Shown here: in pieces, positions 1 to 39,551 of the stretch
Layout of the letters: the number at the start of each line of letters is the position of its first letter
Numbering within the stretch: the first letter of the stretch is position 1
Source of the DNA: Bdellovibrionales bacterium
Lineage (GTDB): Bacteria > Bdellovibrionota_C > UBA2361 > SZUA-149
Length of the DNA stretch: 39,551 nt
Assembly: GCA_020434415.1 (NCBI GenBank)
Contig: JAGRAW010000005.1
Location: forward strand, 1 to 39,551
Direction: 5' to 3'
Made by a program: the position numbers and the translations under genes
The notes under the pieces: generated by a model
Database searches by the model: none
The model's input: only the letters and a program-made list of their open reading frames with translations
What the model was told of the DNA's origin: nothing

Positions 1-1
1 G

Positions 2-383
2 CAAGCCACGCGATGCTTTGGTGCGAATAGCCCGAGGACGCGCGGAGCAAAGCGTAGAGATGAGCGGTTTCAAAAGCTGCTTGAGAATAACTTCGAGCCG
101 CTTGAGCATCCGCTCCCCCGCCGTGCGCCCCCAAAGACCTGGGCGCGCTGCATGAAGCTTGTTTTTGAAGTAGACCCGCTGCTGTGCCCGCTCTGTTGTT
201 TTTTCTGGGGGTGGTTCAGAGATGAAAATCAAATCGTTCATTCACTCTACCTAGGAAATAGAGCGCATCTGCAAACACCTCGGACTCAAGTCCTGGCGCG
301 CACCTCCGCCGTTCTGGCATCAGACACAAGCGAATGAAAAAATCTGGCTTGATGATGCAGGACAGTTTTCTCAGATTCACTGA
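2..383 (+). pseudogene. IS91-type transposase, C-terminal remnant (frameshifted)
   Basis: This is the decayed tail of an IS91/IS801-type rolling-circle transposase, and it is cut by the window edge. The frame starting at base 2 reads TWARCMKLVFEVDPLLCPLC around 137-206, which matches the family's typical W-A-x-L-x-K-V-[FY]-E-V-D-P-L-x-C-P-x-C zinc-ribbon end. The expected continuation (basic stretch, then F-I-x-x-x-E-I-E-R-I-x-x-H-L-G-L) appears in a different frame from about 222. It reads MKIKSFIHST, a stop at 252-254, then EIERICKHLGLKSWRAPPPF, ending at the TGA at 381-383. The gene therefore carries at least one frameshift plus a nonsense codon and cannot be active. The identification rests on remembered family sequence. 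The rest of the element would lie before the window. Confidence 0.75.
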
Positions 384-592
384 GCCGACATTGCGACACC
401 CGCCTCGGGGACAGCGCTGAGGCTCGTGCTGAGATCAACAGATAGCGCGCTTGTAGCAAGATAGTTGGCCCAGCGAGGGCAGTTCATGCCCAAAACAAAG
501 CCCGAAGGGCGAGAATCCACTACATTTAGCATTGAGAACAGACGGCGGAACTGTCGAGCCGATTGATGCGCCTACTAGTGGCTACCTCCGAG
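384..592. other. Spacer behind the transposase remnant
   Basis: No convincing gene. The stretch is probably the decayed outer end of the IS91-type element plus flanking DNA. I did not find a recognisable ori/ter end of an IS91 element. Confidence 0.3.
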
Positions 593-817
593 TTAACTCC
601 CCTTACAGCTGGGCGGATAACTTGCCTTACCGATGACCACGCCGAAAACAGCACCGATGAAGCTCTCGCCGGATTGATGCCGAAGACGAAGCCACTTCTC
701 GTAGGAAGTGAGCAGCTCTGAACGTTCGAAAATGCGTCCGGTTTCATCGTAACCGGTCTTCAATCCGACCACTCCCGAGAAAGGACGACCTCGAGTTGTC
801 GTGACCTCACTTTTCAT
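593..817 (-). CDS. Small hypothetical protein (74 aa)
   Basis: I do not recognise this protein. The ATG at 817 is preceded by a good ribosome binding site (CAGGAG, 8-9 bases upstream). Further upstream is a TATAGT -10-like box with a weak TTGGTG -35-like box about 15 bases before it. The product is hydrophilic in its first half, with a modest hydrophobic patch (SFIGAVFGVVIG) near residues 52-63 that could be a short membrane-associating or glycine-rich segment. It lies between the transposase remnant and an orphan small gene in a decayed region, so it could equally be a chance reading frame. The start signals are the main reason to keep it. Confidence 0.35.
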   Translation of the reverse strand: MKSEVTTTRGRPFSGVVGLKTGYDETGRIFERSELLTSYEKWLRLRHQSGESFIGAVFGVVIGKASYPPSCKGS

Positions 818-1186
818 TTTGAGGGCTCCTGTGTGACAGCAAAGTCACTATAGCGATATGCTTGAGTCACCAAGCTGCCCAAGCCCGATCCGAAAATCTT
901 GCAACTAGGACAACTACTCGCAGATAGCCTATGGAAATGGTCGGAACTGATCGGCTGGGCCGGAACACCTGCCGAATGGGAGAATAACTAGCAACTCAAG
1001 GGGCTTAGCAAGCCTTTCGGCGGCGTGCCCTACCTCCGTCCGGAATGAAAAGGAATCGCACGCACATTTCCTTGCGGTTTGGTCGGAAACTGTTACTCTT
1101 CCTCTTTGTTCTCTGACAGACCCTATCTTTGTAGAGTTTCTCTCCTCGCCCGGCTCACTCCTGGAGAATCTTCGTCCAGCAGTGCG
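818..1186. other. No gene recognised; possible untranslated transcript
   Basis: No reading frame here has plausible start signals and composition. The stretch runs into a strong hairpin plus T-run at 1187-1210, so a short plus-strand RNA or a leader for the small gene at 1237 is possible. I see no clear promoter that would settle this. Confidence 0.25.
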
Positions 1187-1210
1187 CCGGTGGCGCCACC
1201 GGTTCTTTTT
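1187..1210 (+). terminator. Perfect palindrome plus T-run (terminator or attenuator)
   Basis: CCGGTGGC is followed directly by its exact complement GCCACCGG, a perfect 16-bp palindrome that can form CCGGTG-GCGC-CACCGG. It is followed by TTCTTTTTT. This is the layout of an intrinsic terminator on the plus strand. It lies 26 bases before the ATG at 1237, so it may end an upstream transcript or act as a leader attenuator for that gene. Confidence 0.6.
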
Positions 1211-1236
1211 TGATTTCACTTAGTCAGGAGCTTGAA

Positions 1237-1470
1237 ATGCTTTTAGCGTCAGAACGATGGAACAATACCAATACAAGGTTGAACTCTATCGATGTCGAGC
1301 CGGACAGTCATCTGGACGACTCCTTCATTCAATCGCTGGCTCGGTGGGGCTGCGGTCAAACCTCGCTCGGGATCGACATTCATATGACACGTTGTGCGAC
1401 GTGTCGCGCGGCGTACGATGAGCTCGTTATTGCCCGCATGAAATCTGGAGCCTACAGCTCCCCATTTTAA
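1237..1470 (+). CDS. Small protein with an HxxxCxxC (anti-sigma-like) zinc motif
   Basis: This encodes 77 residues. I chose the ATG at 1237 because CAGGAG sits 7 bases upstream; the same frame is open further upstream but without such a site. Residues 49-56 read HMTRCATC, exactly the H-x3-C-x2-C pattern that binds zinc in ZAS-type anti-sigma factors. The spacing to the usual upstream helix (the DSFIQSL stretch, residues 28-34) is also plausible. Unlike complete anti-sigma factors it ends shortly after the motif, with no membrane segment. No sigma factor gene is adjacent. It may be a stand-alone zinc-binding domain of about 70 residues or a truncated relic. A terminator-like hairpin precedes it and another follows it. 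Confidence 0.5.
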   Translation: MLLASERWNNTNTRLNSIDVEPDSHLDDSFIQSLARWGCGQTSLGIDIHMTRCATCRAAYDELVIARMKSGAYSSPF

Positions 1471-1496
1471 AACAATCTGCAGCATGTCGTATTTAG

Positions 1497-1526
1497 CGTG
1501 GTGCAGGAGAAGGTTCCTGCGCCACG
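1497..1526 (+). terminator. Strong hairpin downstream of the small zinc-motif gene
   Basis: CGTGGTGCAGGA pairs with TCCTGCGCCACG, 12 pairs with one G-T wobble, around a six-base loop. It begins 27 bases after the stop codon of the small gene. The T-run is poor (TAAATTTT about ten bases further on), so it is either a weak terminator or an mRNA-stabilising 3' hairpin. Confidence 0.4.
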
Positions 1527-1577
1527 TTCGGCCACGTAAATTTTGGCAAGGAGAGAACAGTACGCTTTGTGCGCGGA

Positions 1578-1595
1578 ATGAACCGTCCGGTTCAT
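1578..1595. repeat. Short perfect inverted repeat
   Basis: ATGAACCG, a two-base centre (TC), then CGGTTCAT. Eight-bp arms around two bases are too tight for a good RNA hairpin and look more like a protein-binding palindrome. No gene starts just behind it, so I assign no role. Confidence 0.3.
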
Positions 1596-1957
1596 TTCGC
1601 CCCCGACCGGTCGGTCCGAACGTCATCCGCCGTTGACTCGCTCCAATAGATATCTTGCAGTCAATCTGCTACCCTCCGGGACCTCGCCTTTCGTATGAGT
1701 AGAAGTGCCCTTCCTGTCTATGGGTGTAGTTTTCAAGACGCACCACCTCTGGACAGGGGTTCAGTTTCAGGTTCGATTTCAGTATTTGTTTCCGGAGAAG
1801 GTTCTATATTTCAGCCGACGATATCCATGCTTCTCGCTTTCGAAAAGACCGCGCTCAAGAGAGCTTTCGCGAGTACCCTGCGAAAGTTTAGGACGTTGCT
1901 GAAATTCAAGCAGCGCTTGAAGCGTCCGGCGATCATGACAGCAATGTCGAGCTTCAG
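1596..1957. other. No intact gene; flank of the malic enzyme remnant
   Basis: Long open frames exist here on both strands but none has coherent family similarity or start signals. The minus-strand reading is the downstream continuation of the malic enzyme fragment at 1958-2098, where the similarity has faded. Confidence 0.3.
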
Positions 1958-2098
1958 AGAAATCAGGTCTCCTTCATCAGTCGTAGACCTTATCGGGGTC
2001 TCGGCTATTGCAAGACAGGGCTCAGCTACGCCGGGACTGTACGCAAGTGAGAGGTCGCGCGATGTTTCACAGGGCTTTGTCGGGCGAAGCTTCAACAT
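1958..2098 (-). pseudogene. Malic enzyme (MaeB-type) N-terminal fragment
   Basis: On the minus strand this reads PTKPCETSRDLSLAYSPGVA followed by EPCLAIAETP. It matches the signature near the N-terminus of NAD(P)-dependent malic enzymes (P-T-K-P-x-x-x-x-R-D-L-S-L-A-Y-S-P-G-V-A). That block normally leads into the substrate-binding tyrosine region and then T-A-K-G-N-L-V-A-V-I-S-N-G-T-A-V-L-G. Here the follow-on is degraded to TTDEGDLISLK and no more of the enzyme (usually over 400 residues) can be traced. The first residues abut a TGGGTGTCC repeat end at 2095-2111, so the gene appears to have been broken at that repeat. It is not functional. Confidence 0.6.
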
Positions 2099-2111
2099 TG
2101 GGTGTCCTGTA
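2095..2111. repeat. Repeat end ACATTGGGTGTCCTGTA (half element)
   Basis: These 17 bases are identical to 5210-5226 and contain TGGGTGTCC, the terminal nonamer of the 75-bp elements at 3600, 3861 and 5065. Only one end of an element is recognisable here. It lies at the start of the malic enzyme remnant. Confidence 0.6.
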
Positions 2112-2384
2112 CGTCCCTTCCACCGCAACGCGGTCGCCGCTTTGGTTCGGGCAGACGAACTGGAGCCGGGGCAAGCGGAGATAGGCGATGAGCGAGCCAC
2201 GGCCTTTGAGTCGCTTCTTATGTTCGGCCGAGCCCGGGAGCTGCTCGAGAAGTATCCTGCTTTGATAGAAGGAAATTTGGAGGCGAGAGGAGCTGAACAT
2301 CGGGCAATCGTACTCGCCCTAACCCAAACTCTAAGCGTCCCCTTTCAAGACTACTTAGAGTGTAAAAACAACATACCTAACTCT
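2112..2384. other. No gene established (possible decayed plus-strand fragment)
   Basis: The plus-strand frame here reads as a helix-rich, charged segment (GRARELLEKYPALIEGNLEA around 2227-2283) and stays open to 2426, running into the opposite-strand HEAT-like gene. It has no start of its own because it begins at the repeat end at 2111. It may be the C-terminus of a broken gene. I do not recognise a family. Confidence 0.25.
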
Positions 2385-3125
2385 CTAGGTCGCCGCTTTT
2401 GCCGCGAAAGCAATCACCTCAGTTAGAACGCGACGAGTCGCATCTGCGTGATAATTTACTCCGGAGCCGGAAAGCTTTTGCAAAGCAGCGTCCTTCCATT
2501 GGTCGATGGTATCGCCTGCTCCATCTAAGACTTCGTTGAATTCCGCACGGACGTCTTCTCGACCAGACTCGTTGAGCAAAGCAACAACGACCTTCTGATC
2601 GCAGTGAGACAGATGGCATAACACGACTTCTCGAGCCGAATCGTCAGCCAACTCCGTGAGTAGAGCTTCCACGATGTAGGATGCGACAGAGGAGCTGCAC
2701 TCCTGGTAGTAACAATCCACCAACGCCTCACGAATCTTTGCTTCGCCGGTGTAAGGCAGTAAGCCTTGAACGGCGATTACGATCAGCAGCTCCTCCCAAC
2801 TCGAAAGGATCTCCACGAGCTTCGCACGAACCTCAGGGCGATCTGCACAATTAGCGATAATGCTGGCGGCTTGAGAGGTATCAACACTCGGGTCGTCCAC
2901 AGCGGCCATTGCCGAGCGAAGCGCCGCTTCTTTCAGGTTACCCGAAAGCGATTCGAAGCCTTCCCCTTCGCCAAGCAATTCGAAAGCCGCAGCACGAACT
3001 TTTGTATCAGGATCGGCTAGGGCGTCGACGAGGAGAGCATTTGGGTCTAATCCCGACTCGCTCAGAGAGTCGGGAGCGGCCTCCAAGAATCGGTCTTCCG
3101 AGGTATCTCGGTACAAGGTGTACAT
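2385..3125 (-). CDS. HEAT-repeat-like protein, possibly 5'-frameshifted
   Basis: This encodes 246 residues, acidic and helical throughout, with repeated segments such as DALADPDTKVRAAAFELLGE (about residues 34-53) and EALVDCYYQECSSSVASYIV that resemble HEAT/PBS-lyase-type repeats. Such proteins usually bind partner proteins; no partner is visible here. ATG 3125 is the first ATG in this frame and has no ribosome binding site. In the adjacent frame just upstream, an ATG at about 3157 has GGAG ten bases before it, starts with seven A's, and encodes MKKRLLIVLLVC, a typical signal or lipoprotein leader. Its frame ends soon after. A one-base shift would join that leader directly to this protein, so the gene may be a recent frameshift mutant of an exported protein. 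Confidence 0.55.
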   Translation of the reverse strand: MYTLYRDTSEDRFLEAAPDSLSESGLDPNALLVDALADPDTKVRAAAFELLGEGEGFESLSGNLKEAALRSAMAAVDDPSVDTSQAASIIANCADRPEVRAKLVEILSSWEELLIVIAVQGLLPYTGEAKIREALVDCYYQECSSSVASYIVEALLTELADDSAREVVLCHLSHCDQKVVVALLNESGREDVRAEFNEVLDGAGDTIDQWKDAALQKLSGSGVNYHADATRRVLTEVIAFAAKAAT

Positions 3126-3157
3126 ACGAGCAAAACGATCAAGAGCCTTTTTTTCAT

Positions 3158-3503
3158 TTCTTCATCTCCAGAAACAAAGGAACGGCCAGAATTCGAAGGT
3201 CCGGAATGCCCCCGAACTCTGTCCGCTCATTGCTTGCTGGAAAAGAAAAGCATCGGATAAACAACCTTTGAGCTCCTCCCACATCTTTCCTCGACTAGCC
3301 TTCTCGGCGGCGAGCGAAAGAAGACGCAGGATGCCTCATCTACCCCGCAGGAAGACTAATATATTCACTACTAAAAAGCAGGGGAACTCGGCGACGCTTG
3401 TTCCCCGGACAGGAGACCGAAAATACTTCGGCGAGAGAGTCCGTGCCTAAACGGCCGCGCTCAACAACGTCTGTGCCCTCATACCGACTCCACGATACGA
3501 ACT
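3158..3503. other. Spacer between divergent genes
   Basis: No gene can be supported. The region should hold the promoters of the divergent genes at 3157 (minus) and 3504 (plus), but I see no strong -35/-10 pair. Confidence 0.3.
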
Positions 3504-3635
3504 ATGAAGCCCGCACTACCGCTCATTGGAGCACTACTACTTCTACTTTTCCTGCCTGAGTCTGCCTCCGCATGCAGATGCGTAAAGGAAGCGGTTGTCG
3601 CAGGACACCCACTGTTCCAAGTGCCCCAGAACTAA
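3504..3635 (+). pseudogene. Secreted CxC-type protein truncated by a repeat element
   Basis: The frame starts at ATG 3504 and encodes a clear Sec signal peptide, MKPALPLIGALLLLLFLP then ESASA, followed by a mature start of CRCVKEAVV. A Cys-x-Cys at the extreme N-terminus directly after signal cleavage is typical of a group of small exported proteins with a TIMP-like beginning; this comparison is from memory and weak. At base 3600 the sequence changes into the 75-bp GGACACCCA element. That element contributes the remaining residues AGHPLFQVPQN and the TAA at 3633-3635. The natural protein was therefore almost certainly longer and its 3' part is missing. The 43-residue product would be exported, but probably not functional. 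Confidence 0.55.
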
Positions 3636-3674
3636 ATGACTTCGTGACGTGCGGCTCGCAATATGTGGGTGTCC
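3600..3674. repeat. 75-bp repeat element, copy A
   Basis: The element runs from GCAGGACACCCA at the left to TGTGGGTGTCC at the right, with perfect 9-bp inverted ends (GGACACCCA 3603-3611, TGGGTGTCC 3666-3674). Internal blocks CCCCAGAACT, TGACTTC and GGCTCGCAAT are shared with copy C at 5065-5138. It interrupts a secreted-protein gene on its left and abuts an excisionase-type pseudogene on its right. There is no room for a transposase, so it is a non-autonomous (MITE- or REP-like) element. Confidence 0.75.
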
Positions 3675-3679
3675 AGCAT

Positions 3680-3850
3680 TTTATCGGCGTGAGCAAGGAT
3701 ACGGTTTATACGCGTTTATCGGCCGGGACATTGCCTGCCCATAGGATCGATCGTTTCTGAAAGTTTAAGAGGGACGAGGTCGATGCGTAGGTTAGGTCAG
3801 GAGACGCTGCCGATTCCGAGCCTGACGCAAACAATGAGGAATCGGGGTAG
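3680..3850 (+). pseudogene. Excisionase/MerR-like HTH (helix-turn-helix) protein fragment, two nonsense codons
   Basis: The frame reads FIGVSKDTVYTRLSAGTLPA then HRIDRF, a stop (TGA 3758-3760), KFKRDEVDA, a second stop (TAG 3788-3790), VRSGDAADSEPDANNEESG and a final stop at 3848-3850. This is the signature of the small excisionase-type DNA-binding family (L-G-V-S-K-D-T-V-Y-R-W...G-L-P-A-x-R-I-G-R-x-W-K-F-x-x-x-E-V-D-x-W). Both internal stops fall exactly where the family has Trp, so each is a single-base TGG to TGA/TAG change. The N-terminus is missing because the 75-bp repeat copy A ends just before it. It was probably once part of a mobile element or toxin-antitoxin regulator and is now dead. 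Confidence 0.7.
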
Positions 3851-3860
3851 GGGCGAAATC

Positions 3861-3935
3861 GCGAGACCCCCAATTTCTTAGGAGCTCCGGAAGCCACCGT
3901 CTTCGCTACGTGCGGCCTGCAATATGTGGGTGTCC
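3861..3935. repeat. 75-bp repeat element, copy B (diverged left end)
   Basis: This copy has the same 75-bp length as copy A. The right half is nearly identical (ACGTGCGGC, then TGCAATATGTGGGTGTCC). The left end is degraded to GAGACCCCCA instead of AGGACACCCA. It starts 10 bases after the end of the excisionase-type pseudogene, so that pseudogene is bracketed by copies A and B. Confidence 0.65.
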
Positions 3936-4032
3936 ACCATCTTACCTGTTGAAGTGAACGCCCTGTGATTGCTCTCATCCGAGACGAACGGCGTATACGG
4001 TAGACTCGCAGATGTTGACGCCGGGAGTCGTG

Positions 4033-4752
4033 ATGCCTTCGCTCATCAAACGATTGCTCTATTGGACGCTGATGCTCTCGTCATTTGCAGCCGGGGGTAT
4101 GATTGGTGCTTTCGCCTTTTTCGCGTCGGCGGGTGAGGTCTGGTCTCGGATGGATGAAAGCTACTCCCCGGCACTGACCGAGGCGCAAGCCGCGAGAGTC
4201 TGCGCCCGGAGCGCGGCGGCCGAGAACGAATCGCTTTCCGACGACTCCGCGCTACGGATTGGAGACGCATATCTACGAGCCGGCGACACGCGTCTAGCAA
4301 TCAAGTCCTACCGCGCGGTGCTTGCTCGAAAAGGCGACAGCGCCCGGCTCCACAATAGCCTCGGTATAGCCCATCACGCCGCATGGCAGATCGGGCGTGC
4401 GACTGTCCATTATGAGAAAGCCCTTGAGCTCGATCCTGGCTTCGCGCCGGCCTACAACAATCTCGGCATACTCTATGCGTCGAGGCTTGAATTCGATCTG
4501 GCGCGAAGCGCTTTTCGGGAGGCGCTCGCCCTGGACCCGGCGCTCGTTGATGCAGGTGTCAATTACTCCCTTGCTGCGGTCTCCGAAATCGATCTCGCGT
4601 ATGCTCGCGCCGAGGCTTCCACAGAGAAGCAGCCTTCCGCACCGGGAGAGAAGCCATCACGTGCTGTGGTTATCAGCAACGGCTATCGCTATGAAGTAGC
4701 TGCCGGAGGGCGTGTTCAGGTCGCGCCCCTCGGCGTGAAGCAGGCGCGCTAA
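4033..4752 (+). CDS. Membrane-anchored TPR protein
   Basis: This encodes 239 residues if translation starts at ATG 4033, which has GGGAG six bases upstream; an in-frame ATG at 4012 lacks such a site. Residues about 5-35 form one N-terminal membrane segment (LLYWTLMLSSFAAGGMIGAF), so the rest is probably periplasmic. Two to three tetratricopeptide repeats follow. They include ALRIGDAYLRAGDTRLAIKS, then GRATVHYEKALELDPGFAPA followed by YNNLGILYASRLEFDLARSA, with the usual W/L/G/Y/A/F/A/P spacing. The tail carries a basic, Gly-rich patch. TPR domains mediate protein contacts; the partner is unknown. The next gene, 35 bp downstream, encodes a small membrane protein and is probably in the same transcript. 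Confidence 0.75.
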   Translation: MPSLIKRLLYWTLMLSSFAAGGMIGAFAFFASAGEVWSRMDESYSPALTEAQAARVCARSAAAENESLSDDSALRIGDAYLRAGDTRLAIKSYRAVLARKGDSARLHNSLGIAHHAAWQIGRATVHYEKALELDPGFAPAYNNLGILYASRLEFDLARSAFREALALDPALVDAGVNYSLAAVSEIDLAYARAEASTEKQPSAPGEKPSRAVVISNGYRYEVAAGGRVQVAPLGVKQAR

Positions 4753-4787
4753 CTGCCGCCGATTCATTTGGAGGTTGAGGAAACACT

Positions 4788-4931
4788 ATGGGATTTGCAA
4801 TCACTGCCCTTTTTCTCGTCCTGATCGTGCTTGCCGGCTTCGGGTTCTCCATGCGGAACACCCGCAAGCGTAAACAGGCGGTACACACCGGCGATATTGA
4901 AGGGGTGCACGAAAGCTCCGCGTCCAAGTAG
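4788..4931 (+). CDS. Small single-pass membrane protein (47 aa)
   Basis: The ATG at 4788 follows GAGGTTGAGG by 7 bases, a plausible ribosome binding site. Residues 2-21 (GFAITALFLVLIVLAGFGFS) are one membrane helix, followed by a basic stretch RNTRKRKQ and a short acidic tail ending ESSASK. The helix-then-basic order suggests the N-terminus outside and the tail in the cytoplasm. I recognise no family. It lies 35 bp behind the TPR protein, same strand, so the two probably form an operon. Confidence 0.5.
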   Translation: MGFAITALFLVLIVLAGFGFSMRNTRKRKQAVHTGDIEGVHESSASK

Positions 4932-5064
4932 GCCTAACGGTGCCGCTAGTGCTGACCTCGCTCCGCCAGGATCCCGCCCCATCCTCTTCGATTGTGCTTT
5001 TGATGATCGCCGGCCTTTCCAGCTTCCTGGGGATCGCGAGGCTGCCGAGATAGTTGCGGTAGTT

Positions 5065-5138
5065 GCAGGACATCCGATGTTCCGGGAGCCCCAGAACTCA
5101 CTGACTTCATTAGGTCGGCTCGCAATTTGTGGGTGTCC
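5065..5138. repeat. 74-bp repeat element, copy C
   Basis: This copy runs from GCAGGACATCCGATGTTCC to TTTGTGGGTGTCC and has the same internal blocks as copy A (CCCCAGAACT, CTGACTTC, GGCTCGCAAT). The left nonamer has one or two changes (GGACATCCG), while the right one is intact. It lies behind the TPR/small membrane protein pair. Confidence 0.7.
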
Positions 5139-5209
5139 ACCGATTCTCACCGATTCGCCTCAGTTTTCCGAGCTGATTCAAGAAACTTAGGAACTTAGAT
5201 AAAGCGTGA

Positions 5210-5226
5210 ACATTGGGTGTCCTGTA
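5210..5226. repeat. Repeat end ACATTGGGTGTCCTGTA (second half element)
   Basis: An exact 17-base match to 2095-2111. It lies 72 bp to the right of copy C in the same orientation of the nonamer. The downstream sequence is unlike copies A-C apart from a short CCCCAGGACT resembling their CCCCAGAACT block. Confidence 0.6.
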
Positions 5227-5486
5227 ACCCCTTCTCGTACCAGGTTCCCCAGGACTTAGTGCACGGCTCGGCGGATGATGCCTCAGCGGCGTTTGTAGGA
5301 GAATGGCAGCACTACACGATCGGGATGCGAACCGCGCTTCAGCTCGAGATGTTTCGAAGCGGCGGCAATCCGGACGTGGCGAGCAGGATCCAAGTCCTTT
5401 TTCGCGCGTATTTGCGGGTAGACGGGGTAGCAGTCAGGCCGGATGCGTTCTGTTTGATTCGGGGGCTGATACCGCCGGCTGAGTAG
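5227..5486 (+). pseudogene. C-terminal fragment of an unrecognised protein
   Basis: An open frame continues out of the repeat end at 5226 and stops with TAG at 5484-5486. Its protein-like part (GEWQHYTIGMRTALQLEMFR and a following VRPDAFCLIRGLIPPAE) looks like genuine coding sequence. The only available starts lie inside the repeat (GTG 5217), so the true 5' end is missing. I recognise no family. A plausible reading is that the repeat broke the gene, leaving this tail. A hairpin (5501-5530) lies just behind the stop codon, as expected for the 3' end of a gene. Confidence 0.4.
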
Positions 5487-5500
5487 GTTGTCGCTCGCAA

Positions 5501-5530
5501 GGTTCGGCTCCTAGAAGACGGAGCCGAACC
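5501..5530 (+). terminator. 11-bp stem hairpin
   Basis: GGTTCGGCTCC, loop TAGAAGAC, GGAGCCGAACC: eleven perfect pairs. It starts 14 bases after the stop codon at 5486. There is no T-run, so it is at best a factor-dependent terminator or 3' stabiliser. Confidence 0.4.
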
Positions 5531-5596
5531 CTCTAGCGAGGTTTAGGAGGACTTGAACCGACTCGTAGGTTATCGAGGCTCCAAATGCAAGAAAAA

Positions 5597-5640
5597 AACC
5601 TTCTAGATTTCGCTGCAAATCTAGAAGGTTGTCACTTTTT
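5597..5640. terminator. Bidirectional intrinsic terminator
   Basis: AACCTTCTAGATTT, loop CGCTGC, AAATCTAGAAGGTT: a perfect 14-bp stem. An A-run (AAGAAAAAAA) lies on the left, which is a T-run on the minus strand. On the right is GTCACTTTTTTCTC. The structure would stop transcription from both sides and insulates the NYN gene from what lies to its left. Confidence 0.65.
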
Positions 5641-5725
5641 CTCTCAAATTGAAATAAAACGTATTGAGATACATCTAAGGATCGACGATCATAAATATCA
5701 CGACTCCCCCATTCAAAAGTGGGAT

Positions 5726-5751
5726 AGGCACTCTACAGGGGTGCCTTTTTT
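5726..5751 (+). terminator. Terminator or leader attenuator directly before the NYN gene
   Basis: AGGCAC, loop TCTACAGGG, GTGCCT, then TTTTTT. This is a canonical small intrinsic terminator on the plus strand. It ends only 19 bases before the ATG at 5771. Transcripts entering from upstream would stop here unless the hairpin is prevented from forming. Confidence 0.55.
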
Positions 5752-5770
5752 GTGTACGCTGCCGTTTGCC

Positions 5771-6397
5771 ATGGCGAAGCGCAGCATAATCTACGTTGAC
5801 GGTTTCAACTTCTATTACGGATGTGTCAGGGGCACGTCTCATAAGTGGCTTAACTTGGAGCGTCTTTTTGCGGCTCTGAGGACTGACGACGACATTCAGA
5901 AAATTTACTATTTCACCGCTCGCGTTTCTCCACCCCAGCTCCAGCGCCAAGAGGTGTACTTGAGCGCGCTCGATACACTTCCCTTAGTGGAGGTCATCGA
6001 AGGTCGATACAAACTTTCCACGGTCACTTGTGCGGTTAGCGGGTGCGGTCATAGCGGGCCTCGCACTTTCAAGAAGCCGGAGGAGAAGCGTACGGACGTG
6101 AACATTGCTTTGCATATGCTCCGAGATGCGTACGAAGACAATTGCGACCGATTTATCATCGTTAGCGGGGATTCTGATTTGGTCCCAGCGATCGACATGA
6201 TTAAACTGAAGTTTCCCGCAAAGCAGGTTATTGTGTATGTACCCGCAAGACACCCAGCACGGAAGCGCTCCACCGAAATCCGTCACGCTGCGGATAAGCA
6301 CCGTGATTTTCCGCTCGGCCTTCTCCCCAAATGTCAATTTCCGGTGGAAGTTAGCGATGGAGGCCGAAGGCCCCTTAGAAAACCGCCGGGTTGGTAA
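5771..6397 (+). CDS. NYN-domain (LabA/DUF88-like) ribonuclease-type protein
   Basis: This encodes 208 residues. The protein begins MAKRSIIYVDGFNFYYG; D10 in the V-D-x-x-N motif is the first acidic residue of the PIN-like NYN nuclease fold. The other expected acids are present: D109 in KRTDVNIALHML and D134/D136 in IIVSGDSDLVPAI. All catalytic positions seem intact, so a metal-dependent RNase is likely; the target cannot be told. A CxxxCxC-like patch (C87, C92) occurs in the middle. The start is not settled. ATG 5771 has no clear ribosome binding site, while the frame is open back to 5585 through the terminator hairpins, which I take as chance. Stand-alone NYN proteins are frequent on genomic islands, in line with the decayed surroundings. 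Confidence 0.85.
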   Translation: MAKRSIIYVDGFNFYYGCVRGTSHKWLNLERLFAALRTDDDIQKIYYFTARVSPPQLQRQEVYLSALDTLPLVEVIEGRYKLSTVTCAVSGCGHSGPRTFKKPEEKRTDVNIALHMLRDAYEDNCDRFIIVSGDSDLVPAIDMIKLKFPAKQVIVYVPARHPARKRSTEIRHAADKHRDFPLGLLPKCQFPVEVSDGGRRPLRKPPGW

Positions 6398-6415
6398 TCC
6401 ACTCTCGATGCGCGC

Positions 6416-6757
6416 TTAGTTGCATTCGACGCTCAGTATCCAGTCGGGTTTGACATGATGTTGAGGCTTGTCCGAGAGGTTTTCGAAAAGAGACACTTCC
6501 GCATTGTTCACGTCAGGCCCTAGGTTTGACGCAAGCACCGTGAACATTGTCGAACTAATCCGACAAGATACATTACAAGATTCGAATGCCGGTTCTTCCG
6601 GTGCGGGCGGGCTGGGCGAAACGTAACATCTTAGATTGGAAGCGGCGATCGCCTGGCGAGATTCTCGCAGACTTGGTTCGAACTTCCGGATTTCGCCGAT
6701 CTTATTGTTAAGCACCTCGACTTGCCATGTGTATGCTTCGGTATGTTGAACCAGCAT
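6416..6757 (-). CDS. Hypothetical protein (113 aa)
   Basis: I do not recognise this protein. Codon choice along the frame looks like real coding sequence rather than a shadow, and nothing better is present on the other strand. There is no signal peptide or membrane segment. A Pro/Ser-rich stretch (SPSPPAPEEPAFES, about residues 47-60) could be a linker. The C-terminal part (SSTMFTVLASNLGPDVNNAE) looks like a beta-rich domain. It starts 93 bp downstream of the membrane-anchored gene at 6851-7444 on the same strand, so it may be a second gene of that transcript. I see no good ribosome binding site at ATG 6757, so the start is uncertain. Confidence 0.35.
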   Translation of the reverse strand: MLVQHTEAYTWQVEVLNNKIGEIRKFEPSLRESRQAIAASNLRCYVSPSPPAPEEPAFESCNVSCRISSTMFTVLASNLGPDVNNAEVSLFENLSDKPQHHVKPDWILSVECN

Positions 6758-6850
6758 GCAACAGAAAAAATCCTACCAACGATGACCGACGATTGTGGAG
6801 CGCTACAATTTGATCTGATCGAGAGCATTGTAGAAGTTCCAGGGAACAGC

Positions 6851-7444
6851 TTATTTCACTTGATTTAAAGCCTTGAGGATATCCAATGCTCGCTGCCGCA
6901 TAGCGGGAATCTTCTGAACATTGTTTTCCAGCATCGCGGAGGACCGATCGTATTCCTGACTTTCCAACGCATACACCGCCGCCAAAGCTGTCTTTAGATT
7001 GTCTTCGGGTTGATCCGGGTGAGTAAGTTTCGCTTTGTGCAGTTCTCGATTCCAATCGTCATGAAGACTGTACTTTCTTTGCTGATTCCATTCTAGTGTG
7101 GAAATCAGTTCGCCGCTCTGCAAATAGTATCGAAAGATGTCCTTACGAAGCTGTTCATTCTCGAATAGAAGGATGTACTGTTTGTGCTTATCGTAGATAT
7201 CGCGCGAGTTTTTCAGTTCGATGAGGGTAGCGAACCAGACCGTCTGAGTCTTTTCCCAGTCAGCAATGATCTGGTCATAAAGGGCCAGAGAGTGTTGGAG
7301 GTCGTCGAGGATGCCCGTTTTGAGAAGATTTCGGGCCTTCTTTAACTTCGCCCGTTCGCGCTCTCGGTCGAGCCCCCAACCGGTGGCGGCCGCCAAGAAA
7401 CCTCCTACTAGGGCAGCGAGAATCGCAGTGAGGGGATCAGACAT
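6851..7444 (-). CDS. Membrane-anchored hypothetical protein (197 aa)
   Basis: The N-terminus MSDPLTAILAALVGGFLAAA is one membrane helix, followed at once by a basic, coiled-coil-like stretch (LDRERERAKLKKARNLLKTG). The remaining roughly 160 residues are soluble and mostly helical. This layout is common in proteins that anchor a cytoplasmic helical bundle at the membrane, including some phage-defence accessory proteins, but no family can be named. There is no enzyme motif. It is the first gene on the island side of tRNA-Asn, 131 bp from the tRNA 3' end and transcribed in the same direction, so tRNA read-through could contribute to its expression. The start at 7444 is the first ATG in frame and fits the helix. 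Confidence 0.6.
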   Translation of the reverse strand: MSDPLTAILAALVGGFLAAATGWGLDRERERAKLKKARNLLKTGILDDLQHSLALYDQIIADWEKTQTVWFATLIELKNSRDIYDKHKQYILLFENEQLRKDIFRYYLQSGELISTLEWNQQRKYSLHDDWNRELHKAKLTHPDQPEDNLKTALAAVYALESQEYDRSSAMLENNVQKIPAMRQRALDILKALNQVK

Positions 7445-7575
7445 TGCTCCTTTGGTCTATGATAAAGGCACGTTGGACAACAAGACAACAATACGAGGTG
7501 TTACCCATGCGTTACCCACTAGAGAAGAACTTGAGGAAGGAAATGCGCTCACCCACCACAACGCTGTGAAAGCGT

Positions 7576-7651
7576 TGGCTCCCCGGGCCGGACTCGAACC
7601 AGCGACAGGGTGGTTAACAGCCACCTGCTCTACCAACTGAGCTACCGGGGA
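7576..7651 (-). tRNA. tRNA-Asn (GTT anticodon)
   Basis: A 76-nt cloverleaf on the minus strand. The acceptor stem is TCCCCGG/CCGGGGA, with discriminator G and encoded CCA. The anticodon stem GGTGG/CCACC encloses the loop CTGTTAA, so the anticodon is GTT, reading Asn codons. The T-arm has GGTTCGAGTCC. Its 3' end faces the accessory region at lower coordinates. tRNA 3' ends are classic integration sites for islands. Confidence 0.95.
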
Positions 7652-7785
7652 ATAGTTGGACGGCAAGTTTTCACTCAGTCCGGTTGAAGTGTCAAGGTCA
7701 GGAATCGATAACCGGTGGCGCTGGGGTGTTTTTGGTGCTGACGGGTCTCATGCAGATGGGGCAGGGTTCTTGGTAGCAGTGAGTC

Positions 7786-8280
7786 ATGAACACGAAAGAC
7801 CAGGTTGAGCGGCTGTATGACATATTGGGGGATTTCTCGACGGGGATGCTGTGTACGCTGTCGGCGTCGGGGCGGATTGGGGCGCGGCCGATGGCGGTTG
7901 CTGCAGTGAGTGAGGCGGGGGAGATCTTGTTGGTGACGGCAGATGACAGTCGCAAGGTGCACGAGGTCGAAGAGCAGCAGACCGTGTGTTTCACTTGTCA
8001 GGGTGACTCGCGTTTTCTGTCGTTGAATGGACGGGCACGGGTGTCGAAGAATGTGCGGTTGTTGAAGGAGCTTTGGAACCCTCAGTTTCAGGCATGGTTT
8101 CCGGAGGGTCCTGAAGATTCATCCGCCGTGCTGCTCGTCGTGACGCCGGAGCGGGGGGAGTATTGGGATTCGTCGGGGATTCAGAAAGTCGCCTACGTCT
8201 ATGAGACTGCGAAGGCGTATGCTACCGGCACGACACCGGATGTGTCATCCGACGAGCAGCACGCCAAGGTTTCAATGTAG
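7786..8280 (+). CDS. Pyridoxamine 5'-phosphate oxidase-like flavoprotein
   Basis: This encodes 164 residues of the PNPOx-like split-barrel family, the general stress protein 26 type. The N-terminal helix (VERLYDILGDFSTGMLCTLS) leads into the first barrel strand, then GARPMAVAAVSEAGEILLVT, then VCFTCQGDSRFLSLNGRARV, the usual FMN-binding core. Near residue 128 (RGEYWDSSG) is the Y-W-D block commonly seen in this subgroup. Members bind flavin or related cofactors and are often stress-linked; the substrate is unknown. The length is normal. It converges with panD, which ends 69 bp away on the opposite strand. Confidence 0.85.
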   Translation: MNTKDQVERLYDILGDFSTGMLCTLSASGRIGARPMAVAAVSEAGEILLVTADDSRKVHEVEEQQTVCFTCQGDSRFLSLNGRARVSKNVRLLKELWNPQFQAWFPEGPEDSSAVLLVVTPERGEYWDSSGIQKVAYVYETAKAYATGTTPDVSSDEQHAKVSM

Positions 8281-8349
8281 AGCAACGACGTGTCCGGTCG
8301 TGTGAAGATGGCCTGCAGGGGTGCCACTACATGCGGCCTGCCTGGATGG

Positions 8350-8766
8350 CTACTTAGGCGCCGATACACTGCCGTTTGCGGAACGCACTTGAGGACCGGG
8401 CACCTCGGGGCCTTCGTGGGCGATCTGGTTTTTCTCGTCCACGAACACAAGCCGCGGCCGATGCATCGCGAGTGACGACTCGGGGATGTCTTTGAATGCT
8501 GCGATGATGATCAGGTCGCCCACGGTTACAAGGTGTGCTGCGGCGCCGTTCACGCAAATCGATTGCGAATCATCGCCCTCGATAGCATACGTCTCCAACC
8601 GCGTTCCGCGGGTGACGTTCCAAACGCTTATCGCTTCGTAACTACGAATATCCGTGGCTTGCAGAAGCGCCGGTGGAATCGTGAGGCTGCCTTCGTAGTG
8701 CAAGTCAGCCTGCGTCACCGTGGCCCGGTGAATCTTCGCGTGTAGCACCCGACGATAGTTTTCCAT
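8350..8766 (-). CDS. panD: Aspartate 1-decarboxylase
   Basis: PanD decarboxylates L-aspartate to beta-alanine for pantothenate and CoA synthesis in the cytoplasm. The 138-residue protein has the family's ADLHYEGSLTI; self-cleavage between G26 and S27 would create the N-terminal pyruvoyl group on the alpha chain. K11 in HAKIHRATVTQADL and the downstream VWNVTRGTRLETYAI (Arg and Tyr of the active site) are conserved, as is the GAAAHLVTVGDLIII block. The length is typical, with about 12 extra hydrophilic residues at the C-terminus. No panB or panC is adjacent. A TATAAT lies 62 bases upstream of the start. Confidence 0.95.
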   Translation of the reverse strand: MENYRRVLHAKIHRATVTQADLHYEGSLTIPPALLQATDIRSYEAISVWNVTRGTRLETYAIEGDDSQSICVNGAAAHLVTVGDLIIIAAFKDIPESSLAMHRPRLVFVDEKNQIAHEGPEVPGPQVRSANGSVSAPK

Positions 8767-8828
8767 GCTAGCTATCAGTAACCTGAATCAACCCGCACCT
8801 CGGCGGTGTTTATTTTGTTCTCCGATCT

Positions 8829-8834
8829 ATTATA
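8829..8834 (-). promoter_or_regulatory. Candidate -10 box for panD
   Basis: On the minus strand this reads a perfect TATAAT, about 62 bases before the panD ATG. The sequence at the matching -35 position (around CGCCAA) is poor, so this is only a partial sigma-70-type promoter. Confidence 0.4.
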
Positions 8835-8978
8835 TGACCGTAATCCTGTGTTGGCGATGTGGGGTTTCAACCAGAATCGGTGTTCACCCCAAATGCCGGC
8901 CCGCGGACGGGCGTTAGCGCGTCAATCGCCCAGGGTATTGCCGCGTAGTCTCTACAGCATGTTAGCGAATCGGAGCAA

Positions 8979-9884
8979 ATGAGCGACCAAGAAAGCGACC
9001 TCGAGGGACAAGAGCTCACTCGTCTATTGGAAGATGCGGCAAACGACCAGCCGGGAGCGACGGAAGCCTTCTTCCAGGCTTTCATCCGTAGTCGGGTATA
9101 CGCTCCCGTCCGGCCTGGAACCAATGCGGAACAGTGGAGTGGAGCCGAGCTGCCGTCAGTCGGGGAAGGACGCCTGGAGGACTTCGGTTTTCTGACGGTG
9201 GATTATCAAGGCAGCGAGTGTTTGCCGGTGTTTACCGAGCGGGAGTTTTTACTGCACTGGGCCGAGCGCGAGATACCGTTTCTCCGCAAGGAGGTCAGGT
9301 CGCTGGTCTGGATACTTGGTGAAGACACCTGGTTATATCTCAACCCGAACCAGGAGCTGGGAAAGGAGTTCACGCCCTGGGAGCTGGAGCTCATCAGGCA
9401 GGGCGGGGAAGATGCATCCGGTGAGTTGGCTGCCGCGGCTCATGAGCAACCGCTCGGTGAGGTGGAAGTGCGCCCCGGCAACGACGTGTTTCCGAATCTA
9501 CGTCGCAGCCTCTACTCCGTAGTGGAGCTACATCCCGAGATTGAAGAAGCATTTCTCGTTGCCGTCAAAGAAGGGGGAGCGGAAGCCGAGCGGCCGATGG
9601 TCGGTATTCGCTTCAGCAAGGTGCATGCGCAGAAGCGGGATTACCTGCGACAGGAAATGGAAGAGACCGCCAAGAGTCACAAGGGCGAGGGGGCGGAATA
9701 TCTTTTCATTGTTGACGACCTCCACGAAGGGGAAAGTCCGCATCGGGCGTTCTTCGCCGATGTCACGCCATTCTACCTCCGTCCACGCGAGCCAAGCCGT
9801 CTTGAGAAGGCGAAGGACAAGCTGAAACAAGCCTTCGGAAAGAAGACGAAGCTCGATGCAGAGACGCCGACTGACGGCGAGTAA
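8979..9884 (+). CDS. SseB-family protein
   Basis: This encodes 301 residues. The N-terminal half, starting near NDQPGATEAFFQAFIRSRVY and continuing through GFLTVDYQGSECLPVFTERE, matches the SseB N-terminal domain (L-x-x-x-V-Y-x-P, then P-x-F-T-x-x-x-x-L). The C-terminal half (LRRSLYSVVELHPEIEEAFL and a beta-strand region ending ADVTPFYLR) matches the SseB C-terminal domain. E. coli SseB was named for an effect on serine sensitivity; its biochemical role is unclear and type III secretion is not implied. A charged tail of about 35 residues (KAKDKLKQAFGKKTK) follows. GGAG lies 5 bases before ATG 8979. The HEAT gene starts 20 bp downstream. Confidence 0.8.
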   Translation: MSDQESDLEGQELTRLLEDAANDQPGATEAFFQAFIRSRVYAPVRPGTNAEQWSGAELPSVGEGRLEDFGFLTVDYQGSECLPVFTEREFLLHWAEREIPFLRKEVRSLVWILGEDTWLYLNPNQELGKEFTPWELELIRQGGEDASGELAAAAHEQPLGEVEVRPGNDVFPNLRRSLYSVVELHPEIEEAFLVAVKEGGAEAERPMVGIRFSKVHAQKRDYLRQEMEETAKSHKGEGAEYLFIVDDLHEGESPHRAFFADVTPFYLRPREPSRLEKAKDKLKQAFGKKTKLDAETPTDGE

Positions 9885-9907
9885 CCGGAGAGCACAGAAG
9901 AGTCGTG

Positions 9908-10552
9908 ATGGAAGCGCCGCCCGGCCCGGACCCTGAGAAGTTGTTGCTCCGTTTGAGTGACGGCGACGGTCTTTCGCGCGAAGAGATCGACGAAATCGTG
10001 GAACTGCTTCGGCAGCTCGAGAGCGAGGATATCGGGCGCAAACTGTCGGTCGATGATGTCTACTCGTACCTAGTGGTGCTCGGCAGAGCGGAGCAAAAGC
10101 AGTACCGCCACGTCATCGAAAAGTTCCTCGACGTTCGGGACGCCCTTACCGTAGCGCTGGTGTTGGAGACCTTGTGTCTGCGCTGGGACTGCACCGACGA
10201 ATATCTAGAGCGAGTAGTAAGCTTCGCGCTCGGCGTCGCGTGGGATGAGGATCAGGACGTGCAACAAGCGGCGATCAAGATCCTTGGCGAATTCCTCCAC
10301 ACAGCGATTGGCGTCGACGCGACCGCACTGGGGGACCGCCAGCGGGAGGTGTTGGAGCTTCTGCTCAATCTGCTCCGCGACGATTCGCTCGAACACTGGA
10401 CGAGACAGTCGTCTTATTTCGCGCTGTGCCGCGCGGCGGGCAAAGACTGGGAGGAACTACCGAACGACTGTGTGCTGCTCGACTTGACCGAAGGGTCAAC
10501 CGATCTGGACCACGAGGTGCTGGAACGCCTCGATCGGCTTGCCGCAGGATAA
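9908..10552 (+). CDS. HEAT-repeat-like protein
   Basis: This encodes 214 residues from ATG 9908; a GTG three bases earlier is also possible. It is acidic and helical, with repeats such as VALVLETLCLRWDCTDEYLE and DVQQAAIKILGEFLHTAIGV that look like HEAT/armadillo-type pairs of helices. No enzyme motif, signal peptide or membrane segment is visible. It follows the SseB-family gene by about 20 bp on the same strand and is probably co-transcribed. It converges with yacG, whose stop is 3 bp away. The function is unknown; such proteins usually bind other proteins. Confidence 0.6.
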   Translation: MEAPPGPDPEKLLLRLSDGDGLSREEIDEIVELLRQLESEDIGRKLSVDDVYSYLVVLGRAEQKQYRHVIEKFLDVRDALTVALVLETLCLRWDCTDEYLERVVSFALGVAWDEDQDVQQAAIKILGEFLHTAIGVDATALGDRQREVLELLLNLLRDDSLEHWTRQSSYFALCRAAGKDWEELPNDCVLLDLTEGSTDLDHEVLERLDRLAAG

Positions 10553-10555
10553 TCG

Positions 10556-10762
10556 CTACCACTCATCCTCAGGAGGTTCCGCTGCGGTGCGAGGTTCTTG
10601 CGCACCGGCTTCGGGATCATGAACAGCCCCTGCAATGCGATAGTCTTCTTTGGCCCAGCGCCCGAGATCGATCATCTTGCAGCGTTTGGAGCAGAAGGGC
10701 CATGCGCCTTGAATACGTTCCGTGACTTCGTTCGAACAGATTGGGCAGCGGTGCGCAGACAT
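10556..10762 (-). CDS. yacG: DNA gyrase inhibitor YacG (zinc ribbon)
   Basis: This encodes 68 residues. It has the family's two zinc half-sites: CPIC at residues 6-9 and C-x3-C in PFCSKRCK at residues 24-28. These are followed by the signature MIDLGRWAKEDYRIAG. The acidic, Pro-rich tail is typical. In E. coli YacG binds the GyrB subunit and inhibits gyrase. Here it is not beside coaE or zapD, its usual neighbours in gammaproteobacteria. Confidence 0.92.
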   Translation of the reverse strand: MSAHRCPICSNEVTERIQGAWPFCSKRCKMIDLGRWAKEDYRIAGAVHDPEAGAQEPRTAAEPPEDEW

Positions 10763-10861
10763 TGACCTTGCTTTTTATGCCTCCAAGTAGATGGGAGGGC
10801 AGTATTCTTTCGCCGGAAGCGGAATGACTCGACAGAGGCATTTCCAATCTGCCGCCGCCAC

Positions 10862-10937
10862 TGGAGCGGGAGACGGGACTCGAACCCGCGACATCAAGCT
10901 TGGGAAGCTTGCACTCTACCAGCTGAGTTACTCCCGC
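10862..10937 (-). tRNA. tRNA-Gly (CCC anticodon)
   Basis: A 76-nt cloverleaf on the minus strand. The acceptor stem is GCGGGAG/CTCCCGC, with discriminator T and encoded CCA. The anticodon stem CAAGC/GCTTG encloses TTCCCAA, giving anticodon CCC, which reads GGG. The T-arm is GCGGGTTCGAGTCCCGT. Confidence 0.93.
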
Positions 10938-11121
10938 GTTGCGGAGACCGCACGACCTCGATGCACCTTAGCGAGCCGGATGATGACAGCCGGATGATGA
11001 CAGATGGTGTCGAACCCATTACTGTCGGTCGGGCATCGCCGGGTAGCAGCGCTCGGTATATTGTGAGATGTCCGACGGCGACGCAAGAGGAAGAAACCGG
11101 GATTTTTACGCCACAAATTAG

Positions 11122-11628
11122 ATGAAGCCAGTCCTGCATTTTCAACAGTTGGTGCTTGTGTTGCTGCTTCTCACGGGAGGAGCAAGCTCAGCGTTTGCGC
11201 AAGGGCAGGGAGGCGGCTCGGTCGCGATAGACCCAAAGACCGAGCATGAACTTGAGCTTATTGCTCAGGAAATTAGCGAAGAGACGATGAGTCCGTTCTG
11301 TCCTGGACGCACCATCTCGGCGTGTCCCAGCAGTCAGGCTCGTGAGCTCCGGCTTCAGATTCTCCGTTGGCTCCGCGAGGGCTACAGCCCCCTGGCAGTG
11401 CGAAACCAGTTGGTCACCATCTATGGAGACGACGTTATCGGCGCTCCGCCCCATGACGGGTTTGGCTGGGTCGCTTGGCTCGCTCCGGCAGTTTTTGTAG
11501 TAGTATGCCTCGGGCTGATTGGCATTGCGCTGAAGCGGTTACGTCGACCGACGGAGCCGCGGCCGGAGCCGGTGGTAAGTCCGCAGATGCAAGAACGAGT
11601 AACACGAGCCTTAGAGGAGCGAAGATAG
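11122..11628 (+). CDS. CcmH-type cytochrome c maturation protein, C-x7-C variant
   Basis: This encodes 168 residues: a signal peptide (residues 1-26, ending SSAFA), a helical periplasmic domain, one membrane helix (about 115-136, WVAWLAPAVFVVVCLGLIGI) and a cytoplasmic tail. The domain has the CcmH/CycL order of LREGYSPLAVRNQLVTIYGDDV and a short periplasmic fold. Instead of the usual L-R-C-x-x-C motif it reads FCPGRTISACPSSQARELR, with C60 and C68 seven residues apart. I recall this form from deltaproteobacterial and related genomes. CcmH normally reduces apocytochrome c before haem attachment. No other ccm genes are in view. It ends 3 bp before the YqeY gene. Confidence 0.75.
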   Translation: MKPVLHFQQLVLVLLLLTGGASSAFAQGQGGGSVAIDPKTEHELELIAQEISEETMSPFCPGRTISACPSSQARELRLQILRWLREGYSPLAVRNQLVTIYGDDVIGAPPHDGFGWVAWLAPAVFVVVCLGLIGIALKRLRRPTEPRPEPVVSPQMQERVTRALEERR

Positions 11629-11631
11629 GCA

Positions 11632-12072
11632 ATGTCCGAACTGAAGCAGCAAATCCAAGAGGAAGTGAAAGCTGCGATGAAAGCCCGTGATCAGAAGGCA
11701 TTGACGACGCTTCGTGGACTTTCTGCAGCAGTCAAACAGGTTGAAGTCGACTCACGGGTGGAGGTGACTGACGACCAGGTGCTGGGCATCATTCAAAAGG
11801 AAATCAAGAAGCGGCGCGACGCCATCGGCTTTGCCGAACAGCAGAACCGGACCGAGATGGTTGCCGAGAACGAGCAAGAAATCGAGGTCCTGCAACGTTT
11901 TCTCGGCAAACAACTGTCTGAAGCCGAGCTTCGTGAACTGATTACTCAGCTGATACACGAGGGCGCCGACTCGATTGGCAAAGTCATGGGCGAGCTCAAC
12001 AAACGACATAAAGGCCAGTTCGAAGGCAAGATCGCGAGCCAACTTGCAAACTCGATGCTCGGTGCGCAGTAG
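11632..12072 (+). CDS. GatB/YqeY-domain protein
   Basis: This encodes 146 residues, full length for a stand-alone YqeY protein. The typical elements are present: LKQQIQEEVKAAMKARDQKA at the N-terminus, TLRGLSAAVKQVEVDSR, IQKEIKKRRDAIGFAEQQNR, and the C-terminal SIGKVMGELNKRHKGQFEGK, which resembles the tRNA-binding tail of GatB. The family is linked to tRNA amidotransferases but its own role is not established. Its start is 3 bp behind the CcmH-like gene, so translation is probably coupled. Confidence 0.9.
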   Translation: MSELKQQIQEEVKAAMKARDQKALTTLRGLSAAVKQVEVDSRVEVTDDQVLGIIQKEIKKRRDAIGFAEQQNRTEMVAENEQEIEVLQRFLGKQLSEAELRELITQLIHEGADSIGKVMGELNKRHKGQFEGKIASQLANSMLGAQ

Positions 12073-12131
12073 GCTAGGCGCAGCATTTCACATTCGCTGA
12101 ATTTCACATTGGATACAGTTGGGGGGAAGCT

Positions 12132-12368
12132 ATGCAGCAGGAGAGCGCAACAGTGCGTGCTCAGCTCCATGAGGTGGAAGATGACGCGCTTGATGACGAA
12201 CAGAAGCGTCGCTTGCGGGCCGTTCGTCGAGGCTATCGAGCCCAAGCGGCCACGGTAAAGGACAACGGTTGGCAGATCGAAGTGCAGTTTCTCGATGGTT
12301 CGTCCGTCACCGTCAATGCCAAACTATTGAAGTTGCGAGCGAAAGAACTCGTAGCGTCAAACGAGTAG
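12132..12368 (+). CDS. Small hypothetical protein (78 aa)
   Basis: The ATG at 12132 has GGGGGGAAG 3 bases upstream. The protein is acidic then basic (DDEQKRRLRAVRRGYRAQAA) and ends in a beta-rich segment (WQIEVQFLDGSSVTVNAKLL). No family is recognised. It lies 6 bp before serine acetyltransferase and 59 bp behind the YqeY gene, all on the same strand, which supports it as a real operon member. Confidence 0.55.
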   Translation: MQQESATVRAQLHEVEDDALDDEQKRRLRAVRRGYRAQAATVKDNGWQIEVQFLDGSSVTVNAKLLKLRAKELVASNE

Positions 12369-12374
12369 AGATTG

Positions 12375-13322
12375 ATGGACACCTCGCGCGACAACGCTCG
12401 GACGGGGGCAATCGAGCGAACCGTTCGCGGACTGCTGCCGCTGTATGCTGAAGATGAACAGGACTCCCCTCGTCGAGTCCTGCGTGGCTACCCGCGTCCG
12501 CAGCGCATCGTCGAAGCTCAGCGCTTCCTCCTGGCGACGCTGTTTCCGGGAGCAATACCGGAGCTTGAAGACAAGCCGCTGCAAGAGCTTCTGTCGGACA
12601 GCTTGCATCGTGCCTGGGAGCTGCTCGAAGCCGAGGTTGAGCGCGCGCTGCCCTTCCGTTGGAAAGGAGCAGCTGCGACTCGAGGAGGCCAGGAACCGTG
12701 CGAAAAGGTGGAAGCGTCGGCCCTGGATTTGGTCACCTGCTTTTTTGAAACCCTACCTGCCATTCGAGAGCTGCTCGTTGAAGACGTGCAGGCCGCGTAT
12801 GACGGTGATCCGGCGGCGTTGACCTACGCCGAAATCAAGTTGGCCTATCCCGGCATCCTTGCCATCGCCTCGCATCGGCTGGCGCATGAGCTCTACCGCT
12901 TGAACGTGCCAATCTTGCCGAGAGTCATGAGCGAGTGGACTCATTCCCGCACCGGGGTCGATATCCATCCCGGAGCGGACATCGGCCGCGGGTTTTTTAT
13001 CGACCACGCGACTGGCGTGGTCATCGGGGAGACAGCGCGAATCGGCAATCGGGTGAAGCTGTACCAAGGGGTGACGCTCGGCGCGCGAAGCTTCGAACTG
13101 GATGCGGACGGCTATCCTGTGAAGCATGTCCGCCGACATCCGACCGTCGAAGACAACGTCGTCATTTACTCGCACGCCACGATTCTTGGCGGTGACACTG
13201 TGGTTGGTAAAGGTTCCACCATAGGGGGAAACGTTTTTCTGATGGAGAGCGTTCCGGCAGGGAGCATGGTCGTCCGAGGCGACAGTGGTAGCCCAAAGGT
13301 CAAAACGCGAAACAAGCTGTAG
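12375..13322 (+). CDS. Serine O-acetyltransferase (long EpsC/SATase type)
   Basis: This enzyme makes O-acetylserine from serine and acetyl-CoA, the first step of cysteine synthesis. It has 315 residues from ATG 12375; TTG 12372 is an alternative start. The N-terminal roughly 140 residues are helical. The catalytic left-handed beta-helix starts at THSRTGVDIHPGADIGRGFF and continues IDHATGVVIGETARIGNRVK, then LYQGVTLGARSFE, with the His and Asp pair in FFIDHATG and in DIHPGA. The hexapeptide turns go on through SHATILGGDTVVGKGSTIGG. The protein is longer at its N-terminus than E. coli CysE (273 residues), like the SATases of many non-enteric bacteria. No cysK is adjacent. Confidence 0.92.
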   Translation: MDTSRDNARTGAIERTVRGLLPLYAEDEQDSPRRVLRGYPRPQRIVEAQRFLLATLFPGAIPELEDKPLQELLSDSLHRAWELLEAEVERALPFRWKGAAATRGGQEPCEKVEASALDLVTCFFETLPAIRELLVEDVQAAYDGDPAALTYAEIKLAYPGILAIASHRLAHELYRLNVPILPRVMSEWTHSRTGVDIHPGADIGRGFFIDHATGVVIGETARIGNRVKLYQGVTLGARSFELDADGYPVKHVRRHPTVEDNVVIYSHATILGGDTVVGKGSTIGGNVFLMESVPAGSMVVRGDSGSPKVKTRNKL

Positions 13323-13376
13323 CGAATTGCTGAAGAAGCTTTTCAGCACTCTGAGCGCGCGAACAGTAGCGCCGCG

Positions 13377-14150
13377 TCAGTTCAGTTCCCGCCGCTCGAA
13401 GATGATCGCAGCCAGGGTCAATGCGACCAGGGAGTAGCTGACGCAATAGCAGATGGCGTACGCTGCGTGATTGCCGGTCACGCTTCCGCCGTCCACCAGC
13501 ACGTCGTGCACGTTGAACAGACTCAGATCGGGCAAGACCCAATCGAGAATGCCAATCAGCTTTGCCAAAGCCGGGTTGTAACCGTCTCCTGCTTCGATGA
13601 AGTAGCGAAGGTAGGCGATGGACCGTCCTGCGACGTACGTGCCCAGCGTAAATATCCCGGTGAGCGTGGTCGTTACCACAAGCGAGGAAAAGAATATTGC
13701 CACGGCTGCCATCAACGTGACTTCGAGGATGACGAAGAAGATCCCCTGGAATAGCAGCAAGTCAATCCGCCCCTCGAAAAAGGCGACGAAGCCTATCAGG
13801 CCCACGCCCATGAGGCCGACAAGCAACGAAACCGTGAGCGTCAGTCCGAGATGCTTTCCGAGTATGAACTGCCAACGATCCACGGGTTTGGAGAGGATGT
13901 TGTAGATGGTTTTCTGCTTCAGCTCCTTGTTCAGCAAACTCACACCGGAGAGAATGGTGATAATCACCCCGAAGAACGAGAGTGAAAAGAGACCGAAGTC
14001 CTTGATGACCTTCTCTTGACTGCCGATACTGACGGCGCCGAAAAATGCCGAGATGCCGACGAGTACCACTGCAAAGAGCACTACCGAATACAGGATCTTG
14101 TTTCGCACAGCTTCGCGAAACGTGTTGATCATGATTGCGCTTACTTTCAT
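13377..14150 (-). CDS. ABC-2 type transporter permease of the pilus cluster (PilI position)
   Basis: This encodes 257 residues with six predicted membrane segments, including ILYSVVLFAVVLVGISAFFG (about 19-38), GLFSLSFFGVIITILSGVSL and LTLTVSLLVGLMGVGLIGFV. SLLNKELKQKTIYNILSKPV, between segments, is the typical ABC-2 coupling region. It overlaps the ATPase gene by ATGA, so the two are translated together. In Myxococcus xanthus pilG, pilH and pilI, just behind pilA, encode an ABC system required for pilus assembly; this gene holds the pilI position. The assignment to that function is by order and family, since ABC-2 permeases have many roles. Confidence 0.82.
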   Translation of the reverse strand: MKVSAIMINTFREAVRNKILYSVVLFAVVLVGISAFFGAVSIGSQEKVIKDFGLFSLSFFGVIITILSGVSLLNKELKQKTIYNILSKPVDRWQFILGKHLGLTLTVSLLVGLMGVGLIGFVAFFEGRIDLLLFQGIFFVILEVTLMAAVAIFFSSLVVTTTLTGIFTLGTYVAGRSIAYLRYFIEAGDGYNPALAKLIGILDWVLPDLSLFNVHDVLVDGGSVTGNHAAYAICYCVSYSLVALTLAAIIFERRELN

Positions 14151-15142
14151 CGTAGCTCAACCTCGCTAGTTGCTGCAGGAACCTGCTGCGACGCATTCGA
14201 CATTGCGGCTTCACCCTGGGTGATCGCGACGAAAATGTCCTCTAAACTTCGACCCACAGTCTTGAACGACACGATTCGTGCACCAGCCTGATGCGCAGCC
14301 GCAAGCGCTTCTTGCGCGGTGCGGTAGTCTTCGAACCGCAGCACTATCGCTTCGCCGCGCGCAGTGTGCTGCAAGTTGACCGTATCAGCTTGCTCGCAAA
14401 TGGCGGACAACGGAGATTCGCTGTGCAAGGTAAGCTCATACGCTTCACCGAAGAGCTTCGGCGCATCAGCAAGCTTGAACTCTGTCTGTAAGCGTCCGCG
14501 AGCCATGATCGCAACGCGATCGCAAATGTCTTGCACGTCAGAAAGGATATGCGACGACATGAAGATGGTCGTTCCTTCTTTCCGGAGCGTGAGAACCAGG
14601 TTTCGAACTTCAATGCGCCCCAGCGGATCAAGGCCGGAGAACGGTTCATCCAGCAAGAGCAGCTTCGGACGGTTGATGATAGCTTGAGCCAGACCGACGC
14701 GCTGCTGGAGGCCCTTCGATAGCGCCCGAACGCTGCTCTTTCTTCGGTTACCCAGATGCACCATCTCGAGGACCTCGTCTACTCGCCGTCGTCTGTCCGC
14801 GCCGGAAAAGCCGTGGAGTGCGGCAAAGAAGTGGAGAGTCTCTTCAACCGTCAGGTGGTCATAGAAGTAGGGATGTTCGGGGAGGTAGCCCAGGGAGCGG
14901 CGTTGGCTGCTGCCCGTGAGCGGTGTCCCGTTCAAGAGAATTGCACCGCTCGTCTTGTGAATGAGCCCGATGATGCACTTGATCGTAGTTGTTTTTCCAG
15001 CACCATTGTGCCCGAGGAAGCCGAACGCTTCGCCCGCTTCGACACGTAGCGAGACGTTTTGCACGGCCGGGATTGAACGGAAGGTCCAGTGCGACCGAAA
15101 TGATTTGCTTAGATCGTGGAGTTCTAAAAGAGGCGTCGCCAT
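14147..15142 (-). CDS. ABC transporter ATP-binding protein of the pilus cluster (PilH position)
   Basis: This encodes 331 residues from ATG 15142. Walker A is GHNGAGKT (residues 44-51), the signature motif is LSKGLQQRVGLAQ, Walker B plus D-loop is LLLLDEPFSGLDP and the switch His is in TIFMSSHILSD. All are intact. The extra roughly 95 C-terminal residues are the DUF4162-like regulatory tail found in ATPases that pair with ABC-2 permeases. Its ATG shares one base with the stop of the upstream TPR gene (TGATG), and its end overlaps the permease by ATGA. The three genes are therefore one tightly coupled unit, corresponding in position to M. xanthus pilG-pilH-pilI. Confidence 0.88.
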   Translation of the reverse strand: MATPLLELHDLSKSFRSHWTFRSIPAVQNVSLRVEAGEAFGFLGHNGAGKTTTIKCIIGLIHKTSGAILLNGTPLTGSSQRRSLGYLPEHPYFYDHLTVEETLHFFAALHGFSGADRRRRVDEVLEMVHLGNRRKSSVRALSKGLQQRVGLAQAIINRPKLLLLDEPFSGLDPLGRIEVRNLVLTLRKEGTTIFMSSHILSDVQDICDRVAIMARGRLQTEFKLADAPKLFGEAYELTLHSESPLSAICEQADTVNLQHTARGEAIVLRFEDYRTAQEALAAAHQAGARIVSFKTVGRSLEDIFVAITQGEAAMSNASQQVPAATSEVELR

Positions 15143-16101
15143 CAATCGTGCTCCTTCGTCGCAAGACCGGTATCGGCAGTTTTGCCGAAAAACGAAAGAC
15201 CCCGTTTGCCGCTCGAGGTGCGTATTGCGCCGGTAGCTGGGTCGATAAAGTAGGGCTTCTTATACGGGTCAAGCGGAATGCCGGGGAGCAACTTGTGTTC
15301 GACAAGTTGTTCGATGCGAGTCGGACGTGTTCCGGTCTGGTCGGTAAACTGCTTGACCTTCTCTTCGAGCACTCGGAGCTCCCGACTGATATGGGCTTGG
15401 CGCAGCTTTGCTCGAAGGGCCTTTTTAGCCGACTCGTCTTGGGTATGCTCGAGCAGATCTTGAAGGAAGCGAATTGCGGTCTCGGGATTGTCGCGATCAG
15501 CCATTAGCCGAGAGGCGAGGGACGCAAGAAAGGCAGGGGCATCCGGGAGCTTCGCAGCTTTGGAAAAGTCACGCTCCGCCAAATCGAAGCGCTCCATGAA
15601 ATACCAGTAGTTGAATCCACGGAGATAGCGGTAGCGCCAATATTCCGGGCGTGTCGCGATGGCCTTGCCTAAAATGCGAGTGCTGGTTTCATGGTCCTTG
15701 GCGACCCAAGAAAGCAGCGTGGCACAGAATTCGTAGACATGCTCGGCATCGGGATCCAGGCTGGTGACGAGGTCGCACATGTGTCCGAGCCAGCGAAAGT
15801 CTTTGTCGCCGGCGAAGTGTTTGCCGAAATAATTCAAGGTGTTGAACCAGAGGATATCGGCGGCGAAGCGATCGAAGCCGAGAGTGATGAGCTTTACGTA
15901 CTGGACGTCAGGTAGGTACAGCGGCGCTTCGTGGGAGGCAGTCGTTTCTCTGGCCGACTGGTCCGTTCGGAGCGCAGCACGGGACCAGTACATGGAACCG
16001 GTTCCGGCAATCAGCAGAGCGAGGGCAACAGCGATCTTGGCGAAGCGAGGCTGGGTCGCTGCAGAACTTGGATTGTGACTTGGTTGAGTTGAGTGGGCCA
16101 C
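15142..16101 (-). CDS. TPR-like membrane protein in the PilG position
   Basis: This encodes 319 residues from GTG 16101, with no earlier ATG in frame. One N-terminal membrane segment (residues about 22-42, IAVALALLIAGTGSMYWSRA) is followed by a periplasmic helical domain. That domain has degenerate tetratricopeptide repeats (AIATRPEYWRYRYLRGFNYW, then LAERDFSKAAKLPDAPAFLA). The end carries a short ordered stretch (GIPLDPYKKPYFIDPATGAI), a pattern also seen in type II secretion pseudopilin-like tails. By order it corresponds to M. xanthus pilG, but I cannot confirm sequence relationship. The single helix and periplasmic domain would suit an accessory subunit of the neighbouring ABC system. Confidence 0.7.
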   Translation of the reverse strand: MAHSTQPSHNPSSAATQPRFAKIAVALALLIAGTGSMYWSRAALRTDQSARETTASHEAPLYLPDVQYVKLITLGFDRFAADILWFNTLNYFGKHFAGDKDFRWLGHMCDLVTSLDPDAEHVYEFCATLLSWVAKDHETSTRILGKAIATRPEYWRYRYLRGFNYWYFMERFDLAERDFSKAAKLPDAPAFLASLASRLMADRDNPETAIRFLQDLLEHTQDESAKKALRAKLRQAHISRELRVLEEKVKQFTDQTGTRPTRIEQLVEHKLLPGIPLDPYKKPYFIDPATGAIRTSSGKRGLSFFGKTADTGLATKEHD

Positions 16102-16170
16102 GTAGTCTTCGATGCTCCAAGGCTACGGAAATGCTCACTATCGTTTGTTGCAGTTAAGAGTCCGTACAGT

Positions 16171-16197
16171 AAAAAGGAAGCTTTTCAGCTTCCTTCA
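16171..16197 (-). terminator. Intrinsic terminator behind pilA
   Basis: On the minus strand AAGGAAGC, loop TGAAAA, GCTTCCTT is followed by TTT. It lies about 50 bases after the pilA stop codon and probably gives a strong, separate pilA transcript. Confidence 0.7.
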
Positions 16198-16207
16198 GGC
16201 GAAAGTT

Positions 16208-16234
16208 ACGGAGCAGCCGCAAGGACTGCTCCGT
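16208..16234 (-). terminator. Second hairpin just behind pilA
   Basis: ACGGAGCAG, loop TCCTTGCGG, CTGCTCCGT on the minus strand, starting 9 bases after the pilA stop. It lacks a T-run. Together with the terminator at 16171-16197 it forms a double 3' structure, which could also protect a highly abundant pilin mRNA. Confidence 0.5.
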
Positions 16235-16242
16235 AGTTTCAG

Positions 16243-16659
16243 TTATCCACCAATGCCCGGCGCAGTTGCTGTGCAAGTGCCGCCGTTGGAGGCATTTTCC
16301 ATTACGTTGGTGTCAGATGCCCACTGATAGAGGCGATCGCCACGGCTGTGGCAAGCACCACCGGAGAACTCTTCGTTCGCCGAGCCGGCAGCAGTAAAGG
16401 TAATGGAAACACCATCGCTCAGGGTAAAGCCCGGCAGGGTGGTGCCGCAGACTGCGTCGGCGCAAGAAGCATACTGTTCGTTATCCACGAAATAAGCTTC
16501 TTCTGCCGTCAGACCGTTTCGCAGGTCGGATTGTCCACGGGAGTTAAATGCGCGGGTCTTGTATTCGGCGAACTGGGGGATAGCGATAGCGGCCAAAATA
16601 CCGATAATCGCGATTACCACCAGCAGCTCAATCAGCGTAAAACCCTTTTCGTTCTTCAT
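16243..16659 (-). CDS. pilA: Type IV major pilin
   Basis: This encodes 138 residues. The class III leader MKNEKG is cut before F7 by prepilin peptidase, and mature residues read FTLIELLVVIAIIGILAAIA with the conserved Glu at mature position 5. The rest is a short globular domain with four cysteines (C66, C71, C103, C129), which could form two disulfides; the last pair would close the C-terminal loop. At about 132 mature residues it is among the short pilins common in deltaproteobacteria. Position and order (between the regulator and the PilG-like protein) mark it as the main pilin rather than a minor one. A sigma-54 promoter and a candidate enhancer lie upstream. Confidence 0.93.
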   Translation of the reverse strand: MKNEKGFTLIELLVVIAIIGILAAIAIPQFAEYKTRAFNSRGQSDLRNGLTAEEAYFVDNEQYASCADAVCGTTLPGFTLSDGVSITFTAAGSANEEFSGGACHSRGDRLYQWASDTNVMENASNGGTCTATAPGIGG

Positions 16660-16787
16660 CGAGTTAACACTCCGTCATTCGATTGTATAATTTCCCCCTG
16701 ACGCCTATCAGGAAGTGCTAAAAACCCGTCAGCGTTTTATGCCCATCAGAGGTGACGGCAGATGCTGTCGTGATGTGCTCAACCCTA

Positions 16788-16803
16788 AGCAAAGTCGATG
16801 CCA
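16788..16803 (-). promoter_or_regulatory. Sigma-54 (-24/-12) promoter of pilA
   Basis: On the minus strand this reads TGGCATCGACTTTGCT. It fits the TGGCAC-N5-TTGCW consensus with one mismatch and the exact 10-base spacing between the invariant GG and GC. The start point would be near 16777, giving a leader of about 118 bases before the pilA ATG. pilA genes are classically transcribed by RpoN with PilR, and the regulator gene encodes a sigma-54 activator. Confidence 0.75.
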
Positions 16804-16942
16804 GATCACCGAGCGAAATACTGGCTATTGGGTAAAATAATGCCTCGAAAAGTAGGCTGTAGTTCTAGGGACTTACTCCCGGCAGAATGAGAAATTGATT
16901 TCGATGCGCGACTTTTTCACTGCTGAAGCGGATGAAACACAG

Positions 16943-17006
16943 TGACAAAGAACGGCATTGGCACTGACAGCGGACAAAAATTGTCACTCGCTCTGTTCTT
17001 TTGTCA
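16943..17006. promoter_or_regulatory. Candidate activator-binding sites (enhancer) upstream of pilA
   Basis: Three related sites are clustered here. TGACAAAGAAC (16943-16953) faces GTTCTTTTGTCA (16995-17006) as an inverted pair, and between them lies GACAAAAATTGTC (16973-16985), itself a palindrome. A further CTGACAG is at 16964-16970. The cluster is 165-230 bp upstream of the predicted sigma-54 start, the usual distance for an enhancer. Known PilR sites in Pseudomonas contain TGTC, which agrees. Binding by the fused regulator is an inference. Confidence 0.55.
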
Positions 17007-17449
17007 TAGTGCCCCAATTTGGCCGATGTTTTCTGGAGGGCCCGCTCCGAGTTCGAATCAGGTAACACCTGTAGTTCCCGCAGAAAAACTCGGTCGTAAC
17101 AGTGCCTTGTCTTACGGTTAGCGGCGGTTTGCCGGGAAGGGACTCGCGTTGGGCCGGACCGGAGTTCTCCGGCGCGTTCAGGGGAGGCGCTTGCGTTCCG
17201 GATCGCACTGATCCGGACCGATCAAAACTTCGGCACCGCTTTCATCACTGCTACCCGACAACTTTGGAGCTTTCTGGAAGTGCTGAGAGAATCTTCTCGG
17301 TCTCGTTCGGGCGAGAAAGTCAGGGTGAAGAAGCCGCCCGACTATATCCCGAACTAGATGGGTAGCACGCCCATAGATTAGATCCCTGAGCCCGATGAAC
17401 CAGCTCCGGGTAAGGGTGGCACCTCTCTCGGCATGCTCTGGAGTGCCTT
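17007..17449. other. Long spacer between the regulator gene and pilA control region
   Basis: No gene can be supported. The stretch holds a hairpin TCCGGAT-CGCACTG-ATCCGGA (17197-17217) and a short ATGGG/CCCAT stem near 17358-17374, neither with a T-run. It is unusually long for this tightly packed cluster, so a small RNA or a lost gene is possible. I see nothing definite. Confidence 0.3.
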
Positions 17450-19570
17450 CTAGCTAACTTCGTCTGCCGAATTGTCGCTCAAGCCGTATTTCTTCAATCG
17501 GTAGCGAAAGGAGCGGAAGTTCAGACCGAGCAGTTCGGCGGCATGTTTCTTCACACCGTTGGACTGATCGAGTGCCTTGAGCAAGTAGTCTCTCTCCATC
17601 CGCTCAAGAATTGCTTCGAGATTTACGGGCAGCAGCACAATTTCTGTTTCCTCCGCCGTAGCTGCGCCATTCTTCCCGATGGAAGAATGGTGCTGGCGAC
17701 TCGCTGAAAGCACTTCCTCCGGCAAATGTTCAGGCAGGATGGCGTGACCGCCTAGTACCAATGCGCGTTCGATGATGTTCTCCAACTCGCGCACATTTCC
17801 CGGGTACGTGTAGCTCGAAAGCAGGTCCAAGGCTTCCGGAGAGATCTGGGGCACAGATTCTTTATCTCGACTGAGAGCCACCGTGAAATGCCGAACTAGG
17901 AGCGGTATATCCTCAGTTCGATCGCGGAGCGATGGCAGCATGATGTTGACTACATTCAGGCGATAGTACAGATCTTCGCGGAAGCGGCCCTCGGCAATTT
18001 CGCGCTTCAACTCGCGGTTGGTCGCTGCAATGATACGAACATCGACTGCGACATCGCGCGTGTCGCCGACCGACCGAATAGTGCGATCCTGCAGGACGCG
18101 AAGGAGCTTTGTCTGAAGGTGGAGCGGAAGCTCACCCACTTCATCGAGAAAGATCGTTCCCCCTTTCGCTTCCTTGAACAGGCCGGGGTTGTCGGAAACC
18201 GCTCCGGTAAAGGCGCCCTTCTTGTGGCCGAAGAGTTCGCTTTCAATCAAATTCTCCGGAATAGCACCGCAGTTGATTGCGATAAACGGTCGCTCTGCAC
18301 GGTCGCTGTTGGTATGTATCGCCTTTGCGACAAGTTCCTTTCCGGTTCCGCTTTCGCCGGTAATCAGTACGGAAGCTTCGCTTGCAGCGACGCGTCGGAC
18401 CAGCGAAAAGACGCGCTGCATTACCGGCGTCTCGCCGATCATTTGAATGTCGGCAGTGCCAAGTGCTGAGCGCGGATCTTCGTTCGTTTCTGCCAGGAGC
18501 TTTGTCATCCGCTCGTGCATATCGAGCCGATGCTTCATGCTTTTGACCTGACTGACATCGTTGAAGATCAGCATTCGGCCAATCCGGCTGCCTTCGCTGT
18601 CAGTGAGAGACTTGACCGAATAACTCAAGTGCTTTTCCTGTTCGCCTTGGGCAAGGGTCAGCTCCTCCGGCATGTGTCCGGTTTCTTCTTTCTGAAAGAG
18701 TTCGTTCAGTTCCTGAAGCTCGAAGTCTTTTGCAATCGACTTGAGCGGCTTGCCGACGAAATGGCTTACATCAAGTGCGGCGAGGCCCATAATTGCTCGC
18801 GCTGCCTCGTTGATACTGGTGATCGTGGCGGTGAGGTCCACGGTAATGATGCCGTCAGAGACGTCGTTGAACAGTTGGGATTGCTGTTTTGTCAGCTCGG
18901 TGAGATCGCGTGCCTTCGCATTGGCGATGGAATTTACAAGCTCTAACTGCTTTGCAAAGTAGCCGCTCATGACGGCGATGCCGACAAGCGCGATGTACAC
19001 GCCGAGAATGTCTTGTGGAGCCGCCGAGAAGCTCTTGCCGCCAATCGGCGGAAGTAGCCCTGAGGCAAGCGCGGCATAGCATAAGCCCGAAAGCGCGGCG
19101 ATGATAACCGCGCCGTGGCGGCTGAACATCAGCGCTGCAGCGACGATGATCAGCAGGTACAGCGAAATACTTACCAAGGAGCTGGTAACGTAAATTGCCA
19201 GGGTAGACAGAATGACGTCGACGACTAACTGCAGGTAGCCCACCCGTTGGATGTGCGAGGTCTTTCGGAGCCACAACGCATTTGCAGCCGAGACGGCATA
19301 GGTAAGTCCGATAACGGAGAACAGCCACGTTGAACTTTGTTTACCGCCTGCGACAAGCCAGACCCACGCATGCGTGCTAAGCAATCCGGAAAGGATGATG
19401 ACCCGAACCAGGACAAGCTTGCTGAGCGTTTCTCGAAGCTGCTCCGGGTCCTGATGATCCGGCGTCGATAAAAGAAAGTCGCGAACCGTTTTTCCTGCAA
19501 GCAACGATCGTGCTGCTCGCGAAAAGCTGGAAAGTGCGCTTTCATCGCATGGTACGTCTTGCTCGTGCAT
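17450..19570 (-). CDS. Fused PilS/PilR-like sigma-54 activator: membrane and PAS input joined to AAA+ and Fis domains
   Basis: This encodes 706 residues. Residues about 50-205 hold six membrane helices laid out as in the sensor kinase PilS. Residues about 228-345 are a PAS domain ([20 protein letters not shown]). No histidine-kinase H-box or ATPase follows and there is no receiver. Instead the chain goes straight into an NtrC-type AAA+ domain with Walker A GESGTGKE (405-412), the GAFTGA sigma-54 contact loop (452-457), Walker B GGTIFLDE (470-477) and arginine fingers in the following part. It ends in a Fis-type HTH (about 665-700, [20 protein letters not shown]). It occupies the pilS-pilR slot between pilC and pilA. 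It probably senses a membrane signal, perhaps pilin level, and activates pilA and pilB directly without phosphotransfer. Confidence 0.9.
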
Positions 19571-19667
19571 ACGTTTCGTTACAACCTACGGCTCTTCGCG
19601 GGGTCCGTAAAACCAATCATACATCGACGCTGATCTCCGCTCCGTCTACCTTCGCTGCCGCGTTGCA

Positions 19668-20885
19668 CTAGATAACCGATCCCAGTTTGAAGATCGGGAG
19701 GTACATCGCTACGACCAATCCCCCGACCAAGGTGCCGAGAAACAGGATCATTAGCGGTTCGATTAGCTGCTTCATCGCGGTGACGGCGTTTTCAACTTCG
19801 CTCTCATAGAAATCTGCGACTTTGCTGAGCATCGCGTCGAGGGCACCGGTCGTTTCGCCGACGCTGATCATCTGGACCACCATCGGCGGAAAGATCTGGG
19901 AGTTATAGAGCGGCTCGGCAATCGATTTGCCTTCACTGATGCTCACGCGGACTCCGTTGACTTCCTTCTCCACCACTTTGTTGCCGGCAGTTCTGCCGCA
20001 GATCGCGAGAGCATCAAGGATGGGGACACCGGAGCTGAGCATCGTGCCCAGGGTGCGGGTAAAGCGAGCAACAGCCACCTTGCGGATGATTTCACCGAAG
20101 ATCGGCACTTTGAGGAACAGCGGGTGGAGGACTTCCTTACCGCGTTCTGTTTTCGCATACCGTTTGAACATCCAAATCGAACCGACCGCGCTGAGGAAGA
20201 TCACCGGATAGTAGGCAACGACAAAGTCGGATATGTTGAGGACAAGCCGTGTCGGAGCCGGTAGCGCCGCGCCGAAATCGGCGAACATGTCCGCAAAGGT
20301 CGGTATCACGAAAATGAGCAAGATGGCGGTCACAATAACGGCAGCACCGACGACCACAGCCGGATAGATCATCGCCGTTTTCACCTGCCGCTTCAGCACA
20401 TCCATTTTTTCGAGATACGCAGCCAGGCGTTCAAGAATAATGTCGAGGATACCGCCGGTTTCCCCGGCAGCGACCATGTTCACGTAGAGGTCGTCGAAGA
20501 TTCGCGTGTGCTCAGAAAGTCCTTCGGCTAAGGTTCCGCCGGTCTCTACCTTCTCCTTTACCGCAATAAGACATTTCTTCATTGCCGGGTTTTCATGCTG
20601 CCGCCCAAGCACATCAAGGCCCTGCACGATGGGCAAACCGGCGTCAATCATGGTTGCGAACTGACGGGTGAAGACGACCACGTCCTTTGTTTTCGCTTTG
20701 GGACCGAACCCCGGCACCTTGATCTCTTTGTCGAGACCGCTACCCTTTGCGCGAATCTTTTTGACGTTTGGTGAAATGCGTTGACTGCGGAGAGCATTGA
20801 AGACCTGTTGCGGGGACGGCGCCTCCATTTCCCCGCGAACACGCTTGCCGTTGGCCGCTTTTCCTTCCCAGACATAGACAGGCAT
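19668..20885 (-). CDS. pilC: Type IV pilus inner-membrane platform protein
   Basis: This encodes 405 residues from ATG 20885, which has AGGAG 8 bases upstream; the frame is open further but without a better start. Two GspF-type domains are visible. The first starts near TRQFATMIDAGLPIVQGLDV and the second near ARFTRTLGTMLSSGVPILDA. Three membrane helices lie at VVVGAAVIVTAILLIFVIPT, at VVAYYPVIFLSAVGSIWMF and at the C-terminus (LIEPLMILFLGTLVGGLVVA), ending in YLPIFKLGSVI, the standard PilC end. PilC sits in the inner membrane and couples the PilB motor to pilin insertion. Its start is 36 bp behind pilB. No pilT lies between pilB and pilC, unlike M. xanthus. Confidence 0.95.
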   Translation of the reverse strand: MPVYVWEGKAANGKRVRGEMEAPSPQQVFNALRSQRISPNVKKIRAKGSGLDKEIKVPGFGPKAKTKDVVVFTRQFATMIDAGLPIVQGLDVLGRQHENPAMKKCLIAVKEKVETGGTLAEGLSEHTRIFDDLYVNMVAAGETGGILDIILERLAAYLEKMDVLKRQVKTAMIYPAVVVGAAVIVTAILLIFVIPTFADMFADFGAALPAPTRLVLNISDFVVAYYPVIFLSAVGSIWMFKRYAKTERGKEVLHPLFLKVPIFGEIIRKVAVARFTRTLGTMLSSGVPILDALAICGRTAGNKVVEKEVNGVRVSISEGKSIAEPLYNSQIFPPMVVQMISVGETTGALDAMLSKVADFYESEVENAVTAMKQLIEPLMILFLGTLVGGLVVAMYLPIFKLGSVI

Positions 20886-20921
20886 AACTACTTCTCCTGT
20901 GGCGGCTACCTGCCGCAACTA

Positions 20922-22616
20922 CTAATCGTGCGCGGTGGTGCGCAGCACTTCCTCAATCGTCGTGAGCCCTGCTTTCATGTGCTCGATGCCGGACATCCGC
21001 AGGGTTTTCATCCCCTGGCGAATCGCCTCACGTTTGATCTCTGCCGCTGACGCCCCATTCAAGATGAAATCGCGGAGCTCTTCCCCCATCGGCATGCATT
21101 CGTAGAGCGCCACTCGGCCCTTGTAGCCGGTGCCGCTGCATTTAGGGCATCCCGTGCCGTAGAAGACCTCGATGTGCTTCGCTTCAGCTGCCGGGACCCC
21201 GACATCGACCAATGCATCGGGGCTCACGTCGAGGCGGTCGCGGCAGTGTTCGCAAATACGTCGGGCGAGGCGCTGTGCCACCACAATGTTTATCGACGAT
21301 GCGACCAGAAATGGTTCGATCCCCATGTTGAGTAGGCGGTTAATTGTCGACGGGGCATCGTTGGTGTGGAGGGTCGAAAGCACCAAGTGACCGGTTAGAG
21401 ACGCTTTAATTGCAATTTCAGCGGTTTCATAGTCGCGAATCTCTCCGACCATGATGATGTCGGGGTCTTGGCGGAGAAACGACCGTAGGGCTGCCGCAAA
21501 GTTCAGTCCGATATCCTCGTGCATCTGGACTTGGTTAATACCGAACAAGTTGAACTCCACCGGATCTTCAGCTGTGGAGATGTTGACCGTGTTCTTGTTG
21601 AGCTCGGCCAGGGCGGAATACAGCGTGGTGGTTTTACCGGAACCGGTCGGTCCCGTAACCAGCACCATACCGTAGGGCCGCTCGATGGCTTCCATGAAGT
21701 GCTTGAGCTGATCTTCGAAAAAGCCCAAGCGAGTCATGTCGGTCTGGAGATTCGCCTTGTCGAGCAGTCGCAGCACGACTTTCTCGCCGAACAGTCCGGG
21801 CAAGACGCTCACTCGGAAGTCCATTTCTCGGCGGTTACCGAGTTTCAGCTTGATACGTCCATCTTGCGGCAAGCGGCGTTCCGCAATGTCGAGATCCGCC
21901 ATAATCTTCAAACGAGAGATGATGGCATTTTTAAGCTTATACGGCGGCTTCATGATCTCATACAGCACGCCGTCGATTCGGAACCGAACGCGAAAGGACT
22001 TTTCATACGGTTCGATGTGAATATCCGAAGCGTTCTTCTTGATTGCGTCGGTGAGAATCGCGTTTACCAGTTTGACGACCGGCGCATCCTCGGTTTGACG
22101 CTCCAAGGTATCCAGGTCGACGTCGTCGTCGGCGGAAAGCACTTCGACGTTGTCGTCTGCAAAGTCATCGAAGATCTCGTCGTACGATACGTCGCTCTCA
22201 TAGAGCTTTTCGATGCAGCCCTTGACTTCGCTTTCGGAGCCGAGAACGACGCGAATGTCGTAGCCTGTGATAAACTTGATATCGTTGAGTGCGATGATAT
22301 TCGACGGATCGACCATCGCGACGGTAAGCGTGCTCCCGTTCAGCTCGAGCGGCAAAAGGGCATGTTTGACTGCAAGGTGGTGCGGGATGAGCGACAGCAC
22401 CTGGTGCTCGACCTGCTGCCCTTCAAGCTGAACCACAGGCAAGTTGTACTGCTGGCTGAGCAAACTGACGAGGTCAAGCTCGTTGATCAGGCCCATCTTG
22501 ACGATGGCGCTGGAAACGATGCCGCCATTGGCTTGCGCCAATTGCTTAGCCTGTTCGAGCTGTTGCTCGTCAATAATGCCCTGCTGGAGAAGAAGTTCTC
22601 CGATGCGTGACGACAT
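20922..22616 (-). CDS. pilB: Type IV pilus extension ATPase
   Basis: This encodes 564 residues. The N-terminal MshEN/GSPII_E domain starts at IGELLLQQGIIDEQQLEQAK. The ATPase domain has Walker A GPTGSGKT (322-329), the Asp box, a Walker B region IIMVGEIRD (387-395) and the His box (LVLSTLHTNDAPS). The C-terminal tetracysteine zinc site is complete (CEHC at 455-458, CPKC at 490-493). All motor residues are intact. PilB powers pilus extension from the cytoplasm. An acidic insert (DDFADDNVEVLSADDDVDLD, about 150-169) is a common linker between the two halves. It is the first gene of the pilBC transcript and has its own sigma-54 promoter. Confidence 0.96.
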   Translation of the reverse strand: MSSRIGELLLQQGIIDEQQLEQAKQLAQANGGIVSSAIVKMGLINELDLVSLLSQQYNLPVVQLEGQQVEHQVLSLIPHHLAVKHALLPLELNGSTLTVAMVDPSNIIALNDIKFITGYDIRVVLGSESEVKGCIEKLYESDVSYDEIFDDFADDNVEVLSADDDVDLDTLERQTEDAPVVKLVNAILTDAIKKNASDIHIEPYEKSFRVRFRIDGVLYEIMKPPYKLKNAIISRLKIMADLDIAERRLPQDGRIKLKLGNRREMDFRVSVLPGLFGEKVVLRLLDKANLQTDMTRLGFFEDQLKHFMEAIERPYGMVLVTGPTGSGKTTTLYSALAELNKNTVNISTAEDPVEFNLFGINQVQMHEDIGLNFAAALRSFLRQDPDIIMVGEIRDYETAEIAIKASLTGHLVLSTLHTNDAPSTINRLLNMGIEPFLVASSINIVVAQRLARRICEHCRDRLDVSPDALVDVGVPAAEAKHIEVFYGTGCPKCSGTGYKGRVALYECMPMGEELRDFILNGASAAEIKREAIRQGMKTLRMSGIEHMKAGLTTIEEVLRTTAHD

Positions 22617-22933
22617 GTAAAACCCTTACCCCGCTATCCTTCAAGCGCTTTGTTCGGCGGTGCTGTTCGCCAGGCGGTCGGGGCTCCGAGAATCCCCGAG
22701 ATACAACCATCCAGCGGCAGCTCACAGCACAATTTGTGCCAAGGTGACAATTATTGGCAGCCACTTTCTACGTCGGAATAAGCGTCTGAGAACTTTAACT
22801 ATGCGGGGAAGTCCGAATCAGTGCGGGCCGGAAACAAGGGATTTGGGTCAATTTTTGTACCCGTCGCCATTCCGAGAGTCTCGTAATTATTGCGGGGTAG
22901 AGCACCCCGTACCTACCTTGCGATAAGGATGAC
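22617..22933. other. Intergenic region carrying the pilB promoter
   Basis: Apart from the -24/-12 promoter at 22726-22741 and a TGACAA at 22745-22750 that recalls the pilA enhancer word, no gene is seen. The rest (22751-22933) is the 3' flank of aguA. Confidence 0.4.
22726..22741 (-). promoter_or_regulatory. Sigma-54 (-24/-12) promoter of pilB
   Basis: On the minus strand this reads TGGCACAAATTGTGCT. The -24 box TGGCAC is perfect. The -12 box is GTGCT instead of TTGCT, with the invariant GC at the correct spacing from GG. The start point would be near 22715, about 100 bases before the pilB ATG. The perfect internal palindrome AGCACAATTTGTGCC-like symmetry (GCACAAaTTGTGC) means a repressor site is an alternative reading of the same bases. 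Confidence 0.65.
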
Positions 22934-24001
22934 CTACCGACCCGATTGAACACTCGGTTGTTGCTGAGTAAGGCAATGGAGCGTGCCCTGTCCCAGCACC
23001 AGGTCCCGCGCGTAGACCCCGCGAACTTCCCGGTTGGGGACGAGCTTCTGCAGCAGAGTGAGCACTTCGGCATCTCGACGGTCGTTGAACGTCGGAACGA
23101 GAAGTCGTCCGTTCGCGAAGTAGAAGTTGGCATAACTTGCCGGAAGGCGATCGACGCCGTAGGAAAGTGCCTCGGGGTAGGGGAGTTCCACAACCTTCAG
23201 CGGACGACCCGCGGCATCGGTTGCGCCGGTCAGGCGAGCTAAGTTTTCCTGAGATGAGGCATAGTTATCACTCGTTGCATCATTGTCGACGCAGAGCACC
23301 ACGGTGCCGGGGGCAATGAAGCGGCAAATATCGTCAATATGCCCGTGAGTATCGTCTCCGGCGCATCCGGCAGAGAGCCAGATAGTCTTTTGGATGCCTA
23401 GGTAGTGATTGAAAAGCCGTTCGTAGTCCTCCCTAGTCAGCCCCGGATTGCGCTGTTGGACCTCCGAGAGAAGGCATTCTTCAGTGACAATAAGCGTGCC
23501 TTGTCCGTCGGTTTCAATTGCACCGCCTTCCAACACGAGCGATGCTCCATCAGGCCGTTTCGCCCGCAGGAGGGGGCGTTGAGTCACTCCTGCAACGACC
23601 TCGGGCACCAAGGCATCCTGTTCGAAGTTGTCGTATTTTGCCCAGGCATTGAACTGCCATCCGATCCAGCAAAGTGCGCCGTCCTTGTCGAGCACACCGG
23701 TCGGAACCGAGTCGCGCAGCCAAGACCGATCGGTCGGTGCGCGGTGAAAGCGCACGCCGTCCAGGGGTACGTGGCTGATTTCGAGACACTCTCTCGCTCG
23801 CTGCAGCACGGCATCAGTATGACAAAGCACTTCGACCTGCTCACACTCGCGAAGCAGTCGGACGATCTCGACATACACCCAATCGATTGCCGCCAGTTTC
23901 CCCGGAAAGTCGGTCTCCTCATGAGGCCATGCGATCCAGGTTGCGTCATGGGGTTCCCATTCCGCCGGCATCCGGAAGGTAGTCGGTGTTTGCGTTGCCA
24001 T
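22934..24001 (-). CDS. aguA: Agmatine deiminase
   Basis: The enzyme converts agmatine to N-carbamoylputrescine and ammonia. It has 355 residues from ATG 24001, chosen because it sits 2 bases behind the aguB stop; the frame is open further but would overlap aguB. Family motifs in order: MPAEWEPHDATWIAWPHEET at the N-terminus, the substrate-binding GGAIETDGQGT, DDTHGHIDDICRF with the catalytic His and Asp, and the C-terminal GQGTLHCLTQQQP with catalytic Cys 343. All catalytic residues are present. The length is normal. The next enzyme of the route, aguB, is directly upstream in the same transcript, so putrescine is the expected end product. Confidence 0.95.
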   Translation of the reverse strand: MATQTPTTFRMPAEWEPHDATWIAWPHEETDFPGKLAAIDWVYVEIVRLLRECEQVEVLCHTDAVLQRARECLEISHVPLDGVRFHRAPTDRSWLRDSVPTGVLDKDGALCWIGWQFNAWAKYDNFEQDALVPEVVAGVTQRPLLRAKRPDGASLVLEGGAIETDGQGTLIVTEECLLSEVQQRNPGLTREDYERLFNHYLGIQKTIWLSAGCAGDDTHGHIDDICRFIAPGTVVLCVDNDATSDNYASSQENLARLTGATDAAGRPLKVVELPYPEALSYGVDRLPASYANFYFANGRLLVPTFNDRRDAEVLTLLQKLVPNREVRGVYARDLVLGQGTLHCLTQQQPSVQSGR

Positions 24002-24003
24002 GG

Positions 24004-24852
24004 TTACTCTGTGATTTGGTTGTATGAATCGGGGCGGCGGTTGCGCAGAAAGCCCCATCCTTCACGGACCACCTCGCCATGGTCGAGGTCGACGTCCTGC
24101 ACGATGACTCCTTCCTCTGCACCCGCACGGATTTTGGTCTGGCCGAAGGCATCGCAAATGAACGAGCCGCCCCAAAACGTCGTGTCGCCCTCGATGCCGA
24201 CGCGGTTGGCTGCGGCGACAACCATGCCGTTCGCTATCGCATGCCCGCGTTGGACATTTTCCCAAGCTTCCTGCCAAGGGCCTTCTTTCTCTCCCAAATG
24301 GGCAACGGTTCCGATGGCAGTCGGATAGAAGACCATATTCGCACCCAGCAGTGCGTTCATTCGAGCAGCTTCCGGATACCACTGATCGTAGCAGATGAGC
24401 ACGCCGATCGAACCGAAGCGGGTCTTTGTCACCAGGTAGCCAAGGTCGCCGGGTGTGAAATAATCCTTCTCGAAGAAACACTCGTCTTGCGGAATGTGAA
24501 TCTTACGGTACTTTCCAACCAGCTCTCCACGGTCGTCGAAGATCAGCGCAGTGTTGTAGAAGCGATCGCCGTCACGTTCGTAGATTGAGCCACCCACCAA
24601 GACCACACCGTGCTTGCGGGCGGTCTCCGCGAGCAGGCGCGATGTCGGTCCGGGAATTGTCTCCCCCGGGGACTTCGCATCACGCACAACAGGAAAATAA
24701 GGGGTCGTAAACAGCTCCGGTAGGCAAATTACCTGCGCGCCTTGTCCGGCGGCCTCCGCGACTAGTGCTACCGCTCGGTCTCTGTTCACTTGCGCATCGG
24801 GATCCATCGCCATCTGGACTAGGCCGACTCGAATGACTCGCTGCTCGCTCAT
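24004..24852 (-). CDS. aguB: N-carbamoylputrescine amidase
   Basis: The enzyme hydrolyses N-carbamoylputrescine to putrescine, CO2 and ammonia. It has 282 residues from ATG 24852, which has GGAG 5 bases upstream. The nitrilase-family catalytic triad is complete: E46 in CLPELF, K117 in KYRKIHIP and C154 in VLICYDQWYPE. The following GANMVFYPTAIG and the C-terminal FLRNRRPDSY are typical of the AguB subgroup. It is the first gene of a two-gene operon with aguA, whose ATG lies 2 bases after its stop. The repeat island starts about 90 bp upstream, so the promoter must lie in that short interval or within the repeats. Confidence 0.95.
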   Translation of the reverse strand: MSEQRVIRVGLVQMAMDPDAQVNRDRAVALVAEAAGQGAQVICLPELFTTPYFPVVRDAKSPGETIPGPTSRLLAETARKHGVVLVGGSIYERDGDRFYNTALIFDDRGELVGKYRKIHIPQDECFFEKDYFTPGDLGYLVTKTRFGSIGVLICYDQWYPEAARMNALLGANMVFYPTAIGTVAHLGEKEGPWQEAWENVQRGHAIANGMVVAAANRVGIEGDTTFWGGSFICDAFGQTKIRAGAEEGVIVQDVDLDHGEVVREGWGFLRNRRPDSYNQITE

Positions 24853-24944
24853 GTGCTCTCCATGCTGTCGTCGCAAAAACCGCCGGATTTCTGCGGCGCA
24901 GGATAATCAAGGAAATTCTACAGTGAGTCAATGCCGCGGGGAGG
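24853..24944. other. 5' flank of aguB
   Basis: Probable promoter region of the aguBA operon. I see no strong -35/-10 pair. Confidence 0.25.
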
Positions 24945-25072
24945 GCAAGTCGAGAAGGGCAAGTCGAGGACACCCAATACTGACGAGAGCAAGTCGAGAA
25001 GAGCAAGTCGAGGACACCCAACTAGTCGAGAACTGGTCGAGGAGAACTGGTCGAGGACACCCAATACAGAGG
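24945..25072. repeat. Tandem repeat, about 44 bp x 3, with GGACACCCA
   Basis: Units start at 24945, 24989 and about 25032. Units 1 and 2 share GCAAGTCGAGAAG, a G/A, GCAAGTCGAGGACACCCAA. Unit 3 has ACTGGTCGAGGAGAACTGG in the first part and again TCGAGGACACCCAA. The nonamer falls at 24968, 25012 and 25055 (spacing 44 and 43). Within each unit the 11-16 base word (G)CAAGTCGAG is itself doubled. The nonamer is the terminal word of the elements at 2.1-5.2 kb. Confidence 0.75.
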
Positions 25073-25149
25073 AGCTGCGCCAAGCTGCGCGAGCTCAAGC
25101 TGTGGACATACTGTGGATCTCGATCAAGCTGTGAATAGAGCGAATTAGC

Positions 25150-25341
25150 GGGATCAAGTTTTCGACACCCATTACTCAGCGGCGGAGCGCGCTGGATTGC
25201 CGCGGGAGTGGGTGCGAAATTCATCGACGGGACGGTGGAAGCCCTGGGATCAAGTTTTGGACACCCAATACTGAGCAGCGGACCGCGCCGGATTGCCGCG
25301 GATGTGGGTGTGAAATTCATCGTCGGGAAGGTGGAAGCCCT
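25150..25341. repeat. 96-bp tandem duplication containing the GGACACCCA word
   Basis: Copy 1 (25150-25245) and copy 2 (25246-25341) both run from GGGATCAAGTTTT to GTGGAAGCCCT, with about a dozen mismatches by eye. After GATCAAGTTTT the nonamer appears as CGACACCCA in copy 1 and perfect GGACACCCA at 25259-25267 in copy 2. Each copy also has GTGGGTG(C/T)GAAATTCATC near its end, a partial inverse of the nonamer. Short frames through both strands repeat with the unit and are not genes. Confidence 0.8.
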
Positions 25342-25478
25342 GATGTGCCTGAGTTCGTTCAGTGATTAGGCGATGCTGAACTGCTCGAGCCGACGGCCTT
25401 TCTGCAACCTTCCGTGTCGCAATGGGATCCTAATCCTCGAAGTAGCCGTAGCCGACCAACTTCGAATCATGGTGCACG
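25342..25478. other. 5' flank of the FecR/TPR gene
   Basis: Non-coding as far as I can see. It should contain the promoter for the gene at 25479. No -24/-12 or clear -35/-10 pair was found. Confidence 0.25.
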
Positions 25479-28400
25479 ATGCGACGATGCCAGCCGATTG
25501 CGGCACTTTTAGTTCTTCTCACTCCGAGCCTTTGCTTTGCCGAACAGGCGAAAGTGGTCTCCGTCAGGCCGGCTGCGCAGGTTCAACATCAGGCGAGCAC
25601 GGTTCCTGAGCCGGCCACGGTAAGTCGGATAGTCGAAGCAGGAGATACGCTCCAAACCGACGCCTATGGCCGAATGTCGGTGCTGCTGCCGAACCATATG
25701 CTGTTAAAGATGGCGGAGGCGACGACGTTTCTTTATCGCGGTCTCGATGCCTCCGGGGCCGCCGGGCAGCTCAAAGCCGGGAAAGTGTGGCTACGCGGAC
25801 AGCGCCGACCCACTCCGTTTCGAGTGCAGACGCCCACCGCGACAGCCGCAATACGCGGCACCGAATGGTACATGGAAGTGGCGCCGGATGGCACCACCAC
25901 CGTTGGCGTGCTCGAGGGTAGTGTGTCGGTCGAGAATTCGCTCGGCAAGATTGAGCTTGCATCGAATGAGCTAGCCTTGATCGAGCCCGGAAAGGCACCG
26001 GTAAAACTCGCCTATCTTACGCCCCCGAACGCCGTCAACTGGACGCTCTCATATTTTGGGCTCTGGGATGAGGCGGACTATCGACGGGCCGGTCCGGTGT
26101 TGGAGCCGAGGATTCGGGAAATGGTGGCGAACTTCTATCGCTCCGAACTGGCAGAAGCGAATCGAGCGCTGGGACCGGCGCCTGCAAAGGAAAATGCTCA
26201 ATGGCAGGCAGCCGCAGGCTTCCTGGCGATGGTCTCCGGACAGGATGATGAAGCAACTAAGCGATTTCGACGAGCGGGGCTGATTGACCCCGGTTGGGCG
26301 CTGCCGACCGCACATCTGGCGTTGATGGCGCTGGTGAGGAATGACCTCGAACGAGCAGACAAGCTCTCCACTGCGGCCCTCGGGCGCGATGGGAATTCTG
26401 CAGTTGCGTGGGTGGTCCGGGCTTACTGTTTAAAGGCGCAACTTGACCTCGAGCAAGCCTCCGAAGCTGCGGAACGCGCAGTGGCCTTGGCGCCACAATT
26501 CGATGCCGCGTTACTGACTGCGGCCCGCATCGCCCTGGAGCTTGAGCGCTACGGCCGCGCAGAGGAACTCTTGGCGCAAGTTCCGCACGATGCTCCGCTG
26601 GTCGAGCAGAAGCAGACGCTGAAGGGCTACTTGGCGCTTAGACGAAGTGCGGAGGAGGAAGCCCTCAGTGCGTTCGAGCAAGCTCTCGCTGCCGATGCCG
26701 AATCACCGGACGCCCTGATCGGGTTGGGTATCGCCCTCTTTCAGCAGAGCAGAGAGGCAGAGGCGCTTGACGCTTTTGTCCGTGCAACCCTTGTCGCTCC
26801 GCAAGTCTCCGCCTATCAGTCCTACCTGGCGAAAGCATACTTCGCACTCAACCGGCCGGAGGACGGGCTGAAAGCTCTTGCCCGTGCAAAGCGACTCGAT
26901 CCGAAAGACCCGACGCCTTACCTGTATGAAGCCATTTACCAGCAGTCGGAATATCAGCCGGGGAGAGCCCTCACTCAATTGCTTGAGGCGCGGAAGCGCA
27001 ATGACAACCGTGCGGTATTTCGTTCGCGCTATCTTCTCGATCAGGACCAGAGCGTTCTGACCAGTAACTTGGCTCAGGTCTTCAACGAACTAGGCTTCGA
27101 TCACTCGGCCACTCAAGAAGCTGCACGCGCGCTGGAGCTGGACCCGACCAATGCCGGAGCCCATCGCAGACTGTTTTTCGCCTTGCGTTTCGATCCGCGA
27201 GGCTATGAGCAGGCGTCGGCCTCCGAGCGTCTGCTCAACAATATGTTCATGCCGCCCACTCGTACCGCAGTCGTGCTGGACGAGGACGTGCTGACCCCGT
27301 ATGTGCCGGTCTTCGACCGACCCGGCATCGACACCAGTCTTCGCGGTCGGATTCAACACAGCGACGAAGAAACTACGGAATCCACCACAGGATCCGGCAA
27401 CGTGCTGGTGGCGGCGGAATTCGACCACCCGACGGCGCTATCCCTAGACGTCGGTGGAGTAGATGTCGCCGCGGAGCGCACCGAGCTAAGGGCGGGCCGA
27501 ATGGAAGGCGGGTTGGAAACAGTGAATACGGAGACGGATGATCTTGAACTGACGTATCGAGGATTCCTCAAGTCACGCCTCAGCGAAGCGCTCTCGATGT
27601 TCGGGGAGGCACGGTACCAAACGCGAGATGGAGACAGCGACAGCGTAGCACGAGCGAACGATCCCCGGAACATTCTCGGAAACTCGACGCTACTCACCGA
27701 CTCCGACGGAGAGACAGAATTCGGCAACCTCGACCTGGACTTCGGCTCCCATCTTAAAGCCGCTCCCGGACTCGACGGTCTTGTGCACGTTTCCTACCAC
27801 CGGGATGAGACCGACACGGACACGCTCGTCACTGCGCTTGATGCTCCGAGGCCGTCCAGCATGCTCCAGGAACGAGCGGACAGCGAGTTCTGGATCGCGC
27901 AGACGGCGATCTGGAAGCGCTTTGGCGGCCACTTTCTGCAACTGGGTGGGCGCTACTACGATCAAAATGCCGACTTGCGGATGACCAGTAGCGGCCCGGA
28001 GGAGCAGGACCGCGTCGGCGACCGCGGCTCGGAGCTACAGAGCTACTTCTTCCTCGACCAGTATACGGGTATTGAAAACATCGTTGCGGTTGCGGCACTC
28101 AATATCGACCATGCGCGATTCGGCTACGATGCGGGAGGAGAATCCACGAAGACAACGGTTGGCCCTTCGGCTGGAATCTCGTGGCGGGCACGAGAGAACA
28201 TGTATCTGCGAGGTGCCTACATTAACAACCTCGCCGGGGATCGAAGCGAACGCCTACAGCAAACCCTTTTGGCCGGCTTTCCTTTCCAGCGACTGACGCT
28301 GATCGAGCCCTATACCGAAGAGCAGCTTTTCAACCTCGAGTACGAAACAGTCGCTCTTGGATGGGACATGTACCTCGACGAAGCAATGCTGTTTCTAGGG

Positions 28401-28829
28401 GCTGAAGCTGAGTATGACCGGCAAGAGACGGAATCCCTTGCGGATACCGGTTTCGACTCCACGGAGGAAGTCTCCAACGATGCCCTGCGAGGGCGGCTCT
28501 ATCTTGAAGCCCTGCTGAACCCGCAGACTTCCTTCGGTCTCACGTATCGCACGGACTTTTTCGATTTTCCGACTGATACCGAGAGGCATGGGTTTGACGC
28601 ATCGGTTGCCCACTTCTTTTCCTGGGGCATGGGGCTGAAGTTCAGCGCGGGGGTCATTACCTTCGATGAGGAAGGAGACTCCCCGGCCGATGACACCGTG
28701 TTCGTGTTTACGCCGGCTCTTGAAGGGTACCCATTCGACGAGCGGATTCGTCTCAATCTTGCGGCTCCGTTCGACAGCGATGACAACTATGCCTTACGAT
28801 TCAACTTCGTCTGGTATCTGGGTCGCTAG
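25479..28829 (+). CDS. Exported FecR-domain / TPR / outer-membrane-barrel-like protein
   Basis: This encodes 1116 residues. A signal peptide (about 1-21, IAALLVLLTPSLCFA) is followed by a FecR domain (about 35-165; TPTATAAIRGTEWYMEVAPD and GTTTVGVLEGSVSVEN are its hallmarks). A long run of TPR-like helical pairs follows (about 230-600, for example LIGLGIALFQQSREAEALDA). The last roughly 450 residues are rich in alternating strands and aromatic turns (GGHFLQLGGRYYDQNADLRM) and end in FNFVWYLGR, the aromatic C-terminus of an outer-membrane barrel. This suggests an outer-membrane protein with a periplasmic FecR/TPR head. FecR domains here need not signal iron; they are often peptidoglycan- or ligand-binding. 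The cyclase gene follows after 3 bp, so the pair is probably one system. Confidence 0.8.
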   Translation: MRRCQPIAALLVLLTPSLCFAEQAKVVSVRPAAQVQHQASTVPEPATVSRIVEAGDTLQTDAYGRMSVLLPNHMLLKMAEATTFLYRGLDASGAAGQLKAGKVWLRGQRRPTPFRVQTPTATAAIRGTEWYMEVAPDGTTTVGVLEGSVSVENSLGKIELASNELALIEPGKAPVKLAYLTPPNAVNWTLSYFGLWDEADYRRAGPVLEPRIREMVANFYRSELAEANRALGPAPAKENAQWQAAAGFLAMVSGQDDEATKRFRRAGLIDPGWALPTAHLALMALVRNDLERADKLSTAALGRDGNSAVAWVVRAYCLKAQLDLEQASEAAERAVALAPQFDAALLTAARIALELERYGRAEELLAQVPHDAPLVEQKQTLKGYLALRRSAEEEALSAFEQALAADAESPDALIGLGIALFQQSREAEALDAFVRATLVAPQVSAYQSYLAKAYFALNRPEDGLKALARAKRLDPKDPTPYLYEAIYQQSEYQPGRALTQLLEARKRNDNRAVFRSRYLLDQDQSVLTSNLAQVFNELGFDHSATQEAARALELDPTNAGAHRRLFFALRFDPRGYEQASASERLLNNMFMPPTRTAVVLDEDVLTPYVPVFDRPGIDTSLRGRIQHSDEETTESTTGSGNVLVAAEFDHPTALSLDVGGVDVAAERTELRAGRMEGGLETVNTETDDLELTYRGFLKSRLSEALSMFGEARYQTRDGDSDSVARANDPRNILGNSTLLTDSDGETEFGNLDLDFGSHLKAAPGLDGLVHVSYHRDETDTDTLVTALDAPRPSSMLQERADSEFWIAQTAIWKRFGGHFLQLGGRYYDQNADLRMTSSGPEEQDRVGDRGSELQSYFFLDQYTGIENIVAVAALNIDHARFGYDAGGESTKTTVGPSAGISWRARENMYLRGAYINNLAGDRSERLQQTLLAGFPFQRLTLIEPYTEEQLFNLEYETVALGWDMYLDEAMLFLGAEAEYDRQETESLADTGFDSTEEVSNDALRGRLYLEALLNPQTSFGLTYRTDFFDFPTDTERHGFDASVAHFFSWGMGLKFSAGVITFDEEGDSPADDTVFVFTPALEGYPFDERIRLNLAAPFDSDDNYALRFNFVWYLGR

Positions 28830-28832
28830 CCG

Positions 28833-30872
28833 ATGGAGCGCGAGATCCGACGCGACTCTCAAGCGCTGTTTTCACTCTTGCTTGGTGCCGGCGTGGCGTT
28901 TGCGCTTGCGCTGTCGCCGTTCGGCATTCGGCTCGAGCGGACGATTCTCGATCTGCACTACGAAGTGTTGCAAGGGGAGATGCTGGAAGGGCGGGCTGGA
29001 GCTGGGGACGTGCCGCCGGAAGCGGTGGTGGTGGCGCTAGATGACGTTTCATTCGACGTCATGGCTGAGCAGATGGAGGGGTTGCAGTGGCCGTATCCGC
29101 GAAGCGTGCACGCCCAGGTAGTGCGGAATCTCCTCGAGCTGGGTGCAAAACAAATCTTCATCGACATCCTGTTCGATTTGCCTTCGGGGTTCGGTAGTGA
29201 GGATGATCAGGCATTTGCCGACGCGGTAGCACGCGGCCCGGTTTTTCTGGCGGCGGAAGAAACCGCTCAGGCGGTAACGCCGCTGCTGCCGGTGCTCGAG
29301 AACGCGGGTGCCCGCCCAGCCAACAGCGGGCTGCCTGTAGATATCGACGGTTTCATTCGCTGGACGCCGGGGGCGCGGACCTTACCGCGTACATCACTCG
29401 AAGCACTTTTCTACCATCTCGGCCTCGAGCTGGAATATGAAGAGCCGACACTGCAAAGTCCGGCGGTGTCGCTCGCAGCCGTGGATGGCATCGCTCCGAC
29501 GGTAGGACTGCTTCACTACGCAGGACCGGCGGGCTCGGTGCCTGCCGTTTCTTACTTCGAGGCCTACGATCGGCTTCTGCTGGAGGCCCATCGAGAGGCG
29601 ATTGCCGGACGGACGATATTCATCGGTAGCACGCCCAGCGCGTCCATTACTCCCGAGCAAGCTGCTGACGTCTATTTTACCCCTGTAGGTCCGATGCCGG
29701 GGGTAGAAATACACGCGCAACAGTATTTGGCCCTCCGAGCTGGAGTGGTTCCCTCCCTGCTACTCGGCTGGCCGGTGCCGCTGCTACTCCTGTTTTGGCT
29801 GGTCCTACAGTGTCGCGGGGCGGTGTATTTCAACCGCGCCGGTTCTGGTCTCTTGTTCGCGGCGGGAAGCGCGCTGACGTGGGAACTCGGCTCCCTAGTA
29901 GCGTTCGCTGAGGGAATACTGGTTCCGAACGTGCTCCCGTTGTCACTCTGTGTCTGTCTCTATGTCGGGGGTCTGCTCGTGAAGTATTTTCGGGAGCGAG
30001 ATGAGCGGTTACTGACTCGTGCCCAACTCTTCCATTATCTTCCGGCACGTGTGGCCGAGCACGTACTGGCCGGTGGCGGGAAGATTGCACTTGGTGGTGA
30101 GCGAAAGGTCCTGACAGTGTTATTTGCCGATGTCGCCGGCTTTACCACTCTGTCGGAGCGTTTCTCTCCGGAAGAGGTTGTGCAGTTGCTGCAAGGCCAT
30201 CTACGGGAGATGGCCGAAGCGATTTTCGCTAACGAAGGGACACTGGATAAGTATTTGGGAGACGGCATCATGGCCTTCTGGGGGGCGCCCCAGGAACAGC
30301 CGAACCATGCTGACTTGGCACTGAGCGCTGCGCGCGACATGCTCGCGCGAGTCGCTAAGCAAAATGAAGAGCGTCGTGTCCGCGGGATTCCTGAGCTGCT
30401 GCTTCGTATCGGGCTGCATACGGGAGAGGCTCTAGTCGGAAACATCGGTTCCGAACTGTTTATCGACTACACGGCGATCGGCGATACCGTAAACACGGCG
30501 GCGCGGCTCGAGGGAGTGAACAAGCTGTTCGGTACGACCTTGATGCTTAGTGAGGCCTGCGCCGACGCGTTAACCAATCCGCCTGAGCAGCTCGTGCCGC
30601 TCGGTCGGGTGGCGGTCAAGGGAAAAGCCGAGTCGACCGGCATTCTGACCGTAGCACCAGCCGGTGCTCTAGGTTCGTTCCGAAGACTTGCCGATGGAGT
30701 TCAGCAACTCGACTTTGGTCGCCTAGACGAGGCCCGAGCGATCCTTTGCGCCCTTGCTGAAGGATCCGATGCGGTGGAAGCTGCCTTGTTCCATCTCGAG
30801 CAGTTGGCCGCTTTCGGGACTCCTCCACTTGATTCGGCGGGACGCGCGCATTGGCCGTTGGAGTCAAAGTAG
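28833..30872 (+). CDS. CHASE2-domain adenylate/guanylate cyclase
   Basis: This encodes 679 residues. An N-terminal membrane helix (11-29) is followed by an extracytoplasmic CHASE2 sensor domain (about 40-300; PEAVVVALDDVSFDVM and WPYPRSVHAQVVRNLLELGA are typical). Three membrane helices follow (about 305-385), then a class III cyclase domain from about 425. The catalytic set is complete: metal-binding D433 (FADVAGFT) and D477 (YLGDGIMAF), base-recognising K473 and D545 (in IDYTAIGD), and transition-state N554 and R558 (VNTAARLE). The K/D pair favours adenylate cyclase. It starts 3 bp behind the FecR/TPR/barrel gene, so the periplasmic FecR head or its TPRs may feed the CHASE2 sensor. Confidence 0.92.
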   Translation: MEREIRRDSQALFSLLLGAGVAFALALSPFGIRLERTILDLHYEVLQGEMLEGRAGAGDVPPEAVVVALDDVSFDVMAEQMEGLQWPYPRSVHAQVVRNLLELGAKQIFIDILFDLPSGFGSEDDQAFADAVARGPVFLAAEETAQAVTPLLPVLENAGARPANSGLPVDIDGFIRWTPGARTLPRTSLEALFYHLGLELEYEEPTLQSPAVSLAAVDGIAPTVGLLHYAGPAGSVPAVSYFEAYDRLLLEAHREAIAGRTIFIGSTPSASITPEQAADVYFTPVGPMPGVEIHAQQYLALRAGVVPSLLLGWPVPLLLLFWLVLQCRGAVYFNRAGSGLLFAAGSALTWELGSLVAFAEGILVPNVLPLSLCVCLYVGGLLVKYFRERDERLLTRAQLFHYLPARVAEHVLAGGGKIALGGERKVLTVLFADVAGFTTLSERFSPEEVVQLLQGHLREMAEAIFANEGTLDKYLGDGIMAFWGAPQEQPNHADLALSAARDMLARVAKQNEERRVRGIPELLLRIGLHTGEALVGNIGSELFIDYTAIGDTVNTAARLEGVNKLFGTTLMLSEACADALTNPPEQLVPLGRVAVKGKAESTGILTVAPAGALGSFRRLADGVQQLDFGRLDEARAILCALAEGSDAVEAALFHLEQLAAFGTPPLDSAGRAHWPLESK

Positions 30873-31036
30873 AGTCTGTTGCCCCTCTCGGGTCGGGGTA
30901 GGTGGTATACGAACCTACCATCGTTCTTGAGGAATTTTCTAAAGTCGAAGCCCAGAGTCCACTGGTCAGCAAGTTTGAAATAGGCGAGACTGTCTTTCCA
31001 TCTTTCCTTACGCTCTGTCAGAGGCCTTGTCCGCAC

Positions 31037-34000
31037 ATGGTACGCCGCTCTATTACTGCACTTGTTGCGATTCTTATTGGCGCTGTCACCGTACAGGCGC
31101 AGGACTTGGCCGAGCGGCCGCTGGAGCTGTTGCGAATAACCCCGGACGGGCTCGAGGTCGAGCCGACGCGGCAGATTGTCCTCGAATTCAATCAACCCGT
31201 AGTTCCGCTGGGACGGATGGAGCGGGAGGCGAATGAAGTTCCGGTTCGTATCACTCCCAATCCCGGCTGTGGCTGGCGTTGGCTGAATACCAGCACGCTT
31301 GCGTGTGAGCTGACAGAAGCAAACAAGCTGAAAGCGGCGACGACCTACGAGGTTCAGGTCTCTTCTGACGTAGTCGCTGTGGGTGGGGCCACTGCTACCA
31401 TGAGTGGTAAGCGGCTTGCCTCCCCGGTCGTGCACCGATTCAGCACGCAGCGTCCGGTTGTCGAAAGTATCCTCTTTCAGCGCTGGGAGTCGCCGACACG
31501 CCCGGTTCAAGCCGTTGTGTTTAATCAACCGGTGCAGCCACAGTCGGTGCAAGACCATGTCTACCTCAAGCCGTTAGGTCGAGAGCGAGTTCCGGTGACG
31601 GTGACCGAGCTTCCTCATTACGAGGGCATGGGGTTCGTCGTTGCCCCTTCTACCGATCTGCCGCCCGATCGCGACGTGTATCTAAAGGTCGAACCGGGGG
31701 TTGTCTCAGCGGTGGGGCCCTTGGCCTCTGACGAGGACCGCGTGCTCGCGACGCAGAAGACGTTCGGTCCGTTTCGTTTCCTTGGTATGAGCTGTTACGC
31801 GACCAATGACGAGTATTTGCGAGTCATGGCGGATAACGCGGCGCCCCAAGTGAAGCTCTGCGATCCTCAGGTTCCTGTGTCACTGTTGTTTTCCGCTCCA
31901 GTTGTGAAGGAGGAGCTAAAGAGCGGATTACAGGCAGAGCCTGATCTTGCCGGAGGTAGAACGGACTTTGACCCTTGGGACTATGTCTATTCGTACTCTA
32001 GGTTATCGTATGATTCTTCCGGCACCTCCGAGTTCGAAGTCTCCCTACCGATGGGGCTAAAAGCGGCGACCACCTACGCGCTTCGCGGAGAGGCGATTCG
32101 CGACGAGTTCGGTCGGACCCTTGATCAACCGTTCGAGTTTGAGCTGCGAACTGATAACCGGCGGTCGCGACTGGTACTGCTGAACTCGACGGCAGTGCTC
32201 GAGCAGTCAGTTGACACCGATGTGCCGGCGACCGTGCAAAACCTGGAGCAACTATTTCTATCGTTCAACAAGCTGACAACGCAGGGGCTTGTTCTTAGCC
32301 AAACCGCCAATCGACAGCTCTACCACGCCCCCAATATTTCATATCACCATCCGCTGGGTGTGCGAGAGCTGCTTGAGGGACGCTCCGGCGTTATCGAGGG
32401 GTCTGTCGGTGTCGATAATAAGATCGGTGCGCAGCGTCTTTTTGCGGAAGTCACGCCGTTACACGTGCATGTCAAACTGGGACACTTTTCCAGCATTGTT
32501 TGGGTGACACGGCTCGCCGACGGCAGTCCCGTGCCGAATGCTGAGGTGACAGTTTTTCCATCGTTCGGTGGACTTACCGAGGCTACGCAGAGCAGGGCGA
32601 AGGCAAACACAGGTCCGACAGGCGTAGCGTTACTGCCCGGCGTGGACAAGATCGATCCGACGCTTAGGGCCCAGGGAGACCAAATTTGGGCATCGAACGA
32701 ACGCCCGCATCTGGTGGTCCAGGTCCGACAGGGCGACGACATGGCGTATGTGCCCCTTGTCTACGATTTCTACGAGTGGCCGAGCGGCTCCGGCGGTTCG
32801 TATATCTCTGTTGATACGAAGCCGGAATTCGGCCACCTGAAAACCTGGGGGATGACCCCTCAGGGTATTTACAAGGCGGGCGATACCATTGACTACAAGA
32901 TCTACGTCCGGAATCAGAATGACAAAACCTTCGTAGCCGCGCCGACCGAACACTACGGACTAAAAGTCATCGATCCGTTGGGACAGACCGTTTTTGCCGA
33001 AGAAGAGCTCCGACTCAACGAATTTGGAAGTTTGCATGGCGGTATCAAGCTGCCGCCGTCGGCAGCAGTCGGTTGGTATCGTTTTGTCCTGACCCCCGAC
33101 TTCGTAAAGGAGTCGTTTGCACCGATGCAGGTGCTGGTCAGCGACTTCACCCCGTCTCCTTTCAAGGTGGATACGCGACTCGATCATCAGCTCTACCGTT
33201 CAGGAGATGCAGTGGAAGTTGTCACCGAAGCTCGCCTCCACGCCGGAGGCCCCTTCGCGTTCGCAGAAAGCCGCGTGACGTTTGGTGCAGGGCCAAGCGC
33301 TCTTGAAGCGGACGACCCGGCGCTTCAGCAGTTTTACTTCGATACGAGCGACAAACGGGAGAATGCCGTGCTTCATACCGAGGTAAAGAAGCTGGATGCA
33401 AACGGTGATGCCAAAACCCGGTACGAGCTTGGGGAACTTCCGCTCGTGTACGGTGAGCTCCGAGTTGAAAGCGCGGTGAATGACGATCGAGGAAAGTCTG
33501 TAGCGAATCGCGCAGTGTCGACGCTTGCCGGCAGAGACCGGTACGCCGGCGTGTTTCATGACGGCTGGGTACTCGAGCAAGGGACACCGACTGCTGTGCA
33601 GTCAGTAGTGGTCGACGAGCTCGGTCGCACTGCGGTGGGCACGCTCGTCACGATCACTATTCAATATGATGAGGTGAAGGCGGCGCGCGTCAAAGGGGCA
33701 GGCAATGCTTACCTGACCCGCTATGAACACGAATGGATTCCGGTCGCCGAATGTTCCCAGCTTTCCGGCGATGCTCCGAGGAGCTGCGAGTTTACACCCC
33801 AGCGGCCGGGGTCGTATCGGCTTACTGCAACCGTCCAAGATACGAAAGGTAGGCACCATTCCAGCACTATCACGCGTTGGGCGACGGGGAAGGGGGAGTT
33901 CCTCTGGGAGACAGGGGACGATAACCGCCTCGAGATTACGCTTGATCGCAAGCGGTATAAGGTGGGTGACACCGTCAAGGCGCTGATCCGCAATCCCTAT

Positions 34001-36760
34001 CCCGGTAGCCAAGCGCTCGTGACGATTGAACGCTACGGGATTATTCGGCATTGGACGCAGGTCCTGGAAGGCAATGCGCCGATTCTCGAGCTGCCGATCC
34101 AAGAAGACGATCTTCCGGGCTTTTACCTCTCCGTCGTGGTCATGTCGCCGCGTATGGAGAAGCCGATCGACGAGAACGGCGTTGATCTCGGTAAGCCCGC
34201 GTTCAAGATGGGGTATGTGGAGGTGCCAATCGAAGACAAGGCAAAGAGGCTCACGATCACGGCGCGTGCCGACCGAGCGAGGTATAAACCCCGAGACACA
34301 GTTCGCCTTGAACTCACCGCGCAGACAGCATCGGGCGAAACTCCCCCGGTGGAGTATGCGATTGCAGTGCTGGATGAAGCGGTCTTGGATTTAATTGCGA
34401 ACAGTACTCGATATTTTGATCCCTATCTCGGCTTTCACGCACTGGATGCGCTCGACGTGCTCAATTACAATCTGATTCGACAGCTTGTCGGCAGAATCAA
34501 GTTCGAGAAGAAAGGAGCGAGTCCGGGAGGTGCCGGAGACAGTTTCGGTCAAAAGATGCGTTCGCTGTTCAAGTTCGTGAGCTACTGGAACCCTTCACTG
34601 GCGGGCGACGAACATGGAAGGGCTACGGCTGAATTCCCGCTCCCTGATAATCTGACCGGATGGCGAGTGCTGGCACTAGCGGTCACCAAGGAAGATCGAA
34701 TGGGGCTGGGCGAGACTCGTTTTGCCGTCAATCAGTCAACCGAGATTCGGCCGGTGGTGCCGAACCAAGTAGCGGTAGGAGATTCGGTTCAGGCAGGATT
34801 CTCACTTCTCAACCGCACCACGCAGACGCGCAAAGTCGACGTTCGTGTAGAAGTCTCAGGAGCTGCTGAACCCGTGCCGCCGGTGGTGGAGGAGCGGGAA
34901 CTGGAGCCGTTTGTTCGCGAGACCGTTCGGGTGCCCCTTCGAGCAAATGCCGAAGGAAGCATTCGCTTCAAAGTGACGGCGGGTGATGAAACCGATTCGG
35001 ATGCCATAGAGGTTCAGCTACCGGTGTTGCAGCGTGCGACGAAACAGGTTGCGGCCGAGTACGGAACAACGGTGGGCGAAGCCGTCGCGATTGACGTTCG
35101 CGTGCCTGACCGCGAGGTTTCCCACGCCGAGCTTAGCTTGACGGTCAGTCCAACAGTTATCGGCAATCTCGAGGGCGCGCTGGCGTATCTCCGCGAGTAT
35201 CCGTATGAATGCTGGGAGCAAAAACTGACGAAAGCGGTCGGTGCCGCTCAGTTTGAAGCGCTGCAAGCACATTTGCCGCCGAGTGCTGCCTGGCCGGACG
35301 CCGGTAAGCTGGTAGAGCGGACTCTCGCTGATGCCGCGGCTTTTCAGGGTCCGAGCGGTGGTATGACGTATTACCTTCCGCGAGCGGAGTATGAGGATTC
35401 ATTTTTGAGTGCCTATACCGCGCTCGCTTTCGGTTGGCTGAGAGAGGGCGGTTACGCCATACCCTCGTCCGTCGAGCAGCGGTTACATGCCTATCTGGAC
35501 AAAGTGCTCCGCTCATCACCAGCGGAAGGCACAGACAGCGAGCTGAATGCGTCGAGTATCCGCGCCGTGATCCTTGCTGCACTGGCGACCCAGGGAAAAC
35601 TGGAACTCGAAACCCTTAAACGGTTTGCGCCGGACATCTCTCGAATGAGCGTCTTCGGGCAAGCCCACTATGCACTGGCGGCAGCCGGTGTCTCGGGAGG
35701 TGAGACCCTCGCCGCCGAGGCACTCGCCCGTATCCGTAACTCGTTTCACGAGTCAAGCGGTAAGCTGGTGCTGAATGAAGCGGTCCAACTGTTCTTCGAC
35801 GAGGAAGCGAAGCGGATTCTTGCATCTCCGATTCGTGCCCAATGCGCTGCGTTAAGCGCGGTGCTCCGGGTATCCGATCAGCCCGAAGCAGTCGATGTCG
35901 CGTTCAAGTTGCTGAGGACAATCACCGATACCCGTGGCGGCAAGGACCATTGGGAGAACACCCAGGAGAATGTGTTCTGTAACAATGCAATTCGTCAGTA
36001 TGCGGGACGTTTCGAGTCAGAGCCACCGGCGCTACTGGTTCAGGCCAAAGTGAATGACCGGGTGTTTGGCGAGGGACGGCTGGATGGCTTCAGTGCGCCG
36101 CCGCTACGCTTTCATGAGGCGCTTGGGGACGATCTCGGTTCCACAACCTTCATTACTCGAGTGGAGCCGCAAGGGACCGGCCGACTCTATTACCGCACGG
36201 CCTTGGAATATCACCAAACTTCGTTGCCACAGAAGCCGGACAACGCGGGCATCGAGCTACGTCGCGAATACAGTGTCGAGCGGGATGGTCGCTTTATCGC
36301 GCTCGCGGACGCACTTCCCTTGCGGACGGGCGAGCTCGTGCGGGTCGACCTTTTTCTCAGTCTTCCGACAGCACGTCATTTTGTCGTCGTGGATGATCCC
36401 TTGCCTGGGGGTCTCGAGTCTGTAAATCGCGATCTTGCCACAGCCTCAACCGTCGATGCTGATAAGGTGGATGCTGATAAGGAGGTAGCGTTCCCGCAGG
36501 GGTCTGCGTGGTATCTTTACGACGATTGGCGAAGTTTCGGAATATCTCGATCAGGGTTTTACCATAAAGAGCTGCGGCACACCGGGGCCCGCTTCTACTC
36601 TGAGTATCTCTCCGCGGGTAATTACCACCTTTCGTACGTCACTCAGGCGATAGCGCCAGGGGCATTCGTCGCATATCCGGCGAGAGCGGAGGAGATGTAC
36701 GACAGCGACATCTATGGCACGACGCTTGCGACCACGTTTCAGATTGACCTCGCTCAGTAA
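31037..36760 (+). CDS. Bacterial alpha-2-macroglobulin (YfhM-like)
   Basis: This encodes 1907 residues from ATG 31037, which begins a signal peptide (MVRRSITALVAILIGAVTVQ then AQ); the frame is open upstream to 30902 but without export signal. There is no lipobox, so it is periplasmic rather than a lipoprotein like E. coli YfhM. MG-type beta domains fill the first two thirds, including GIYKAGDTIDYKIYVRNQND. The A2M signature PEFGHLKTWGMTPQGIYKAG and LPDNLTGWRVLALAVTKEDR are clear. The thioester motif reads CWEQ (C1392), matching C-x-E-Q, so it could trap proteases covalently. An alpha-helical toroid follows. It overlaps pbpC, the standard partner: A2M guards the periplasm when PBP1C repairs the wall. 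Confidence 0.92.
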   Translation: MVRRSITALVAILIGAVTVQAQDLAERPLELLRITPDGLEVEPTRQIVLEFNQPVVPLGRMEREANEVPVRITPNPGCGWRWLNTSTLACELTEANKLKAATTYEVQVSSDVVAVGGATATMSGKRLASPVVHRFSTQRPVVESILFQRWESPTRPVQAVVFNQPVQPQSVQDHVYLKPLGRERVPVTVTELPHYEGMGFVVAPSTDLPPDRDVYLKVEPGVVSAVGPLASDEDRVLATQKTFGPFRFLGMSCYATNDEYLRVMADNAAPQVKLCDPQVPVSLLFSAPVVKEELKSGLQAEPDLAGGRTDFDPWDYVYSYSRLSYDSSGTSEFEVSLPMGLKAATTYALRGEAIRDEFGRTLDQPFEFELRTDNRRSRLVLLNSTAVLEQSVDTDVPATVQNLEQLFLSFNKLTTQGLVLSQTANRQLYHAPNISYHHPLGVRELLEGRSGVIEGSVGVDNKIGAQRLFAEVTPLHVHVKLGHFSSIVWVTRLADGSPVPNAEVTVFPSFGGLTEATQSRAKANTGPTGVALLPGVDKIDPTLRAQGDQIWASNERPHLVVQVRQGDDMAYVPLVYDFYEWPSGSGGSYISVDTKPEFGHLKTWGMTPQGIYKAGDTIDYKIYVRNQNDKTFVAAPTEHYGLKVIDPLGQTVFAEEELRLNEFGSLHGGIKLPPSAAVGWYRFVLTPDFVKESFAPMQVLVSDFTPSPFKVDTRLDHQLYRSGDAVEVVTEARLHAGGPFAFAESRVTFGAGPSALEADDPALQQFYFDTSDKRENAVLHTEVKKLDANGDAKTRYELGELPLVYGELRVESAVNDDRGKSVANRAVSTLAGRDRYAGVFHDGWVLEQGTPTAVQSVVVDELGRTAVGTLVTITIQYDEVKAARVKGAGNAYLTRYEHEWIPVAECSQLSGDAPRSCEFTPQRPGSYRLTATVQDTKGRHHSSTITRWATGKGEFLWETGDDNRLEITLDRKRYKVGDTVKALIRNPYPGSQALVTIERYGIIRHWTQVLEGNAPILELPIQEDDLPGFYLSVVVMSPRMEKPIDENGVDLGKPAFKMGYVEVPIEDKAKRLTITARADRARYKPRDTVRLELTAQTASGETPPVEYAIAVLDEAVLDLIANSTRYFDPYLGFHALDALDVLNYNLIRQLVGRIKFEKKGASPGGAGDSFGQKMRSLFKFVSYWNPSLAGDEHGRATAEFPLPDNLTGWRVLALAVTKEDRMGLGETRFAVNQSTEIRPVVPNQVAVGDSVQAGFSLLNRTTQTRKVDVRVEVSGAAEPVPPVVEERELEPFVRETVRVPLRANAEGSIRFKVTAGDETDSDAIEVQLPVLQRATKQVAAEYGTTVGEAVAIDVRVPDREVSHAELSLTVSPTVIGNLEGALAYLREYPYECWEQKLTKAVGAAQFEALQAHLPPSAAWPDAGKLVERTLADAAAFQGPSGGMTYYLPRAEYEDSFLSAYTALAFGWLREGGYAIPSSVEQRLHAYLDKVLRSSPAEGTDSELNASSIRAVILAALATQGKLELETLKRFAPDISRMSVFGQAHYALAAAGVSGGETLAAEALARIRNSFHESSGKLVLNEAVQLFFDEEAKRILASPIRAQCAALSAVLRVSDQPEAVDVAFKLLRTITDTRGGKDHWENTQENVFCNNAIRQYAGRFESEPPALLVQAKVNDRVFGEGRLDGFSAPPLRFHEALGDDLGSTTFITRVEPQGTGRLYYRTALEYHQTSLPQKPDNAGIELRREYSVERDGRFIALADALPLRTGELVRVDLFLSLPTARHFVVVDDPLPGGLESVNRDLATASTVDADKVDADKEVAFPQGSAWYLYDDWRSFGISRSGFYHKELRHTGARFYSEYLSAGNYHLSYVTQAIAPGAFVAYPARAEEMYDSDIYGTTLATTFQIDLAQ

Positions 36761-38831
36761 GCGGGTTCTTGGGGGCTGCTTCATCGGTTGCACGATGGCG
36801 ACGGCGCTGCTTGTCGTAGTGACGCGGCTTTCTCTGGAACCGCTGCCTGCAACGCTTGCGTTCCATCGGAAAAGCGCGGTGCAAATATATGCTAGCGACG
36901 GCACTTTGCTTACCGCGGTCAATCAGCCGTGGAACGTGTCGCATGAGCGGAATCTGTGGCAGCTTCCTGCCCTGCTACGCGAAGCGTTCATACAGGCTGA
37001 AGATAAGCGCTTCTTTGAACATTCAGGTGTTGATTGGACTGCTCGTTTGTCCGCCCTGTGGGCGAATGTCACGAACAGAGAAGTGGTCCGTGGGGCAAGC
37101 ACGATTTCCGAGCAGGTTGTCAAAATGCTCCATCCACGACCACGCTCCTATTGGAGCAGGTGGGTCGAGGGGTGGGAAGCACGAGCGTTGTCCAAGCAGT
37201 TTTCCAAGGCAGAGATTCTAGAATTCTACCTGAACCAAGTGCCGTATGTCGGCACTCGTCGCGGCGTCGCGCAGGCAGCCGACCATTACTTCGGACGGTC
37301 CGTCGAGACTTTGTCAAGCAAGGAGCTGTTGGCGCTGGTGGTGCTCGTCCGTGCGCCGTCAGCGCTTGATCTTCGGAAGGGAACGGAGGGAGTCGAGCGG
37401 CGGATCGTGTCGCTCGCTGATAGGATGGTGAGCGAGGGGCGTTTGGATCGCACTGAGCGAGTGGCCTTGGACGAGCCGTTGCTGCTCGAGCGCGAGAAGA
37501 GAAACGAAGGCGCGATGCACTTTGCAAACGCGGTCAGGCGACGGTTTCCCCGAGGAGGTGTCATTCGGACGACGCTGGACCATGCTTTACAGGCCAAGAT
37601 TCAGCGACTTCTGGATGAGCGAGTGCGCTTACTCGGGGAGTATCTCGTCGGCGACGGTGCAGCGATAGTGCTCGACAACCAAGAAGGTTCTGCGCTGGCG
37701 TGGGTCAACGCCGGTAGCTTTTGGGAACGTGAGAGAGGCGCGCAAGTTGATGCAGTAGAGGCCCTTCGGCAGCCGGGATCGACCCTAAAACCATTCTTCT
37801 ATGCTGAAGCGATCCGCCGTGGATGGACTGATCGCACCCTAGTTAACGACGAGCCGTATCTTGAAGCGGTCGGAAACGGGCTGCACGAATTTCGTAATTA
37901 CAGCCGGACTCACTACGGTCTCGTGTCCGTGCGCGAGGCGTTGGGGAATTCGCTTAATGTCCCAGCTATTCGTGCTGCTGAGTTTGTCGGGATTGAGCCG
38001 ATGGTGCAGCGCCTTCGAGAGTTCGGCTTTCGGCACCTCACCGCAGGAGCGCAGCACTACGGCAAAGGATTGAGTCTCGGTAACGGCGAGGTCACGCTCC
38101 TTGAACTGGCGGAGGCGTATCGCATACTCGCTCGCGGAGGCCTCGCTGTGGAAACGAAATTTCTTGCCAATCAAGTCACACCGTCCCCTCGACGGGTGCT
38201 TGATGAGACGGTTGCTGCAACTATTACCGATATCCTGGCCGATCCGCATGCGCGACATCTGGAGTTCGGATCGGACAGCGTCCTTGATCTGCCCGTCGAG
38301 TGTGCAGTTAAAACAGGGACCTCTCAGGGCTATCGAGACGCCTGGGCAGTCGGCTACACGCGTCGACATACGGTAGCGGTGTGGATGGGGAACCAAAGTG
38401 GGGCTGCCATGCGAGATGTGAGCGGGGCTTTCGGGCCGGCGCTCGTGTTGCGTTCAATCTTTGCGGAGCTAAATCGCTTTGACGGCGCGGGGTCGCTGCT
38501 TCGCGGCGGCCCACGTGTGTACGATGAGCATCGTGAATTGCCGGTCGAACAGAGCAGAGAGCGACTGCGGATTGTTCAACCTGTTGCTGACCTTCATCTA
38601 GCAATGGACCCCAGAATTCCGGATCAACTGGAGGCATTCACGTTCCAGGTGCGCGGCGGTCGCCCGTTCGTGGAGTACGGTTGGGAAGTAAACGGGGAAG
38701 TGGTCGCGACGACTGCAGAGCCCCGGCTTTCTTGGCCACTGTCTCGCGGAAGCTTTGCGCTTAAAGTTCTTGCTCGCTCCGTCGAGGGGCACGCCGAAGA
38801 ATCACCTAGGGTGTTTTTCTCGGTAAAATGA
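36714..38831 (+). CDS. pbpC: Penicillin-binding protein 1C
   Basis: This is a bifunctional peptidoglycan glycosyltransferase/transpeptidase of 705 residues. The N-terminus is basic, followed by one membrane helix (about 18-37). The GT51 domain has catalytic E96 in QAEDKRFFEHSGVD and the GASTISEQVVKML block. The transpeptidase has S356-T-L-K359 (QPGSTLKPF), S413-L-N415 and K533-T-G-T536. The C-terminal BiPBP_C domain (about 630-705) is specific to PBP1C. All motifs are complete. ATG 36714 lies inside the end of the macroglobulin gene (47-base overlap), so translation is coupled; a TTG further in would give a shorter leader. The A2M-pbpC pair is known from E. coli (yfhM-pbpC). Confidence 0.94.
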   Translation: MARRLRPRFRLTSLSKRVLGGCFIGCTMATALLVVVTRLSLEPLPATLAFHRKSAVQIYASDGTLLTAVNQPWNVSHERNLWQLPALLREAFIQAEDKRFFEHSGVDWTARLSALWANVTNREVVRGASTISEQVVKMLHPRPRSYWSRWVEGWEARALSKQFSKAEILEFYLNQVPYVGTRRGVAQAADHYFGRSVETLSSKELLALVVLVRAPSALDLRKGTEGVERRIVSLADRMVSEGRLDRTERVALDEPLLLEREKRNEGAMHFANAVRRRFPRGGVIRTTLDHALQAKIQRLLDERVRLLGEYLVGDGAAIVLDNQEGSALAWVNAGSFWERERGAQVDAVEALRQPGSTLKPFFYAEAIRRGWTDRTLVNDEPYLEAVGNGLHEFRNYSRTHYGLVSVREALGNSLNVPAIRAAEFVGIEPMVQRLREFGFRHLTAGAQHYGKGLSLGNGEVTLLELAEAYRILARGGLAVETKFLANQVTPSPRRVLDETVAATITDILADPHARHLEFGSDSVLDLPVECAVKTGTSQGYRDAWAVGYTRRHTVAVWMGNQSGAAMRDVSGAFGPALVLRSIFAELNRFDGAGSLLRGGPRVYDEHRELPVEQSRERLRIVQPVADLHLAMDPRIPDQLEAFTFQVRGGRPFVEYGWEVNGEVVATTAEPRLSWPLSRGSFALKVLARSVEGHAEESPRVFFSVK

Positions 38832-38974
38832 CAGCCGGTTACGGCAGGCATGCAGTGATTCTCCTCATAGTATTTCCTACAGCGCAGGGCCAAAATTGCA
38901 GTGGTGCCCATCGTAGAAAGTTGGGTGCGCTTTTTGGGCTCTTGCTTACCCGGCAATGGATAGGAGGAAGGAGA

Positions 38975-39196
38975 ATGCAAGGCGAACATGGGATAAAAGT
39001 CGCTGAAGGGCAGTGCGGCCTGTGTGCTCACTTTGGAGAGCACCGCCCCGACGACGTCAGCCTACAGCAAATTCGTGCTCAGCGAAGCGTGCCGGTTGAT
39101 TACAAAGAGGAATGCGGCCACCCGACTCACGCCAGGCTGCACCTATTGGTGACTGCTACCAGCGGGTGCGACGGGTTTACACCGGTGCCCGGCTAA
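38975..39196 (+). CDS. Small Cys-rich protein (73 aa)
   Basis: ATG 38975 was chosen because AGGAGGAAGGAG precedes it; the frame is open back to 38828 but the upstream part looks random. The protein reads CGLCAHFGEHRPDDVSLQQI near its N-terminus, then EECGHPTHARLHLL and ATSGCDGFTPVPG. C-x2-C, H and a later C-G-H and C arrangement suggests a zinc- or iron-binding mini-domain. I recall similar small proteins with C-G-L-C-x-H-F-G-E and S-G-C-D-G-F from planctomycete and deltaproteobacterial genomes, where they are hypothetical. It follows pbpC by 143 bp and may or may not share its transcript. Confidence 0.7.
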   Translation: MQGEHGIKVAEGQCGLCAHFGEHRPDDVSLQQIRAQRSVPVDYKEECGHPTHARLHLLVTATSGCDGFTPVPG

Positions 39197-39336
39197 TGCG
39201 GAGTAGTCAGCCGCGGACTACCTTGATCGACGTCTTGTTCGCGTTGGTGCGATAGAGGACTTTCACGGTTTTGCTTGACGGCTACCGTGCCGCGAGCGAC
39301 CCTGTGCCTGCTGATTAGTATCATCAGGAGGCCATC

Positions 39337-39551
39337 ATGACGTTGCGCAAATCTCACTCGGGCTCGAAATGCTCGGTTTCGCGTTCTGTCGCGATAACCG
39401 CGGCGTTGGTAGCATGTTCTTTCTTATCTTTCTCTTCCGGCGCTGCCCCTGCAGCGGCCCAGGTACTTATCGAGCCGCAGGCGAAGTCCCCGGCCGGCGG
39501 GTTTACTTTGGTTCCGGTTCTTTCATTCTCTGAAATCGAATACGAGGTTGA
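39337..39551 (+). CDS. N-terminus of an exported protein (runs off the window)
   Basis: ATG 39337 has CAGGAGG 7 bases upstream. The first roughly 41 residues form a long signal peptide (basic start TLRKSHSGSKCS, hydrophobic VAITAALVACSFLSF, cut near PAAA before QVLIEPQ). After that about 30 residues of mature protein are visible (FTLVPVLSFSEIEYEV), beta-like, with no recognisable motif. The hydrophobic core and the start of a strand-rich mature part suggest an outer-membrane or periplasmic protein. The family cannot be told from this piece. Confidence 0.6.
   Translation, partial: MTLRKSHSGSKCSVSRSVAITAALVACSFLSFSSGAAPAAAQVLIEPQAKSPAGGFTLVPVLSFSEIEYEV

Follow-up and report, generated by a model that had tools for sequence, protein, structure and literature searches.

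Dispersed inverted repeats in a Bdellovibrionales genome and their probable link to a subclass 2.3 TnpA-Y1 transposase

Results

The window analysed here is the whole of a 39,551-nucleotide stretch of contig JAGRAW010000005.1 from a Bdellovibrionales bacterium. It holds ten perfect copies of the nonamer GGACACCCA, which fall into two clusters (Table 1); dinucleotide shuffles of the same window contained the word 0.21 times on average and twice at most, bearing out the initial annotation, which had counted at least ten copies against a chance expectation of less than one. The second cluster (24968-25313), overlooked at that time, consists of three ends whose flanks are duplicated in tandem, plus two elements of 54-55 bp. 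Directly 3' of it lies the gene for a 1116-aa protein with FecR and TPR domains (25479-28829, plus strand). Adjoining genes for a peptidyl-arginine/agmatine deiminase (PF04371) and a carbon-nitrogen hydrolase (PF00795) occupy 22934-24876 on the minus strand and are possibly an agmatine-to-putrescine pair. A scan of the window with Rfam returned two tRNAs only.

The core GGACACCCA is usually followed by AT, AA or AC, and its copies occur as solo ends, as direct clusters, or as inverted pairs with their GGAC edges facing outward. Three full copies of one element had been annotated at 3600-3674, 3861-3935 and 5065-5138. These are real and, when measured from core to core, span 72, 72 and 71 bp; only copy 1, however, is perfect at both ends, since in copy 2 and in copy 3 the left end (AGACCCCCA and GGACATCCG, respectively) has two mismatches. 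The two "half copies" of the same annotation are also present, but they are better described as solo ends; they belong to the subfamily CAGGACACCCAATGTTC, members of which are found elsewhere in the genome as well.

Table 1. Repeat ends and elements, positioned in the window or on the contig named.
Feature	Position	Strand	Remarks
Solo end, subfamily CAGGACACCCAATGTT	2095-2111	-	core 2099-2107
Full non-autonomous element, copy 1	3603-3674 (72 bp)	+	perfect ends GGACACCCA ... TGGGTGTCC; terminal 10-bp stem only
Full element, copy 2	3864-3935 (72 bp)	+	decayed left end AGACCCCCA
Full element, copy 3	5068-5138 (71 bp)	+	left end GGACATCCG
Copy 3 (remark on its right end)	5068-5138		outer edge abutted by a 9-bp match at period 10 (flanking tandem duplication)
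Solo end, CAGGACACCCAATGTTC	5208-5226	-	core 5214-5222
Cluster of three ends (24968, 25012, 25055)	24943-25065	+	13-16 bp match at period 14 before each end
54-bp element, inverted ends CGACACCCA ... TGGGTGCG	25163-25216	+	unit 1 of a tandem pair
55-bp element, inverted ends GGACACCCA ... TGGGTGTGA	25259-25313	+	unit 2 of a tandem pair
Perfect GGACACCCA, left cluster	2099(-), 3603(+), 3666(-), 3927(-), 5130(-), 5214(-)		
Perfect GGACACCCA, second cluster	24968(+), 25012(+), 25055(+), 25259(+)		
Core beside another Y1 gene	C132, 952-1145		CACCGGGTGAC
Core beside another Y1 gene	C110		AGGAACCNGGTTCCT
Core beside another Y1 gene	C649		AGGTGCCNGGCACCT
Core beside another Y1 gene	C142		GGTGACAGAGAC

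A fourth, more decayed member of the 72-bp subfamily lies on contig C259, and alignment of all four copies over about 85 bp gave a mean column identity of 80%. Between subfamilies the interiors are not conserved, except for a recurrent length of 70-73 bp, which is shared by several inverted pairs with otherwise unrelated interiors. Upon single-strand folding, most pairs formed a terminal stem of 9-11 bp and no inner structure common to them; the decayed copy 2 lacked even the terminal stem.

The genome-wide search that the initial annotation had called for was performed on the draft genome to which the window belongs (4.54 Mb in 677 contigs, 79.7% complete). It yielded 104 copies of GGACACCCA as opposed to 12 of the reversed word, and 46 copies of the 11-mer GGACACCCAAT as opposed to one of its reversed control. 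The copies are spread across dozens of contigs, chiefly in clusters that are intergenic as judged by open reading frames only. In each of 45 other genomes of the phylum GGACACCCAAT occurred at most four times. A marked excess of the nonamer was seen in five of the 46 genomes (G000, the window's own, and G001, G027, G038 and G039).

The initial annotation had proposed a mover encoded elsewhere and had suggested looking for a transposase gene flanked by the same ends. Such genes exist in three genomes of the phylum and on gammaproteobacterial plasmids. In the relative G036, a 321-aa Y1 gene stands between inverted arrays of three and seven cores; homologues are bracketed by 5+4 cores in G001, a member of the family to which the window's genome belongs, and by 4+4 cores in G038. 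The window's own genome has the 3' half of such a gene, encoding the C-terminal part, at a contig end (C677:31856-32312). The partial protein is 37% identical to the G001 homologue; ATTGGATGTCC and ATTGGGTGTCC lie downstream of the fragment, and the upstream side and the rest of the gene would fall beyond the end of the contig. Homologues were further found in 13 plasmid records from Alteromonadales, Vibrionales and Aeromonadales.

The bracket was quantified at 18 loci, 13 of them the plasmid records. Upstream of the gene the octamer GACACCCA occurred 24 times on the plus strand and never on the minus strand, while downstream it occurred 22 times on the minus strand and never on the plus strand. 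All 46 exact octamers were thus in terminal-inverted orientation, and the reversed-flank control gave none. Both in this phylum and in Gammaproteobacteria the bracket takes the form (G)GACACCCA ... TGGGTGTC(C) with its outer edges outward. Inverted GACACCCA was present at 14 of the 18 loci and the form GACASSCA at 17; where the exact octamer was missing, three loci had the GACASSCA variant and one, from Vibrio, had neither. Near the gene, the core takes the variant form GACAGGCA in G040 and in Photobacterium. Within the phylum, the gene was present in four of the five genomes with a marked excess of the core versus two of the 41 others. The exception, G039, had 38 copies of GGACACCCA (control 3); the subclass 2.3 gene was not detected in this genome, which is 70% complete.

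Most of the bracketed proteins are 321-329 aa long. The intact ones carry the motifs NHxH, FWEGR and Y[VI]DLNP, with L213 (YIDLNR) as an exception, and 113-114 residues separate the NHxH (HUH) motif from the Y. They match the NCBIfam model REP_Tyr_transpos partially, below its cut-off. The features given for TnpA-Y1 subclass 2.3 by Quentin et al. (2018, Table 1, PMC6006769) are a median length of 325 aa, NHYH, WE, YVDLNP and a spacing of 110. By motifs and length, rather than by a tree, the bracketed transposase therefore has the hallmarks of subclass 2.3. Pfam model PF01797 misses this subclass altogether, which is why the mover had been overlooked at first.

We read the repeats as non-autonomous, REPIN/MITE-like ends and end pairs of the TIRtron type, whose cognate enzyme is a HUH/Y1 transposase of about 325 aa from TnpA-Y1 subclass 2.3, predicted to bind single-stranded DNA and to cut at the outer edge of the core. 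To this reading we assign a probability of about 0.88. The earlier view of a non-autonomous element, MITE or REP/REPIN-like, agrees with it in that the copies are scattered over the genome, are bounded by inverted ends and contain no gene.

Many cores are accompanied by a second feature. Flanking DNA duplicated perfectly in tandem, counted when the match reached at least 9 bp, abutted the outer core edge at 24 of 71 sites but the inner edge at only one of 71; of positions drawn at random from the same DNA, 0.5% showed it. The period was 9-14 in 24 of 25 cases. A typical outer flank reads caaatacc-ggcaaatacc-GGACACCCA. The duplicated unit varies from site to site and must therefore lie outside the copied element. 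When sites from the window's genome and its relatives were pooled, 36 of 38 units began with at least one base in common with the core (G, GG or GGA). These shared first 1-3 bases place the break at the outer core edge and at a G some 9-14 nt further out.

The micro-duplication looks like a footprint of the enzyme at work. In the mechanism that we propose, the subclass 2.3 enzyme would bind the core as single-stranded DNA, probably at the lagging strand, and would cut at the outer core edge, just 5' of G(GA). The end so made would then be joined to a second one, produced 5' of a G lying about 9-14 nt farther outward, or else to a new site; in this way ends and end pairs would spread, and micro-duplications and arrays would be left at their flanks. 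The cleavage chemistry of the TnpA-Y1 family is known from subclasses other than 2.3. We infer that the enzyme spreads the copies found here and that its strand transfer produces the duplications. The broader proposition, that Y1 cutting and rejoining at the outer core edge regularly duplicates 9-14 bp of flank, giving birth to short tandem repeats and marking the cut site of subclass 2.3 and, with other cores, of subclass 2.1-like enzymes, is offered tentatively, at somewhat below even odds.

Should the duplications arise passively, by slippage during replication where a hairpin or a nick-prone site lies, they would be uninformative about the cut; such an origin bears on this one step and not on the identity of the elements. 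We regard slippage as a real possibility, if the less likely one: the 1-3 nt common to unit and core at the junction are what microhomology could yield, and some arrays show growth of simple repeats. The common stretch, however, often amounts to one base only, which is little for ordinary slippage, the periods are narrow (mostly 9-14), and the duplications are one-sided. Moreover, like duplications surround Y1 genes with unrelated cores. Across the phylum, 34 of 58 flanks of Y1 loci contained tandem duplications, compared with four of 43 stretches taken 900-1400 bp from the gene and eight of 68 unrelated ones; the respective counts for a 10-mer present at least three times were 27 of 58, one of 43 and three of 68. 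Together these counts make a core with flanking duplication a general mark of Y1 loci in the phylum.

Arrays of GTAGCCSGGCTAC, GTACCGGGTTAC, GGTACGGGGTTAC and other cores stand in the flanks of subclass 2.1-like Y1 genes of the phylum (e.g., L123, L124, L128 and L130); the 2018 survey, by contrast, gave no repeats for subclass 2.1. A scan of public genomes with a subclass 2.1-like query returned three loci.

The window's genome has Y1 genes besides the subclass 2.3 fragment. The Pfam model Y1_Tnp detected four, and a profile of related proteins of about 330 aa added the gene on C649 and three fragments. Enzymes of this sort spread short repeats, and the genes sit in the same genome, so the elements might belong to one of them, be it a subclass 2.1-like RAYT/TIRYT (C110, C132, C649) or the 225-aa RAYT on C142. 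We consider this quite unlikely. The flanks of each gene carry a different core (Table 1), no GGACACCCA occurs within 1.5 kb of any of them, and in other genomes the GACACCCA bracket accompanies subclass 2.3. The Pfam Y1_Tnp genes were rejected as movers on the same observation, having other cores wherever their flanks were readable. Downstream of the fragments on C305 and C346, recovered with a profile of 23 subclass 2.1-like proteins, no GGACACCCA was found.

Discussion

Short inverted ends, dispersed copies and the lack of a gene would also suit a classical MITE mobilized by a DDE transposase acting on terminal inverted repeats. That origin is very improbable. The check for target-site duplications recommended by the initial annotation revealed none at 11 end pairs, the longest match between flanks being 3 bp, and many copies are solo ends or arrays. 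A Y1 gene has the same ends, and such duplications as occur are tandem and one-sided. Of the MITE or REP label first applied to these elements, the non-autonomous character stands, but they do not represent a classical DDE MITE, nor, lacking both a GTAG tetranucleotide and a hairpin conserved in their interior, a canonical REP.

A local segmental duplication confined to this locus, which would have refuted the initial annotation by its own terms, has practically no chance of being correct: of the four longest related copies, three do lie within 1.5 kb of one another in the window, but dozens of contigs contain copies with unrelated flanks and interiors, which refutes it. Integron attC sites, CRISPR and DNA-uptake words were discounted on reasoning alone, as the sites are clustered, inverted and Y1-linked.

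Among known systems, the subclass 2.3 elements proposed here come close to the REPINs and their RAYTs (Bertels and Rainey 2011, PMC3116915; Nunvar 2010, PMC2817692), which likewise show inverted pairs, decayed solo ends and clusters near the transposase gene. The REPIN-like traits found here are dispersed intergenic inverted pairs, 70-73 bp long at several places and tied to a Y1 enzyme. Unlike REPINs, the elements have no GTAG/GTGG foot and no conserved palindrome in each end, both being absent from the core GGACACCCA, and form only the terminal stem of 9-11 bp. Members of the IS200/IS605 family generate no larger target duplications (PMC3116915; PMC2817692), and their HUH/Y1 chemistry would be expected of the present enzyme too, judging by its protein family. 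The subterminal hairpin of IS200/IS605 was not found here; the ends are short inverted repeats instead.

The TIRs of the TIRtrons, or TIRYTs, offer a further parallel. In the portion of Di Nocera et al. (2013, PMC3733652) drawn upon here, a Y1 gene is bracketed by inverted non-REP repeats, as in our case, and the repeat families form dimers and clusters, again as here. The TIRYT motif GGGGWSAS given in that portion partly resembles our GG-ACAC; GGACAC fits GGWSAS but not the four leading G. Our system combines the core (G)GACACCCA with a micro-duplication at the outer edge, and the latter does not figure in the same portion of the TIRYT description. According to Quentin et al. (PMC6006769), the described TIRYTs belong to subclasses 2.1, 2.2 and 2.5, not 2.3.

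It is with subclass 2.3 of that survey that the proteins studied here agree, in their length of about 325 aa, the NHxH, WE and YVDLNP motifs and the long HUH-Y spacing. For neither subclass 2.1 nor subclass 2.3 did the survey find a REP-like sequence, and it reported no flanking repeats for the latter, whereas we find inverted GACACCCA at the majority of subclass 2.3 loci. The probable substrate of this subclass thus appears to be new, and a search of the open-access literature for the core GGACACCCA or for REP-linked tandem duplication found nothing relevant. Subclass 2.3 had been described in 2018 as lacking recognizable repeats; a conserved inverted core occurring in at least two phyla provides a precise candidate substrate that can be tested. 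The micro-duplications at the outer edge predict where the strand would be cut and offer a route to recognizing Y1 activity from genome sequence alone. If the prediction is true, the duplications would also provide a way for short tandem repeats to arise in the intergenic DNA of bacteria.

Copies of the core also occur among parS sites of the same genome. In L044 (G000:C145:2000-6681), nine perfect parS sites (TGTTTCACGTGAAACA) lie within 1.3 kb (1649-2926), interspersed with six GGACACCCA ends, between parA/parB and rsmG/mnmG, as these genes are named from their sequences. An 82-bp element at this locus contains a parS site and the module is repeated; amplification of the parS cluster seems to have gone hand in hand with that of the element.
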